64,000 bases of DNA from Serpentinimonas maccroryi (GTDB lineage Bacteria; Pseudomonadota; Gammaproteobacteria; Burkholderiales; Burkholderiaceae_C): assembly GCF_000828915.1 (NCBI RefSeq), contig NZ_AP014569.1:2294001-2358000 (forward strand), written 5' to 3'. Below, in pieces: positions 1 to 64,000 of the stretch (its first letter is position 1; every line of letters starts with the position of its first letter). The notes below the pieces were generated by a model. It did no database searches, was not told the origin of the DNA, and saw only the letters and a list, made by a program, of their open reading frames with translations. The translations under genes were made by a program, and so were the position numbers.

Positions 1-459
1 CATCACCACCTTGAGGCCGCGCCACTGCGCTTCGTCGATGTAGGGGATGAGGCGTTCGTCGTCGCTGGCCAGCAGTGCCATGGCGCAGCCGCCGCGGCTG
101 GCCAGTTGCGTCAGCTCCAAACCCAACGCGCGCACCAGCGCGGCGCCGCCGTCGCTGGCGTGGGCCGGCACCATGCGCACCACCAGGTCGTCGCACAGCT
201 CGACGGGTTGCTGGTCGGTGTAGAGGTAGCTGCGCAACACGGCCGCTTCGGCACCACAGTGCCGCGCCAATTGCGAGAACACCGCTTGATACAAGCCCCG
301 GTGCAGCGCCTCGCTGGGTGGATTGGGCTGCTGCTTGGCCAGCCAGAGCAGGTAGCGTTCGTCGATGAGCGCCACCGCCACACCGAGTTCGGCTCTGGCG
401 CCGGCACCGTATGCAGGGCGCATCGACGGTCTTTTGTTTAAGTGAAATTTGGTTTTCAT
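1..459 (-). CDS. NYN-domain protein (5' part; gene runs off the window)
   Basis: Reading leftwards from the ATG at 459 gives an open frame to the window edge, so only about 153 N-terminal residues are visible. After a basic leader the sequence reads LGVAVALIDERYLLW, followed near the edge by LLASDDERLIPYIDEAQ. This pattern of a strand ending in Asp, and a later ASDDERL segment with further acidic residues, is typical of NYN (PIN-like) domains, which are predicted metal-dependent RNases. A second in-frame ATG at 423 could be the true start; neither has a good ribosome binding site. It lies just beyond the terminator at 485-505, so it probably has its own promoter. The family call is by motif only and no substrate can be given. 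Confidence 0.7.
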   Translation of the reverse strand, partial: MKTKFHLNKRPSMRPAYGAGARAELGVAVALIDERYLLWLAKQQPNPPSEALHRGLYQAVFSQLARHCGAEAAVLRSYLYTDQQPVELCDDLVVRMVPAHASDGGAALVRALGLELTQLASRGGCAMALLASDDERLIPYIDEAQWRGLKVVM

Positions 460-484
460 AGCGGCCCAGTTAATGCAATAAAGT

Positions 485-505
485 AAAAAAGGCCCGGATC
501 GGGCC
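485..505 (-). terminator. Intrinsic terminator closing the T1SS-MCE gene run
   Basis: A GC-rich stem GGCCCG/CGGGCC with a 3-nt loop (491-505) is followed on the minus strand by six T residues (485-490). It lies about 75 nt beyond the lipoprotein stop codon at 581, so it is well placed to end the minus-strand transcript. Confidence 0.8.
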
Positions 506-580
506 ATCCGCTTGGGCATCAGCCCTGTGATTTTGGCACGAAAGCGGGCTAAAGGTTCCGCAACCGCGCGCGGATGGCGT

Positions 581-1351
581 TCAGGGGCCGCTGCGCGCTG
601 GGGTGGCTGGGGTGGCTGGTGCGGCGGGGGCAGCCAACAGCCACTCGATGCGCTGCTGCGCTGCTGCGGCCAGCTCGGCCTCGCCACGGCGCTGCGCCAT
701 GTCCACCTGCACGCGCAGCCACGCCAGCAGGGGCCGGCGCCAGCCTTGCTCGGAGGCCGTCTGCACCGCCAGCGCCAGCGCCTCGGGGTCGAGCCGCTGC
801 GCGCGCAGCCACACGCTGGCCGCCACCAAGCGCGCCAGCGGGTCGTCGATGGCGCGCAACAGCGCCACGGCTTCGCCGGCGGCGGCAGGCTCGAGCAAGC
901 GCCGCGCCGTCGGCCGGTGGGCGCTCGGTAGCCACTCAAGGTCGGCGGCCTGCGCCTGCCCGAGCAGGTAGCGGGCGTAGGCTTGCTCGGCCGCGCCGGC
1001 GCGGGGCAGCACGGGCTGCGCCGCCTCGCAGCGCTCGGCCAGATCGAGGCTTGCCTGGGCCACGGCACAGCGGCTCAGGGCCAAGCGCGCCATCTGGTCG
1101 GCGCGCGCGGTGCGCTGGGCGGCCTCGAGGGCGCGCTGCCACTCCAGTTCGGCCACCCGCTGGCGGCCCTCAAGCTCGGCCCGAATGGCGCGCTGCTGCG
1201 CCCCGTGGGCTTCGATCTGCCAATCGGGCACGCGCGGCCCGGCGGCGCAGCCCGCCAGCAACCCCACCAGCAACCCCAGCACGGCCCACAGACCGAACCT
1301 TCGGCCCACGGCGCGGGCTTGGTCTGCAATGGTTAAAACGTGTGTAAACAT
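581..1351 (-). CDS. Predicted outer-membrane lipoprotein, helical
   Basis: 256 residues. A hydrophobic stretch at about residues 20-34 ends in LLAGC, a good lipobox with Cys35, so the protein is probably lipid-anchored after signal peptidase II cleavage. The rest is Ala/Leu/Glu-rich and appears all-helical, possibly repeat-like, and ends in a Pro/Ala-rich tail. It does not look like the PqiC/ABC-auxiliary lipoprotein that often closes MCE operons, although it occupies that place. It is the last gene of the minus-strand run, 61 nt after the MCE gene and before the terminator at 485-505. An in-frame GTG 14 codons in (V15) would give a shorter, more typical signal peptide. Function unknown; a role with the MCE transporter is inferred from position only. 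Confidence 0.75.
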   Translation of the reverse strand: MFTHVLTIADQARAVGRRFGLWAVLGLLVGLLAGCAAGPRVPDWQIEAHGAQQRAIRAELEGRQRVAELEWQRALEAAQRTARADQMARLALSRCAVAQASLDLAERCEAAQPVLPRAGAAEQAYARYLLGQAQAADLEWLPSAHRPTARRLLEPAAAGEAVALLRAIDDPLARLVAASVWLRAQRLDPEALALAVQTASEQGWRRPLLAWLRVQVDMAQRRGEAELAAAAQQRIEWLLAAPAAPATPATPARSGP

Positions 1352-1412
1352 CAGGGGCTCAGGCGGTGTTTGGGTGCGTCAAGGCGGGCATGAACGATTG
1401 CCTCTGAGCCTC

Positions 1413-2411
1413 TTAGGGCACCCTCAATTCGGTGTCGCGGGCCAGCGGCCAGCGGCGGTTGAGGTCGCTGAGCAGGCTGTCGATGCGGCGCAAATTGGCC
1501 TCCACCTCCACGCGCAACTGATCCAGATCGACGGTGGCGGCGCGCGTGTTTTGCGCGATGCCTTGGGCCTCGACCAGCACCGCATCGACCTTTTGCAGCG
1601 ACTGGCGCGCATCGGCCAGCAAACCTTCGATCTGGCGCACCGCCGCCTGGGTGTCGGTCATCAGCCCGTCGGCGCCAAACACGCGCTGGTCGGCGTTGCC
1701 CACCAGCGACTCGGCGCGTGCGGCCACCGCCTCGAGCCGGCGCAGCAAGGCGTTGCTCTCGTCGAGCACCTGCATGAAGCGCGCGCGGTCCTCGGGGTTG
1801 CCCACCAGCAGCCCCAGCGCACCCTGCGGCCCGGTGAGGGTTTCGCTGGCGCGCTGCACATTGCGCAAGCTGGCGTTGAGCGGCGCCTGCTCGGCGGTCA
1901 TGCCCTGAAGGTTGTGCATCAGGTCGCGAATCTGAATCACGATGCGGGGCAAATCGGCCATGGCGTCGCCCTTGAGCACCGTGCGCTCGGCGCCGTCGGG
2001 CAGCGGCGGGTCTTCCATGACGCCGGTGAAGGCGCGCAAACGGGTCGCGCCCACGAGGCTGCGCTCGAGGGTGAAGACGCTGCTTTCGCGCAACCAGCGC
2101 GCCTCGCTGCTGCGCACATCGACCCAGATGCGCACGCTGCCGTCGTCGCCCAGCCCGACGCGGCGCACGCGCCCGATCGGAAAACCGGAGAAGGTCAAAT
2201 CCATGCCGATCGACACCCCCTCGGAGTCGTCGGCGATCAGCACCAGCTCTTGGGTGGGCTCGAAAGCACCGCGTGCGTACAGCAAAAACGCGGCCGATCC
2301 CAGCAACAGCGCCAGCAGCAGCGCCAGCAGCACCGCGGCCTTGAACTCGACGTGCTGCACGCGCGCCTGGCGGATGGTGCGTTCGACGGTGTCGGTGTCT
2401 TCGGTGCTCAT
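1413..2411 (-). CDS. MCE (MlaD-type) lipid-transport protein
   Basis: 332 residues with one N-terminal membrane helix (about residues 24-46) followed by an MCE domain (about 50-130, beginning LVLIADDSEGVSIGMDLTFS) and a long helical C-terminal region with coiled-coil character. MCE proteins form periplasmic hexamers that carry lipids between inner and outer membranes, fed by a MlaE permease and MlaF ATPase. The gene follows the MlaE-type permease by 16 nt, which supports a common complex. A single MCE domain with a long C-terminal helix resembles MlaD-like members rather than PqiB or YebT. The expected ATPase gene is not between the two. Confidence 0.88.
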   Translation of the reverse strand: MSTEDTDTVERTIRQARVQHVEFKAAVLLALLLALLLGSAAFLLYARGAFEPTQELVLIADDSEGVSIGMDLTFSGFPIGRVRRVGLGDDGSVRIWVDVRSSEARWLRESSVFTLERSLVGATRLRAFTGVMEDPPLPDGAERTVLKGDAMADLPRIVIQIRDLMHNLQGMTAEQAPLNASLRNVQRASETLTGPQGALGLLVGNPEDRARFMQVLDESNALLRRLEAVAARAESLVGNADQRVFGADGLMTDTQAAVRQIEGLLADARQSLQKVDAVLVEAQGIAQNTRAATVDLDQLRVEVEANLRRIDSLLSDLNRRWPLARDTELRVP

Positions 2412-2427
2412 GGTTTCCGTCAGCCTC

Positions 2428-3231
2428 TCAGGCGTAGTTGCCCAGCAGCGAAACCAACTGAATCAGCAGCAAGGCCATGAACAGGCGCATCAGGAGCTGC
2501 AGTTCGGTGCTGGCCCGCTGCCCGGGATCGACCGGATCGTACAGGCTCGAAGCCAGCGGCACCAGTGCCACCGTGAGGGCAAAGAAAAAAGTTTTGAAGG
2601 CGAAGATCAGCGTCACCTCGGGGCTGAACACGCGCCCGACCAGGTGCAGGTACGCGTCGAGGGCCCAGGGGCTGAGGCCGTAGATGTTCAGATAAGCCAA
2701 CAGCAGCGACACCAGCGCGCTCAAGGCCACAAGCGTAAACACGGCAAAAATACCAGCCAGCGCCCGCGGCAACACCAGCCAGTGCAGGGCGTCTTTGCCC
2801 TCGGCTTGCAATTGCTCGAACACCCCTTGGCGGCGCAAGTTCAGAATTTCCTCGGCCTGCCCGATGCTGCAGCGCAAGGCCACGAACAAGGCCGCCGCCA
2901 GCGGGATGAGCTCGAGCACCAGCACCCGCACCACCATCTCGACCGCGTACTGCGACAGCCCCATGCCGGTGGCGGTGACGACCACGATGCGGATCAGCAC
3001 CACGCCAAACAGCGCCGACAAGGCGATGAACCACAGCAGCACCGGCGCCGTGGCTTGGTAAACGTGCGTGGCAAGCACCGGCCAGCGCTGCCGGCTGTAG
3101 CTCGAGGGCGACAGCGCCAACACCAAAATCACCGCCCCCAAGTGGATGATGCGCCACCAGTTCAGGCACCAACGCCCGAGCCCGCGAGCCAAGCCCGCCA
3201 GCAGCGCGAAAAATTGCTCCAGCCACACCAT
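2428..3231 (-). CDS. MlaE-family lipid ABC transporter permease
   Basis: 267 residues, about six hydrophobic segments, with the typical MlaE core: an amphipathic N-terminal helix, a segment starting VLLWFIALSALFGVVL, then LELIPLAAALFVALRCS and a cytosolic loop EEILNLRRQGVFEQLQAEGKDALHWLVLPR-like region that in this family contacts the ATPase. The permease should pair with the MCE protein directly downstream (16 nt). No ATP-binding subunit lies on either side; the next gene upstream encodes a small unrelated protein 53 nt away. The ATPase must therefore be encoded elsewhere or shared with another Mla system. Confidence 0.88.
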   Translation of the reverse strand: MVWLEQFFALLAGLARGLGRWCLNWWRIIHLGAVILVLALSPSSYSRQRWPVLATHVYQATAPVLLWFIALSALFGVVLIRIVVVTATGMGLSQYAVEMVVRVLVLELIPLAAALFVALRCSIGQAEEILNLRRQGVFEQLQAEGKDALHWLVLPRALAGIFAVFTLVALSALVSLLLAYLNIYGLSPWALDAYLHLVGRVFSPEVTLIFAFKTFFFALTVALVPLASSLYDPVDPGQRASTELQLLMRLFMALLLIQLVSLLGNYA

Positions 3232-3284
3232 GCGTCGATCTTAACGCGGCACGCTGGCACAGACTGCAGCGGAGCCCGATTGCC

Positions 3285-3554
3285 TCAGAGCGTCTCGTCG
3301 CCGTGTTCGTCGAGCAAGCGCAGCCGACGGCTGAGGGTGGCGCGGGTCTGGCGGCGCGACAACAGCTTGGCCTGCGCGGCGGGCGGAAAGTCGGTGAACT
3401 GGATCAGGCCGCGCAGAATCAGGATGTCGATCAGGTCTTCGGTGACGCGCGCCAAGCCGCTGTCCGAATCGGCCAGTTCGCGCTGGCCCTGCTGATCTGC
3501 CTGCTGCGGCGGCACCGGGTCCTCGTCGGGAAGCATCGCGGGTGGCGGGCTCAT
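3285..3554 (-). CDS. Small conserved protein (resembles C-terminus of tryptophan-synthase-beta-like proteins)
   Basis: 89 residues. The centre reads RVTEDLIDILILRGLIQFTDFPPAAQAKLLSRR, which I recall as the conserved C-terminal segment of a small family mislabelled tryptophan synthase subunit beta-like protein; it has no catalytic resemblance to TrpB. The start ATG overlaps the stop codon of the LuxR gene by 4 nt, so the two are translationally coupled. The N-terminal 30 residues are Pro/Gln-rich and probably disordered. Function unknown. Its coupling to the regulator suggests a signalling or accessory role, but that is inference. Confidence 0.65.
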   Translation of the reverse strand: MSPPPAMLPDEDPVPPQQADQQGQRELADSDSGLARVTEDLIDILILRGLIQFTDFPPAAQAKLLSRRQTRATLSRRLRLLDEHGDETL

Positions 3555-4216
3555 GGGCGCACCCCGGGCACGTCGGCCGGCAAGCTGCTTTGCAGCCGAA
3601 GCACCAATTGCACGCGGTCGCGCACGCCCAGCTTGTCAAAAATGGCCCCCAAGTGGGCCTTGACGGTGCGCTCCGAGATGAACAACTGCTCGGCCACTTC
3701 TTTGTTGCTCTTGCCCAAGGCCACGGCGCGCGCCACTTGCGCCTCGCGCTCGGACAGGGCCGACAAATCGCAACCCGCGCCGCTGCCCGAACCCGGGTGG
3801 CGCTGCACCAACTCGCGCGTCGCGGCCACCAGGCGCTGCACCAGGCTGGGCCCGACCCACAGCCCGCCGTGCACCACCACCTGCTCGACTTCGCGCAGCA
3901 GCTCGGGCACGGCCTGCAAATGGCAGTAGCCGCGGGCACCGGCATCGAGCGCGCGCAAGCCTTCAGCGTCTTCGGGCACGCTGCTGAGCACCACCACCAA
4001 GCAGCCGGGGCGCTGCACCAGCAATTCGGCGATGCGCGCCGGCCACTGCGGCTGGCTCACCGGCATCCAGACCGTATCGCCCGGACGCACCAGCGCCAGC
4101 AAATGGCTCCAAGTCACCCACCGCCCATCGGCAAAGGCTTGCACCCAACGCTCCGAGGGCGTCGGCAAAGCCCCGTTGGCGGCGGTGGAATGGACCAAAA
4201 AATAGGCTTGGCTCAT
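3551..4216 (-). CDS. LuxR/NarL-type response regulator with degenerate receiver
   Basis: 221 residues. The C-terminal part (about 150-215) is a clear LuxR/FixJ helix-turn-helix: LSEREAQVARAVALGKSNKEVAEQLFISERTVKAHLGAIFDKLGV. The N-terminal part has the end of a receiver fold (VVVLSSVPEDAEGLRALDAGARGYCHL) but the strand that should carry the phosphorylated Asp reads TVWMPVSQP, and the acidic pocket near the N-terminus is missing. It is therefore probably not activated by phosphorylation. The gene follows hlyD by 21 nt, so it likely belongs to the type I secretion operon and may control it or surface-attachment genes. No partner histidine kinase is nearby. Confidence 0.82.
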   Translation of the reverse strand: MSQAYFLVHSTAANGALPTPSERWVQAFADGRWVTWSHLLALVRPGDTVWMPVSQPQWPARIAELLVQRPGCLVVVLSSVPEDAEGLRALDAGARGYCHLQAVPELLREVEQVVVHGGLWVGPSLVQRLVAATRELVQRHPGSGSGAGCDLSALSEREAQVARAVALGKSNKEVAEQLFISERTVKAHLGAIFDKLGVRDRVQLVLRLQSSLPADVPGVRP

Positions 4217-4237
4217 GCGGATCCCTGGCGTATGGTG

Positions 4238-5662
4238 TCAGCGTTCGGAGAGGGCGTTTTCTTTGGCCCGCAACACGGGCTTGAGCAGATAGCTCAGAAT
4301 CGTGCGTTTGCCGGTCAGGATATCGACTTGGGCCACCATGCCGGGGATGATCGGCAGGCCCTCGCCCAGCGTCGCTTGGCGGGTGCGCAAGCGCACGACG
4401 AAAAAGGCGTTGCCCTGCTCGTCGATCACGGTGTCGGCGCCGATGTGCACAACATCGGCTTGCAGGCCGCCATAAATGGCGAAGTCGTAGGCGGTGAACT
4501 TGACCATCGCCTCGAGGCCGGGGCGCAGAAAGCCGATGTCGCGCGGTGCGATGCGCGCTTCCAGAATCAGGGCGTCATCCAGCGGCACGATTTCCACCAC
4601 CTCGCGCCCGGGTTGCACCACCGCGCCCAAGGTGTTGACGTGCAGGCGGCTGACCGTGCCGCGCAGGGGCGAGCGGATGTCGGCCCGCACCACCCGGTCT
4701 TCGAGCGCGCGCCCGCCTTCAGCCAGAGTGGACAGGCGGCTCATGGTGTCGGAGAGTTCGGCGCTCATCTGGTTGCGCGCCGTGAGCTGCACTTCTTCGA
4801 TGCGCCGCTGGGCCTCGGTGATGGCCGCCTGCACGCGCGAGATCTGCGCCGCCGCTTGGTCGCGCTCGCCCACCAGACGCGAGACCTGCTGCTCCAGGCG
4901 CAGCACCTCGACTTCGGACACCGCGCCGCTGCCCACCAGCGGGCGCGTGGCGGTCAGCTCGCGCTGCACCAGGCTCAGGCTGCTGGCGGCCGAGTCGCGC
5001 CGCGACTGGGCCTCGGTGAGCTCTTGCCGGCGCTGCAGCAACTGGCTTTGGGTGATCGAAATCTGGGCGCTGATCTCGGCCCGGCGCGACTCGAACAGGC
5101 TGCGCTCTTGGGCCACGATGGCCGGTGCCTCGCGCTCCAGCTCCACGGCCGGGTTGAAGCCGCGGCCTTGAATGAGCGCCCGCAAGCGCTCGGCCCGGGC
5201 TTCGAGCGCCATTTGCGAAACCCGGGTTTCGCCCAAGTTGGCCGCAAAGCGCGTCGGATCCACGCGCATCAGCACCTGATCGGCCTCCACCACCTGGCCT
5301 TCGCGCACCAGGATTTCGTTCACCACCCCGCCATCGACGCTTTGCACGATCTGCACCTGCTGGCTGGGCACCACCCGGCCTTCGCCGCGGGTCACCTGAT
5401 CGACCTTGGCCACCGAAGCCCACAACACCAGCAGCAGCACCAGCACGGCGCTCCAGCGCAACAGGCGGCGCGCGCGCAGGGGTTCTTGTTGCAACTGGGC
5501 CCAATCGGCGTCTGCGGCCCAGTCGAGCGCGTCGCCAGCGGGCTCATCGTCGCGCGCCAGCCGCTGCGCCACCTTGCCAAACAAGGGGTTGCCCACACGC
5601 TCACCGGCCTTGGTCGCTTGACCGATGCGCTCAAAGGTTTTTTGCTCGAGGTCGCTCATCAC
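4238..5662 (-). CDS. Type I secretion membrane-fusion protein (HlyD/LapC family)
   Basis: 474 residues. One membrane helix (about 67-85, LRWSAVLVLLLVLWASVAKV) follows a roughly 65-residue cytoplasmic N-terminus. Then come a lipoyl/barrel half (QSVDGGVVNEILVREGQVVEADQVL), a long coiled-coil hairpin (about 145-325) and the second barrel half. The end, PIIPGMVAQVDILTGKRTILSYLLKPVLRAKENALSER, is typical of HlyD-type adaptors. It links the inner-membrane ABC exporter to a TolC-like outer-membrane channel. The start codon overlaps the exporter stop by 4 nt. No outer-membrane channel or adhesin substrate gene is in the window. Confidence 0.92.
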   Translation of the reverse strand: MMSDLEQKTFERIGQATKAGERVGNPLFGKVAQRLARDDEPAGDALDWAADADWAQLQQEPLRARRLLRWSAVLVLLLVLWASVAKVDQVTRGEGRVVPSQQVQIVQSVDGGVVNEILVREGQVVEADQVLMRVDPTRFAANLGETRVSQMALEARAERLRALIQGRGFNPAVELEREAPAIVAQERSLFESRRAEISAQISITQSQLLQRRQELTEAQSRRDSAASSLSLVQRELTATRPLVGSGAVSEVEVLRLEQQVSRLVGERDQAAAQISRVQAAITEAQRRIEEVQLTARNQMSAELSDTMSRLSTLAEGGRALEDRVVRADIRSPLRGTVSRLHVNTLGAVVQPGREVVEIVPLDDALILEARIAPRDIGFLRPGLEAMVKFTAYDFAIYGGLQADVVHIGADTVIDEQGNAFFVVRLRTRQATLGEGLPIIPGMVAQVDILTGKRTILSYLLKPVLRAKENALSER

Positions 5663-7821
5663 GCCGCCTTTCCGATTCGACCTTGGCGCAGCGCCTGAAT
5701 CACCTGCTCTTTGGGGCCATCGGCGACGATGCGGCCTGCGTCCATGACGATGATGCGTTCGACCAGATCGAGCAATGAAGTTCGATGGCTCACCAGCACC
5801 ACGGTCTTGCCGGGCACAAACTGCTGCAGGCGTTTTTTGATGTCCTCCTCGCTCGAGTGGTCCATCGAGGAGGTGGGCTCGTCGAGCAGCAAAATTGACG
5901 GATCGTTGATCACCGCGCGGGCGATCGCCACCCCCTGGCGCTGGCCGCCCGAGAGCGATTCGCCGCGCTCCCCGACGAGCATGTCGAAACCCTCGGGGTG
6001 CTGGTTGACCAGTTCCACGATGCCGCTGAGGGTGGCGGCCTTGAGCACGTCGGCGTCGTCGGCCAGCGGCGCGCCCAGCGTGATGTTGTCGCGCAAGCTG
6101 CCGTAAAACAGCATCACGTCTTGTTGCACGTAGCCGATGTGCCGGCGCAGCTCGGCCGGGTCGAGCTGGCGCAAGTCGATGCCGTCGATCAGCACCGCGC
6201 CGCTGGTGGGCCGGTACAGGCCGAGGATGAGCTTTTCTAGGGTCGTTTTGCCCGAGCCGATGCGCCCCAGAATGGCCACGCGCTCGCCGGCTTTGAGGCG
6301 AAAACTGACGTTGCGCAGCGAGGCGTTGCTCTGGCCGGGGTAGTTGAACGAGACGTCTTTGAACTCGATCGCGCCCTCAATCCGGCCGCGGGTGATGAAG
6401 TTGGCGCCGTCGGGGCGCTCCACTTCGCGCTGCATCACCTCTTCGAGCGAGCTCAGGGCGGTGGAAGCGGTGTGGTACTGCACCAGCAATCCGGCCACCT
6501 GGCCGATGGGTGCCATGGCGCGCGAGGCCAGCATCGAGCAGGCGATGAGCCCGCCCATGGTGAGCTCGCGCGCACCGATCAGATAGACCCCCAAGATGAC
6601 GATCGCCACCGTGACCGTGCCCTGCACAAAAGCTGCTGTGTGGCCGGAACTGGCCGAGAGCAGCCGCAGCTGCGCCCCGACCCGCGCCAGCAGGGCGGCG
6701 CTTTGCTCCCATTTGCGCTGGATCGGGGCTTCGGCAGCCAGTGCTTTCAGGGTCTCGAAACCGACCAGGCCCTCGATCAGGGTGGCGTTGCGCTGCGCAC
6801 TGGCGCGGTAGGTGGTTTCGGTGAGGGTGTGCATGCGCCCTTGCACGGCCAGCGCGTAGAGCAGCAACACCGCCGCGCCGATGAACAAGGGGATCAGCAT
6901 CATGGGCGCGATCCAGCCGATCACGAGGAAGAAGATCAGCGCAAAGGGCAGGTCGATAAAAGCCACCACGGTGGCCGAGCCGATGAAGTCGCGCACCGAC
7001 TCGAAGGCGCGCAAATTGGCGGCGAAGGAGCCGGCCGAGGCCGGGCGCTGCTCCATGCGCATGCCCAGCACGCGCTCCATGATGAAGGCCGACAGCTTGA
7101 CGTCGGCGCGGCTGCTGGCCAAGTCCACGAAGCGGCTGCGCATGACCTTGAGCATCAGGTCGCCCAGCACGATGATGGCGATGCCGGCCGAGAGCACCCA
7201 CAGGGTGTCAAAGGCCTGGTTGGGCACCACGCGGTCATAGACGTTCATCATGAACAGCGGCATCGCCACCGCGAACAGATTGGTCAAGAACGCCGCCAGC
7301 AGCACGTCGCGGTACAGGCGCCGGTTTTCGGCGATCACGCCCCAAAACCAGTGTTCGCCGCGCACCGCTTTGACCGCTGGGGTGCGCGCGTCGTAGCGGG
7401 TGCGCGGCCGGGCGTAGAGGGCGCGGCCGCTGTAGCGGGCCTCGAGCTGAGCCGTGGGCAGATCGACCGCGGCCTCGCCCAGCTCGGGGAAAATCACGCG
7501 CACGCTGGCCCCGTCGGCGCTGCGCTCGAGCAACACGCAGGCCGACTGCTCATCGAGCAGCAGCACCACCGGCAGCAGCTCGGCGCGCAGTTTGGCGATG
7601 GGCTGGCGCACCAGCTTGCTGCTCAGGCCAGCGCGGTGCGCGGCGCGCTCAAACAGCGATGGCGTCAGCCGCCCGTCTGGGGTGGGCAAGCCAGCCAAGG
7701 CGCCGTCGCGCGTCAGCGCCTGCCCGTGTAGGCGCGCCAGCACGATCAGGCAGTGCAACAAATCGTCGCGTTCAGGCGCTGCCTGCTGATCTGGCAGCGG
7801 CAGGGCGGTGTCTGGGGTCAT
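5659..7821 (-). CDS. Type I secretion ABC exporter with inactive C39-like domain
   Basis: 720 residues from the ATG at 7821, chosen because GGAG lies just upstream; an earlier in-frame ATG at 7854 has no such site. Order of domains: N-terminal peptidase-C39-like domain (about 15-140) without the catalytic Cys (LIVLARLHGQALTRDG), so it should bind but not cut the substrate; six-helix ABC membrane domain (about 160-460); nucleotide-binding domain with Walker A GRIGSGKTT, signature LSGGQRQ and Walker B ILLLDEPTSSMD. This matches exporters of large RTX adhesins (LapB type). It is the first gene of the run and is coupled to hlyD by a 4-nt overlap. Confidence 0.93.
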   Translation of the reverse strand: MTPDTALPLPDQQAAPERDDLLHCLIVLARLHGQALTRDGALAGLPTPDGRLTPSLFERAAHRAGLSSKLVRQPIAKLRAELLPVVLLLDEQSACVLLERSADGASVRVIFPELGEAAVDLPTAQLEARYSGRALYARPRTRYDARTPAVKAVRGEHWFWGVIAENRRLYRDVLLAAFLTNLFAVAMPLFMMNVYDRVVPNQAFDTLWVLSAGIAIIVLGDLMLKVMRSRFVDLASSRADVKLSAFIMERVLGMRMEQRPASAGSFAANLRAFESVRDFIGSATVVAFIDLPFALIFFLVIGWIAPMMLIPLFIGAAVLLLYALAVQGRMHTLTETTYRASAQRNATLIEGLVGFETLKALAAEAPIQRKWEQSAALLARVGAQLRLLSASSGHTAAFVQGTVTVAIVILGVYLIGARELTMGGLIACSMLASRAMAPIGQVAGLLVQYHTASTALSSLEEVMQREVERPDGANFITRGRIEGAIEFKDVSFNYPGQSNASLRNVSFRLKAGERVAILGRIGSGKTTLEKLILGLYRPTSGAVLIDGIDLRQLDPAELRRHIGYVQQDVMLFYGSLRDNITLGAPLADDADVLKAATLSGIVELVNQHPEGFDMLVGERGESLSGGQRQGVAIARAVINDPSILLLDEPTSSMDHSSEEDIKKRLQQFVPGKTVVLVSHRTSLLDLVERIIVMDAGRIVADGPKEQVIQALRQGRIGKAA

Positions 7822-7960
7822 CTCCACTCCGTGAGGGCTTTGGCATATCGGCATCCCTGACGCCGACCGCCGCGAAGCCTGCAGTCCTTGACTTCAATCG
7901 AGCTGCAGTGTAGCGCAAAACGGAGTCGATTGATAAAAACGCAATCTGGTCTATTGAGCC

Positions 7961-7991
7961 AAAACCGTTGCAGGCCACAGCCTAAAGCAAC
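7961..7991 (-). terminator. Possible terminator downstream of ptsI
   Basis: On the minus strand, just after the ptsI stop (7997), the sequence forms GTTGC-TTT-AGGC-TGTG-GCCT-GCAAC (7967-7991; three unpaired T) followed by GGTTTTGG. The stem is good but the T run is short, so termination may be partial. Confidence 0.45.
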
Positions 7992-7996
7992 CGACC

Positions 7997-9751
7997 TCAG
8001 TTGGCCATCTGCACGGCCGGGTCTTCGCTCTCGATAACCTGCTGCGCCCAGAGCCGCAACTTGCGCGTGTCGGCACGCAAAACCTGTTGCTTGACGGCCA
8101 AAATCTGGCTCGGGTGCATGGAAAAACTGCGCAGCCCCAAGCCCAGCAGCAGCCGTGTCATGGTGGGGTCGCCGGCCATTTCGCCGCACACGCTCACCGG
8201 TTTGCCCTGGTCGCGGCATTCCGCGATCGCGCCCGCCACCAGCTGCAGCACCGCCGGGTGCAGCGGGTCGTACAGGTGCGCCACGCTTTCATCGACGCGG
8301 TCGATGGCCAGCGTGTACTGGATCAGGTCGTTGGTGCCGATCGAGAAAAAATCGAAGTGCTTCATGAACAGCCGCAACGCCAAGGCCGCAGCCGGGATTT
8401 CGATCATCGCGCCCAAGCGCACCGGCCCATGCACGGCCGCGCTGGCGTCGAGCTGCGCCCGCGCCTTGGCCAGCAGCGCCTTGACCTGCTGCACCTCGCG
8501 CAGGTGCGCCAGCATCGGGATCAGCAAATTGACCTTGCCGTGGGCGGCCGCGCGCAGCACCGCGCGCACTTGCGTCAGAAACATGGCCGGCTCCGACAGG
8601 CTCCAGCGGATCGCGCGCAGCCCCAGCGCCGGGTTGAGGTGCTCGTCGACGCGGCTGCGGTCGAGCGGTTTGTCGGCCCCCACATCCACGCTGCGAATGG
8701 TCACCGGCAGCCCGTGCATGCCCTCGACGGCGGCGCGGTAGGCCTCGTACTGCTCGTCTTCGTCGGGCAGCTTGCCGTGGGCGCGACCCATGAACAAAAA
8801 TTCGGTGCGAAACAGCCCCACGCCCACGGCGCTCACGGCCAGCGCCGGCAGCGTGTCCGAGGGCTGCTCGATGTTGGCCAGCAATTCCACGCGCTCGCCG
8901 TCGAGCGTCACGGCTGGGGTGTTTTTGATGCGCGCCAGCCGCTGGCGCTCGACTTCGCCCTGGCGCTGCTTGAAGCCGTACTCGGCCAGCACGATGTCGG
9001 AGGGGTTGACGATCAGCACCCCGGCGTCGCCGTCGATCACCACCCAGTCGTCTTGGCGCACCATCTGGCTGGCGCCGCGCGCGCCTACCACCGCCGGAAT
9101 ATCCATGCTGCGCGCCACGATCGCCGTGTGGCTGGTCTTGCCCCCGACATCGGTGACGAAGCCCACAAACACGCTGTGCTTGAACTGCAGCGTGTCGGCC
9201 GGCGAGAGGTCGTGCGCCACCAGCACCAGCGGGTCTTTGGTGTTTTGGCTGACCATCTGCGCCGCCGTGGCAGGCAGCCCCACCGCCATCGGCGAGACCG
9301 AACCGCGCATGTGCTGCAGCATGCGCTCGACCAACTGCTCAAAGTCGGCCTTGCGCTCGCGCAGGTAGGGGTCTTGCATCTCGTCAAACTGCTTGACCAC
9401 CAGCTCCAGCTGCGCCGTCAGCGCCCATTCGGCGTTGTAGCGCCGCTCTTGCACCCAGTGCGCCACGCCTTCTTGCAACTGCACGTCTTGCAGCAGCATC
9501 AGGTGCACATCGAGCAAGGCCGTGAGTTCGGGGTGCGCCTCGAGGGTGGCGCTCTCGTGCAGGCTGCGCTGCACGCGCTCGATTTCGGCGATCACCGCAT
9601 CGCGCGCCTCGCGCAAGCGCTCCAGCTCGGCGCGCATCTGCTCGGGCGCCACAAAATAGTGCGCCACGTCGATGCGGCTGGAGGTCACCAGCACCGCGCG
9701 GCCGATCGCCACGCCACGCGAAACCGCTTGTCCATGCACGCTGAAAGTCAT
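7997..9751 (-). CDS. ptsI: Phosphoenolpyruvate-protein phosphotransferase (enzyme I)
   Basis: 584 residues from the ATG at 9751, which overlaps the end of ptsH by 4 nt. Enzyme I takes phosphate from PEP onto a His in GGKTSHTAIVARS (about residue 200) and passes it to HPr. The PEP-binding barrel is intact: GLFRTEFLFM, the Arg-containing TIRSVDVGADKPL, SIGTNDLIQYTLAIDR and the active-site Cys in VSVCGEMAGDP. Length is normal for the family. It forms an operon with ptsH and an EIIA(Man)-type gene. No EIIB or EIIC follows, so the relay probably serves regulation rather than sugar uptake, as in other Burkholderiales; that role is inferred. Confidence 0.96.
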   Translation of the reverse strand: MTFSVHGQAVSRGVAIGRAVLVTSSRIDVAHYFVAPEQMRAELERLREARDAVIAEIERVQRSLHESATLEAHPELTALLDVHLMLLQDVQLQEGVAHWVQERRYNAEWALTAQLELVVKQFDEMQDPYLRERKADFEQLVERMLQHMRGSVSPMAVGLPATAAQMVSQNTKDPLVLVAHDLSPADTLQFKHSVFVGFVTDVGGKTSHTAIVARSMDIPAVVGARGASQMVRQDDWVVIDGDAGVLIVNPSDIVLAEYGFKQRQGEVERQRLARIKNTPAVTLDGERVELLANIEQPSDTLPALAVSAVGVGLFRTEFLFMGRAHGKLPDEDEQYEAYRAAVEGMHGLPVTIRSVDVGADKPLDRSRVDEHLNPALGLRAIRWSLSEPAMFLTQVRAVLRAAAHGKVNLLIPMLAHLREVQQVKALLAKARAQLDASAAVHGPVRLGAMIEIPAAALALRLFMKHFDFFSIGTNDLIQYTLAIDRVDESVAHLYDPLHPAVLQLVAGAIAECRDQGKPVSVCGEMAGDPTMTRLLLGLGLRSFSMHPSQILAVKQQVLRADTRKLRLWAQQVIESEDPAVQMAN

Positions 9752-10017
9752 TCCCCCTCTCCGAATTTGTCGTCGATCAAGGCCAACAGCGCCTGCATGG
9801 CCTCTTGCTCGTCGGGGCCATCGGTTTCGATTTCCACCTGCGACCCCAAGCCCGCGGCCAACATCATCACACCCATGATGCTCTTGGCATTGATGCGCCG
9901 CCCACCCCGGCTCATCCAGACCTCGCAAGCGTACTGCCCGGCCAGCTTGGTGAGCTTGGCCGAGGCGCGGGCGTGCAGCCCGAGTTTATTGCTGATGGTC
10001 GCGCTGGTTTTGAGCAT
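9748..10017 (-). CDS. ptsH: Phosphocarrier protein HPr
   Basis: 89 residues, the usual length. The phosphorylated His15 lies in GLHARASAKLTKLA. Ser46 lies in INAKSIMGVMMLA, the site that in other bacteria is phosphorylated by HPr kinase. The start overlaps the 3' end of the EIIA gene by 32 nt in a different frame, and the stop overlaps ptsI by 4 nt, so all three genes are tightly coupled. HPr accepts phosphate from enzyme I and passes it to EIIA. Confidence 0.95.
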   Translation of the reverse strand: MLKTSATISNKLGLHARASAKLTKLAGQYACEVWMSRGGRRINAKSIMGVMMLAAGLGSQVEIETDGPDEQEAMQALLALIDDKFGEGE

Positions 10018-10441
10018 GGGTCGGGCTGGTATGGGATCGTTGCTGCGCTTGCGCGGGGATGCCTGGCAACATCAGCACGCCCAGGGTGCCCCCTTGCTGG
10101 GCGCGCTCGCACAGGGTGTCCAGCGCTTCATGGCGGTACGAGACCGCGCGCAGCAACATGGGCAGGTTGACCCCGGCCAGCAGCCGCGTGTGCACGCCGT
10201 CGGTGGACTGGCTGGCCACGTTGCACGGCGTGGCCCCCACCAGGTCGGTCAGCAACAGGTGATCGCTGGCGCCGGATTCGCGCAGCAGCGCGCGCAGCTG
10301 CTCCAGGCTGGCCTCGGGCGTTTGCTGCGCGGGAATGTCGAGCGCCTGCAGGCATGGCGCGGCATCGGGGAACACGTGCAGCACGCACTCGCGCAAGGCC
10401 GATGCCAGCGGCGCGTGGGCGATGACGATGATGCCGTTCAT
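9986..10441 (-). CDS. PTS EIIA component, mannose family
   Basis: 151 residues from the ATG at 10441. The fold signature is MNGIIVIAHAPLASALR with His9 as the expected phosphorylation site, followed by LLLTDLVGATPCNVA, typical of EIIA(Man). The C-terminal 20 residues are Gln/His-rich and overlap the HPr gene by 32 nt. Alone, without EIIB or EIIC, such proteins act in regulatory phosphorelays in betaproteobacteria. First gene of the EIIA-ptsH-ptsI operon. An upstream extension to 10528 is open but has no family sequence. Confidence 0.9.
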   Translation of the reverse strand: MNGIIVIAHAPLASALRECVLHVFPDAAPCLQALDIPAQQTPEASLEQLRALLRESGASDHLLLTDLVGATPCNVASQSTDGVHTRLLAGVNLPMLLRAVSYRHEALDTLCERAQQGGTLGVLMLPGIPAQAQQRSHTSPTHAQNQRDHQQ

Positions 10442-10609
10442 GGGGGCGATTATGCGATGCGCCGCTGCTTGCGTCGTGGGCTTGCACCAGTGCGTGCGTC
10501 GAACTTTTGCACCTGCGGCGTCACCCAAGTGGCTATGGCGCTACAGTACGGCTCTAAACATGAGCCCGCTCCGCTGCGGCGCCGGCTCGTTGACCACAGG
10601 ATACGCACC

Positions 10610-11122
10610 ATGCACACGCTTACACCGCGCCTGAACCGGCGCCAGTTTCAATGGGGTTTGGCAGCCGCTGCAGCGCTCACCTTGAGTGGCTGCGGCGCCA
10701 GCAATGCGGCACCGGCTTCGCGCTTTTTGCTGCTCGACGGCAGCACGGTCACCGATGCCGATTTGCGCGGCCAAGTCACTCTGGTCAACTTCTGGGCCAC
10801 GACCTGCGTAACTTGTGTGCAAAAAATGCCCGATCTGGTGGCCTTGTACCAACGGCACCGCGAGCGCGGCTTTGACACCATCGCGGTGGCCATGAGCCAC
10901 GACCCGCCGGAATGGGTCGCCAACTTTGCGCGCACACGGCAGCTGCCGTTTAAGGTGGCGCTCGACCACAACGGCGCCTTGGCGCGCGACTGGGGCGAGG
11001 TGCGACTGACGCCCACCACCTTTGTGCTCGACCGGCAGGCGCGCATCGTTAAGCGCTATTTGGGGCCCACCGATGCCACTGCGCTCAACGCCTTTGTGGA
11101 AGGCTTGTTGGCCCAGCGCTAA
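10610..11122 (+). CDS. TlpA-like thioredoxin-fold lipoprotein
   Basis: 170 residues from the ATG at 10610. The N-terminus has NRRQFQWGLAAAAALTLSGC, with Cys28 in a lipobox and a twin-arginine-like RR pair, so it is likely exported and anchored. The thioredoxin domain begins near 40; the redox pair is Cys66-Val-Thr-Cys69 in NFWATTCVTC. The cis-Pro region is RLTPTTFVLD. It resembles TlpA/ResA reductases acting on periplasmic disulfides, for example in cytochrome maturation. The cytochrome c' gene converges on it 25 nt away, but a functional link is only suggestive. Confidence 0.88.
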   Translation: MHTLTPRLNRRQFQWGLAAAAALTLSGCGASNAAPASRFLLLDGSTVTDADLRGQVTLVNFWATTCVTCVQKMPDLVALYQRHRERGFDTIAVAMSHDPPEWVANFARTRQLPFKVALDHNGALARDWGEVRLTPTTFVLDRQARIVKRYLGPTDATALNAFVEGLLAQR

Positions 11123-11147
11123 AGCCCACCCAGCGTCCTTGATGGGT

Positions 11148-11603
11148 TTAATCGCGGAAATTGTCGTGGCAGGCCTTGCACGAGGCGGCGGTTTCGCCAA
11201 AGGCACGGCGCACGGCGGCCAGGTCGTTGGTCATGGAAGCGGCGTTCAAGGCTGTGAGCGCGCGTGCGGTGTCTTGAGCAGCGGCATCGAAGCGCGCGCG
11301 CTCGCTCCACACCACGGGCTTGGCCCTGCTGGGCAGGCCTTGGGTTTCGGGGGTAAAACCGGCCCAAGGCAGGCGCGACAGCGTCATGATAATGGCCATG
11401 TTTTGCTGCACCACAGCGGCGTCAAAAGGCACGCGACCGTTGGCCATGGCGCCCACGCGGCCAAAATGGTGGCCCATGACCTCAAACGCCCCTTGCCGAT
11501 AGTCGATGGCGCCTTGCGGGGTGCGGAATTGGGCTTGTGCAAAACCAGCGGTGGCGAGCAGGGCGGCAGCTAAAAAGGCGGTGGCGTACAGCTTGGGCTT
11601 CAT
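11148..11603 (-). CDS. Cytochrome c' (periplasmic, NO-binding type)
   Basis: 151 residues from the ATG at 11603, preceded by AGAAGG. A Sec signal peptide (about 1-23, ending AQA) precedes a four-helix-bundle sequence with the heme-binding CKACH motif at residues 142-146 close to the C-terminus, the hallmark of cytochromes c'. Length matches the family. Such proteins bind NO and CO in the periplasm and are linked to protection from nitrosative stress. A cytochrome b561-type membrane protein is encoded divergently 140 nt away, a frequent pairing that suggests electron delivery to this cytochrome. Confidence 0.92.
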   Translation of the reverse strand: MKPKLYATAFLAAALLATAGFAQAQFRTPQGAIDYRQGAFEVMGHHFGRVGAMANGRVPFDAAVVQQNMAIIMTLSRLPWAGFTPETQGLPSRAKPVVWSERARFDAAAQDTARALTALNAASMTNDLAAVRRAFGETAASCKACHDNFRD

Positions 11604-11679
11604 GGGACCTTCTGGTGATAGGTGGCGTGAGACGGGTTGCAAGCAACGTCACAAGATGCAATAAGTCCATGCTAGCATC

Positions 11680-11695
11680 GTCACGCTTTTGTGAC
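11680..11695. promoter_or_regulatory. Inverted repeat GTCAC-N6-GTGAC between divergent cytochrome genes
   Basis: A perfect 5-bp inverted repeat with a 6-nt spacer sits in the 140-nt intergenic region between the cytochrome c' and cytochrome b genes; a further GTCAC lies at 11648-11652. Placement suits an operator for a divergent pair. The half-site order is opposite to the CRP/FNR type, so the regulator is unknown. Confidence 0.35.
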
Positions 11696-11743
11696 AGCGG
11701 CATTTTCCGACTGATTTTCTCTGGTTTTTAGTGGGTCAAACCG

Positions 11744-12409
11744 ATGCATCGGGTTCGCGTTTGGGATGGGCCGACAAGGCTGTTTCATTGGTCTTTGACC
11801 TTGACGGTGGTGGGATTGATCGTCACCGGTAACGTAGGCGGGCTGTGGATGGAGTGGCACCTGTGGCTGGGCTACTTCGTGCTCTCGCTGCTGCTGTTTC
11901 GCCTGCTCTGGGGTTTTGTGGGCGGCCGCTGGTCGCGCTTTGCGAGCTTCATCTATGCGCCGGGCTCGCTTTGGGCTTATCTGCGCGGACGCAGCCCACT
12001 CGAGCACCGAGTCGGCCACAACCCCCTGGGTGCGCTGTCGGTGTTTGCGCTGCTGCTGGTGCTGCTGTTGCAGGTGTTTAGCGGCCTGCTCACCGACGAC
12101 GCCATCTTTTACTCTGGCCCGTGGGTGGCCTGGGCCAGCCCCGAGTGGGTCGATCGGGCCAGCAACTACCACGATGAGGTCGGCAAGTTGCTGCTGATCG
12201 GCTTGGTCGCCCTGCACCTGCTGGCGCTGGTGTACCACAAGCTGATCAAGCGCGAGGCACTGGTGGCGGCCATGGTCACGGGCGACAAAGTGCTGCCGCA
12301 GGCGCTCCCCGAAAGCCTTGACGGCTCGGCGCAGTGGGCGCTCGCTGCGGGCTGCTACGCTTTGGCAGCCGGCTTGAGCTACGCGCTGGTCAACTGGCCG
12401 CTGGTGTAA
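11744..12409 (+). CDS. Cytochrome b561-type membrane protein
   Basis: 221 residues with four main membrane helices. Conserved heme-ligand segments are TRLFHWSL near the start, EWHLWLGYFV in helix 2 and YHDEVGKLLLIGLVALHLLALVYH in helix 4. These match the cytochrome b/b6-like family that passes electrons from quinol to soluble c-type cytochromes. The gene is divergent from cytochrome c', its likely partner. The last 40 residues include an extra hydrophobic segment. It converges with the peroxiredoxin gene, 12 nt apart. Confidence 0.9.
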   Translation: MHRVRVWDGPTRLFHWSLTLTVVGLIVTGNVGGLWMEWHLWLGYFVLSLLLFRLLWGFVGGRWSRFASFIYAPGSLWAYLRGRSPLEHRVGHNPLGALSVFALLLVLLLQVFSGLLTDDAIFYSGPWVAWASPEWVDRASNYHDEVGKLLLIGLVALHLLALVYHKLIKREALVAAMVTGDKVLPQALPESLDGSAQWALAAGCYALAAGLSYALVNWPLV

Positions 12410-12421
12410 GCCGCGCGGGCC

Positions 12422-12931
12422 TCAAAGCGCGCGCAGTTGCGCCAGCAGCGTGTCGGCGTCCGAGACCTCGAGCTTGCCCGCGCCCTCGACGTTGAGCACC
12501 TTGACCACGCCGTCTTGCAGCAGCATCGAGTAGCGCTGGCTGCGCAGCCCAAGCCCACGGCCGCTCAAGTCGAGCGTGAGTCCGGTGGCCTTGGCCAGCG
12601 CGGCGTCGCCGTCGGCGAGCAAGCGGATTTTGCCTTCGGTGCCCTGATCGCGCGCCCAAGCCCCCATGACAAAGGCATCGTTGACGCTCACGCACCAGAT
12701 TTCATCGACGCCTGCGGCCTTGAACTCGGCGCCGCGCTGCAGGTAGCCCGGCAGGTGGCTGACCGAGCAAGTCGGGGTGAAGGCCCCGGGCACCGCGAAC
12801 AGGGCGATGGTCTTGCCTGCCGTGGCGCTGGCGATCTCGACCTTGTTGGGGCCTATGCTACAACCCTCGCCCTCGCGCTCTTGGTATTCCATCAAGGTGA
12901 GGGCGGGCAGTCGGTCTCCGACTTTGATCAT
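12422..12931 (-). CDS. Atypical 2-Cys peroxiredoxin (Prx5 type)
   Basis: 169 residues. The peroxidatic Cys55 lies in VPGAFTPTCSVSHLPGY, the diagnostic motif of Prx5 enzymes, with YSMLLQDGVVKVLNVE in the C-terminal part. It reduces hydrogen peroxide and organic peroxides in the cytoplasm, with thioredoxin or glutaredoxin as the usual donor. Length is normal and no fused glutaredoxin domain is present. It lies downstream of the S10 operon terminator (12956-12985), so it is probably transcribed separately, although start codon and terminator are only 24 nt apart and some read-through is possible. Confidence 0.93.
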   Translation of the reverse strand: MIKVGDRLPALTLMEYQEREGEGCSIGPNKVEIASATAGKTIALFAVPGAFTPTCSVSHLPGYLQRGAEFKAAGVDEIWCVSVNDAFVMGAWARDQGTEGKIRLLADGDAALAKATGLTLDLSGRGLGLRSQRYSMLLQDGVVKVLNVEGAGKLEVSDADTLLAQLRAL

Positions 12932-12955
12932 GGTGGCGCTCCGGTGGGGTGAAAC

Positions 12956-12985
12956 AAAAAAACCAACCGAGATTGTCGGTTGGTT
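12956..12985 (-). terminator. Strong intrinsic terminator after rpsQ
   Basis: A perfect 10-bp stem AACCAACCGA/TCGGTTGGTT with a 5-nt loop lies 66 nt past the rpsQ stop. On the minus strand it is followed by a run of T (12956-12960 and adjoining). It marks the end of the S10 transcript, and the plus-strand side also has a few T. Confidence 0.88.
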
Positions 12986-13051
12986 TCTGCTCGGGCTGGC
13001 CCGAAGCGACCCAATAGGCTTAAAGCCATCCGGGCTTAGACGAAGCTGGGC

Positions 13052-13333
13052 TTAGACCAAGCCGGCTTTTTGCACCAAGCGGGTCACGACCCAGTTTTTG
13101 GTTTTGGACAGCGGCCGGCTCTCGGTGATTTCGATCACGTCGCCCATGTGGTAGGCGCCTTCTTCGTCGTGCGCGTGGTACTTGCTCGACTTGATCACGA
13201 TCTTGTCGTAGAGCTCGTGCTTGACGCGGCGCTCGACCAGCACGGTCACGGTCTTGGCGCGCTTGTCGCTCACCACTTTACCGATCAGGGTGCGCTTGAG
13301 GGCCGGTGCGGCACCCGTTGTGGCTTCACTCAT
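13052..13333 (-). CDS. rpsQ: 30S ribosomal protein S17
   Basis: 93 residues; the core [22 protein letters not shown] and the ending [20 protein letters not shown] are characteristic of S17, an early-binding 16S rRNA protein. The start overlaps rpmC by 4 nt. It is the last ribosomal gene of this block; in many bacteria rplN would follow, but here a terminator and a peroxiredoxin gene come next. Confidence 0.97.
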
Positions 13334-13542
13334 GGTTTCGCTCCTTGTTGGGCGGCAGCGCGTTTCTGTGCCAAGATGGTCTTGGCGCGGGCAATGGCGC
13401 GCCGGGTTTCGCCCAGCGTGGCGCTGTTGTTGAGCTGCTGGGTGGCTTTTTGCATGCGCAGGTTGAAGTGCGCTTTTTGCAGCGACTTGACCTCGGCTAG
13501 CAGGGCGGTTTCGTCTTTTTGACGCAGTTCGGCGGTGTTCAT
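13330..13542 (-). CDS. rpmC: 50S ribosomal protein L29
   Basis: 70 residues, two-helix protein with the family pattern [32 protein letters not shown] and [14 protein letters not shown]. It sits near the nascent-peptide exit tunnel of the large subunit. It overlaps rpsQ by 4 nt and follows rplP by 13 nt. Length is slightly above the usual 63-66 because of a short C-terminal Ala/Gln tail. Confidence 0.96.
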
Positions 13543-13555
13543 GCGGTGCTCCGGT

Positions 13556-13972
13556 TTACTGACCCAACATGCGGGTCACAAAGGTGGTGCGCAGCGGCAG
13601 CTTGGCGGCAGCCAGCTCGAAAGCCTCGCGCGCCAGTTGCTCGGGTACACCGACGATTTCGTACAGCACCTTGCCGGGCTGGATTTCGGCCACGTAGTAC
13701 TCGACCGCCCCTTTGCCGTTGCCCATGCGGACTTCGGCTGGCTTTTTGGAGATCGGCTTGTCGGGGAAGACACGGATCCAGATGCGGCCACCGCGCTTGA
13801 CGTGGCGCGAAATGGCCCGGCGGGCCGACTCGATCTGGCGAGCCGTCAGACGGCCACGGTCTGTGGACTTCAGGCCGAAATCGCCAAAGGCCACGGTGGC
13901 GCCACTGGTGGCGACGCCCGTGTTGCGGCCTTTTTGCTCTTTACGGTATTTACGGCGTGCAGGTTGCAACAT
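13556..13972 (-). CDS. rplP: 50S ribosomal protein L16
   Basis: 138 residues beginning [17 protein letters not shown], with the conserved [23 protein letters not shown] and [24 protein letters not shown] segments. L16 helps form the A-site region and binds 23S rRNA. It follows rpsC by 13 nt and precedes rpmC. Normal length and no unusual substitutions seen. Confidence 0.98.
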
Positions 13973-13985
13973 GTGTTATTTCTCC

Positions 13986-14801
<816 letters not shown>

Positions 14802-14817
14802 GGCGTTTCCTGTCGGT

Positions 14818-15147
14818 TTAGGTGCCCACCGTCACGTAGATGTGACAGGTCGGTTTGCTGATGCGGTTGCCGCGGCCCTTGGCGCGAGCCGAGAAACGCT
14901 TGAGCGTGGTGCCTTGTTCGACGTGGATGATTTTCACCTTCAGTTCGTCGATGTCGGCGCCGTCGTTGTGCTCGGCGTTGGCAATGGCCGACTCCAGCGC
15001 CTTCTTGACGATGCCAGCGGCCTTCTTTTGCGTGAAGTTGAGAATGTGCAGCGCCTGATCGACTTTTTTGCCTCGAATCAGGTCGGCCACCAGGCGGCCC
15101 TTGTCCACCGAGAGGCGGACGCCGCGAGCGATTGCGCGTGTTTCCAT
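14818..15147 (-). CDS. rplV: 50S ribosomal protein L22
   Basis: 109 residues. Conserved parts are [20 protein letters not shown] and the C-terminal hairpin [21 protein letters not shown] that reaches into the exit tunnel. It lies between rpsS and rpsC, 11 and 16 nt away, in the standard S10 order. Confidence 0.97.
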
Positions 15148-15158
15148 GGTGCGTGTCC

Positions 15159-15434
15159 TTACTTCTTGGCTTTCTTGTCGCCGGGGTGGCCCTTGAAGGT
15201 GCGCGTGAGCGAGAACTCGCCCAGTTTGTGGCCCACCATCTGGTCGGTGATATACACCGGCACGTGCTGCTTGCCGTTGTGCACGGCGATCGTCAGCCCG
15301 ATGAAGTCGGGCAGGATCATGGAGCGGCGCGACCAGGTCTTGACCGGCTTTTTGTCTTTGGTAGCGACGGCCTTTTCGACCTTGGCCATCAGGTGATGGT
15401 CAACGAAGGGGCCTTTTTTGAGTGAACGCGTCAT
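15159..15434 (-). CDS. rpsS: 30S ribosomal protein S19
   Basis: 91 residues starting [20 protein letters not shown] and containing [28 protein letters not shown] and [16 protein letters not shown], all diagnostic of S19. It contacts S13 and 16S rRNA in the head of the small subunit. It follows rplB by 12 nt. Confidence 0.98.
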
Positions 15435-15446
15435 GTCGTCAGCTCC

Positions 15447-16271
15447 TTACTTCTTGCGCCGCGAGACGATCATGGTCTGCGTGCGACGGTTGTTGCGGGT
15501 GCGGTAACCTTTGGTCAGGTTGCCCCACGGATCAACCGGCGGCATACCGGTGCCGGTGCGGCCCTCGCCCCCGCCGTGCGGGTGGTCGATCGGGTTCATG
15601 GCGACGCCGCGCACGGTCGGGCGGATGCCCATGTGGCGCTTGACGCCGGCCTTGCCGAGCTGGCGCAGGCTGTGCTCGGGGTTCGAGACTTCGCCGATGG
15701 TGGCGCGGCAGTCCACGTGCACCTTGCGCACTTCGCCCGAGCGCACACGCACTTGGGCATAGATGCCCTCGCGCGCCAGCAGCACCGCCGAGGCGCCGGC
15801 CGAACGCGCGATCTGCGCGCCCTTGCCCGGCAGCATTTCGATGCAGTGGATGGTCGAACCCACCGGGATGTTGCGGATCGGCAGCGTGTTGCCGACGCGA
15901 ATCGGCGACTCCGGGCCCGACAGCAGCGTCGCACCCACGGCCACGCCGCGCGCGGCGATCACGTAGCGGCGCTCGCCGTCGGCGTAGCACAGCAGGGCGA
16001 TGTGGGCGCTGCGGTTGGGGTCGTACTCGAGGCGCTCGACCTTGGCCGGAATGGCGTCTTTGTTGCGCACAAAGTCAACCACGCGGTAGTGGTGGCGATT
16101 GCCGCCCCCACGGTGGCGCACGGTGATGTGGCCGTTGTTGTTGCGCCCGGCTTTTTGGAACTTGGGCTCCAGCAGCGGTGCGTAGCCCTCGCCCTTGTGC
16201 AGGGTTTCGCGCGTGACTTTGACCATGCCCCGGCGGCCGGGGGAGGTCGGTTTCATCTTGATGACGGCCAT
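15447..16271 (-). CDS. rplB: 50S ribosomal protein L2
   Basis: 274 residues, normal length. It contains [19 protein letters not shown], the RNA-binding core, and the C-terminal motif [22 protein letters not shown], with the His important for peptidyl transfer and subunit association. It lies 2 nt after rplW, so translation is probably coupled. Confidence 0.98.
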
Positions 16272-16273
16272 GA

Positions 16274-16588
16274 TCAGACTGCCTCCCCACCAAAGCTGAT
16301 TTCTTGTCCGGCTTGCAGCGTCACGTAGGCTTTGCGCACGTGGTCGCGGCGACCGATGGTTTTGCCAAAGCGCTTGCTCTTGCCTTTTTGGTTGAGCACG
16401 TTGACGGCCTTGACCTTGACGTTGAACATCTGCTCCACCGCCGCCTTGATTTCGGTCTTGGTGGCGTTTTGCAGCACCTTGAACAGAATCGCATTGGTTT
16501 TTTCGGCCGTGGCGGTGGCTTTTTCCGACACGATCGGCGCCACCAGCACTTGCATCAGGCGGCCTTCGTCAAACTGGATGTTGCTCAT
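16274..16588 (-). CDS. rplW: 50S ribosomal protein L23
   Basis: 104 residues with the L23 pattern [25 protein letters not shown] and [21 protein letters not shown]23 lies at the tunnel exit and docks trigger factor and the signal recognition particle. Its start overlaps rplD by 4 nt. Confidence 0.97.
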
Positions 16589-17205
16589 GCGAACATCTCC
16601 TTGAATTGGTCGATGGCACCTTTGGTGACGATCACCTTTTTGTAGTGCACCAACGAGAGCGGGTCGGCGTAGCGCGGCTCCATCACCAGCACGTGGGGCA
16701 GGTTGCGCGCAGCCAGATAGAGGTTGTCATCGACCTGATCGGCGATCAGCAGCACCGATTGCAGGTTCATGGCCTTGAACTTGGCGGCCAGCAGCTTGGT
16801 TTTGGGCGCTTCGAGGGTGATCGAATCGACCACGGCCAGACGGCCTTCGCGCACCAGCTGCGACAGGATCGAGGCCATGCCGGCGCGGTACATCTTCTTG
16901 TTGAGCTTTTGGCCGAAGTTTTCGTCCGGGCTGTTCGGGAAGATGCGGCCGCCCCCACGCCACAGCGGCGAGGAGGTCATGCCGGCGCGGGCGTTGCCGG
17001 TGCCTTTTTGCTTGAACGGCTTGCGCGTGCTGTGCTTGACCATGGCGCGGTCTTTTTGCGCCCGCGTGCCTTGGCGCGCGTTGGCTTGGTAGGCCACCAC
17101 CAGCTGGTGGATCAGCGCTTCGTTGTAGTCGCGGCCGAACACGGTTTCGGGCACATCGACGTGCGAAGCGGCTTGGCCTTGCTCATTGAGGAGTTCGACT
17201 TGCAT
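16585..17205 (-). CDS. rplD: 50S ribosomal protein L4
   Basis: 206 residues; conserved [20 protein letters not shown] loop that reaches the exit tunnel, then [19 protein letters not shown]. In enterobacteria L4 also represses its own operon by binding the leader; whether that occurs here is not shown, and the leader before rplC differs in place. The ATG overlaps the rplC stop by 1 nt. Confidence 0.97.
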
Positions 17206-17876
17206 CAGTTGCCTCCTTTGGGCGCTGCTTTGACGGCCGGACGCACGGTCACGAAGCCGCCTTTGGAACCCGGCACTGCGCCCTTGATGAGCAGCAGCTG
17301 GCGCTCGACATCGACGCGCACCACGTCCAAATTCTGCGTGGTCACGGTCTCGTCGCCCATGTGGCCGGTCATTTTTTTGCCGGGGAACACGCGACCGGGG
17401 TCTTGCGCCATCGAGATCGAGCCCGGCACGTTGTGCGAACGGCTGTTGCCGTGCGTGGCGCGCTGCGAGGCAAAGTTGTGGCGCTTGATGGTGCCGGCAA
17501 AGCCTTTACCGATCGAGGTGCCCTGCACGTCGACCTTTTGGCCGGCGGCAAAGAGCTCGGCCACGGGCAGCACGGCACCGGCGGCGTATTTGCCGGCCAG
17601 TTCGGCGCTGACGCGGAACTCTTGCAGGATTTCACCGGCTTCGACGCCGGCTTTGGCCAAGTGCCCAGCGGCGGGCTTGCTCACGCGCGAGGCGCGCCGC
17701 TTGCCGTAGGCCAGTTGCAAGGCATCGTAGCCATCGTTGGCTTGGGTTTTGACTTGTGCCACGCGGTTGTTCGATACATCCACCACCGTGACAGGAACGG
17801 CGTCCCCATCGTCGGTGAATAGGCGCATCATGCCCACCTTGCGGCCCAACAACCCCAGGGAGTTGCTCAGACTCAT
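17205..17876 (-). CDS. rplC: 50S ribosomal protein L3
   Basis: 223 residues starting [24 protein letters not shown]. The W-loop and extension reach the peptidyl-transferase centre; the sequence [20 protein letters not shown] and [17 protein letters not shown] are family signatures, with the Gln of the first part being the usual PrmB methylation site. A promoter with a perfect -10 box lies 170 nt upstream, so rplC and downstream genes can be expressed apart from rpsJ. Confidence 0.97.
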
Positions 17877-18045
17877 TTTTTCTCCATTTCCGCGTTGTGC
17901 GCGTGTCCGACTGCAATTGGCCGGAGCTTAGAAACCAGCGCAGCGCCCTTGAAGGCGCCTCTGCCGGTGCAAACGATTTAAAAACCTCTCCCTTGTTTCA
18001 CATGGCCGCACAGCTGCAGCCACCCAAACACGGGCGAAGCCTTGA

Positions 18046-18074
18046 ATTATAACCCGCTGAAAAATTTCACACAA
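18046..18074 (-). promoter_or_regulatory. Sigma-70 promoter in the rpsJ-rplC gap
   Basis: On the minus strand TTGTGT (18069-18074), a 17-nt spacer and TATAAT (18046-18051) form a strong housekeeping promoter with a perfect -10 box. It lies in the 255-nt gap between rpsJ and rplC and would give a leader of about 160 nt before L3. Confidence 0.7.
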
Positions 18075-18131
18075 GGCCTGCGGCGTGTGTGGCTGCCCAT
18101 CTCTGCTGCCACAGACCCTGTGTGCGTTGCC

Positions 18132-18443
18132 TTATTGCAACTTGATCTCCACATCGACGCCGGCGGGCAGGTCGAGCTTCATCAGCGCATCGACGGTTTT
18201 GTCGGTCGGGTCCACAATGTCCATCAGGCGCTGGTGGGTGCGGATCTCGAACTGGTCGCGGCTGGTTTTGTTGACGTGCGGCGAGCGCAGGATGTCGAAG
18301 CGCTTCATGCGCGTGGGCAGGGGCACGGGGCCCTTGACGATGGCCCCGGTGCGCTTGGCGGTTTCGACGATCTCGGCCGCCGAGGTGTCGATCAGCTTGT
18401 AGTCAAAGGCTTTGAGGCGAATGCGGATTTTTTGCTTGCTCAT
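18132..18443 (-). CDS. rpsJ: 30S ribosomal protein S10 (NusE)
   Basis: 103 residues: [30 protein letters not shown] and [30 protein letters not shown] are diagnostic. Besides its ribosomal place it acts as NusE in antitermination complexes. It follows tuf by 36 nt and is separated from rplC by 255 nt that hold a promoter. Confidence 0.98.
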
Positions 18444-18479
18444 GGTCGGTGTTTCCTGCTGGGTTCGTCCGGGTTCGCA

Positions 18480-19670
<1,191 letters not shown>

Positions 19671-19833
19671 GATGCAAAAATCCTTCAATCAAAAAAAGAA
19701 CAAAGCCCGTGCGGGTTTAAGGTCTGCGCTGGCGGCGGCGTCACGGGCAACGCCGCCTCACCCAAAGGGGCAACTCAGACCGGGGCCAAGGGCGCCGCCG
19801 CCCAACTAGGGGGCCGCGCCGCTTGGCGACAAC

Positions 19834-21936
19834 TTACTTGGCGCGCGCCGAAATGATGGCCTCTTGCACGTTGCGCGGCGCTTCGGAGTAGTGCTTGAAC
19901 TCCATGGTGTAGGTGGCGCGGCCCTGCGACATCGAGCGCAGCGTGGTCGAGTAACCAAACATCTCGGACAGCGGCACTTCGGCCTTGATCACCTTGCCGC
20001 CACCGACCATATCGTCCATGCCCTGCACCATGCCGCGGCGGCTGGACAAATCGCCCATCACGTTGCCGGCGTAGTCTTCGGGCGTTTCGACCTCGACCGC
20101 CATCATGGGCTCGAGGATCACCGGCTGGGCCTTGCGGCAGCCTTCTTTGAAGCCGAAGATCGCCGCCATTTTGAACGCCTGCTCCGACGAGTCCACGTCG
20201 TGGTAGGAGCCGAAGTGCAGCGTCACCTTGACATCGACCACCGGGTAGCCGGCCAGCACGCCGGTGTTGAGCGCTTCGACCACGCCCTTTTCCACCGCCG
20301 GGATGAACTCGCGCGGCACCACGCCGCCTTTGATGGCATCGACGAACTCGAAGCCTTTGCCCGGCTCTTGCGGTTCGATCTTGAGCACCACGTGGCCGTA
20401 CTGGCCCTTGCCGCCCGACTGGCGCACGAATTTGCCTTCGCTGTCCTCGATCGTGCCGCGGATGGTTTCGCGGTAGGCCACCTGCGGCTTGCCGACGTTG
20501 GCCTCGACGCCGAACTCGCGCTTCATGCGGTCGACGATGATCTCCAGGTGCAGCTCGCCCATGCCGGCGATGATGGTCTGGCCCGATTCTTCGTCGGTCT
20601 TGACGCGGAACGACGGGTCTTCGGACGCCAGCCGGCTCAGGGCGATGCCCATCTTCTCTTGGTCGGCCTTGGTTTTGGGCTCCACCGCTTGGGCGATCAC
20701 GGGCTCGGGGAACACCATTTTCACCAGCGTGATCACGGCCGCCGGGTCGCACAGGGTCTCGCCGGTGGTGACTTCTTTGAGGCCGACGCAGGCGGCGATG
20801 TCGCCGGCGCGGATCTCTTCGACTTCGTTGCGGTTGTTGGCGTGCATCTGCACGATGCGCCCGATGCGCTCTTTTTTGCCCTTGACCGGGTTATAGACCG
20901 TGTCGCCTTTTTTGATCACGCCCGAATAGACGCGCACAAAGGTCAGTTGGCCGACGAAGGGGTCGGTCATGAGTTTGAAGGCCAGCGCCGAGAGCTTCTC
21001 GCCGTCGTCGGCTTTGCGGCTGATGGGCTGGTCTTTTTCGTCGCTGCCCACCACCGGTGGAATATCGACTGGCGAGGGCAGGAAGTCGATCACGGCGTCG
21101 AGCATGCGCTGCACGCCTTTGTTCTTGAACGCGGTGCCGCACAGCATGGGCTGGATTTCGCAGGCGATGGCGCGGGTGCGGATGCCGAGCTTGATTTCGT
21201 CCTCGCTCAAGTCGCCTTCTTCGAGGTACTTGTTCATCAGCTCTTCGCTGGCCTCGGCGGCGGCTTCGACCATTTTTTCGCGCCATTCGGTGGCGCTGGC
21301 GGCGAGCTCGGCGGGGATATCTTGGTACTCGAACTTCATGCCTTGCGAGGCTTCGTCCCAGATGATGGCCTTCATCTTGAGCAGATCGACCACGCCCTTG
21401 AAGTGCTCTTCGGCCCCGATCGGGATCACCACCGGCACCGGGTTGGCCTTCAGGCGCAGGCGCATTTGGTCGTAGACCTTGAAGAAGTTGGCGCCGGTGC
21501 GGTCCATTTTGTTCACAAAGGCCAAGCGCGGCACTTTGTACTTGGTGGCCTGGCGCCAAACGGTTTCGGACTGCGGCTGCACGCCGCCCACGGCGCAATA
21601 GACCATGCAGGCACCGTCGAGCACGCGCATGCTGCGCTCGACTTCGATCGTGAAGTCCACGTGACCCGGGGTGTCGATGATGTTGAAGCGGTGCTCGGGG
21701 TAGGACAGGTCCATGCCCTTCCAGTAGCAGGTGGTGGCTGCCGAGGTGATGGTGATGCCGCGCTCTTGCTCTTGCTCCATCCAGTCCATGGTGGCCGCAC
21801 CGTCGTGGACCTCGCCGATTTTGTGGTTGACCCCGGTGTAAAACAGGATGCGCTCGGTGGTGGTGGTCTTGCCGGCGTCGATGTGGGCCGAGATACCGAT
21901 GTTGCGGTAACGCTCGATGGGCGTGGTGCGGGGCAT
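19834..21936 (-). CDS. fusA: Elongation factor G
   Basis: 700 residues with G motifs [17 protein letters not shown] and [10 protein letters not shown], followed by domains II-V (for example [14 protein letters not shown] in domain III and [11 protein letters not shown] near domain V). It moves tRNAs and mRNA after peptide-bond formation and, with RRF, recycles ribosomes. Normal length for EF-G. Order rpsG-fusA-tuf is the standard str operon. Confidence 0.98.
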
Positions 21937-21962
21937 GAAAAAATCTCCGAAAGATACGGGCC

Positions 21963-21999
21963 AAGCCCGCCCACTCGGGTGCTCGAGTGCGGCGGGCTT
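21963..21999 (-). other. Long hairpin in the rpsG-fusA gap
   Basis: AAGCCCGCC (21963-21971) pairs with GGCGGGCTT (21991-21999), and inside it CACTCG pairs with CGAGTG around a 6-nt loop; one base is bulged. No T run follows on the minus strand, so it is not a normal terminator. It could be an RNA processing, stability or regulatory element in the str mRNA. Confidence 0.55.
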
Positions 22000-22072
22000 T
22001 GGGGATGGGCGATAAGCTGGGTGCCTGTAATGTGCGCCGCTAGCGTGACGGACGGCAGCAGGCCAGCGTGGC

Positions 22073-22543
22073 TTAGAAGCGGAAGTGGCTAAAGGCCTTG
22101 TTGGCCTCGGCCATGCGGTGCACCTCGTCGCGGCGCTTCATGGCGCCGCCACGGCCTTCGTTGGCCTCGAGCAGCTCGTTGGCCAGACGCAAGGCCATCG
22201 ATTTTTCGCCGCGCTTGCGTGCGGCCTGCTTGATCCAGCGCATCGACAACGCCAGCCGGCGCACCGGGCGCACTTCGACCGGCACCTGGTAGTTGGCACC
22301 GCCGACGCGGCGCGACTTGACCTCGACCATCGGCTTGACGTTGTTGATGGCGGTGGTGAACAGCTCCAGCGGGTCTTTGCCGGATTTTTTCTCCATGGTC
22401 TCGAGCGCGCCGTAAATGATGCGCTCGGCGACCGCTTTTTTGCCGCCTTCCATGATCACGTTCATGAACTTGGACAGCTCGACATTGCCGTACTTGGGGT
22501 CCGGCAGGATTTCACGTTTAGGGACTTCGCGACGACGTGGCAT
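22073..22543 (-). CDS. rpsG: 30S ribosomal protein S7
   Basis: 156 residues starting [20 protein letters not shown]; also [18 protein letters not shown] and [19 protein letters not shown]. It nucleates the head of the small subunit and in E. coli is the regulator of the str operon. It follows rpsL by 180 nt, a gap without an obvious second gene. Confidence 0.98.
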
Positions 22544-22723
22544 TTTTACACCTCAAAAACTTCAGTTGGCCGCACCCTTGGGTGCTGCCGCGAGAGCCAT
22601 GCGCGGCTCCCACTTACTTGACCCGCGCACACAGCGTGCGTTTGGGGCCTACACGCTCAAGACACACGCGCTGCGCGCTGGCCTTGGGCAACGAAACACA
22701 AGCTACAGCCTCTGGGCTGCGGC

Positions 22724-23101
22724 TTATTTGGCTTTGGGCCGTTTGGCGCCGTATTTGGAGCGCGACTGCTTGCGGTCTTTCACGCCTTGCAAGTCGAGCG
22801 AGCCGCGCACGATGTGGTAGCGCACGCCGGGCAAGTCTTTGACCCGGCCGCCGCGCACCAGCACCACGCTGTGCTCTTGCAGGTTGTGGCCTTCGCCGCC
22901 GATGTACGAAATCACCTCAAAGCCGTTGGTCAGGCGCACTTTGGCGACCTTGCGCAAGGCCGAGTTCGGCTTTTTGGGCGTCGTGGTATAGACGCGGGTG
23001 CAGACGCCACGGCGCTGCGGGCAGTTTTCCATGGCCGGGCTCTTGGATTTGGTCTGTTCGACCTCCCGGCCCTGGCGCACGAGTTGATTAATGGTTGGCA
23101 T
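22724..23101 (-). CDS. rpsL: 30S ribosomal protein S12
   Basis: 125 residues starting [19 protein letters not shown]. The decoding-centre loops [19 protein letters not shown] and the [14 protein letters not shown] segment are intact; the lysine in TPKKPNS, where streptomycin-resistance changes occur in other species, is the wild-type K. First gene of the block, behind a promoter at 23169-23198. Confidence 0.98.
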
Positions 23102-23168
23102 TGAAAAAAACGTCCCTAAACGTTTGAAAAACGGCTGACCCTCTCGGCCAAATGCCGAAAAGCCCGTG

Positions 23169-23198
23169 AATGTAGCACGAAAGGCGCGCAGCGGTCAA
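23169..23198 (-). promoter_or_regulatory. Promoter of the str operon, overlapping the exoD-like stop codon
   Basis: On the minus strand TTGACC (23193-23198), an 18-nt spacer and TACATT (23169-23174) with an upstream TG pair. It lies about 70 nt before rpsL. The -35 box includes the stop codon of the upstream exoD-like gene (TGA at 23195-23197). Confidence 0.6.
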
Positions 23199-23914
23199 GC
23201 CAAAGGTGGATAGACCGACCCCCAAGCACGCCAAGCCGCCAGCACGGCCACCGCCACGATGCCCGAGGCATAGGCGCTGCCGATGGCGCCGACGAGCAGC
23301 GACAGCAGCAGCAGCAGGCCGTCGCGGTGCATCCAGCCCAAGCAGAGCGCGATCAGGCTCAGGCCGGGCAAGATGTTGCCCAAAGGCAACGGTATAAAGA
23401 TCAGCAGCGCCATCCAGACGATCCACAGCGCCCACAGGCCGCTCAAGCTGTGGTGCGCCAACCACGTCAGGCGCGGGCGTATCCAAGCCGCAGCGCAGTC
23501 GTGCAACCAGGCCAGCGCGTGCAGCGTGCGCCGGCTCCAGGCGGGGCTCAGGCGCGCGCGCGCCAGCCGCTGTGGCAACGCCGCTGCCGTGGGCTGCCCC
23601 CACTGCCAAGCAATGGCGATGATGGCCACACTCATGGCGGTGCCCAAGCCCATGATGGGAGGCAGGCATAGGCACGCCAGCAGCATGAGCAACAAGGGCC
23701 GCGAGCCGCCATGGCCGTGCAGATCGACCAACTCAGCGATGCTGATGCCCGGCGCGCCCCGCGCAGAAGCTTCAGCACCCACTGCAGCTGGTGCGCCCGG
23801 CGCCTCTGCCGGGCCCGATGCCGCAGCGCCCAGCCCCCCCGCCCCCAAGCCTTCGGCCCAAGCACGACAACGCTGCGCCCAAGTGCGCGGGCAGTTTTCG
23901 GGGCCGTGGTTCAT
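23195..23914 (-). CDS. ExoD-like membrane protein
   Basis: 239 residues. After a polar, Gly/Ala-rich N-terminus (about 1-55) comes the ExoD pattern ISIAELVDLHGHGGSRPLLLMLLACLCLPPI and MALLIFIPLPLGNILPGLSLIALCLGWMHRDG with four or five membrane helices. ExoD-family proteins affect exopolysaccharide synthesis in rhizobia; the biochemical role is not known. The gene ends inside the rpsL promoter and may supply some read-through transcription into the str operon. Confidence 0.8.
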   Translation of the reverse strand: MNHGPENCPRTWAQRCRAWAEGLGAGGLGAAASGPAEAPGAPAAVGAEASARGAPGISIAELVDLHGHGGSRPLLLMLLACLCLPPIMGLGTAMSVAIIAIAWQWGQPTAAALPQRLARARLSPAWSRRTLHALAWLHDCAAAWIRPRLTWLAHHSLSGLWALWIVWMALLIFIPLPLGNILPGLSLIALCLGWMHRDGLLLLLSLLVGAIGSAYASGIVAVAVLAAWRAWGSVYPPLA

Positions 23915-23993
23915 GCGGGCAGCAGCGTGGCTAAAGGCGAAAAGCGGGGTTTGGCGCCAAACGCGGGCAGGTATGCGGGCGGAGCGGGCAACT

Positions 23994-24389
23994 TCAGGTG
24001 GTGCGCAAGTTGGTGCGCAAGCGCTGTGCCTTGCTCAGCGCCCAGTGGCCCAGCAAAGCCAGCACCACGATCAGGCCGGTGACGATGAACCAGACGATCC
24101 ACAAAATCACCGACAAAATCCCCACCAAGCCCGGCAGGAAGGGCAGCAGCGACTCCAGCACCCCCACGGTCCAAGCGAACAGGTCGCGCAGCGGCAGCAA
24201 AAACGCTTCGCCGATCCACGGCGCCAACTCGGGCGGCACCGGCCACTGCGCGATGATGTCGGCCAAGTTGGCGGCCTCGCCGGTGGCGACCTGCGCCGCC
24301 AGCCAGTCGGCCAAGCCGGTTAAGACCCAGATGGTGCCGGTCCAGAGAGCCAGAACGAGAAGGGTCACGACCCAAAGCAGTAGTTTCAC
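23994..24389 (-). CDS. Small membrane protein of unknown function
   Basis: 131 residues with two hydrophobic regions: an N-terminal helix (about 3-25, LLLWVVTLLVLALWTGTIWV) and a C-terminal pair (about 82-118, GLVGILSVILWIVWFIVTGL). Between them lies a Trp/Pro-rich stretch. It ends in a basic tail KAQRLRTNLRTT. I do not recognise a named family. It is followed by the exoD-like gene 79 nt downstream on the same strand. Confidence 0.65.
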   Translation of the reverse strand: MKLLLWVVTLLVLALWTGTIWVLTGLADWLAAQVATGEAANLADIIAQWPVPPELAPWIGEAFLLPLRDLFAWTVGVLESLLPFLPGLVGILSVILWIVWFIVTGLIVVLALLGHWALSKAQRLRTNLRTT

Positions 24390-24518
24390 GCAGAGCTTTC
24401 AAAATAATGAGCACAACCTAGGAGGCCGCGCAGCCGCCCCAAGTTCCGTGCCGCACTATAACGAAAATCCGCGACCGTTGTTGCAGCGCATCAAAAGCGG
24501 CCCGCTCTGCGCAGCCTC

Positions 24519-25616
24519 TCAGGGTTTGATCGCCACCTTGAGCACGCCGTCGCGCTGGTTGGCAAACAAGTCGTAGGCGGCGACGATGTCGTCGAGCCGG
24601 TAGTGGTGCGTCACCAGCAGGCCCAGATCGAGGCGGCCGCTGGCGACCACGTTCATCAGCCGGCGCATGCGCTCCTTGCCGCCCGGGCACAGCGCGGTGA
24701 CGATGCGGTGGTCCCCCAGCCCAGCGGCAAAGGCCGAGAGCGGAATCTTCAGGTCTTCGGAGTACACCCCCAAGCTCGACAGCGTGCCGCCGGGTTTGAG
24801 CACGCGCAGCGCGGCCTCGAAGGTCGATTGCAGGCCCAGCGCCTCGATGGATGAGTCGGCACCCTTGCCGCCAGTGAGGCGCATGACCTCGGCCACCACG
24901 TCGCACTGCTTGAAGTTGAGCGTGATGTCGGCCCCCAGCTGGCGCGCGATCGCCAGCCGGTGGTCGTTGCCATCGACGCCGATGATGGTACTCGCCCCTA
25001 ATAAACGCGCCCCGGCGGTGGCGCACAGGCCGATGGGGCCTTGGGCGAACACGACCACGGTGTCGCCGATTTTGATGTTGGCGTTCTCGGCCCCCTTGAA
25101 GCCGGTGGACATGATGTCGGGGCACATCAGCACCTGCTCGTCGCTCAGGCCCTCGGGCACCGGGGCCAGGTTGGCTTGGGCGTCGGGCACCAGCACGTAC
25201 TCGGCTTGGGTGCCGTCGATCATGTTGCCAAAGCGCCAGCCGGCGGTGGCCTTGTAGCCGTGACAGCCGCAGCGCCCCGACGGCACCAAGTAGCTGCCGT
25301 CTTGCGACGGCGCCCCGTCCTGGGCGGCGTAGGAGTTGAAGTTGGGGCAGATGGCGCCGGCGATCACGCGCTGGCCCTCTTGGTAGCCGATCACGGCCGA
25401 ACCGAGTTTTTCGATCACGCCCACCGGCTCGTGACCCACCGTGAGCCCCTTGGCGACCGGGTACTCGCCTTTGAGGATGTGCACGTCGGTGCCGCAGATG
25501 GTGGTGGTGGTGATGCGCACCAAGGCATCGTTGGGCCCCACCGCGGGGATGGGTTTGTCGGCCAGCTCGATGCGGCCGGGTTCGACGAAGATGGCGGCTT
25601 TCATCATGGCAGTCAT
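24519..25616 (-). CDS. Zinc-dependent alcohol dehydrogenase (MDR family)
   Basis: 365 residues from the ATG at 25616, with GGAG eight nt upstream. Catalytic zinc ligands are seen in TTTICGTDVHI (Cys) and GLTVGHEPVGVIEKLG (His-Glu). The nucleotide-binding motif is VVVFAQGPIGLCATAGARLLGAS. It resembles secondary-alcohol dehydrogenases that use NADP(H) (the Thermoanaerobacter and Clostridium type), since the structural-zinc Cys cluster is absent. Substrate unknown. It stands alone, with no linked regulator. Confidence 0.9.
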   Translation of the reverse strand: MTAMMKAAIFVEPGRIELADKPIPAVGPNDALVRITTTTICGTDVHILKGEYPVAKGLTVGHEPVGVIEKLGSAVIGYQEGQRVIAGAICPNFNSYAAQDGAPSQDGSYLVPSGRCGCHGYKATAGWRFGNMIDGTQAEYVLVPDAQANLAPVPEGLSDEQVLMCPDIMSTGFKGAENANIKIGDTVVVFAQGPIGLCATAGARLLGASTIIGVDGNDHRLAIARQLGADITLNFKQCDVVAEVMRLTGGKGADSSIEALGLQSTFEAALRVLKPGGTLSSLGVYSEDLKIPLSAFAAGLGDHRIVTALCPGGKERMRRLMNVVASGRLDLGLLVTHHYRLDDIVAAYDLFANQRDGVLKVAIKP

Positions 25617-25771
25617 GCTTGCTCCTTGGGGTTGTGGGCACCACACGCGCCCAGCCGCCAAGGCTCGACCCCGCCTTCAGCGCTGCCACGTGTACGGCCC
25701 CAGTCTGGCACGAAACGCGGCGCTTGACCAGCGCGTACCCGAGCGCGTTGCTCGGCTACTGACACGCTCGG

Positions 25772-26968
25772 CTACTGGATCCAGAGCCGCAGCGCGCCCC
25801 AGAAGCGCCCCAGCAGGCCGGCTTGCGGCACCGCCTCGAGCACGAACAGCGGCACTTCGGCCACCACGTCGCCACGGGCGTTGCGCACCCGCAGCGTGCC
25901 CAGCGGCTGGTCTTTGAGCAGCGGCGCCAGCAGCGGCTCGGGCCGCAGCAGCTCGGTGCGCAAACCCGCCGCTTGCCCGGCCGGCACCGTGACCACCACG
26001 CCCTCAGGGCGACCGAGCGGCACCGTGGAAGCGCGGCCCTGCCACACCGGCGGCTGCGACACCACTTGGCCGGGCGCAAACAGGCGCACCGCCTCAAAGG
26101 CCGCGTAGCCCCAGTTGAGCAGGGTCTGGCTCTGCGCGGCGCGGGCGTTTTCGCTGTTGGCCCCCAGCACCACGGCGATCAGCCGGCGCTGCCCGGCATC
26201 CCCGGGGCCGAGCGCGGCAAAGGGGCGCTGCGCGCTGGCCACGATGCCGTAACCCGCGGCCTCGGTGTGGCCAGTTTTCATGCCATCGACGGTGGGGTCG
26301 CGCAGCAGCAGCAGGTTGCGGTTGTTGACGTTGACCGCCGGCGCGCCGGGGTAGTGGTAGCGCTGGATGGCAAAGTAGGGCATGAACTCGGGGAAGTCGC
26401 GGCTCAGGCGCGCCGCCAGCTGCGCCAGGTCGCGCGCCGTGCTGCGGTGGCCGGGGGCGCTCATGCCCTCGGGGTTGACAAAGCGCGTGCGCGTCAGGCC
26501 CAGCGCCTGCGCCTGCTGGTTCATGCGCTCGACAAAGCGCTCCACCGAACCCGCCACGCCCTCGGCCAAGGCGACGGTGGCGTCGTTGGCCGAGAGCACG
26601 ATCATGCCCTTGAGCAAGGCTTCGACGGGCACTTGCGCGCCTTGGGGCGCAAACAGGCGCGAGCCCGGCATGCGCCAGGCGCGCTCGCTCACGGTGAGCG
26701 TTTGCGTGCGCTCGATGCGGCCGGCGCGCAGCGCCTCGAACACCAGATAGGCGCTCATCAGCTTGGTCAGCGAGGCCGGCTCGACCTCGCGGTCGGCTTC
26801 CCGCTCGGCCAATACCTGGCCGCTGGTGGCGTCGAGCAACACAAACGCGCGCGCCGCGATTTCGGGCGGCTGCGGGCTGCTGGCCCAAGCCGGGCTGGCC
26901 GCGCCCAGCAGCCAGCCCACGCACAGCAGAACGTAAAGGAACACGCGATTCAGTAAGGGCAGCGTCAT
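25772..26968 (-). CDS. D-alanyl-D-alanine carboxypeptidase (PBP5/6 type)
   Basis: 398 residues from the ATG at 26968. A signal peptide (about 1-29, ending AWA) leads into the penicillin-binding domain: SLTK at 66-69 (nucleophile Ser66), SAN in VLSANDATVAL and KTG in DGMKTGHTEAAGYG. The C-terminal domain (about 290-380) and the final amphipathic helix (LLGRFWGALRLWI) match PBP5-type enzymes anchored to the outer face of the inner membrane. They remove the terminal D-Ala from peptidoglycan stem peptides, limiting cross-linking. Confidence 0.94.
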   Translation of the reverse strand: MTLPLLNRVFLYVLLCVGWLLGAASPAWASSPQPPEIAARAFVLLDATSGQVLAEREADREVEPASLTKLMSAYLVFEALRAGRIERTQTLTVSERAWRMPGSRLFAPQGAQVPVEALLKGMIVLSANDATVALAEGVAGSVERFVERMNQQAQALGLTRTRFVNPEGMSAPGHRSTARDLAQLAARLSRDFPEFMPYFAIQRYHYPGAPAVNVNNRNLLLLRDPTVDGMKTGHTEAAGYGIVASAQRPFAALGPGDAGQRRLIAVVLGANSENARAAQSQTLLNWGYAAFEAVRLFAPGQVVSQPPVWQGRASTVPLGRPEGVVVTVPAGQAAGLRTELLRPEPLLAPLLKDQPLGTLRVRNARGDVVAEVPLFVLEAVPQAGLLGRFWGALRLWIQ

Positions 26969-27058
26969 GGTGAGGCGGTGGGCAAATAGTCGGTTCGGTT
27001 GTGATCGGCCTAGAGGCGCGAGGAGCGCCGTCGTGGCCGCTATCGGCCACATGGCTTA

Positions 27059-27703
27059 TCAGAAAGCTGGCTCGCAGGCGCGCAAATGCCGCAGCGTCAG
27101 CGCTTTGAGCAAGCCGAGGCGGCCGTGAAAAAAATGCTCGACCCCGGGCACCACGGTGACCGGCAGGCTTTGCGGCCGCGCCCAGTCGAGCACGGCGGCC
27201 AAGGGCACCGTGTCATCGGTCTCGCCGTGTATGAGCGCCGTGCGCTCGTGAAGTTCAGCCGCCAGCACGGGCAGCTCGAAGCGGCTGGCCGCCGCCCCCA
27301 CCAGCAGCACCGATTGCGGCAAGCGCTGCGCCGGCAAGCGCTCGAGCGCGCGCAGCACCACGTAGGCGCCAAAAGAAAAGCCGGCCAACGCCAGCGGCCC
27401 GTGCGCGGCCTCGAGTTGCAGCAGCGCCAGCAGGTCGTCGGTCTCGCCCACGCCGTGGTCGTGGACACCGGCGCTGGCCCCAACACCGCGAAAATTGAAG
27501 CGCAACACCCGCCAGCCCTGCTGCACGTGCGCCCGCGCCAGCGTCTGCACCACTTTGTTGTGCAGCGTGCCGCCAAACAGCGGGTGTGGGTGCGCGATCA
27601 GCGCGAGTCCGCCACCGGAACGGGGCTGCGCCGGCTCGTCGATCGCCACCTCCAGCGCCCCTTGCGGGCCCGGGAGCAGACGGGTTTGGGTGTGCGCGTT
27701 CAT
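27059..27703 (-). CDS. Alpha/beta hydrolase
   Basis: 214 residues from the ATG at 27703. The strand-turn motifs are ALIAHPHPLFGGTLHNKVVQTLA, LRFNFRGVGASAG, and the nucleophile elbow LAGFSFGAYVVLRAL with Ser as nucleophile. The acid is probably in HGETDDTVPL and the His in VEHFFHGRLG. This is the small hydrolase family often labelled alpha/beta hydrolase COG2945. Substrate unknown. It follows the ferredoxin gene by 22 nt, so the two are probably co-transcribed. Confidence 0.85.
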   Translation of the reverse strand: MNAHTQTRLLPGPQGALEVAIDEPAQPRSGGGLALIAHPHPLFGGTLHNKVVQTLARAHVQQGWRVLRFNFRGVGASAGVHDHGVGETDDLLALLQLEAAHGPLALAGFSFGAYVVLRALERLPAQRLPQSVLLVGAAASRFELPVLAAELHERTALIHGETDDTVPLAAVLDWARPQSLPVTVVPGVEHFFHGRLGLLKALTLRHLRACEPAF

Positions 27704-27725
27704 GCTGGCTGCGGGGCTCAACCTC

Positions 27726-28073
27726 TCAGCGCCCGACCTCGGGATCGAGCAACAGGCGCTGCACCGGCACGCCGTCGCACAGATGCGAGTCGATGATCTC
27801 ATCCAGATCGGCGCGGTCTAGGTAGGTGTACCACGTGCCTTGCGGATAGACCACCGCCACCGGCCCGCCGGCGCAGCGGTCTAGGCAACCGGCCTTGTTG
27901 ACCCGCACCCGGCCCGGGCCGTCTAGGCCCAAGGCCTTGACGCGCGCCTTGCAGTGGTCAAAGGCTTGCTGGGCGCCGAGCGCGGCGCAGCAGGCTTGGC
28001 CGTTGTCGCGCTGGTTGAGGCAAAAGAAAATATGGCGCTCATAATAGCTTGGCGCGGGTGTGGCGGGGTTCAT
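27726..28073 (-). CDS. Thioredoxin-fold [2Fe-2S] ferredoxin
   Basis: 115 residues from the ATG at 28073, overlapping the VanZ gene by 4 nt. Cysteines likely to bind the cluster are Cys18 (HIFFCLNQR), Cys28 or Cys29 (GQACCA), and the pair in KAGCLDRCAGGPVAVVYPQG. This spacing is that of thioredoxin-like 2Fe-2S ferredoxins related to the NuoE cluster domain. It probably passes electrons in the cytoplasm; the partner is unknown. Confidence 0.88.
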   Translation of the reverse strand: MNPATPAPSYYERHIFFCLNQRDNGQACCAALGAQQAFDHCKARVKALGLDGPGRVRVNKAGCLDRCAGGPVAVVYPQGTWYTYLDRADLDEIIDSHLCDGVPVQRLLLDPEVGR

Positions 28074-29215
28074 GCGCGGCGATTGTAGACCTGCCTTGGC
28101 GCGGCCCGCAAGGCCAGCCGCAAGCCCACCCACAGCGCCGCAAAGGGCCACAGCGCCCCCAGCCACTGCGTCAGGCCGTGCAACTGGATGAAGCGGCCCC
28201 ACTCCCACAGCTGCAGCGACTGGGCGAAATACGGCTCAGCGGGCGCGCGGTTGAGCAAGGTCAGCGCCAACACCCAGGCCAGCAGCGACAAAACGGCCGC
28301 AGCCCGGTGTCCCAAAGCCAGGCTCAAAAACGCCAGCGCCACAGCAAAACTCAACCCCAAAGACGCCGACGGCGTGAGCCAGGCCCAGGCGTGCGCTGGC
28401 CCCCACGTCAGGCTGGCAGACAGCAACAACGCCCCCAGCACCAGCGCCAGCGCCAGCAGCATAAACAGCAAACGCTGCCCAACCCGGCGCAGCACCGCAT
28501 AGCCCAGCAGCAGCGGCGCCCAGACGCACAAGGCCACCACAATCGCCTCGGTGAGCGGGCTCAGGGGCGGCTCGGGCAAAGGCACAGGCAGCCAAGGTTG
28601 CAAAAAACTGCCCTCGGCCCACGCGTAAAGCGTGCCCTCGAGCCGGTACCAGACCTGACCCAGACCAAAGGGCACCGAAGTCGGGTAGACCAAGGCCAGC
28701 GGCCACAGCGCCAACAGCGCCGGCGCACCGTGGTTCTGCGGCATCAGTCCGGTCTGGCGAAAGGCGTTCCAGCGCGCCGGCCAGCGCGAACGCAACAGCC
28801 ACAGCGCCAGCCCCACCCCCAAGGCCGCACCCACCGTGTTCAGGATCCAATCCACTTGCGAAGGCACCCGGTGCTGCACCAGCAGCCCTTGGGCACTCTC
28901 GAGTGCCAGCGACAACAGGCACGGCAGCAGCAAGCCCACGCTGGCCGCCAGGCGCGCGCTGCCGCTGCGCGCAACGGCCAGGGTCAGCAAAAGCCCCAGC
29001 GGCACGTAGGCCAGCAGGTTGGCAGCCACATCAAAACTCGTCCAGTGGGCCGGCCAAGGGGCAAACAAAAACGCCCACAGCGCCACCCCCTGGTAGCGCC
29101 AGCCACTGAATGGGTAGAGGCTGGCGTAAACCACCAGCGCCGCGTACAGCAGCACCAACACCAGCGCCAACGGGTAGGGCCTAGAGGCCGACGACAGGGA
29201 GCCGAGGGTGTTCAT
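28070..29215 (-). CDS. VanZ-family membrane protein
   Basis: 381 residues with about ten hydrophobic segments. The N-terminal 130 residues carry the VanZ-like pattern VVYASLYPFSGWR, FDVAANLLAYVPLGLLL and LLVQHRVPSQVDWILNTVGAALG, with conserved Asp, Asn and Glu in and near membrane segments. The second half is a poorly conserved hydrophobic domain. VanZ was named for teicoplanin resistance but most family members have no known role. Its stop overlaps the ferredoxin start by 4 nt. Confidence 0.82.
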   Translation of the reverse strand: MNTLGSLSSASRPYPLALVLVLLYAALVVYASLYPFSGWRYQGVALWAFLFAPWPAHWTSFDVAANLLAYVPLGLLLTLAVARSGSARLAASVGLLLPCLLSLALESAQGLLVQHRVPSQVDWILNTVGAALGVGLALWLLRSRWPARWNAFRQTGLMPQNHGAPALLALWPLALVYPTSVPFGLGQVWYRLEGTLYAWAEGSFLQPWLPVPLPEPPLSPLTEAIVVALCVWAPLLLGYAVLRRVGQRLLFMLLALALVLGALLLSASLTWGPAHAWAWLTPSASLGLSFAVALAFLSLALGHRAAAVLSLLAWVLALTLLNRAPAEPYFAQSLQLWEWGRFIQLHGLTQWLGALWPFAALWVGLRLALRAAPRQVYNRRA

Positions 29216-29275
29216 CGGGCGCGTTGGGTCAGGCCGTTGGGCAAACCAAAGCAGCAGGCGCTTGTGCCACCGGCT

Positions 29276-29704
29276 TCAAAAAGGCTTGAGCACCACCAGC
29301 AACACGCCCGCCACCAGCAACAGCACCGGCGCTTCGTTGAACCAGCGGTACCAGACGTGGCTGCGGCGGTTGCGGCCCGCCTCGAAATCGCGCAGCAGCT
29401 GGGCACAATAGCCATGGTAGGCCAACAGCACGACCACCACCAGCAATTTGGCGTGCATCCAACCGTTGCCCGGACCCCAACCTATGCCATACCCGACCCA
29501 CAACCACAGCCCCAACCCCAAGGCCGGCAGCGCCAGCAGTGTCATGAAGCGCAGCAGCTTGCGCGCCATCAGCAGCAGGCGATCGCGCTCGGCCACGCTG
29601 TCGGGCTCAACGAGCGCCAAGTTGACAAAAATGCGCGGCAAATAAAAAAGGCCCGCAAACCAACTGGCTACGAAGATAATATGAAAGGCTTTGACCCACA
29701 ACAT
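29276..29704 (-). CDS. hemJ: Protoporphyrinogen IX oxidase HemJ
   Basis: 142 residues, four membrane helices. Signature parts are KAFHIIFVASWFAGLFYLPRIFV, with the key His and Arg, and the C-terminal MHAKLLVVVVLLAYHGYC. HemJ oxidises protoporphyrinogen IX to protoporphyrin IX in heme synthesis, probably passing electrons to quinones. Another heme gene, hemB, lies at 47712 in this window. No other protoporphyrinogen oxidase gene is visible here. Confidence 0.9.
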   Translation of the reverse strand: MLWVKAFHIIFVASWFAGLFYLPRIFVNLALVEPDSVAERDRLLLMARKLLRFMTLLALPALGLGLWLWVGYGIGWGPGNGWMHAKLLVVVVLLAYHGYCAQLLRDFEAGRNRRSHVWYRWFNEAPVLLLVAGVLLVVLKPF

Positions 29705-29741
29705 GGGGCTAGTGTAGCCCGTAGCTCAAACAAGGGAAAGG

Positions 29742-30713
29742 ATGCAAAGCATGGCCGACACCAGCGGCACCGACTGGCAAGTGGTGAGCGATGTGCTGTG
29801 CGCCGCGGGCGAAGCGCCTTTCTGGAGCGCCCGCGAGGAGCGCCTGTATTGGATCGACCCGCCGCTCAAGCGCGCCTGGCGGCTGCACGTGCCCAGCGGC
29901 CGTACAGAGCACTGGGGGTTTGCGAGCCCGATCACTGGGCTGACGCCTTGCCGCAGTGGCGGCTTTCTGCTGCTGCTGGCCGATGGCGTCTACCACGCCC
30001 ACTCTTGGCTCGACATCCCCACTTTGCTGGCTGTGCTGCCTTCGGTCGGTGCCGAGGCCTTGTGGCGCGCTGGCACCTGCGACCCCTGGGGCCGCCTGTG
30101 GCTGGTGGCGCAAACCCGCGACGCCACCCATCGCGCGGCGCACTCCAGCACCCTGTACTGCCTGCGCGCGCGCAGCTCCAATCCGCCGCCGTTGGAGCCG
30201 ATTCGGCACCAAGTGGGCGACGGCCTCGGCTTGTGCTGGGCCCCAGATGGCCGCAGCGTGACCTGGTGCAACCCCCGCCGCGGTGAAGTGGTGCAAGCGG
30301 CGTTGTCGCAGCCCGGCCGCTGGCCGCCCGAACTCAGCGCCCCGATGCCGCTGACGCGCTTTGCGATGCCACCGGACGCATCAAGCGCCCCGCCCAGCCC
30401 CAATGCCGCGCCCTTCGAGGGCCTGCCCCGCAGCGGCACCCTCGATCAAACCGGCCACCATTGGGTGACCCTAATCGCTTCCGGCCGGGTGCGGCGCCTA
30501 GACGGCAACGGGCGCACCGTGCTCGACCTGCACGTGCCGGCCCTGTATCCCACCGGCGTGTGCCTGGGTGGAGAAGACGGTTGCACCCTGTTTGTAACCT
30601 CCATGCGTTCGGGCCGCGGTGCCGCCGAGCTTGAGCGCTATCCCCAATCGGGGGCGGTGTTTGCGCGCCGCGTCGACACCCCCGGCCAGCCCGCACCGCT
30701 GTACTGGGACTGA
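29742..30713 (+). CDS. SMP-30/gluconolactonase-like protein
   Basis: 323 residues. The beta-propeller pattern of the SMP-30 family is present: LCAAGEAPFWSAREERLYWIDPPLKR at the start, GDGLGLCWAPDGRSVTWCNP in the middle, and VPALYPTGVCLGGEDGCTLFVTSM near the end. The usual metal-binding Glu (GEAP) and Asn/Asp positions are largely kept, though the normal N-S-P-D-G-like loop reads GLGLCWAPDG. Family members are lactonases. An ATG at 29751 with better spacing from AAGG is a possible start. A Pro/Ser/Ala-rich insert sits near 210-225. Confidence 0.82.
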   Translation: MQSMADTSGTDWQVVSDVLCAAGEAPFWSAREERLYWIDPPLKRAWRLHVPSGRTEHWGFASPITGLTPCRSGGFLLLLADGVYHAHSWLDIPTLLAVLPSVGAEALWRAGTCDPWGRLWLVAQTRDATHRAAHSSTLYCLRARSSNPPPLEPIRHQVGDGLGLCWAPDGRSVTWCNPRRGEVVQAALSQPGRWPPELSAPMPLTRFAMPPDASSAPPSPNAAPFEGLPRSGTLDQTGHHWVTLIASGRVRRLDGNGRTVLDLHVPALYPTGVCLGGEDGCTLFVTSMRSGRGAAELERYPQSGAVFARRVDTPGQPAPLYWD

Positions 30714-30770
30714 TGCCGGGCGTTAAAAAAAATCACGCCACCAGCCTTTCAGCTCGTTACCATTGCGCCC

Positions 30771-31967
30771 ATGCAAGCCCCTCCAGAGACCGCTGCCAGC
30801 GCCTTGGCCCCCGCGCTCCAAAGTTGGATTGAAATCCTGCAGGCGGCGCGCCTAGATGGCCGACCTGTGCATCCCGTCGGCGGCGGCAGCAAGGCTTTTT
30901 TGTGCCCGCCCCCGGCGCCCGATGCGCTCGCGCTGCACACCGGCGCGCACCGTGGCATCGTGGCCTACGAACCCTCGGAGCTGGTGGTTACGGCGCGCGC
31001 CGGCACGCCGCTGGCCGAGATCGAAGCGCTGTTGGCCACGCAGGGCCAGCATCTGGCTTTCGAGCCGCCGCATTTCGACCCTGGGGCCACGCTCGGCGGT
31101 GCCGTGGCGGCTGGTTTGAGCGGCCCGGCGCGCGCCAGCGCCGGGGCTCTGCGCGACTTCGTGCTCGGGGTGCATGTGCTCAACGGGCGCGGCCAATACC
31201 TCGAGTTTGGCGGTCAGGTCATGAAAAACGTGGCCGGCTACGACCTCAGCCGCGTGCTCGCGGGCAGCTGGGGCAGCTTGGGGGTGCTGGCCCAGGCCTC
31301 GCTTAAGGTGCTGCCGCTGCCACCGGCCGAGGCCACCTTGCGCTTCGATCTGCCCCAGGCGGCGGCGCTCGAGCAACTGGCGCGCTGGCGCGCCCTGCCG
31401 CTGCCGCTCAACGCCAGCTGCTGGGTGCGCGACCTCAGCGCCGCACACGCCCCCGAACACCTCTACGTGCGCCTGCGCGGCGCCGCAGCCGCGGTGGCCG
31501 CGGCCTGTCCACAGATGCTGACCGCGGCCCGCGGTGAGCGGCTCGACGCCACCGCCTGCGCCGCCGACTGGCAGGCCTGCCGCGAGCAGACTTTGCCTTT
31601 TTTCACCCAACCCCCCGCGCCCGACGCCGCCCTGTGGCGCCTGAGCGTGGCCCCCACCAGCGCCACACTGGATGCCCCTTGGCCAACCCTGATCGAGTGG
31701 CACGGCGGGCTGCGCTGGGTCTGGGCCCCGCTGAACCAGGCCGCCCCCTTGCGCGCCTGGGCACAGGCCCAAGGTGGCCACGCCACCCTGTGGCGCAGCC
31801 CACAAAGCGCAGCGGTGGCTGACGCCGACCACAATGCCACTGCCACACAGGCGGCCATGCGCCTCACCCCCCCGGCCCCGGCCTTGCAAGCCATCCACCA
31901 GCGCCTCAAGGCCGAATTCGACCCGGACGGCCTGCTCAACCCCGGCCGGTGGGGCTGGGGTTTGTAA
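30771..31967 (+). CDS. glcE: Glycolate oxidase FAD-binding subunit GlcE
   Basis: 398 residues of the FAD-linked oxidase family. The FAD-binding segment includes VAYEPSELVVTARAGTPLAEIEALLATQGQ, FDPGATLGGAVAAGLSGPARASAGALRDFVLG and GGQVMKNVAGYDLSRVLAGSWG, all typical of GlcE. It ends with LKAEFDPDGLLNPGRWGWGL. With GlcD and GlcF it oxidises glycolate to glyoxylate at the membrane. glcF follows 80 nt downstream. No glcD is next to it: the preceding gene encodes the SMP-30 protein. Confidence 0.94.
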   Translation: MQAPPETAASALAPALQSWIEILQAARLDGRPVHPVGGGSKAFLCPPPAPDALALHTGAHRGIVAYEPSELVVTARAGTPLAEIEALLATQGQHLAFEPPHFDPGATLGGAVAAGLSGPARASAGALRDFVLGVHVLNGRGQYLEFGGQVMKNVAGYDLSRVLAGSWGSLGVLAQASLKVLPLPPAEATLRFDLPQAAALEQLARWRALPLPLNASCWVRDLSAAHAPEHLYVRLRGAAAAVAAACPQMLTAARGERLDATACAADWQACREQTLPFFTQPPAPDAALWRLSVAPTSATLDAPWPTLIEWHGGLRWVWAPLNQAAPLRAWAQAQGGHATLWRSPQSAAVADADHNATATQAAMRLTPPAPALQAIHQRLKAEFDPDGLLNPGRWGWGL

Positions 31968-32047
31968 CCACCCCCTTGTTCGCCCCTTGAGCGCCGATAG
32001 CGCCTGTTCATCTCTGTTCATCCCTCTTTTAGCCCGCCCCGCCCGCG

Positions 32048-33334
32048 ATGCAAACCCAACTCGCCCCGCCCTACCAGGGCACCCCCGACGGTCTGACGGC
32101 GCAGGAGATCTTGCGCAAATGCGTGCACTGCGGCTTTTGCACCGCCACCTGCCCCACCTACCAGCTGCTGGGCGACGAGCTCGACGGCCCACGCGGCCGC
32201 ATCTACCTCATCAAGCAGGTGCTCGAAGGCGAAACCCCAACCGAGCGCACGCAGCAGCACCTAGACCGCTGCCTGACCTGCCGCAACTGCGAAAGCACCT
32301 GCCCGAGCGGGGTCGAATACGGTAAGCTGCTCGACGTCGGGCGCAAGGTGGTGGCCGCGCAGGTGCCGCGCAGCAGCCCCCAGCGCGCTCTGCGCTGGCT
32401 GCTCAAAGAGGGGCTGACGTCGCGCTGGTTTGCCCCGGCCATGCGCCTAGGCCAAGCCATGCGCCCCCTGTTGCCGGCGGCGCTGCGCGCCAAGGTGCCG
32501 CAGCGCCTGCCCGCAGGTGCGTGGCCACAGCGGGCGCATCCGCGCCGCGTGCTGCTGCCCGAAGGCTGCGTGCAGCCGGCCATGCTGCCCAGCATCAACC
32601 ACGCCAGCGCGCGCGTCCTCGACGCCGCCGGGGTGCAGGTGCTGCGCCTGCCCGCAGGCGGCTGCTGCGGCGCGCTGCGGCTGCACCTAGATGACCACAG
32701 CGGTGCCTTGGTCCACATGCGCGCCAACATCGACGCCTGGTGGCCCTACGTGCGCCCCGACAGCACGCAACCGGTGGAGGCCATCGTCAGCAACGCCTCG
32801 GGCTGCGGCGTGCTGCTTAAAGACTACGGCCACCAACTGCGCCACGACCCGGCCTACGCCGCCAAGGCGCAGCGGGTGAGCGCCCTGGCGCGCGACCTGA
32901 GCGAACTGCTGCCCGATCTGGTGCCGGCGCTGCAACGCAAACTGGCCCACGCCGCGGCCCGGCCACGCCCCAAGCTGGCCTACCACCCGCCCTGCACCCT
33001 GCAGCACGGGCAGCAACTGCGCGGCGGCGTCGAGCAGGGCTTGCGCGCACTCGGCTTTGAGGTGCACACGGCGCGCACCGAGGCGCACCTGTGCTGCGGC
33101 TCAGCCGGCACCTATTCGGTGCTGCAAGCCGCTTTGTCGGGCCAGTTGCGCGAGCGCAAGCTCGGGCACTTGGGCGAGCTGGGGGCCGACCAGATCGTGT
33201 CGGCCAACATCGGCTGCATCACGCACCTGCAAAGCGGCACCCAGACGCCGGTGCGGCATTGGGTCGAGGCGCTCGACGAGGCCCTCAGCGCCGCCGCCGA
33301 AACCACCGAGGCCTCCGAAGCCTCTATGGCCTGA
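32048..33334 (+). CDS. glcF: Glycolate oxidase iron-sulfur subunit GlcF
   Basis: 428 residues. Two 4Fe-4S motifs are seen, CVHCGFCTATCPTYQ (about residues 25-39) and CLTCRNCESTCPSGVEYG. Two CCG-type domains follow (PAGGCCGALRLHLDD and AHLCCGSAGTYSV). This is the electron-transfer subunit of glycolate oxidase. It lies between glcE and alr. Glyoxylate made by the complex could feed malate synthase G (glcB at 51768). Confidence 0.95.
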   Translation: MQTQLAPPYQGTPDGLTAQEILRKCVHCGFCTATCPTYQLLGDELDGPRGRIYLIKQVLEGETPTERTQQHLDRCLTCRNCESTCPSGVEYGKLLDVGRKVVAAQVPRSSPQRALRWLLKEGLTSRWFAPAMRLGQAMRPLLPAALRAKVPQRLPAGAWPQRAHPRRVLLPEGCVQPAMLPSINHASARVLDAAGVQVLRLPAGGCCGALRLHLDDHSGALVHMRANIDAWWPYVRPDSTQPVEAIVSNASGCGVLLKDYGHQLRHDPAYAAKAQRVSALARDLSELLPDLVPALQRKLAHAAARPRPKLAYHPPCTLQHGQQLRGGVEQGLRALGFEVHTARTEAHLCCGSAGTYSVLQAALSGQLRERKLGHLGELGADQIVSANIGCITHLQSGTQTPVRHWVEALDEALSAAAETTEASEASMA

Positions 33335-33347
33335 TTGCAGCCCCACC

Positions 33348-34514
33348 ATGCCGCGCCCCATCCTCGCCACCATCCACCTGCCTGCGCTGCAGCACAACCT
33401 ACAACGCTGCCGCCGCGCCGGTGGCTCGGCCCGGGTGTGGGCGGTGCTCAAGGCCAACGCCTACGGCCACGGCATCGAGCGCGTGTTTGACGCGCTGCGC
33501 GCCGCCGACGGCTTGGCGCTGCTGGACCTGGGCGAGGCCGAGCGGCTGCGCGCCCTCGGCTGGCGCGGCCCCATTTTGTTGCTCGAGGGCGCCTTTGAGC
33601 CCCGCGACCTCGAAACCTGCTCGCGGCTGCAGCTGTGGCACGTGGTGCACCGCAGCGAGCAGATCGACTGGCTGGCGGCGCACAAGTGCGAAACACCGCA
33701 GCGCGTGTTCCTAAAAATGAACTCGGGCATGAACCGGCTCGGCCTGCGCCCCGAGGCCTTTCGCGCCGCCTACACGCGCCTGAGCCACCTGCCCCAGGTC
33801 GAAGAAATCAGTCTGATGACGCACTTCAGCGACGCCGACGGCCAGCGCGCCGGCCAGATGGGCGTGCAGCACCAGCTCGAGGCCTTTGTGCGCGCCAGCC
33901 ACGACCTGCCCGGCGAGCGCAGCCTGTGCAACAGCGCCGCCCTGCTGCGCCACGGGCTGGCACTGCGGCTGGGCAGCGGCCCCGAGGCACAGCCGCTGGC
34001 CGCCGACTGGACCCGGCCCGGCATCGCGCTCTATGGCAGCTCGCCCGACTTCCCCACCCACAGCGCCGCGCACTGGGCGCTTGAACCCGCCATGACGCTG
34101 GCCAGCCAGCTGATCGCGGTGCAAGAGCTGGCCGCCGGCGAAACCGTCGGCTACGGCTCCACCTACACCGCCCCCGGCGCCATGCGCATCGGCATCGTGG
34201 CCTGCGGCTACGCCGACGGCTACCCGCGCCATGCGCCCGGCCACAACGCCCACGGCGGCCCGGTGCTGGTGCGCGGCGTGCGCACGCGCTTGGTCGGGCG
34301 CGTGAGCATGGACATGCTGGCGGTCGATCTGGGCCCGGTCGAGGCGCAGCTGGGACCGTGCCACGCGGGCGATGAAGTCACGCTCTGGGGCCGCAGCCGC
34401 TGCGGCGCGCTGCTGCCGATCGACGAGGTGGCGCACGCCGCCGGCACCTTGGGCTACGAGCTGATGTGCGCGCTGGCCGCGCGGGTACCGGTCGCGGTCG
34501 AGCCGCTGCCTTAA
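33348..34514 (+). CDS. alr: Alanine racemase
   Basis: 388 residues from the ATG at 33348, 13 nt after glcF; the frame is open further upstream but that part overlaps glcF. PLP binds Lys35 in WAVLKANAYGHG; the second catalytic base is the Tyr in GETVGYGSTYTAP (about residue 268). The C-terminal RVSMDMLAVDLG motif is present. It supplies D-alanine for peptidoglycan. DadA (40187) and a DD-carboxypeptidase (25772) elsewhere in the window also act on D-alanine. Confidence 0.95.
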   Translation: MPRPILATIHLPALQHNLQRCRRAGGSARVWAVLKANAYGHGIERVFDALRAADGLALLDLGEAERLRALGWRGPILLLEGAFEPRDLETCSRLQLWHVVHRSEQIDWLAAHKCETPQRVFLKMNSGMNRLGLRPEAFRAAYTRLSHLPQVEEISLMTHFSDADGQRAGQMGVQHQLEAFVRASHDLPGERSLCNSAALLRHGLALRLGSGPEAQPLAADWTRPGIALYGSSPDFPTHSAAHWALEPAMTLASQLIAVQELAAGETVGYGSTYTAPGAMRIGIVACGYADGYPRHAPGHNAHGGPVLVRGVRTRLVGRVSMDMLAVDLGPVEAQLGPCHAGDEVTLWGRSRCGALLPIDEVAHAAGTLGYELMCALAARVPVAVEPLP

Positions 34515-34589
34515 ACCGCACTCACCGCCCCAGCACCGCCCCTGCCACAATCCGCATCACCAGCCAGCGGCCCTCGCCTAGGCCGCTTT

Positions 34590-34607
34590 GGCTGAGAGGC
34601 TGAGCTC
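34590..34607 (+). repeat. GGCTGAG-type repeat, copy between alr and the TauE gene
   Basis: The 18-nt sequence GGCTGAGAGGCTGAGCTC is identical to 55957-55974. It lies in the 120-nt intergenic gap. The unit is an imperfect tandem of GGCTGAG. Confidence 0.7.
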
Positions 34608-34634
34608 GCAGGCAGCGCTAGGCACAATCAACCC

Positions 34635-35390
34635 ATGGACACCCTCAGCATCGCCCTGTTGCTCGCCGGCGCCGGTTTTGCCGCTGGCGCGCTCAACGCC
34701 ATCGCCGGCGGCGGCAGTTTTTTGACCCTGCCGGCGCTGCTGGTGGCCGGGCTGCCGCCGATCGTGGCCAACGCCACCAGCGCCCTGGCCGTGAGCCCGG
34801 GCTATTTGGGCAGCACGCTGGGCTTCAGGGCCGAGCTGGCGCAACTGCCGCGCCGGCGGCTGCTGCGCGAAACCCTGCTCTCGGCCGCCGGCGGCGTGTT
34901 GGGGGCGCTGCTGCTGCTGGTCACCCCGGCCGAGGTGTTTCGCGGCCTGATCCCGTGGTTGCTGCTCTTTGCCACCGCGCTGTTTCTGCTTGGCCCCTGG
35001 TTGGCGCGCCACCTAGTTGCGGCGTCGGCCAGTGCAGAGCCGCGCTGGCGCAACCCCGGGCTGCTGGCGGTGGCCACCTACGGCGGCTATTTCAACGGCG
35101 GGCTGGGCATCTTGCTCATGGCGCTCTACAGCGCCAGCGGCGAAAAAAACCTGCACAGCGCCAACGCGCTCAAAAACCTCAACTCGCTGGTGCTGTCGCT
35201 GCTGTCGGTGCTCACCTTCGTGCTGGCCGGCGTGATCGCTTGGGGCCCGGCGCTGCTGATGATGGCCACCGCCACCTTGGGCGGCTATGTGGGGGCGCGC
35301 CACGCCCGGCGCTTGTCTATGCGCACCGTGCGCGCAGTGGTGGTGTGCACCGGGCTGGTGATGAGCGCGCTGTTTTTCTGGCGCGGTTGA
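34635..35390 (+). CDS. TauE/SafE-family sulfite exporter-like protein
   Basis: 251 residues, about eight membrane helices. The start LLAGAGFAAGALNAIAGGGSFLTLPALL is the typical TauE/SafE repeat motif, repeated later as YGGYFNGGLGILLMALYSASG. Members export sulfite, sulfoacetate or other small organic anions. No sulfur-metabolism genes lie nearby, so the substrate cannot be given. It converges with the GMC oxidoreductase gene, 8 nt apart. Confidence 0.9.
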   Translation: MDTLSIALLLAGAGFAAGALNAIAGGGSFLTLPALLVAGLPPIVANATSALAVSPGYLGSTLGFRAELAQLPRRRLLRETLLSAAGGVLGALLLLVTPAEVFRGLIPWLLLFATALFLLGPWLARHLVAASASAEPRWRNPGLLAVATYGGYFNGGLGILLMALYSASGEKNLHSANALKNLNSLVLSLLSVLTFVLAGVIAWGPALLMMATATLGGYVGARHARRLSMRTVRAVVVCTGLVMSALFFWRG

Positions 35391-35397
35391 GCGCGGC

Positions 35398-37050
35398 TTA
35401 GCTTGCTGCCCGCAGCCACGCCGCCGCGCGCTCGCCGATCATGATCGAGGGCGCGTTGGTGTTTCCGCCGACGAGCGTGGGCATGATCGAGGCATCGGCC
35501 ACACGCAGCCCCGCCAGGCCGTGCACGCGCAGCTGCACATCCACCACCGCGCCCTCGTCGGCCCCCATGCGGCAGGTGCCCACCGGGTGGTAGATGGTGT
35601 CGGCGCGGCTGCGCACCAGCTGCTCCCACGCCGCTTGGCCCTGCAACTGCTCGTCGAACAGCGGCGTACCGCGCCACGGCTGCAAGGGGCTGCGCAGCAA
35701 AATCTCGCGCATCTGTTGCGCGCCTTGCACCAGCAGTTGCAGATCGCGCGCATCGGACAGGTAGGCCGGGTCGATCAGCGGCGCGGCCAGCGGGTCGGCG
35801 CTGTGCAGGCCCACCCGGCCGCGCGAATGGGGCCGCAGCACGCAGACGTGGCAGCTAAAGCCGTAGCCCCAGTGCAGCTTGCGCGCGTGATCGTCCACGA
35901 TGCCGACGCAAAAGTGCAGCTGCAGATCGGGGCGGTCCAGCTCGGGCTGTGAGCGCCAGAAGGCACCGCCCTCGGCGCTGGGCGAACTCAGCGGCCCGCT
36001 GCCGTCGCGGCGCCACTGCCGCCAAGCCGTCAAGTGCTGCCAAGCGGCCCCTAGGCCGATGCCAAACAGATCGGTGCGGTCGCTGCGGTACGAGAGCGTC
36101 AGGTCTAGGTGGTCTTGCAGGTTCTGCCCGACCCCGGGCAGGCGGTGCAGCAGCGGGATGCCGTGCCGCTGCAATTCCTCCGCCGGCCCAACGCCCGAGA
36201 GCAGCAGCAACTGCGGCGTTTGCAAGGCGCCGGCACACAACACCACCTCGCGCCGCGCGCGCAGGCTCAGACTGCGGCCGCGTTGACGCGCCTGCACCCC
36301 CACGGCGCGCCGGCCCTCGAACAGCACGCGGGTGGCGTGGGTGCGGGTGAGCAGCGTCAGGTTGGGGCGCTGCAGCACCGGGTGCACAAAGGCCGCCGCC
36401 GCCGAGCAGCGCTGGCCGCGCCGGACCGCGTCGTGAAACTGCGTGACCTGAAACAAGAAAGCCCCATCCTGCCGCTCGCCGTTGTAGTCCGGGTTGGGCG
36501 CAATGCCGTGCTGCGCGCAGGCCTCGACAAATGCGTGCGTGATCGGCCGTGGGCTGACCTGATCGGCCACATGCAGCGGTCCGCCGACGCCGCGCCAGCC
36601 GTTGGGGCCGCGCTGGTTGTGCTCGCTGCGCATGAAAAAGGGCAGCACCTCGGCGTGCGACCAGCCCGCTGCCCCGGCGGCGGCCCAGTCGTCGTAGTCG
36701 CTGCGGTGGCCGCGTGCATACAGCATGGCGTTGATGGCCGACGAACCGCCGAGCGCCTTGCCGCGCGGCTGGTAGCCACAGCGCCCGAGCAAGCCTGGCT
36801 GGGGCACGGTCTCGAACGCCCAGTTGTTGTATTTGCAGGGGCGTGCAGGCAGCAGCGCCACCACCCCGGCGGGCAGGCGGATGGCCAGGTCGCGGCCCTC
36901 GCCGCCGGCCTCCAGCAGCGCCACAGTCACTCCCGGGTCTTCGCTCAGGCGCGCGGCCAGCACGCAGCCGGCCGAGCCGCCGCCCACGATCAGGTAGTCG
37001 AAGGCATCGCTTGGGGGGGCGGATATCATGGCCTCCATGCTAGCGCACAA
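35398..37050 (-). CDS. GMC-family FAD oxidoreductase (choline-dehydrogenase-like)
   Basis: 550 residues. FAD motif DYLIVGGGSAGCVLAARLSE near the start, GMC signature 1 GKALGGSSAINAMLYARGH, signature 2 GALQTPQLLLLSGVGP, and the C-terminal active-site region IYHPVGTCRMG with its conserved His. Other in-frame ATGs at 37038 and 37029 could be the start. Related enzymes oxidise choline, alcohols or alkanols. No betaine-aldehyde dehydrogenase or choline regulator is adjacent, so a general alcohol dehydrogenase is more likely than BetA. Confidence 0.92.
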   Translation of the reverse strand: MCASMEAMISAPPSDAFDYLIVGGGSAGCVLAARLSEDPGVTVALLEAGGEGRDLAIRLPAGVVALLPARPCKYNNWAFETVPQPGLLGRCGYQPRGKALGGSSAINAMLYARGHRSDYDDWAAAGAAGWSHAEVLPFFMRSEHNQRGPNGWRGVGGPLHVADQVSPRPITHAFVEACAQHGIAPNPDYNGERQDGAFLFQVTQFHDAVRRGQRCSAAAAFVHPVLQRPNLTLLTRTHATRVLFEGRRAVGVQARQRGRSLSLRARREVVLCAGALQTPQLLLLSGVGPAEELQRHGIPLLHRLPGVGQNLQDHLDLTLSYRSDRTDLFGIGLGAAWQHLTAWRQWRRDGSGPLSSPSAEGGAFWRSQPELDRPDLQLHFCVGIVDDHARKLHWGYGFSCHVCVLRPHSRGRVGLHSADPLAAPLIDPAYLSDARDLQLLVQGAQQMREILLRSPLQPWRGTPLFDEQLQGQAAWEQLVRSRADTIYHPVGTCRMGADEGAVVDVQLRVHGLAGLRVADASIMPTLVGGNTNAPSIMIGERAAAWLRAAS

Positions 37051-37075
37051 TCCACTCTAACCCCAGCAGCGCCCC

Positions 37076-37372
37076 ATGCCCGACAACAGCCCCTACGACC
37101 CCGAACAAGGCGACTGGCAAACGCTCACCACCTTTGCCGTGGCCACCGAGGCGTGGCTGCTGCAAGGCCGGCTGCAAGCCTGCGGCGTGCCCACCCTAGT
37201 GGCCGACGACCAGATGGCGCAGACTTACTCCCTGCTGGCGCAGGCGATTCCGGCGCGCGTCATGGTGCCGCAGCGGCGCTGGGCCGAGGCCGAGGCGATT
37301 CGTCAAGCCTGGTTGCGTGGCGAGTTTGCGCTGCGCGACGACGACCCTGATGTGGACGCCCGCCCCGGGTAA
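37076..37372 (+). CDS. DUF2007-type small protein
   Basis: 98 residues. The core WQTLTTFAVATEAWLLQGRLQACGVPTLVADDQM and IPARVMVPQRRWAEAEAIRQ matches the small DUF2007 fold, an alpha/beta domain proposed to act in signal transduction. Divergent from the GMC oxidoreductase, 25 nt apart. Function unknown. A probable small-RNA gene follows on the same strand. Confidence 0.78.
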   Translation: MPDNSPYDPEQGDWQTLTTFAVATEAWLLQGRLQACGVPTLVADDQMAQTYSLLAQAIPARVMVPQRRWAEAEAIRQAWLRGEFALRDDDPDVDARPG

Positions 37373-37379
37373 GTCCCTA

Positions 37380-37408
37380 TGCACAATCGTGGTGCGCACG
37401 CATAAAAT
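37380..37408 (+). promoter_or_regulatory. Sigma-70 promoter for the small RNA
   Basis: TGCACA (37380-37385), a 17-nt spacer and TAAAAT (37403-37408). Transcription would begin near 37415, immediately before a perfect hairpin. Confidence 0.5.
37381..37395. promoter_or_regulatory. Palindrome GCAC-N7-GTGC upstream of the small-RNA gene
   Basis: GCACAATCGTGGTGC has the half-site layout of NtrC enhancer sites (GCAC, 7-nt spacer, GTGC). It overlaps the likely -35 region of the RNA promoter, so it may be an operator. The link with nitrogen control is a guess from the motif only. Confidence 0.4.
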
Positions 37409-37414
37409 CAATTG

Positions 37415-37591
37415 GTTCGTTGCCCGCAGCAACCAAATCTGCGGGCAACAAAGGGCAGAAGAGACGCGTCGTACCCATCACAATTCGAAGCTTGGACTTC
37501 CATTCCGGCGCATCAGCCGGTTCGCACCAAGGCGCCACCAAGAGCACCCTGCAGCGCAAGCACCCAGCCAGCCTCGAGCTGGCTTTTTTTT
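37415..37591 (+). ncRNA. Candidate small RNA of about 177 nt
   Basis: No protein is supported here, but the stretch has a promoter, a series of stem-loops and a strong terminator. Hairpins: TTGCCCGCAG (37420-37429) with CTGCGGGCAA (37439-37448); GAAG/CTTC around a loop containing GGA (37487-37500); CCGGC/GCCGG (37505-37520); and the terminal stem. Unpaired A/C-rich segments lie between them. It does not resemble 6S RNA, tmRNA, SRP RNA or RNase P as I know them. It is bounded by the DUF2007 gene and, in convergent orientation, the flavin reductase gene. Target and role unknown. Confidence 0.5.
37566..37591 (+). terminator. Intrinsic terminator of the small RNA
   Basis: Stem AGCCAGC/GCTGGCT with loop CTCGA (37566-37584), followed by a run of seven further T. 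The T run is on the plus strand only, so it ends plus-strand transcription from the DUF2007/small-RNA side. Confidence 0.85.
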
Positions 37592-37636
37592 GCTCGCCAG
37601 CGCCGCCGTGGCCATGGCCGCCGCCCGGGTGGCGCG

Positions 37637-38122
37637 CTACAGCGGGTGCTCGGTGTAAAACCGCCCGCCGTGGTAGAGCAGGGGGCGCACCTCGAGGCGG
37701 TGCTGACAGCGCTCGACTTCGCCCACAAAAATCACGTGGTCGCCCTCTTCGTAGCGGCTGCGGCTGCGGCATTCAAAGCTGGCCACCACCCCGGGCAGCA
37801 AGGGCACGCCACCCAAGCCTTCCGCAAACTCCACCCCCTGCCAACGATCCACCCCCTGCGCCGCGAAACGCAACGCCAAATCGCGCTGCTGCGCGCTCAG
37901 CACATGGATGGCGTAGTGCTGGGCCTGCATAAACACCGGCAGGGCACCAGAGCGCAGCCCCAAGCTCCAGAGCACCAGCGGCGGCTGCAGCGACACCGAG
38001 TTGAAGGAGTTCACCGTCAGCCCCAGCGGTTGGCCGGTGCTGGAGCGGGTGGTAACGATCGTCACGCCGGTGGCAAAACGCCCCAGCGCGGCGCGCACGG
38101 TGTCAGGAGTGGGTACATGCAT
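37637..38122 (-). CDS. Flavin reductase-like FMN-binding protein
   Basis: 161 residues. The family pattern is clear: LGRFATGVTIVTTRSSTGQPLGLTVNSFNSVSLQPPLVLW (FMN-binding start), HVLSAQQRDLALRFA and DHVIFVGEVERC near the end. Such enzymes reduce FMN or FAD with NAD(P)H to feed two-component monooxygenases. No monooxygenase gene is adjacent, so the partner is unknown. It is 29 nt upstream-to-downstream from the end of the diguanylate cyclase gene on the same strand. Confidence 0.9.
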   Translation of the reverse strand: MHVPTPDTVRAALGRFATGVTIVTTRSSTGQPLGLTVNSFNSVSLQPPLVLWSLGLRSGALPVFMQAQHYAIHVLSAQQRDLALRFAAQGVDRWQGVEFAEGLGGVPLLPGVVASFECRSRSRYEEGDHVIFVGEVERCQHRLEVRPLLYHGGRFYTEHPL

Positions 38123-38151
38123 TGTTTAACGCAGAGCTTGGCTGCACCGCA

Positions 38152-39144
38152 TCAGGCTTGGAGGATGTCAGCCAGTTGCAAAGTACATACCCGGTCGCGC
38201 CCCTGCCTTTTGGCTTGGTACAGCGCCCGGTCGGCCATGAGCAACAAGGTGTCTGCAGCTTGGCCGGGCTCAGGCAATTCGCACGCCACGCCTGCGCTCA
38301 AAGTGAGCACACCGCGCTCGCAGCCTGCATGCTCCAAGGCGCGCTCGCGCACCCTGTCTAGGGCCAGTTGCGCCTGCTGCAGCGCTCCGTACAAATCGGT
38401 TTCCGGCAGCAGCATGGCGATTTCTTCGCCACCGTAGCGGCACACCACGTCGAGCGGTCGGATGGCCAAGGACTCGATCACGCCCGCCACAGCCTTGAGA
38501 CAAGCATCGCCCTGCACATGGCCGTAATGGTCGTTGTAGCTTTTGAAGTGATCGACGTCGAACAACACCAATGACAGCGGCCTGCGCGCACGCAGCGCTT
38601 GGCGCCACTCACGGGCGTACATGAGGTCGAAATGGCGCCGATTGCCGATGTCGGTGAGCGCATCGAGGTGCGCCATGGCGTGCATGCGCTCAGCCTGCTG
38701 CTTGAGCAGGCGTTCGCGCGCCACCGCCGGCGTCACGTCGCTGACCTGGATTAAAACCAGGCGCTCGCCCGCCGCCTGCGCCACTTCGGCGGGCATGGGC
38801 ATGATCTGGATGGATTGCTTGAGCCGCTTTTCGGGCGTCGCTGGGCCTGTGGTGGCATACAGAGGCAGCTCGGCTGGATTCAAGGATTCCGAGAGCAAGA
38901 CCGGAAAACCTGTGTTAAGGCAGTGCTGCAGGCGCGACGCGAAGTGGCTGCCACGCAAGCCCGGAAAGACTTCGTACAGCTCGCGCCCTACAACCTGGTT
39001 CGCTGGCAAGCGTGCCCGTCGCAGGAGCCAAGGATTGGCAAAACGCACCTGGAGCGCAGTGTCCAGCACCAGCACGCCGAGCTGAACGTTGCCCAAAACC
39101 CACTCGAAGCCCAATGTGGAAGGCGCGGCAATCTTGCTCATCAT
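38152..39144 (-). CDS. PAS-GGDEF diguanylate cyclase
   Basis: 330 residues from the ATG at 39144, which overlaps the CheC-type stop codon by 4 nt; a GTG two codons earlier is also possible. N-terminal PAS-like domain (about 10-140: VLGNVQLGVLVLDTALQVRFANPWLLRRA), short linker coil, then a GGDEF domain with the active-site GGEEI in RYGGEEIAMLLPE and an RxxD inhibitory site (RPLD) five residues upstream. It should therefore make cyclic di-GMP and be product-inhibited. Third gene of the CheY-CheC-GGDEF operon. Confidence 0.92.
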   Translation of the reverse strand: MMSKIAAPSTLGFEWVLGNVQLGVLVLDTALQVRFANPWLLRRARLPANQVVGRELYEVFPGLRGSHFASRLQHCLNTGFPVLLSESLNPAELPLYATTGPATPEKRLKQSIQIMPMPAEVAQAAGERLVLIQVSDVTPAVARERLLKQQAERMHAMAHLDALTDIGNRRHFDLMYAREWRQALRARRPLSLVLFDVDHFKSYNDHYGHVQGDACLKAVAGVIESLAIRPLDVVCRYGGEEIAMLLPETDLYGALQQAQLALDRVRERALEHAGCERGVLTLSAGVACELPEPGQAADTLLLMADRALYQAKRQGRDRVCTLQLADILQA

Positions 39145-39752
39145 TCGCACTGCAAGCGCTTGATCAGCGCAGCCAATTTCCGCTCGAGCAACGCAGCAGA
39201 GCAGACGTCGAGCACAAACACCAGGTAACCCTCGATGCGCCTGGAAGCGATCTCGAAGCGTACCTGCAGGCTCAGCAACGGCCGGCTGTGGTCGTGCTCG
39301 GTCAGCAAGACGTCAGAAACCACCCCCAGCTCCACCTCGGGCAAGGAGCCCTCGAGCGCCAGCTCAAGCTGGTCCGACACACTGGCCAGCACCGAGTTGA
39401 GCAAGATGTTGCCGATTTCGGCCAACGCCTCCTGCTCCATTTCGCCCAAGTCTTCGAGCGGCAGGTTTTCGCCGACCATGATCTGCACCAGGCGCAAGCT
39501 CTGCGCAGCCGGGAACATGAGCAGGGCCTCGGTGCACAGCTCGCCTTCGAAGGTTTGGCGCACAGCGCTGATGCGTGCACCCGGGTCGGAGCTGAACTGG
39601 TCCAGCACGGCCTGCTTGCTTAACAGCTCGACTTTGGGCACCGTCAACAGCACCGGCTCACCGGCCAGTTGGCTCAGGGCACTGGCCGCTTGCCCGACAC
39701 CGAGGTTGAAGACCTCGACCAAGGCATCGTGTTCAAGTTCGCTCAGCTTCAT
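39141..39752 (-). CDS. CheC-type CheY-P phosphatase
   Basis: 203 residues. Both pseudo-symmetric active sites of the CheC family are seen: EVFNLGVGQAASALSQLAG with Glu13 and Asn16, and EALAEIGNILLNSVLASV (about residues 107-124). These proteins remove phosphate from CheY-like receivers. It overlaps the CheY gene by 4 nt upstream and the cyclase gene by 4 nt downstream. CheD, its usual partner, and other chemotaxis genes are absent, so the substrate is probably the CheY encoded next to it. Confidence 0.88.
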   Translation of the reverse strand: MKLSELEHDALVEVFNLGVGQAASALSQLAGEPVLLTVPKVELLSKQAVLDQFSSDPGARISAVRQTFEGELCTEALLMFPAAQSLRLVQIMVGENLPLEDLGEMEQEALAEIGNILLNSVLASVSDQLELALEGSLPEVELGVVSDVLLTEHDHSRPLLSLQVRFEIASRRIEGYLVFVLDVCSAALLERKLAALIKRLQCE

Positions 39753-40117
39753 GCCGCCGCCTGAAAATGCCGCACCACCTGCTCTATAGCGGCTTCGGTC
39801 ACCGGCTTGGAGACAAAATGCACCCCCAGCAGATTGGCGCGTTCGCGGCTGCTTTCTTGGACATTGGCTGTGAGCAAGACCACGGCCACTTGGGGATAGA
39901 GCTCGCGCAGTCGCTGTGCAGCGTCAAAACCACTCAGGCCAGGCATGTTTACATCCATGGTGACGAAATCGGGCTGCCAGTGTAGCGCCTGCTCCAGTGC
40001 GGCGTCACCCGAAACGGCCTCCTGCAGCTCCCAGTCCACACCAAGTGAGGCCACTTTGCTTTTGATGATCATGCGCGAGACGCGACTGTCATCCACGATT
40101 AAAAACCGTTTGGCCAC
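39749..40117 (-). CDS. Single-domain CheY-like response regulator
   Basis: 122 residues from a GTG at 40117 with AAGGAG upstream. Receiver residues are intact: DD at 9-10, phosphorylated Asp55 in FVTMDVNMPG, Thr in VVLLTANV and Lys in VSKPV. There is no output domain. It is the first of three overlapping genes (receiver, CheC-type phosphatase, diguanylate cyclase) and probably passes or tunes a phosphorylation signal for the cyclase. The kinase is not in the window. A TAAAAT box just upstream suggests its own promoter after dadA. Confidence 0.92.
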   Translation of the reverse strand: MAKRFLIVDDSRVSRMIIKSKVASLGVDWELQEAVSGDAALEQALHWQPDFVTMDVNMPGLSGFDAAQRLRELYPQVAVVLLTANVQESSRERANLLGVHFVSKPVTEAAIEQVVRHFQAAA

Positions 40118-40186
40118 CCTGTCACTCCTTGAACGTTTATTTTAAGCTATCCGGCAAATCTTTTCATTGTGCGCCACCCCAAGGCG

Positions 40187-41479
40187 TCAATCAAGCCCTA
40201 AAAACGAAAAATTTATGTTTGGATTTTGGCCGCTCATGCGCAGCGCCAGCGCGCGGCCCGAGCCGGGGCCGAGCGTCCAGCCCAGGGTGCCGTGCCCGAC
40301 GTTGAGCCACAGCCCCGGGATGCGGCTGGGGCCGATCAGCGGCACATTGCTGGGGGTGGTGGGGCGCAGACCGCACCAAAACTGCGGCTGGCCACCGGCC
40401 TCGGGCAAGCGCGTGTCGGCCACCCCAGGAAACACCGTTTCGATGCGCTGCAACAGACGGGCGCAGCGGGCCCGCGCCAACGGCGTATCGAGCGCGCGGT
40501 CCATGCCCGCCAGCTCGAGCGTGCCCGCCACCCGCAACTGGTCCCCGAGGCGCGAGACGGCGATTTTGCATTCATCGTCGATCAGGCTAATGTTGGGCGC
40601 GCGCTCGGGTTGCAGCAGCGCCAGCGTGGCGCTGTAGCCTTTGCACGGATAGACCGGCAACTTCAAACCCAGCGGCTGCGCCAGCGCCACCGAATCGCTG
40701 CCACAAGCCAGCACAAAGGCGTCGGCCTGCAGCACCCGGGTCACGCCGGTGTGCTGGTGCTTGAGCACCGCGCGCTTGAGCACGCCGCCTTCGAGCGCCA
40801 GGTGTTCGATGTGCTGCTCGTACAGCAGCTGCGCGCCTGCGCCCTGACAACGCCCCGCCAGCGCCTGGGTGAAAACCCGGGCATCGCCGTGTTCGTCGGT
40901 GGGCGTGTAGCAGCCACCCACCAAGCGCTCGGCAAAGGGCTGCAGCGCCGGCTCGAGTTGCAGCAGCTCGTCGCGGTTGAGCGCGCGCCGTGGCACCCCG
41001 AGCGCACGCACCATGGCGCTCACCCGCTCGGCGCCCTGCAGGCTGGCGGCATCGGTGCAATAGAGCGCAATGCCGCGCTGGCTGCGCGCGTACTCGATGC
41101 CGGTTTGCGCGCAAATGTCTTGCAGCGCTTGCTGGCTGTAGCGCGCCAGCGCCACCAGTTGCCGCAGATTGTGGGCAAAGGCGCCGTGCGTGCACTGGCG
41201 CAAAAAACGCAACAGCCACGACCACTGGGCCCGATCCCACTGCGGCCGCAACAACAACGGCGCTTGGTTCTGCAGCATCCAGCCCAGCGCCTTCAAGGGG
41301 GTATCGGGGTGGGCCCAGGGCACGCTGTAGCCGACCGAGATTTGGGCCGCGTTGGCAAAGCTGGTTTCCAGCGCGGCATCGCTTTGCCGGTCCACCAGCG
41401 TGACCTCGTGCCCGGCTTGCAGCAAATGCCAAGCGCTGCAGGTACCGATGATGCCCGCCCCAAGGACCACGACACGCAT
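40187..41479 (-). CDS. dadA: D-amino acid dehydrogenase
   Basis: 430 residues. FAD motif VVVLGAGIIGTCSAWHLLQAGHEVTLVDRQ at the N-terminus; family parts ETSFANAAQISVGYSVPWAHP and the C-terminal LWLNVGHGTLGWTLGPGSGRAL are diagnostic of DadA. It oxidises D-alanine and other D-amino acids to 2-oxo acids and ammonia, feeding electrons to the respiratory chain. No dadX lies next to it, but an alanine racemase gene (alr) is 6 kb away. Confidence 0.93.
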   Translation of the reverse strand: MRVVVLGAGIIGTCSAWHLLQAGHEVTLVDRQSDAALETSFANAAQISVGYSVPWAHPDTPLKALGWMLQNQAPLLLRPQWDRAQWSWLLRFLRQCTHGAFAHNLRQLVALARYSQQALQDICAQTGIEYARSQRGIALYCTDAASLQGAERVSAMVRALGVPRRALNRDELLQLEPALQPFAERLVGGCYTPTDEHGDARVFTQALAGRCQGAGAQLLYEQHIEHLALEGGVLKRAVLKHQHTGVTRVLQADAFVLACGSDSVALAQPLGLKLPVYPCKGYSATLALLQPERAPNISLIDDECKIAVSRLGDQLRVAGTLELAGMDRALDTPLARARCARLLQRIETVFPGVADTRLPEAGGQPQFWCGLRPTTPSNVPLIGPSRIPGLWLNVGHGTLGWTLGPGSGRALALRMSGQNPNINFSFLGLD

Positions 41480-41581
41480 TCAGGCTCCTTTCGTGGGCCG
41501 TTCCAGACCCGTTGATCGGCCGATTTTGCCCCATTCCCGCTCCCGGCCAAGCGAGGCGCGCAAACTGGGCGCCGGCAGGCG

Positions 41582-42532
41582 CTAAGCTCTGTCGGCAACG
41601 GGGTGCGGCATGGGGCACTCGATCAGATGCTCAGGCAAAAACCCAGCCTGTTCGTTTTTTTCCGCATACCCCAGCGGGTTGGCCACCACCCGGCAGCGCC
41701 CCACCCGGTAGTCCTGGGCGCAGTGCAGGTGCCCGTGCAGCCACAGGTCGGCCAGCGGCAGCAGCTCGTCGAGCGTGTTGCAAAAACCAGCGGTGCCTGG
41801 GTTGATGCCATAGCGCGGGTCGTGGCTGCGCAGGCTGGGGGCAAAGTGTGTCACCACCACCGTCGGCCCCGCGTGCGGCTGCGCCAAGGCGGCGCGCAGC
41901 CAGTCTTGACAGCGCAGCGCCTGCTCGCGCATGGCGGCGGCGTCAAAACCCTGGCCGTGGCGCAGCGTGTGCATTTTGCGCAGGTAGTGGTTGGCGGCGC
42001 GGTAGGCGCGTTCGCGCAGTTTGAGGCGCCGCGCCAACGGGTCGGCGGGCAGGCCGCGGCCGCTGGGGGGCAGTTCGGCCAGCGCGTCAAAGTCGCTCCA
42101 CAAGGTGGTGCCGACAAAGCGCACGCCCTGGTAAAACCACTGCTCGCGCTCCAGCCAGACGATGCCGAGGCGCTCGCAGCAGGCGCGCAGCGCCTCGTGG
42201 GTGGCGTCGAAATCGAGCCCATCGTATTCGTGGTTGCCAGGGCAAAACAGCACCGGCGTGGGCCAGCCGGCGTATTGCGGCAAGGGTGAGAAGCGGCGCA
42301 ACCCCCAATCGGGTTCGCGCATCCGGGGCGGAGCCGCCAGCGCACACGGCAGGGGCGGCGCATGGGCAACGGTTTCCGCGGCTGCGCCCGCAGGCACGGC
42401 TGGGGACACTGGAGCGCGCTGGTAAGAACCGATGTCACCGGCCAGCACCAACACATCGGCACCACGGGCCGGGCGGGCTTGCCAGGCGGGCTGGACCTCG
42501 AGGTGCAAATCGCTCAACAGCTGGATTTGCAT
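41582..42532 (-). CDS. Metallophosphoesterase
   Basis: 316 residues from the ATG at 42532. Metal-binding motifs of the calcineurin-like family are LLSDLHLEV (DxH), VLAGDIG (GDI), CPGNHEYDG (GNHE), VVVTHFAPS (H) and LWLHGHLHCAQDY (GHxH). The role may be a phosphodiesterase or protein phosphatase; the substrate is unknown. An extra Ala/Pro-rich loop (about 45-95) separates the second and third motifs. It precedes dadA by 102 nt on the same strand. Confidence 0.9.
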   Translation of the reverse strand: MQIQLLSDLHLEVQPAWQARPARGADVLVLAGDIGSYQRAPVSPAVPAGAAAETVAHAPPLPCALAAPPRMREPDWGLRRFSPLPQYAGWPTPVLFCPGNHEYDGLDFDATHEALRACCERLGIVWLEREQWFYQGVRFVGTTLWSDFDALAELPPSGRGLPADPLARRLKLRERAYRAANHYLRKMHTLRHGQGFDAAAMREQALRCQDWLRAALAQPHAGPTVVVTHFAPSLRSHDPRYGINPGTAGFCNTLDELLPLADLWLHGHLHCAQDYRVGRCRVVANPLGYAEKNEQAGFLPEHLIECPMPHPVADRA

Positions 42533-42703
42533 AAGGTAGGCCTCTGCCCCCATCGGGGGCCACCCGGATACGGCCCGCTCCCGTGCCAGAGCCGCCAATC
42601 GGAATCAAGCTGTAAGGATTTGCAAAAAGGCTTGGCAGACATCTAGGGTTTACCCTAATATCGGGGCCTGTTTATGCTGCATTGCAGCAAAAGGAGTGTG
42701 ACG

Positions 42704-43129
42704 ATGTCTTCATCGACCAACGATTCGGCGCGCCTGTCGGCAACGGCGCCCGCCACAGCAACACCAAACCCTGCTGTACAGCACACCGTGTCACAGCGCC
42801 TTTGGTTGCGCCCGCTGGCGGTGCTGGGGCTCGCGGCGGGCGTGGCCTTGCTGGCGCTGGCCAGCTCAAGGTGGCTGAACACCGAAGCAGACGGGTTCCT
42901 GCTGTGGGCGTGGATGGCTTTGTGGGCGCTGCTGTTTGTCGGCTGCTTGGTGCTGTCCGGCACCACAGGCCGCATGAGCCAGCGCGTTGCCTGGGCCTTG
43001 AACCAGTGGGCGCGTCGTCGCGCTCTGGCCCGCGCCGACGCCCGCTTCCTGGCGCTGGCACAACACGACGCCCGCTTGCAGGCTGAATTGCGCATGCAAC
43101 AGGATCGGCAATCGGCCGCAGCGGGCTGA
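42704..43129 (+). CDS. Small two-helix membrane protein
   Basis: 141 residues from the ATG at 42704, with AAGGAG upstream. Two hydrophobic segments (about 36-56, LRPLAVLGLAAGVALLALAS, and 66-86, FLLWAWMALWALLFVGCLVL) are followed by a basic, helical tail with RRALARADARFLALAQHDARLQAE. I do not recognise a family. It converges with pckG, 23 nt apart, and has no operon partner. Confidence 0.65.
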   Translation: MSSSTNDSARLSATAPATATPNPAVQHTVSQRLWLRPLAVLGLAAGVALLALASSRWLNTEADGFLLWAWMALWALLFVGCLVLSGTTGRMSQRVAWALNQWARRRALARADARFLALAQHDARLQAELRMQQDRQSAAAG

Positions 43130-43152
43130 GCGGGTTTCGTGGGCCCAAGAAA

Positions 43153-45042
43153 TTAAGCCACCGCCTCGGCCTCTAGGCGCTGCTCCAGCCGCTCCTTGAC
43201 TGCCCACAGCTCGGGCGGCAGGCGCTGCGCCAGCTTGTCGAAGTGCTCGGCGTGGTTGGCCAGCTCTTGCCGCCACTGCTGTGCATCGACGGCGCTCACG
43301 GCCTCGTACTGCTGCGCGCTGAAAGCCAGCCCGTCCCAGTTCAAATCGGTGTAGCGCGGGCTGGTGCCAAAGGCGTGTTCCTGCCCTTGCGCCTGGCCTT
43401 CGAGGCGCTGCAGCATCCAGTGCAGCACGCGCATGTTGTCGCCAAAGCCGGGCCAGACGAACTTTCCGTCGGCGCCTTTGCGGAACCAGTTGACACAGAA
43501 AATCGCCGGCAGCTTGGCGCCGCTGGCGCTCAGCTTGGCCCCGAGGTCGATCCAGTGCTGGAAGTAGTCGCCCATGTGGTAGCCGCAAAAGGGCAGCATG
43601 GCAAAGGGGTCGCGCCGCACCACGCCTTGGGCGCCAAAGGCGGCGGCAGTGGTTTCGGAGCCCATGGTGGCGGCCATGTACACGCCCTCGTTCCAGTCGC
43701 GCGCCTGCGTCACCAGCGGCACCGTGTCGCTGCGCCGGCCGCCAAAGATAAAGGCGTCGATCGGCACCCCGGCCGGGTCGTCCCAAGCGGCGTCGAGCGC
43801 CGGGTTGTTGGTGGCCGACACGGTGAAGCGCGCATTCGGGTGCGCCGCCTTGGTGCCGCTGGCTTGGGCCCCTTGCGGCGTCCAGTCGCGCCCCTGCCAG
43901 TCGATGGCATGCGCCGGGGCTGGGCCCATGCCCTCCCACCAGACGTCGCCGTCGTCGGTGCGCGCAACGTTGGTAAAAATCACGTCGCGCTCGAGGCTGC
44001 GCATGCAGTTGGGGTTGGTGAGCGTGTTGGTGCCAGGGGCGACGCCAAAGTAGCCGGCCTCGGGGTTGATGGCGTACAGCCGCCCATCGGCGCCGGGCTT
44101 GATCCAAGCGATGTCGTCACCCACGGTGCTCACCTGCCAGCCCTCGAAGGCCTTGGGCGGGATCAGCATGGCGAAGTTGGTTTTGCCGCAGGCACTGGGG
44201 AAGGCGGCGGCGACGTGGTACTTTTTGCCTTGCGGGTTGGTCACGCCCAAAATCAGCATGTGCTCGGCCAGCCAGCCGGGGTTGCTGCCGCTGCCTTGCG
44301 CGGCGGCGCGCCCCATGGTCGAGGCGATGCGCAGCGCTAAGCACTTTTTGCCCAGCAGCGCGTTGCCGCCGTAGCCGGAGCCATAGGACCAGATTTCGCG
44401 CGTCTCGGGGTAGTGCACGATGTACTTGGTGGCCGGGTTGCAGGGCCAGACCGCATCGGCCTGCCCCGGCTGCAGCGGCGCGCCGACGGTGTGTACACAG
44501 GGCACGAACTCGCCGTCGCGGCCCAGCACCTGGTACACGGCGCGGCCCATGCGCGTCATGTGGCGCATGTTGACGACCACGTAGGGGCTGTCGGAAAGCT
44601 CGACGCCGATGTGCGAGATCGGCGAGCCCAGCGGCCCCATGGAAAAAGCGATCACGTACAGCGTGCGCCCGCGCATGCAACCGGCAAAGAGCGGTTGCAA
44701 GGTGGCGCGCATCTGCGCCGGGGCCATCCAGTTGTTGGTCGGGCCGGCGTCTTCGGGCCGTTCGGAGCAGATGTAGGTGCGGTCTTCGACCCGCGCCACG
44801 TCGGAGGGGTCGGTGCGGGCGAGGTAGGAGTTGGGGCGCTTGGCAGGATTGAGGCGCTCGAGGGTGCCGGCCGCGACCATCTGCTGGCACAAGCGGTCGT
44901 ATTCGGCCTCGGAGCCATCGCACCACTCGATGCGCTCGGGCTGGCACAGGGCGGCGATTTCGGCCACCCAAGCCTGCAGGCGGGTGTGCTGGACCCAATC
45001 GGGTGCGTTCAGGGCCAAGCCCGGTTGCGCAGGTGCGTTCAT
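43153..45042 (-). CDS. pckG: Phosphoenolpyruvate carboxykinase (GTP)
   Basis: 629 residues, close to the family length. The kinase loop [13 protein letters not shown] with its reactive Cys, the GTP-type motif [12 protein letters not shown], and the metal region [11 protein letters not shown] are present. It converts oxaloacetate and GTP to PEP and CO2, the first step of gluconeogenesis. The RBS TAGGAG lies 9 nt before the ATG. Between it and any possible promoter is a strong hairpin (45067-45109), so expression may be controlled in the leader. Confidence 0.96.
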
Positions 45043-45066
45043 GCAATCAACTCCTAAAGCTAAAAA

Positions 45067-45109
45067 ACAAATGTGGAAAAACCCCGCTTCAGGGCCTTTC
45101 CAAATCTGT
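45067..45109 (-). promoter_or_regulatory. Terminator-like hairpin in the pckG leader
   Basis: The arms ACAGATTTGGAAA and TTTCCACATTTGT (minus strand) pair at 11 of 13 positions, with a further GC-rich inner part (GGCCC to GGGG). The 3' arm runs into TTTTTT, then the pckG ribosome binding site follows within 15 nt. Any pckG promoter must lie upstream of it, so it may act as an attenuator; the plus-strand side also carries a T run. Confidence 0.6.
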
Positions 45110-45283
45110 TTTTTGGGCTGTGTGGAAGTGGGCCTAGCGGGCGGCCTGTAAGCGCAACATGAATTTAATGAAAAGCGTGTGAAATTCTCGGAATTTTATT
45201 ATGAACCGCAAAAGTCCGCGCACCTTGGGCGGGCTTGGGGTTGCCGCCAGTGGTGCCGCGCGAAGCACCCAGCGTGACCGCCT

Positions 45284-47272
45284 TCAAAGCCGGCGCTCGA
45301 GCACGCGCAGCACTTCCTCGCCGTAGGCTTGCAGTTTTTTCTGCCCTAGGCCGGGGATGCCTTGCAGGTCGGCCAAGGTGCGCGGCAGGCGCTGCGCCAG
45401 CGCCTCGAGCGTGGCGTCGTGGAAGATCACGTAGGCGGGCAGGTTGTGCTCGCGCGCCACTTCGGCGCGCCAGGCTTTGAGCGCGGCCAGCGTTTCGCGC
45501 GCCGCCAGCGGCAGCGTGTGGGCGGCGCTGCGCGCGCGCGCCGTGCTGGCCGGGGCGGTGCGGGTGTGGGTTTGCAGCTTGAGGCTCACGCTTTGCTCGC
45601 CTTTGAGCACGGCGCGCGCGCCCTCGCCCAAGCGCAAGGTGTTGAAGTGCGCGCCATCGACCCACACCGCCGTGCGCGCGATCAACTGGCGCAGCAGGCT
45701 GCGCCATTCGCTCTCGCCCAACTCGGCCCCGATGCCAAAGGTGCTCAGGCGCTGGTGCCCGTGCTGCTGCACCTTCTCGGTGAGCTTGCCGCGCAGGATG
45801 TCGATCAGGTGCCCGGCCCCGAAGGCACCGCCGCTGGCCTGCTGCACCCTGAAGATGCACGATAGCAGCTTGCGCGCCGCCTCGCTGGCGTCCCAGGTCT
45901 GGGGCGGCGCGAGGCAGTTGTCGCAGTTGTGGCAGGGCTGCGCGCCTTGGCCAAAATAGCCCAGCAGGCGCACGCGGCGGCAGTCGCTGGCCTCGGCCAA
46001 GGCCAGCAGGGCGTCGAGCTTGCCGCGCATGACCTGCTTGAACTCGTCGGCGGCCGGGCTGGCGTCGATCAGGCTGCGCTGCTGGATCACGTCTTGCAGG
46101 CCGTAGGCCATCCAGGCGTTGGCGGCCACACCGTCGCGGCCGGCGCGGCCGGTCTCTTGGTAGTAGCCCTCGATATTTTTGGGCAAATCGAGGTGGGCGA
46201 CGAAGCGCACGTCGGGCTTGTCGATGCCCATGCCAAAGGCGATGGTGGCGACCATGATCAGCCCGTCTTCGCGCAAAAAGCGGTCTTGGTGCCGCTGGCG
46301 CATGGCCGCATCGAGCCCGGCGTGGTAGGGCAGCGCCTGCAGGCCGTGCGCCGCCAGCTGCGCCGCCACGTCTTCGACCTTGCGCCGCGACTGGCAATAG
46401 ACCACGCCCGCGTCGTGCTGGCGCTGGCCGTTGACCACGCTGCTGTGCTCGCGCTCGATGAAGCGCAGCAGCTGCTGCAGGCTGTCCTTTTTCTCGACAA
46501 TGCGGTAGCGGATGTTGGGCCGGTCGAAGCTGCTCACGAAGGCGCGCGCCTGTTGCAAGCGCAGCTGCTCGACGATGTCGGCGCGCGTGAGCGCGTCGGC
46601 GGTGGCGGTGAGGGCGATGCGCGGCACGCCGGGAAAGCGCTCGTGCAGCGCCACCAGCCCGCGGTAGTCGGGCCGGAAATCGTGCCCCCACTGGCTCACG
46701 CAGTGCGCCTCGTCGATGGCGAACAGGCTCAATGCGCCGCGCTCGTACAGCGCTTGCAGCTGCGCCATGCAGCGCGCCGTGGCCAAGCGCTCGGGGGCGG
46801 CGTAGAGCAGCGTGAGCTCCCCGCTGAGCATGCGCCGCTCGACTTCGCTGGCTTGCTGCGGGCTCAGGCTGGAGTTGAGGTAAGCCGCTTCCACACCGGC
46901 CTCGAGCAGCGCGCCCACTTGGTCGTGCATGAGCGCGATCAGCGGCGAGACCACCACCGTCAGCCCCAGCCCGGCGCGCTGGCGCACGATTGCCGGCACC
47001 TGGTAACACAGCGATTTGCCGCCGCCGGTGGGCATGAGCACCAGCGCGTCGCCGCCGTCGCTCAAATGCGCCACGATCTCGGCTTGCGCGCCCCGGAAGG
47101 CGGGGTAGCCAAACACTTCTTGCAGCACCTGCAGGCAGCGGTTTGCCGTGGCAGATTGGGCGGCAGGAGCGGCAGGCGCCGCCAGCGCGCCCGGCTCTGG
47201 TGCCGCTGGCGCCAAGCCAAGGCCGGGCTCTGGCTGCAGCGCCCCCAAGGGTGCCAGCGCCGCTTCAGCCAC
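45284..47272 (-). CDS. recQ: ATP-dependent DNA helicase RecQ
   Basis: 662 residues. After an Ala/Pro-rich 40-residue leader come helicase motifs: [16 protein letters not shown] (Walker A), [31 protein letters not shown] (DEAH and aromatic loop), [13 protein letters not shown], then [18 protein letters not shown] and [10 protein letters not shown]. The zinc-binding RQC part ([22 protein letters not shown]) and a C-terminal HRDC domain (last 80 residues) complete a standard RecQ. It is 30 nt downstream of the rhodanese gene. Confidence 0.96.
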
Positions 47273-47302
47273 GGAGCGCAGTCAACGCGGTCAAAACCGG
47301 CT

Positions 47303-47707
47303 TCACATTTGCTCCCACGGCAGGCCGTCGAAGCGCCAGCCGTTGCGCGTGGAGCGGTGAAAATGGGCGTCGAGGTCGCCCTCAAAGCCGTGCAACACGT
47401 GCGCCACCTCGCTAAAGCCGGCCGCTTCCAGCGCCGCCCCGGCTTCGAGCGTGCGTTTGCCGCTGCGGCAGATCAGCAACAGCGGGCGCTCTTTGCTGCC
47501 GGCTTCGCACTCCACCTGCTGCACGAAGCGCTGCGCGTCGGGCTTGAGCTCGGGGTACTCGTACCACGGCACCTGCACCACCCCGGGCGGGCGCCCGACG
47601 TAGAGCGACTCGACCTCCATGCGCACATCGACGAACAGCGGCTCCGCATCTGCCGCGCGGCGTGCTTGCAGCCATTCCCAAGCTTGGCGGGGTAAGAGGT
47701 GTTGCAT
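47303..47707 (-). CDS. Rhodanese-domain protein
   Basis: 134 residues from the ATG at 47707, only 4 nt after hemB. A single rhodanese domain: LFVDVRMEVESLYVGRPPGVVQVPWYEYPEL and the active-site loop LLICRSGKRTLEAGAALEAAGF, with Cys as the likely persulfide carrier (CRSGKR). The partner of the sulfur transfer is not known. Grouped with hemB and recQ in a likely minus-strand operon. Confidence 0.9.
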   Translation of the reverse strand: MQHLLPRQAWEWLQARRAADAEPLFVDVRMEVESLYVGRPPGVVQVPWYEYPELKPDAQRFVQQVECEAGSKERPLLLICRSGKRTLEAGAALEAAGFSEVAHVLHGFEGDLDAHFHRSTRNGWRFDGLPWEQM

Positions 47708-47711
47708 GGCC

Positions 47712-48755
<1,044 letters not shown>

Positions 48756-48826
48756 TTAGGTCCCGCGCGCCTCGCCCTAGGTTACCCCAGCCTGCCCCAG
48801 CCTAACCGCCCCCGAAGTGCGTCCCC

Positions 48827-49555
48827 ATGACCCCAACCGATTCTGACGCAGCACCCACCAACCGAAGCCTAGGCGCCAGCGAGCTGCCGCCCGCTGCGCC
48901 CGCCACCCCCGACCCGGCGTGGCGCATGGCCGAGCACTGGCCCGAGCTGAGCGCGGCCTTGAGCAGCCAAGCCGCCGAAGCGGCGGACCGGGTGCTGCGC
49001 GGGCTCGAGCTGCTGCGCCAGCGCGAGCGCCTGAGCGCCGCCGAAATGCGCGTGCTGGCCACCCCGGCCCTGCGGCTGCAGCAATGCGCCAAGCAGGCGC
49101 AACAGATTCTGCGCCTGCAAAGCGGGCAGGCGCGGCAAACCCACGAAAAAATCGATCTGGCGCAAGTGATCGAGGCCGCGCTGGACGACCGGCGCGACGA
49201 ATGGGTGGCCCAAGGGCTGACGCTGCAGCGGCAGCTGCAGCCGGTGGAGCTGTTGATCGACCCGACGCTGGGCTACAGCCTGTGCCACGCGATGGTGGAC
49301 TGGGCGCAACGCTTTGGCGAGCACCTCGAGCTGTGCCTAGAGCGCGACCCGGTTCAGGCTTGCGCGCTGCTGCGGGTGCGCACGCGCGACAGCGGCCAGG
49401 CCGTGGACGCCGAGCGCCTGCTGCACGACGCGATCGAATGGCTGCTGCTGCGCCAACTCGCGGCTACCGACGGCGGCATCGAGCTGCAGCGCCGCGCCAC
49501 CGACGAGGGCGTTGAGCTGAGCGCGCTGTTCCGCCGCACCGTGCTGGCCCTCTAG
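48827..49555 (+). CDS. Unknown protein with histidine-kinase-like organisation
   Basis: 242 residues. A disordered, Pro/Ala-rich start (about 1-30) precedes a long helical region (33-110) and then IDLAQVIEAALDDRRDEWVAQGLTLQRQL..DPTLGYSLCHAMVDWAQRFGEHLEL, which resembles the start of a histidine-kinase ATPase domain (N-box position). A clear phosphorylated His, G1 or G2 box is not seen. It may be a degenerate kinase or phosphotransfer protein; this is a weak family call. It stands alone between hemB (divergent) and the MocR gene (convergent). Confidence 0.7.
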   Translation: MTPTDSDAAPTNRSLGASELPPAAPATPDPAWRMAEHWPELSAALSSQAAEAADRVLRGLELLRQRERLSAAEMRVLATPALRLQQCAKQAQQILRLQSGQARQTHEKIDLAQVIEAALDDRRDEWVAQGLTLQRQLQPVELLIDPTLGYSLCHAMVDWAQRFGEHLELCLERDPVQACALLRVRTRDSGQAVDAERLLHDAIEWLLLRQLAATDGGIELQRRATDEGVELSALFRRTVLAL

Positions 49556-49579
49556 TACGTGCAGCCACAGGGCCTGTTT

Positions 49580-50941
49580 TCAGGCCAGCTCCATGGCTTC
49601 TATGGTATCGCGCACCACCGGCAGGGCACACGCCAACACCTCCAAGCTGGCAGCACCTAGGTTCAGCCGAATGGCGTGCGGATAGCTGACCGCCACCGCA
49701 AATGCTGACGACGGCGTGACCGCAATGCCCAGCTCAGCCAACCGCATGGTGAGCGGCTCGGCGCGCACCGCTTCGGGCAGGCGCACCCACACGAAAAACG
49801 AATCGGGATGCGACTGCAGTTTAAGCCCCGCCAGACAGCGCAACGCCAATTGCTGCTTGGCGCGGGCGGCGCTGCGCTTGTCCTGTTCCAGTCGGCGCAC
49901 GCAGCCGGTATCGAGCCAGTGCGCCCCAAGGGCCGACATGAGCGTAGGCTGGCTCCAGGCAATGGCGCGCAGCGTGCGTTCACAGCGTGCCACCAACTGC
50001 GCCGGCAAGGCCACATAGCCCAGCCGCACGCCACCGCCCACGCTCTTGCTCAGGCTGGACACATACACGGTGCGCTCGGGCGCCAGTGCGGCCAGCGGCG
50101 GCGGCGCGGCGCTGGCCAGAAAAGCGTAGGAGGCATCTTCCAGCAACCACACCTTGTGGGCACGCGCCAGTGTCACGAGACGCTCGCGGCTGGCCAAGTC
50201 CATGACCCAGCCGGTGGGGTTGTGCAACGTGGGCATGGTGAACACCAGCTTCACTGGGCGCTGCTGCAACACGCGCGCCAAGTGGTCGAGGTCGGGGCCA
50301 GCATCGGTCCAGCGCAGCGGCTGCAGTTCCAGCGCCTGGGTCTGCGCCAGGCTGGTGAAGCCGGGGTAGGTGAGCTCGTCCACCACCACCACATCGCCGG
50401 GCTGCAGGAGCGCCATGACGGCGCATGCCAAGCCCTGCTGGGCGCCACCCACCAGCAGCACCTGTTCGGCTGGCACGGCCACGCCGACCTCGGCCAGGTG
50501 ACGCGCCACGGCGACCCGCTCGGGCAGGCCACCGCCGACGGCTTGCGGCTCCATGAGGCGGGGCATCTGGCCCAGTTGGCGCAGGGCCTGCAGCGCGGCA
50601 TCTAGCAAGGCACCTGCGTTGGGCGTGTCGGGGTAGTTGAAGGCCAGGTCGATAGGAGCTGGGCTCGGCATGGCAGCTTCAAGCCGGCGCTCGGTCAGGG
50701 CGTGGCGCTCGGCATCGGCCTGCCATTCGCGCACGAAGGTGCCGCGTCCGGTTTCGCCCACCACCAAGCCGCGGCGTTCCAACTCGCGGTACACCTTGCT
50801 GGCGGTGGCCAGCGCCACGCCATGCTGGCGCGCAAAGGCCCGGTGCGTGGGCAGGCGGGCCCCGGCGGCGTAACGGCCCGCGCGTATGGCCTGCACCAAT
50901 TCATCCAGCAGGAGCGTGTGGCGGTGGGGGGCGGCGGGCAT
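49580..50941 (-). CDS. MocR/PdxR-type regulator (GntR HTH plus aminotransferase fold)
   Basis: 453 residues. The N-terminal 75 residues form a GntR winged helix (LVQAIRAGRYAAGARLPTHRAFARQHGVALATASKVYRELERRGLV). A fold-type I aminotransferase-like domain follows, with PLP lysine in VYVSSLSKSVGGGVRLGYVA. Such proteins are mostly PLP-sensing repressors or activators. It is divergent from a LysE-type exporter gene 115 nt away, its likely target, and an inverted repeat lies between them. Confidence 0.93.
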   Translation of the reverse strand: MPAAPHRHTLLLDELVQAIRAGRYAAGARLPTHRAFARQHGVALATASKVYRELERRGLVVGETGRGTFVREWQADAERHALTERRLEAAMPSPAPIDLAFNYPDTPNAGALLDAALQALRQLGQMPRLMEPQAVGGGLPERVAVARHLAEVGVAVPAEQVLLVGGAQQGLACAVMALLQPGDVVVVDELTYPGFTSLAQTQALELQPLRWTDAGPDLDHLARVLQQRPVKLVFTMPTLHNPTGWVMDLASRERLVTLARAHKVWLLEDASYAFLASAAPPPLAALAPERTVYVSSLSKSVGGGVRLGYVALPAQLVARCERTLRAIAWSQPTLMSALGAHWLDTGCVRRLEQDKRSAARAKQQLALRCLAGLKLQSHPDSFFVWVRLPEAVRAEPLTMRLAELGIAVTPSSAFAVAVSYPHAIRLNLGAASLEVLACALPVVRDTIEAMELA

Positions 50942-50976
50942 GGTGTGCCTTTAAGGTGGGGGGCGGCTTGTATATA

Positions 50977-50996
50977 GGACAATTTTTTGATTGTAC
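50977..50996. promoter_or_regulatory. Inverted repeat in the MocR-LysE intergenic region
   Basis: GGACAAT and ATTGTAC (6 of 7 pairing) with a 6-nt spacer, inside an unusually AT-rich stretch (50968-51000) of the divergent promoter region. A plausible operator for the MocR regulator, unproven. Confidence 0.4.
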
Positions 50997-51056
50997 TAAT
51001 GTGCTGCCGGATACTGGCACTCCTTCCACTGGCACCTTCCACACAGAAGCCACACC

Positions 51057-51677
51057 ATGTTCGACCTCACCCTGTCCGCCCTCACCGCCACCGCGCTGTT
51101 TGCCTTGGCCACCTCCATCACGCCGGGACCCAATAACACCATGCTGCTGGCCTCTGGGGTGAACTTTGGCTTCCGGCGCACGCTGCCGCACCTGCTGGGC
51201 GTGTCCGTGGGGCTTCTGGTCATTCTGCTGCTGGCCAGCGCGGGCCTGAAGCAATGGATGGTGGCGCACCCGCAGTGGCACGAAGCCATGAAATGGCTGG
51301 GCTCGGCCTACCTGCTTTATCTGGCGTGGCGGGTGGCCACCAGCCACAGCGGGGCGGTGGCGGCTGCAAGCGAATCCGGCAAGACCCCGCGACCGCTCGG
51401 CTTCTGGGGTGCGGCCGCGTTCCAGTGGGTCAACCCCAAGGTCTGGGTGATGGTGCTGGGATTCTTCAGCGCCTACGTGCCGACGGGCGCAGGCGTGGCC
51501 GGTGTGGTGCTGCTGTGCCTGCTGTTCAGCGCCGTGAACCTGCCCTGCGTGGGCGCCTGGGCGCTGGCGGGAGACCGGCTCAGCCGCTGGCTCACCGAAG
51601 GGCAGCGGCGGTTGTGGTTCAACCGCAGCATGGGCGCGCTGCTGGCGCTGTCGGTGTGGGGGGCTTGGGTGGGCTGA
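51057..51677 (+). CDS. LysE-family amino-acid exporter
   Basis: 206 residues, five to six membrane helices. The family start FALATSITPGPNNTMLLASGVNFGFRRTLPHLLGVSVG and the middle motif GAAAFQWVNPKVWVMVLGFFS (NPK) are diagnostic of the RhtB/LysE superfamily. It should export an amino acid or derivative. Divergent from the MocR regulator, which suggests induction by an amino-acid- or vitamin-B6-related signal. Confidence 0.92.
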   Translation: MFDLTLSALTATALFALATSITPGPNNTMLLASGVNFGFRRTLPHLLGVSVGLLVILLLASAGLKQWMVAHPQWHEAMKWLGSAYLLYLAWRVATSHSGAVAAASESGKTPRPLGFWGAAAFQWVNPKVWVMVLGFFSAYVPTGAGVAGVVLLCLLFSAVNLPCVGAWALAGDRLSRWLTEGQRRLWFNRSMGALLALSVWGAWVG

Positions 51678-51767
51678 GGCTGGTTCAGCTCGACAGGTCC
51701 CAAGCGGTGGCCAACTATTCGCTCGGAAGCGCCCAGATCCACCCGGCGCGAACCGGAGCCTACAAGC

Positions 51768-53984
51768 TCAACCCGCCTTCACTTTCAAGCGCCAAGCGTG
51801 CAGCAGCGGCTCGGTGTAGCCACTGGGCTGGGCGCAGCCTTTGAACACCAGGTCGAGCGCGGCTTGGTAGGCGGCGCCGTCGGGGTGGGCCAGCAGGCTG
51901 CGGTAGGCAGGGTCGGCGGCGTTTTGGGCGTCCACCTTGGCGGCCATGCGCGCAAAGCTGGCGCGCACCTCGGCTTCGGTCACGACGCCGTGCAACAGCC
52001 AGTTGGCCACGTGCTGGCTGCTGATGCGCAGCGTGGCGCGGTCTTCCATCAGGCCGATGTCGTTGATGTCGGGCACCTTGGAGCAGCCCACGCCTTGGTC
52101 CACCCAGCGCACCACGTAGCCCAGTATGCCTTGGATGTTGTTGTCCAGCTCCTGCTGGCGTTCGGCGGCGCTCCAGTTCGGGCTGGTGGCCACGGGCACG
52201 GTGAGCAAACCGGTGAGCAGGGTGTCGCGCTCGGCGTCGGCGTCGGTGCGCTCGAGCTGCTGCTGCACCTGGGCCACATCGACCTGGTGGTAGTGCAGCG
52301 CGTGCAGGGTGGCTGCAGTCGGGCTGGGCACCCAAGCGGTGTTGGCGCCGGCCTTGGGGTGGGCGATTTTTTGTTCCAGCATCGCCGCCATCAGGTCCGG
52401 CATGGCCCACATGCCCTTGCCGATCTGCGCCCGCCCGCGCAGGCCCATGCCCAGCCCCACGAGCACGTTGTTGCGCTCGTAGGCGGCGATCCAGGCGCTG
52501 GCTTTCATCTCGCCCTTGCGCACCATGGGGCCGGCCTGCATGGCGCTGTGCATCTCGTCGCCGGTGCGGTCCAGAAAGCCGGTGTTGATGAAGGCCACGC
52601 GGCTGGCGGCGGCGGCGATGCAGGCCTTGAGGTTGACCGAGGTGCGCCGCTCTTCGTCCATGATGCCGAGCTTGACGGTGCTGTCGGGCAGGCCCAGCAG
52701 GCGCTCGACGCGGCCAAAGATCTCGGCGGCAAAAGCCACTTCGTGCGGGCCGTGCATCTTGGGTTTGACGATATAGACGCTGCCGCTGCGGCTGTTGCGC
52801 ACCGCCTCGCCGCTGGGCAGGCGGCCGTGGCCTTGCAGGTCGTGCAAGGCGATGGTGGTGGTGAGCACGGCGTCGAGGATGCCCTCGGGGATTTCGCGCT
52901 GCACGCCTTGGGCGTCGGTGTAGAGCACGGCCGGGTTGGTCATCAGGTGCCCGACGTTGCGCACGAACAGCAGCGAGCGCCCGTGCAGGCGCAGCTCGCC
53001 GCTGCCGTCTGGCCGGGTGTAGTAGCGGTCGGGGTTGAGGCCGCGCGTGAGCGTGCGCCCGCCTTTGTCAAAGCTTTCGGTGAGCGTGCCTTGGAGGATG
53101 CCGAGCCAGTTGCGGTAGCCCAAGATTTTGTCTTCGGCATCGACGGCGGCCACCGAGTCCTCGAGGTCGAGGATGGTGGACAGCGCGGCTTCGAGCACCA
53201 CGTCGGCGATGCCGGCCGGGTCGGTGGCGCCGATGGCGGTGCTGCGATCGAGCACGATCTCAAAGTGCAGCCCGTGGTGCTGCAACAGCAGGGCGCTGGG
53301 GGCCTCGGGCTGGCCGCGGTAGCCCAGCAGCTGGCCGGGGTGGCGCAGGCCGGTGTGCGCGCCGTCGTCGAGCGCCACTTGCAACTGGCCGCCTTGCACG
53401 CGGTAGCTGCGCGCGTCTTTGTGCGATTCGATCGCCAGCGGCGCCGCTTGGTCGAGGAAGTCGCGCGCAAATTCGATCACGCGCGCGCCGCGCAGCGGGT
53501 TGTAGCTGCGCCCGCGCTCGCAGCCGCCGACCTCGGGGATGGCGTCGGTGCCGTAGAGCGCGTCGTAGAGCGAGCCCCAGCGCGCGTTGGCGGCGTTGAG
53601 CGCGTAGCGCGCGTTCAAAATCGGCACCACCAGCTGCGGCCCGGCTTGCAGGGCCAGTTCGGCGTCCACGTTGGCGGTGCTGGCGCGCACGCCCACCGGC
53701 GGCGCCACCAGGTAGCCGATGCCCTCGAGGAACTGGCGGTAGGCGGGCAGGTCGGCGATGGGGCCGGGGTGCGCGCGGTGCCAGCGGTCCAGCTCGGCCT
53801 GCAGGCGCTCGCGCTCGGCCAGCAGGGCGGCGTTTTTGGGCGCCAGATCGGCGACGATGGCATCGAAACCGGCCCAAAAGGCCACCGGATCGACGCCAGT
53901 GCCGGGCAGCACCTGCTGGTTGACAAATTCGTACAAGGCGCTGGCTGCGTGCAGGCGGCCGACGGCGGTGCGGGCGGTGGACAT
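51768..53984 (-). CDS. glcB: Malate synthase G
   Basis: 738 residues from the ATG at 53984. Monomeric G-type enzyme, much longer than AceB. Conserved parts include [46 protein letters not shown] and [44 protein letters not shown]. It joins glyoxylate and acetyl-CoA to give malate. glcE and glcF in the same window would make the glyoxylate from glycolate. Confidence 0.97.
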
Positions 53985-54043
53985 GGGGTTAGGGCTCCAA
54001 TAAGAACGAATGGGCACGCCCCGTCTGGCGGCGGCCGCAACAT

Positions 54044-54054
54044 TTAAGTGTAAT
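54044..54054 (+). repeat. TTAAGTGTAAT, one of two inverted copies flanking argO
   Basis: The 11-nt sequence occurs here, 60 nt upstream of glcB, and in reverse complement at 54862-54872 upstream of argO. A shared regulator site is possible. Confidence 0.4.
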
Positions 54055-54057
54055 CGC

Positions 54058-54744
54058 TCAAAACAGGCTGTAGAGCAGCAGCGCCGCCATGCCCCACATC
54101 ATCAGCGCCACCAGCCCATCGAGGGCGCGCCACAGGCGCAGCGACTGCAGGCGCTGCCCCAGCCAAAATGCCGCCCCGCCCAGCACCAAAAACCACAGGA
54201 CCGAGCCGGTGGCCGCACCCAAGCCAAAGTCGGTGCCGGCAGCCCCCCAAGCCAGCGAGGCGGTGCCGATCAGCACCGCCGTGTCCAGCCAGGCGTGCGG
54301 GTTGAGCCATGAAAAAGCCAAGGCCGCCAGCACCGCTTGGCGGCGCGTGATCGGGGCCGCTGCGTTGGCCTGACCCGCTACCAAGCCCGTGCCCGCATCG
54401 GTCGCAACCGTGGCCCCTGATGCGGCCACAGGCGCCGCCGCGCCGAGCGGTTGCCGGCAGCGCTGGAAAGCCAACCAGCCGTAAACGAGCAAAAACACCA
54501 CGCCGGCGCCCACCAGCGCCCCGTGCAGCCTGTCCGACAAGCCACCCAACTGCGCCAGCCCCAGCACCCCGAGCGCGATCAGCACCAAGTCGGCCAGCAC
54601 GCACACCGCCACCGTCAGGCCCACGTGCTGGCGCTGCAGCCCCATGCGCAGCACGTGGGCGTTCTGCGGCCCGATCGCCATGATCAGCGACAGGCTCAGC
54701 AGCAGGCCGGCAAAAAAAGCCGGGGTGGACAGGGTCAGGGTCAA
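54058..54744 (-). CDS. argO: ArgO/LysE-type basic amino-acid exporter
   Basis: 228 residues from a TTG at 54744, chosen because AGGAGT lies about 7 nt upstream and the sequence before it shows no membrane helix; an upstream ATG frame to 54828 is open but unlikely. Family motifs are [29 protein letters not shown] and [20 protein letters not shown] (NPH). A Gly/Ala-rich loop (about 95-130) is longer than in E. coli. It should export arginine or lysine. It is divergent from argP, the known activator of this family. Confidence 0.85.
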
Positions 54745-54832
54745 GACGGCACTCCTACAAATCGGGGGCGGCTGGCGCGCGCAACGCCGGCTGGGTTGCC
54801 TTGCAGTGTGCCGCAAGCCGCAGCGCAATTTA

Positions 54833-54875
54833 AGGGTTTTAAATTAAATTGATTCGCTTAAATTACACTTAACGC
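54833..54875. promoter_or_regulatory. AT-rich argO-argP control region
   Basis: A 43-nt AT-rich block (with AATTTAAG, TTTAAATTAAATT and CTTAAATTACACTTAA segments) stands out in an otherwise GC-rich region, midway between the divergent genes. It is the likely site of both promoters and ArgP binding. Confidence 0.45.
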
Positions 54876-54938
54876 GGTGCACCGGCTCCGCGCTGCGCCA
54901 CGCGCCTACCTCCTTTGCTACTCCCAGCCCAACCGCCC

Positions 54939-55904
54939 ATGCTCGACCCACGCCAACTGCAAGCCCTGAGCGCCGTGGTGGAGCAGCGCAGCTTTGCCGC
55001 TGCGGCGCGCAGCCTGTCGCTGTCGGTGGCAGCGGTGTCGTTGCGCCTCAAGGCGCTCGAAGATGCGCTCGGCCAGCGCCTACTGGTGCGCGGCAAGCAG
55101 GTGCGCGCCACCGCCGCCGGCCAGACCCTGCTGGCGCACGCCAAACGGGTGCAGCTGATGGAGGCCGACTTGCTGAACGCGATCGCCGGTGCGGCTCCCG
55201 AGCCGCAGCGGCGCGCGCACTGGCACAGCCTGTCGGTGGCGGTCAATGCCGACTCGGTGGCGAGCTGGTTCCTGCCCGGTGTCGCGCCCCTGCTGCTGCA
55301 GCAGCGCCTGCTGCTCGATGTCTGGATCGACGACCAGGACCACACCCACGACGCGCTGCACAGCGGCGAGGTGATCGGCTGCGTCAGCACGCTGGCGCAG
55401 GCCATGCGCGGCTGCATGGCCGAGCCGCTGGGCACCATGCGCTACCGCTGCGTGGCCACGCCCGAGGTGGCGCAGCGCAGCCGCAGCCCCGCAGGGGCGG
55501 TGTCGGTGCACCGCCTGCTGGAGTGGCCGGCGGTGATCTTCAACCGCAAAGACGCGCTGCAAGACCGCTTTCTGGCGCAACACTTCGGCCTGCACCAAGC
55601 GCACTACCCGCGCCACTTCGCCCCGGCCATCGACGCCTTCGAGGCAGCGATCGACCTCGGGCTGGGCTGGGGCATGGTGCCCGAGCTGCACCTGCTGCGC
55701 CGGGCGGCCACGGCGGTGCCGCTGGTGGACCTGCTGCCCGGGGCCAGCGTGGCGGTGGCCTTGTACTGGCACCACTGGGCGCACGAGCCGCTCAGCGCGC
55801 AGCGCCTGACCGAGGCCGTCAAGGCCGCAGCGGCGGCGGCGCTGCCAAAGCCCGGTACAGCCACCGAGGCGGCCACCGGCGCGGCCGCACCCGACAAGCC
55901 CTAA
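54939..55904 (+). CDS. argP: LysR-type regulator ArgP
   Basis: 321 residues from the ATG at 54939. Winged helix at 3-60 (LQALSAVVEQRSFAAAARSLSLSVAAVSLRLKALEDALGQRLLVRG) and a substrate-binding domain with ArgP-like features, VNADSVASWFLPGVAPLLL and IFNRKDALQDRFLAQHFG. ArgP/LysG senses arginine and lysine and activates argO. The Ala/Pro/Thr-rich tail (about 300-321) is longer than usual. The stop codon is followed at once by a stray copy of the argS start region. Confidence 0.9.
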   Translation: MLDPRQLQALSAVVEQRSFAAAARSLSLSVAAVSLRLKALEDALGQRLLVRGKQVRATAAGQTLLAHAKRVQLMEADLLNAIAGAAPEPQRRAHWHSLSVAVNADSVASWFLPGVAPLLLQQRLLLDVWIDDQDHTHDALHSGEVIGCVSTLAQAMRGCMAEPLGTMRYRCVATPEVAQRSRSPAGAVSVHRLLEWPAVIFNRKDALQDRFLAQHFGLHQAHYPRHFAPAIDAFEAAIDLGLGWGMVPELHLLRRAATAVPLVDLLPGASVAVALYWHHWAHEPLSAQRLTEAVKAAAAAALPKPGTATEAATGAAAPDKP

Positions 55905-55913
55905 AATCCCCCC

Positions 55914-55970
55914 ATGCACAGTGTCAAATCCGAACTGCTCGCCGCCTTGGCGCGCGGGCTGAGAGGCTGA
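55914..55970 (+). pseudogene. Stray 5' fragment of argS
   Basis: The ATG at 55914 opens [18 protein letters not shown], then a stop at 55968. The first 14 codons copy the true argS start at 57084 with one base change, and a similar CCTAAAATC box lies just upstream in both. The copy breaks off exactly where GGCTGAGAGGCTGAGCTC begins. It is a remnant of duplication, not a functional gene. Confidence 0.85.
55919..55953 (+). repeat. 35-nt direct repeat, left copy (argS start)
   Basis: Identical to 57089-57123, the first codons of argS. The 1.17-kb interval between the copies contains ytfE and the sirB2 remnant. Confidence 0.95.
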
Positions 55971-55974
55971 GCTC
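55957..55974 (+). repeat. GGCTGAG-type repeat at the left edge of the ric cassette
   Basis: GGCTGAGAGGCTGAGCTC, identical to 34590-34607. It begins where the argS homology ends. Confidence 0.8.
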
Positions 55975-56073
55975 CGGAAGGGGCCGATACGACTTTGGGA
56001 GGATGGGGCCTACGCCCCCTGGATGCAGGTTTTTTCCCGACAATAAAGCTTGGTTATTCAAGCAAGGAACATC

Positions 56074-56748
56074 ATGCACACCCCATCGATCGCGCACCCG
56101 CTGCTGCAGCAAACCTTGGGCCAGATCGCGCTGGCCATACCCGGGGCCACGGCCTTGTTGCGCCAGCACAAGCTGGATTTCTGTTGCCAAGGCGAACGCA
56201 CCTTGGCCTTGGCCTGCGCCGAGCGCACCCACGAGTTGCCGGCCCTGCTCGAGCAGCTCGAAGCGCTGCAGCGCCAGAGCGCGCCGCTGGCCCCCTGCAG
56301 CGACCCGGCGCAGTTGATCGACCGCATTCTGGAGCGCTACCACGACACCCACCGGCAACAATTGCCCGAACTGGCGCGGATGGCGCGCCGGGTCGAGGCC
56401 GTGCACCAGACGCATCCTGCGGTGCCCGTCGGGCTGGCCGATTTTCTGGAGCAGATGCAAGCCGAGCTCGAAAACCACATGGCCAAAGAGGAGCAGATTT
56501 TGTTTCCGCTGCTGCGCCGCAGTGGCCAGGCGCCGATTCGGGGCCCGATTGCGGTCATGCGCCACGAGCACCTCGAACACGGTGCCAGGCTCGAGCGCCT
56601 CGCCGAGCTGACCTGCAACCACACCCCGCCGCCCGACGCCTGCACCACCTGGCGCGCGCTGTACGCCGGCACCGAGCGTTTGGTGGACGATCTGATGCAC
56701 CACATCCATCTGGAAAACAACGTGCTCTTTCCGATGTTCGAGCGCTGA
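56074..56748 (+). CDS. ytfE: Iron-sulfur cluster repair di-iron protein (RIC/YtfE)
   Basis: 224 residues from the ATG at 56074, with AAGGAA upstream. The N-terminal ScdA-type domain has the paired Cys in QHKLDFCCQGERTL (Cys37, Cys38). The hemerythrin-like domain carries the di-iron ligands in ERYHDTHRQ, ENHMAKEEQILFP, MRHEHLEHGARL and HHIHLENNVLFPMF. It repairs iron-sulfur centres damaged by NO or oxidants. Its right flank has GGCTGAG repeats. The cytochrome c' gene at 11148 may act against the same stress. Confidence 0.95.
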   Translation: MHTPSIAHPLLQQTLGQIALAIPGATALLRQHKLDFCCQGERTLALACAERTHELPALLEQLEALQRQSAPLAPCSDPAQLIDRILERYHDTHRQQLPELARMARRVEAVHQTHPAVPVGLADFLEQMQAELENHMAKEEQILFPLLRRSGQAPIRGPIAVMRHEHLEHGARLERLAELTCNHTPPPDACTTWRALYAGTERLVDDLMHHIHLENNVLFPMFER

Positions 56749-56766
56749 GGGGCTGAGCGGCTGAGG
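56747..56766 (+). repeat. GGCTGAG-type repeats at the right edge of ytfE
   Basis: Imperfect tandem GAGGGGCTGAGCGGCTGAGG directly after the ytfE stop. The sirB2 remnant, on the other strand, ends 10 nt further on. Confidence 0.6.
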
Positions 56767-56776
56767 GGGCGGATGC

Positions 56777-56991
56777 TCAAGGGCTGACATGGCCCAGCAA
56801 CAACGCCAGCCCGGCCACGAGCAGCAGCGTGTCGATGGCCACGCTCAGGCCGCGCACCCTTGGGCGCATGGGCCAAGGCGCCTGCCGCAACACCCCCCCA
56901 GCCATCGGGCCGCAAAAAGCGCCAGACTGCAGGCCACGCTGAGCACATGCAGGTGTTTGATGAACGCGTAGTGAACGCCGATTTCAGCCAT
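56777..56991 (-). pseudogene. Truncated, frameshifted sirB2-like gene
   Basis: From the ATG at 56991 the frame reads MAEIGVHYAFIKHLHVLS and SLALFAARWLGG, like the start of SirB2 membrane proteins. At a run of seven G (minus strand; C at 56893-56899) the frame breaks; adding one G restores VLRQAPWPMRPRVRGLSV and AIDTLLLVAGLALLL, again SirB2-like, to a stop at 56777. Even corrected it is about 72 residues, against about 120-130 for the family. It is truncated at the GGCTGAG repeat zone. A sequencing error in the G run cannot be excluded, but the short 3' end remains. Confidence 0.6.
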
Positions 56992-57083
56992 GAAGCAAAG
57001 GGGCTGCGGCCAGCCGCTGGCTTCGGTGCATTTTGAGGCACATTTTTAGGTACAACGGCGCCGAAGGCCTAAAATCAAGGGTT

Positions 57084-58787
57084 ATGCTCAGTGTCAAATC
57101 CGAACTGCTCGCCGCCTTGGCGCTCGAGCTGGAACGCCTCGCCCCCGGTGCCGCCAGCTTGGCGCGCTTCGAATCGCCCAAGCTCGCCGCGCACGGCGAC
57201 TGGGCCTGCACCGCCGCCATGCCGCTGGCCAAGCAGCTCAAAACCCAGCCGCGCCAGCTGGCGCAGCAGTTGGTTGCGGCCTTGCAAGGCACGGCGGCTT
57301 TTGCGCGCTGGGTGCAGGCGCTCGAAATCGCCGGCCCGGGCTTCATCAACCTGCGCTTGCAGCCGGCGGCGCAGCAGCAGGTGGTGCGCGAGGTGCTGCA
57401 AGCCGGGGCGCGCTTTGGTTACCAGCCCGAGCACGGCCAGCGCGTGCTGGTCGAGTTCGTCTCGGCCAACCCGACCGGGCCGCTGCATGTCGGCCACGCG
57501 CGCCAAGCGGCGCTGGGCGACGCCATCTGCAACCTGCTGCAAACCCAAGGCTGGCAGGTGCAGCGCGAGTTTTATTACAACGACGCTGGGGTGCAGATCG
57601 ACACGCTGGCGCGCAGCGTGCAGTTGCGCGCCCAGGGGCTGAAGCCGGGCGACCCCGACTGGCCCGAGGCCGCCTACAACGGCGACTACATCGCCGACAT
57701 CGCCGCCGGTTTTCTGGCGCGCCAGAGCGTGCGCGCCGACGACCGCAGCTACAGCGCCAGCGGCGACCCGGCTGACCTCGACGGCATGCGCGAATTTGCC
57801 GTGGCTTGGCTGCGCCATGAGCAAGACCTGGACTTGCAGGCGCTGGCGGTGCGCTTCGACCACTACTACCTCGAGTCCAGCCTTTACAGCAGCGGCCGCG
57901 TGGCGCAAACCGTGCAGCGCCTGGTCGAATCGGGCCACACCTACGAGCAAGACGGCGCCCTGTGGCTGCGCAGCACCGATTTTGGCGACGACAAAGACCG
58001 TGTCATGCGCAAGTCCGCCACCATTGGCGCCGACGGCAGCCGCACCGAGGGCGGCTACACCTACTTCGTGCCCGACGTGGCCTACCACATCAGCAAGTGG
58101 GAACGCGGTTTTGCGCGCGCCATCAACATCCAGGGCAGCGACCACCACGGCACCATCGCGCGCGTGCGCGCCGGGCTGCAAGCGGCCGGGGTCGGCATCC
58201 CGAGCGGCTACCCCGACTACGTGCTGCACACCATGGTGCGCGTGCTGCGCGGCGGGCAAGAGGTCAAAATATCGAAGCGCGCCGGCAGCTACGTGACGCT
58301 GCGCGACCTGATCGAGTGGACCAGCCGCGACGCCGTGCGTTTTTTCCTGCTCTCGCGCAAGCCCGACACCGAATACACCTTCGACGTCGATCTGGCGCTG
58401 CAACAAAACAACGACAACCCGGTCTACTACGTGCAGTACGCTCACGCGCGCATCTGCTCGGTGCTGGCGGCTTGGGGCGGTGCGCCCGAGCAGCTGCAAG
58501 CGGCCGACCTGAGCCCGCTGCAAAGCCCGCAAGCGCAAGCGCTGCTGCGCCTGCTGGCGCGCTACCCCGAGATGCTGAGCAACGCCGCCGCCGATTTTGC
58601 CCCGCACGACCTGAGCTTTTATCTGCGCGAACTGGCCGCCATGTACCACAGCTACTACGACGCCGAGCGGATTTTGGTCGATGACCCGCTGCTCAAACAC
58701 GCCCGGCTGGCGCTGGTGGCGGCGACCGCGCAAGTGTTGCACAATGGCTTGGCGCTGCTCGGTGTGAGCGCGCCCACGAAGATGTGA
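57084..58787 (+). CDS. argS: Arginyl-tRNA synthetase
   Basis: 567 residues from the ATG at 57084. The N-terminal additional domain is followed by the HIGH-type motif [17 protein letters not shown] (about residue 135), the catalytic core with [15 protein letters not shown] and [11 protein letters not shown] (in place of KMSKS), and the anticodon-binding C-terminus ending [16 protein letters not shown]. Normal length. The 5' end, with its CCTAAAATC box, is duplicated at 55900-55953. It overlaps the SPOR gene by 4 nt. Confidence 0.97.
57089..57123 (+). repeat. 35-nt direct repeat, right copy (in argS)
   Basis: Identical to 55919-55953. This copy is part of the intact gene. Confidence 0.95.
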
Positions 58788-59467
58788 AACCCGCCTCCAC
58801 CCACCCCTCTCGCACCGCAATACGACCGATGTACACCACGCCCCGTACCCGCCTCCGTGGCGGCACTCTGTTGGGTTTCGCTGCCGGCCTGTTGCTGGGG
58901 CTGGCGTTGGCGCTGCTGGTGGCGCTCTACGTCACGCGCTCGGAAACGCCGCTTGAGGACCGCAACACGCAGCGACCGGCCGGGTCTGCGGCACTGGAGG
59001 CCGAACAAAACCGCAACTGGAACCCCAACGCCGGGCTCTCGACCCGGCCGGCCGCGCCGGCTGCGCTGCAATCCCCGGATGCGGCTGCGGCCCCTCCCGC
59101 GGCACCTGCACCCACTCCCGCTGCCGCTCCCGCTGCCGCCGCACCCGCGCCCGCTGCCGACCCGCTGGCTCAGTTGATCGAGCAACGCACCGCTGCTGCC
59201 GCCGCCACTCCCGCAACTGCTGCCGCCGCCGGCATCAGCTACTTCGTCCAAGCAGGCGCCTTTGGCAGCGCCGAAGAGGCGCAGGCCCAACGCGCCCGAC
59301 TCGCCATGCTGGGCCTTGATGCCAGCGTGAGCGAGCGCCAACAAAATGGCCGCACCATGTTCCGGGTGCGGCTGGGCCCCTTTGCCACCCAAGCCGAAGC
59401 CGACGCCATCGGCCAGCGCCTACAAGCGCAAAACGTGGAAACCGCGCTGGTGCGCGTGGCGCGCTAA
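58784..59467 (+). CDS. SPOR-domain membrane protein (FtsN-like layout)
   Basis: 227 residues. Short cytoplasmic part, one membrane helix (about 28-50, [22 protein letters not shown]), a Pro/Ala-rich periplasmic linker (about 60-145) and a C-terminal SPOR domain ([27 protein letters not shown] ... [21 protein letters not shown]). SPOR domains bind denuded peptidoglycan at the septum. Start at 58784 overlaps the argS stop; the ATG at 58829 is an alternative. argS-SPOR-dsbA is likely an operon. Confidence 0.92.
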
Positions 59468-59590
59468 AGCCTGCCCCCAGGTTTGCAACAGCTGGTAAAA
59501 CCGCGGAACTTCAAGGGCCCAGTCCAACCCCCAATCAGAGCACGACCGCGCAGCCCTTTTTTTGTGCCCTATCCAAACCGAGGACGCACC

Positions 59591-60262
59591 ATGCACAGAC
59601 GACTCTTTTCTCAAGCCCTGATGGGCTTGGGCGGCCTTGCCACCGCCGGCAGCGCTTTGCCCCTTGCCGCCCAAACGGTGTCTGCACCCACTGCCGGGGC
59701 TTTTCGTGAAGGCACGCACTACCGCCGCTTGCGCCAGCCGGCGCCGGTCGATGCCCCGGCTGGGCGCATCGAGGTGCTGGAGTTTTTCGCCTACACCTGC
59801 ATCCACTGCTACAACTTCGTGCCGGTCTTCAAGGCTTGGAAGCAGACCGTGCCCGCCGATGTGCTGGTGCGGCATGTGCCGGTGGGCTTTACGCCCGATT
59901 TTGAGCCGCTGCAGCGCCTGTATTACACCCTCGAAGCCATGGGCCGCCTCGACAGCCACCACGAGCGCGTGTTCCAAGCCGTCCACGGCCCGCAGCGCCA
60001 GCGCCTGCACAACGCCGAAGCCATCGCCCAATGGGCGGCCAGCGCCGGGCTCGATCGGGCCCAGTTCACCCAAACCTACAACTCCTTCGCCGTGGTCGGG
60101 CGGGTGCGCCGCGCCACCCAGTTGCAAGACGCCTACCAGGTCGAGGGCACCCCGGCGCTGGGCATAGCCGGGCGCTTTTACATCCCGGGCCAAGCCCAGC
60201 GCACGGTGCAGATTGCCGACGCCCTGATCGCTCGGGTGCGGGCGGGCCAAGGGCGGTCTTAA
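59591..60262 (+). CDS. dsbA: Thiol:disulfide interchange protein DsbA
   Basis: 223 residues from the ATG at 59591. A signal peptide (about 1-28, ending AAQ) precedes the thioredoxin fold with its helical insert. The active site is Cys70-Ile-His-Cys73 in FFAYTCIHCYNF, and the cis-Pro is in QVEGTPALGIAGR. It introduces disulfide bonds into periplasmic proteins; the partner DsbB is not in the window. It follows the SPOR gene by 123 nt. Confidence 0.93.
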   Translation: MHRRLFSQALMGLGGLATAGSALPLAAQTVSAPTAGAFREGTHYRRLRQPAPVDAPAGRIEVLEFFAYTCIHCYNFVPVFKAWKQTVPADVLVRHVPVGFTPDFEPLQRLYYTLEAMGRLDSHHERVFQAVHGPQRQRLHNAEAIAQWAASAGLDRAQFTQTYNSFAVVGRVRRATQLQDAYQVEGTPALGIAGRFYIPGQAQRTVQIADALIARVRAGQGRS

Positions 60263-60500
60263 GTTTGGCGGCGGGCACAACGGGTTGGGCTCAAGGAGTC
60301 GGGCTTAATAAGTCGGGCTTTGGCTCTGGCTACCGCCTGTGATCTGAGTACCGCCGCCTTCAGCCACGGCCAGCCTTGGCCCTGCGCGCTGCGGCAGTGC
60401 AAATCTGCCGACTAAGCCAAGTAGCGCAGGCGTGGCTACAATGCTGGCTATGGCTTATGCAATTTCCGTGCCGCGCCCCTTTTGCGCTTCCAATCGCCTC

Positions 60501-61169
60501 ATGCCACTGCGCCAAGTGCTGGCGCGCTTGACCTTGAGCGCCGCCTTGGCGCTGGGTCTGGCCCCCGGCTTGCACGCGCAGCCGGCACAGGGCGCACAAC
60601 CGGCGCAACCCATGCTGATCGAGGCCGATGCCCTCAACCACGATCAAGCCGGGATGGTCAGTGTGTTCACCGGCAACGTGGTCATCACCCAAGGCACGCT
60701 GCTGCTGCGCGGGCAACGCGCCGAGTTGCGCCAGGATGCCCAAGGCAACCAGTCCGGGGTGCTGCAAGGCGCCGCAGGCCAACGCGCGTTTTTTCGCCAG
60801 CAGCGCCCGGGCCTGAACGAACTGCTCGAAGGCGAGGCGCTGCGCATCGAGTACGACAGCGCCACCGGTGTGCTGCGCCTGATCGACCAGGCGGTGCTGC
60901 GCCGACTGCGCGCTGGCGCGCTAAGCGACCAAGCCAGCGGCAGCCTGATCGTCATCAACCGCCAAACCGAGCGTTTCTCGGTCGAGGGCGGCACGGCAGC
61001 GCGCACCCCCGAAAACCCCTTGGGGCGCGTGCGCGCCGTGATCACGCCCCGACCGGAGGCACCACCGGGCGCTACGCCCGCCACAGCACCTGGCACCACG
61101 CCAGCCACCGCACCTCGCGCTCCCGCCCCGCCGCTGCAACCCAGCCCGCAACTGGAGCCGCGCCGGTGA
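60501..61169 (+). CDS. lptA: Lipopolysaccharide transport periplasmic protein LptA
   Basis: 222 residues from the ATG at 60501, which gives a typical signal peptide ([20 protein letters not shown], cleaved near HAQ). ATG 60450 and GTG 60432 are in frame but make a long polar leader, and a TACAAT box at 60437-60442 would lie inside it. The OstA-type beta-jellyroll is seen in [33 protein letters not shown] and [17 protein letters not shown] Pro/Ala/Thr-rich tail (about 175-222) is unusual. It bridges the periplasm for LPS. It overlaps lptB by GTGA. No lptC precedes it. Confidence 0.92.
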
Positions 61170-61924
61170 AGGCGGATGCAGCGCGCAGCAGCCTGGACGT
61201 GCGCGGGCTGCAAAAAAGCTACGGCCGCCGCCAAGTCGTCAAAGACGTGTCGCTGCGCGTGGCCAGCGGCGAGGTGGTGGGCCTGCTGGGCCCCAACGGC
61301 GCCGGCAAGACGACCTCGTTCTACCTCATCGTGGGGCTGATTCGGCCCGACGCCGGCACCATCTTTCTGGACGGACAGGCGATCCACGGCTTGCCCATCC
61401 ACCGCCGCGCCCAAATGGGCTTGGGCTACCTGCCCCAAGAGGCCTCGATTTTTCGCAAGCTCACGGTGGCCGAGAACGTGCGTGCGGTGCTGGAATTGCA
61501 GCGCGACCCCGACGGCCGGCCGCTGTCGCCGCAGCGCATCGAGCAGCGCCTCGAGGCCTTGCTCGACGAGTTGCACGTGGGCCATTTGCGCGATGCCCCC
61601 GCGCCGGCGCTGTCGGGTGGCGAGCGGCGCCGGGTCGAGATCGCCCGCGCCCTGGCCACCGACCCGCGCTTCATCCTACTCGACGAGCCCTTTGCCGGCA
61701 TCGACCCGATCGCCGTGATCGAGATCCAGCGCATCATCGGCTACTTGAAAGAGCGCGGCATCGGCGTGCTGATCACCGACCACAACGTGCGCGAAACGCT
61801 GGGCATCTGCGACCACGCCTGCATCATCAGCGACGGCCGCGTGTTGGCCCAAGGCACCCCGGCCGAGATCGTGGCCAACCCCGAGGTGCGCCGGGTCTAT
61901 CTGGGCGAGCACTTCCGCCTTTGA
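61166..61924 (+). CDS. lptB: LPS export ABC transporter ATPase LptB
   Basis: 252 residues from the GTG at 61166, overlapping the lptA stop. ABC motifs: Walker [20 protein letters not shown]-loop [15 protein letters not shown], signature [16 protein letters not shown], Walker [17 protein letters not shown] and switch His in [13 protein letters not shown]. It powers LPS extraction with LptF and LptG. lptA-lptB-rpoN is the standard order in proteobacteria. Confidence 0.96.
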
Positions 61925-61937
61925 GCACGCTGCCGCC

Positions 61938-63704
<1,767 letters not shown>

Positions 63705-63720
63705 ACGGCCCCAGCCCACC

Positions 63721-64000
63721 ATGCACAACCTGACCCTGTTCCTGCCCTGCCCCGCCGGGGTGGAAGACTTCCTGCTGGCCGAAGTGCAAGCCATCTGCCC
63801 AGCGGCGGCCGCCAGCGCGCAGCGCCAGCGCGGCGGCGTCGAGCTCACCGGCACCTGGGACGATGTGCTGCGGCTCAACCTGCACAGCCGGCTGGCCCAG
63901 CGCGTGCTGGTGCGGCTGGCGCTGCAACCTTGCCCGCACGAAGACGCGCTCTACCAAGCCGCCCACCAGGTGCTGTGGGAGCTGTGGTTCACGCCCGCGC
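63721..64000 (+). CDS. rlmL: THUMP-domain rRNA methyltransferase, RlmL-like (5' part)
   Basis: The first 93 residues are in the window. MHNLTLFLPCPAGVEDFLLAEV, then RGGVELTGTWDDVLRLNLHSRLAQRVLVRLA is the typical start of RlmL/YcbY-type proteins, whose THUMP domain (RNA binding) precedes a class I SAM-dependent methyltransferase. E. coli RlmL methylates G2445 of 23S rRNA. The catalytic part lies outside the window, so RlmL versus a relative cannot be settled. It is 16 nt after rpoN. Confidence 0.82.
   Translation, partial: MHNLTLFLPCPAGVEDFLLAEVQAICPAAAASAQRQRGGVELTGTWDDVLRLNLHSRLAQRVLVRLALQPCPHEDALYQAAHQVLWELWFTPA

Follow-up and report, generated by a model that had tools for sequence, protein, structure and literature searches.

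A ytfE segment enclosed by a duplicated argS start in Serpentinimonas maccroryi B1, probably the product of a single insertion

In the alkaline-spring bacterium Serpentinimonas maccroryi B1, an intact ytfE gene and a broken sirB2 occupy a stretch of about 1.1 kb that has a copy of the argS start on either side, as an earlier note on this DNA had described, and comparison with the two other species of the genus suggests that this segment was probably acquired by a single insertion, through illegitimate recombination without a transposon, in the line leading to B1. The structure looks like an ordinary one-off insertion and not like a new mobile element. On this reading a stress-response gene would have entered the start of an essential gene, which survives because its start was duplicated, and the argS repeat would permit a clean later loss of the cassette, so that the locus would offer a clean small case of how genes can come and go without mobile elements. 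The analysis is based on one stretch of 64,000 nucleotides, referred to here as the window, and the features of the locus are listed in Table 1.

Table 1. Features of the argP-argS interval, in window coordinates.
Feature	Position	Strand	Remarks
argP (LysR-type regulator)	54939..55904	+	left flank of the insertion; NCBIfam NF009888 ArgP, 381.7 bits (cut-off 297)
left argS copy	55900..55961	+	CCTAAAATC box 55900-55908, then first 48 nt of argS 55914-55961
GGCTGAGAGGCTGAGCTC	55957..55974	+	8-nt tandem, two units; closes the truncated argS frame
inserted segment, about 1.1 kb	55962..57083	+	absent here in both sister species
ytfE (ric), di-iron iron-sulfur cluster repair protein	56074..56748	+	intact, 224 aa; NF008221, 273.3 bits (cut-off 254)
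GCTGAGGG-type 8-nt array	56745..56766	+	about 3 units; begins at the stop codon of ytfE
sirB2 remnant	56777..56991	-	retains its start; frame disrupted, second half lost
right argS copy	57068..57131	+	CCTAAAATC box 57068-57076, argS 5' end 57084-57131; belongs to intact argS
argS, arginine-tRNA ligase	57084..58787	+	intact; TIGR00456, 394.6 bits (cut-off 261.65)

The 35-nt perfect direct repeat claimed earlier (55919-55953 and 57089-57123) was confirmed; it is the longest exact repeat of the window, the next longest being 20 nt, and forms the core of a 48-nt repeat with 3 mismatches (94%), the copies of which are spaced 1170 nt start to start. The box that had been noted before both argS copies was recovered at these two places and nowhere else in the window. 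The left copy today encodes 18 residues followed by a stop. The spacer before the ATG reads AAGGGTT in the right copy and CCCCC in the left copy and, since the two differ, the extent of the duplication upstream of the ATG is unsure; the right edge of the insert is uncertain, and the duplication may extend back to about 57060. No sigma-70-like site was called in 55800-57200; terminator-like sites numbered 4, where shuffled sequence averaged 1.3. A structured RNA was considered for the interval and set aside, as Rfam gave no hit in 55850-57150 at E values up to 5.

The genus comparison comprised three species, S. maccroryi B1 (G000) against G001 and G002 (strains A1 and H1, H1 being G001). An adjacent argP-argS pair without ytfE, which the earlier note had proposed as a sign of insertion, was seen in both other species together with a single intact argS. 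Alignment of the window to both sisters is unbroken from argP to 55961 and is taken up again from 57083 or 57084, and the sister argP, which is directly upstream of argS in both, is about 90% identical to that of the window. The argS promoter of the sisters, CCGACAAGCCCTAAAATCCCCC, equals the left copy of the window and differs from the right copy; the box, the upstream bases and the spacer of the left copy all agree with it. No ytfE was found in G001 or G002, with matches in 59 of the 200 family genomes searched, and PF04247 likewise gave no match in either sister. Three outgroup argS loci (L016, L018 and L019) have no ytfE, and no argP within 1.5 kb upstream; because argP is missing there as well, they polarise the change weakly. 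Dating of the event by repeat divergence was abandoned, as three differences in 48 nt are too few sites.

In the mechanism that we favour, about 1.1 kb of DNA with ytfE and sirB2 would have joined the first codons of argS, right behind argP, and the 48-70 bp repeat would be target sequence duplicated by the insertion event. The duplication could have arisen from a widely staggered break that was filled in, or from a one-sided homologous joint at argS combined with an illegitimate left joint at GCTG; GCTG occurs both in argS (GAGCTGGAA) and in the array (GGGCTGAG), and this sharing may have aided the left joint. The full argS would have been retained by the right copy, while the sister comparison shows the genus-wide argS promoter retained by the left copy. 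The sirB2 gene would then have decayed and ytfE been kept, perhaps because B1 respires nitrate, and PMC8513617 does state nitrate use by B1. The selective explanation for ytfE is a weak one, since H1 has narG but no ytfE (narG is present in G000 and G001 and absent from G002). The insertion may be said to work like homology-facilitated illegitimate recombination, by analogy and not as a member of that class (PMC3240628): both are one-off gains of foreign DNA without a transposase, and one joint could here be homologous (argS) and the other at microhomology, whereas no argS-anchored donor is known here and that process is not defined by long duplications of the target.

The ytfE product also passes a second equivalog profile (TIGR03652, 225.2 against 204.7 bits) and matches PDB 5fnn with an E value of 8.3e-59 (202.6 bits). 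In the alignment with 5fnn all six iron-ligand positions are identical, the ligands of E. coli YtfE being H84, H129, E133, H160, H204 and E208. The protein thus keeps the ScdA_N and hemerythrin domains, the iron ligands and the two-cysteine motif of YtfE/RIC (NF008221; PDB 5fnn), but its locus differs from others in that ytfE adjoins argS without a neighbouring nsrR-like gene, such as 34 of a further 60 ytfE loci have in their flanks (two of the 60, L069 and L113, are one and the same contig); argS was found in the flanks of none of the 60. The three Serpentinimonas genomes gave only sub-threshold NsrR matches (43-45 bits against 182), and a AAAGATTCA...TGAATCTTT-like palindrome, recognised by eye in many of 24 other upstream regions, is missing from the 99-nt ytfE leader, which is no more stably folded than shuffled sequence (z -0.52). 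A close donor was not found, the nearest YtfE being 68% identical over 150 columns. A plasmid source was rejected, with YtfE matches in 120 plasmid records that are all below 60% identity and, at the DNA level, an insert coverage of at most 39% among the matches listed (10 of 22 plasmid records); a phage source fared no better, as the 4 matching records of the phage collection reach only 27-49% identity.

In the sirB2 remnant PF04247 matched two pieces, each in a frame of its own, with scores of 22.1 and 18.5 bits, both below the cut-off of 30.9. The earlier note had sirB2 cut at the GGCTGAG tandems; it does end near the array, but not exactly at it, because its frame stops about 10 nt before. 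A conserved sirB2-ytfE pair was also dismissed, with SirB2 flanking ytfE at just 3 of the 60 other loci (G026, G139 and Marinobacter similis) and in differing arrangements.

A cassette ancestral to the three species, lost cleanly by recombination between the argS repeats in the ancestor shared by A1 and H1, is possible but doubtful. The argS fourfold-site difference is 0.123 between A1 and H1 and 0.147 and 0.176 between B1 and the sisters, so that one loss would cover both absences; a direct repeat of 48 bp lends itself naturally to excision, and the sisters carry the left promoter, as expected once such a loss had restored one intact argS. None of the observations contradicts it directly; the three outgroup argS loci are without ytfE, but with the weak polarity that their missing argP gives them. 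It is also conceivable, although improbable, that a linkage of ytfE with argP was involved, incoming argP-nsrR-ytfE DNA having paired at argP with later loss of nsrR. An ArgP-family gene does precede ytfE, in the same orientation, at 6 of the 60 other loci (L047, L048, L050, L052, L057 and L061), so that landing next to argP may not be chance, and the frequency of nsrR-like neighbours fits the same order; in G012 the gene passes the ArgP cut-off (422.2 against 297) and is separated from ytfE by a divergent nsrR-like gene. The ArgP of the window, however, is 40% identical to that of G012 and about 90% to those of the sisters, so argP was not replaced, and argP and ytfE are separated by a piece of argS, not by donor DNA. 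The insertion that we prefer leaves the proximity of ArgP-family genes and ytfE at these 6 loci unexplained.

The arrays on either side of ytfE (55957 and 56751) could also be viewed as the ends of a small non-autonomous mobile element or gene cassette whose enzyme is encoded elsewhere, or as sites of unequal recombination that rearranged B1's own genome without acquisition; we regard both as very improbable. The 18-nt repeat said to be shared with the alr-TauE interval does recur without mismatch, at 34590 and, 21 kb away and in like orientation, at 55957. The window contains 8 separate exact pairs of at least 18 nt, however, so that this one is weak evidence by itself; what stands out is the genome-wide count of its 15-mer core, with 5 exact copies against about 0.01 expected. 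At the four core copies outside this locus, each compared with two sisters, 7 of the 8 comparisons show the sister match continuing across the repeat, and the wider claim of a dispersed repeat at gene breakpoints does not hold; the alr-tauE interval around 34590 is unbroken in each sister, and B1 has no other ytfE source copy or SirB gene. The absence of a transposase stood, with Pfam giving just the ytfE domains and SirB pieces and no match in the five additional insert frames scanned, while the suggested non-autonomous element was not supported: the arrays are direct and not inverted, none of the 9 inverted pairs listed for 55700-57400 links the insert ends as the terminal inverted repeats of an insertion sequence or MITE would, and the only long match to the insert in its own genome is the window itself. 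As at a transposon target site, the insert is flanked by direct repeats of target sequence, but target duplications of insertion sequences and MITEs are short (2-14 bp) and here it is 48-70 bp, 48 nt of it at 94%. The arrays appear to be local 8-nt tandems and not the agent of the proposed insertion.

Stop codons coincide with several copies of the 15-mer core. It would be quite a long shot that GGCTGAGAGGCTGAG is a species-specific short repeat added by this lineage at gene ends, where the 8-nt tandem puts TGA in successive frames; should some unknown process spread it, instead of slippage arising separately wherever it occurs, this would be a novel type of dispersed repeat, very small in size, that provides stop codons.

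The 5' coding region of argS is present twice in the window, as a direct repeat of 48 nt with 3 mismatches. No exact repeat in the window is longer than its perfect core of 35 nt, the runner-up having 20 nt. The box CCTAAAATC lies upstream of both copies and is absent elsewhere in the window on both strands, and the duplication of the argS start described in the earlier note is real. Further likeness between the copies 5' of the box (CCGA-CAAGCCC against CCGA-AGGCC, by eye) suggests that the duplication may span ~70 nt. The left copy is read for 18 codons and then meets a stop inside the GGCTGAG array. The insert of about 1.1 kb between the copies holds ytfE and what is left of sirB2; no family was found by Pfam at E 0.01 in five further frames, and no terminal inverted repeats and, as the earlier note had said, no transposase were found in it. 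To the left, the window argP extends further at its C-terminal end than argP of the sisters, and the TAAAAT of the argS box shares bases with the argP stop codon.

Features of the argP-argS locus and of the GGCTGAG arrays; bare coordinates count within the window (G000:C1:2294001-2358000, in a genome of 2,623,236 bases)
Feature	Position	Remark
argP C-terminal extension	55840-55904	
argS-start repeat, left copy	55914-55961	
argS-start repeat, right copy	57084-57131	
Inverted repeat GCTTGGTTATTCAAGC (GCTTG-N6-CAAGC)	56048-56063	just upstream of ytfE
ytfE	between the argS copies	intact
sirB2 remnant	between the argS copies	split over two frames; strand opposite to ytfE
GGCTGAGN array after ytfE	56745-56766	begins at ytfE stop
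GGCTGAGN array, alr-tauE	34590-34607	~75 nt past alr stop (by eye)
GGCTGAGN arrays elsewhere	G000:C1:1624834, 236253, 806427	

In both sister species, G001 and G002, a single argS follows directly after argP without ytfE, an arrangement that, according to the earlier note, would support insertion. The sister alignment ends on the left at 55961 and restarts on the right at 57083 or 57084. The sisters' argS promoter equals that of the left copy (CCGACAAGCCCTAAAATCCCCC) and differs from that of the right; at the left copy, therefore, argP and argS still meet at the old junction. Searched against the sisters, the insert DNA matched G002 at argS only and G001 at argS and one GGCTGAG array, and searches for YtfE and the SirB family gave no match in either. 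YtfE was matched in 59 of the 200 family genomes searched, own genome included, and the SirB family in 20 of 60, the own genome not being among them because its sirB2 is broken. A single loss in the common ancestor of G001 and G002 would account for this pattern as well, and the two are indeed closer to each other than either is to the window at argS fourfold sites (differences of 0.123, 0.147 and 0.176); outgroup argS loci (L016, L018 and L019) have no ytfE and no argP within 1.5 kb upstream of argS and are of little help in polarising. With an insert that neither sister has, the argS start doubled, ytfE intact and sirB2 decayed, we infer that a single illegitimate insertion took place and duplicated its target. 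The route would be either staggered-break fill-in or one-sided homologous joining, which the data fit alike; the left joint lies at GCTG, common to argS (GAGCTGGAA) and the array (GGGCTGAG).

The neighbourhood of ytfE in the family speaks against a purely random site for such an insertion. Among 60 other ytfE loci (L043-L071, L106-L135 and L141, L069 and L113 being one contig; flanks of 1.5 to 4 kb, some shortened by contig ends), none has argS nearby, 34 have an nsrR-like gene and 6 an ArgP-family gene; in these six (L047, L048, L050, L052, L057 and L061) the regulator gene precedes ytfE and shares its strand. In family genome G012 a divergent nsrR-like gene stands between the argP-family gene and ytfE; an intervening divergent nsrR-like gene is noted for L139:2186-4464. 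The window order argP-(argS start)-ytfE recalls argP-(nsrR)-ytfE. The resemblance may be chance, or a donor's own argP may have aided placement beside the window argP, whose product is 40% identical to the G012 protein and about 90% to the sisters' ArgP. An exporter gene, LysE-like by eye, lies on the far side of the G012 argP-family gene, and the window's own ArgO gave no match there.

The proposal of the earlier note that the GGCTGAG repeat borders gene breakpoints was not borne out. The own genome contains the 15-mer GGCTGAGAGGCTGAG five times without mismatch, and G001 and G002 lack it. Composition models (orders 0 to 4) predict 0.0006 to 0.011 copies, for a pattern chosen since it recurs here; the reversed control pattern has none. 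At 236253, 1624834 and alr-tauE the DNA match to each of the two sisters spans the repeat; at 806427 it does so for G002, and for G001 the match is on the right side only. It is therefore unbroken in 7 of 8 comparisons (four copies outside the locus, two sisters; the related place 178359, with a 2-base spacer, is left out), and these four copies do not mark breakpoints. At 806427 (L100, compared with G001:C89:52089), the DNA left of the repeat, a DoxX-like gene by eye, is unmatched in G001, so that a gene-content difference adjoins this copy in one sister.

Most of the 8-nt tandem arrays coincide with a stop codon or follow closely behind one, and they place TGA in successive reading frames. 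Copies 236253 and 806427 include the upstream gene's stop codon, and copy 1624834 closes a four-unit array that starts at a stop codon (gene ends read by eye). At this same stop the sisters have GGGCTGAGGC or GGGTTGAGGC once, which points to expansion of the tandem in place; no such unit was seen in either sister at the remaining three sites, and the intergenic DNA is too diverged to tell the origin of the array. G001 has its own GGCTGAGC array directly past a gene end, and G002 a 6-bp GGCTGA tandem array (G002:C1:155988-156035, 7 overlapping matches).

Members of the YtfE family repair iron-sulfur centres harmed by nitric oxide and oxidants. The gene narG is present in G000, the window's own genome, and G001 and was not found in G002; since G001 is without ytfE, a nitrate link is only suggestive. 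Nitrate use is reported for strain B1 in PMC8513617. A palindrome seen by eye in many of 24 printed ytfE upstreams is missing from the window leader, and NsrR gave no match above cut-off in G000, G001 or G002. The inverted repeat before ytfE is a possible operator; its core CTTG-N6-CAAG occurs in none of 52 other ytfE upstreams scanned (L065 and L136 being one place). The literature search found no paper mentioning both ytfE and Serpentinimonas, and no mention of this locus was noticed in searches on mechanism or on ytfE paired with SirB2.

Plasmid and phage searches gave no near donor. The nearest YtfE is that of a Comamonadaceae MAG (G083, same contig as CSMAG_1286; 68% over 150 columns); in a quick 60-row tree the window protein grouped with it (SH-aLRT 91%, the branch not being starred). 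The GC content of ytfE (66.5%; third position 85.8%) is similar to that of argS (67.8% and 87.5%), and is lower in the ytfE leader (53.5%) and the gap before argS (54.9%).
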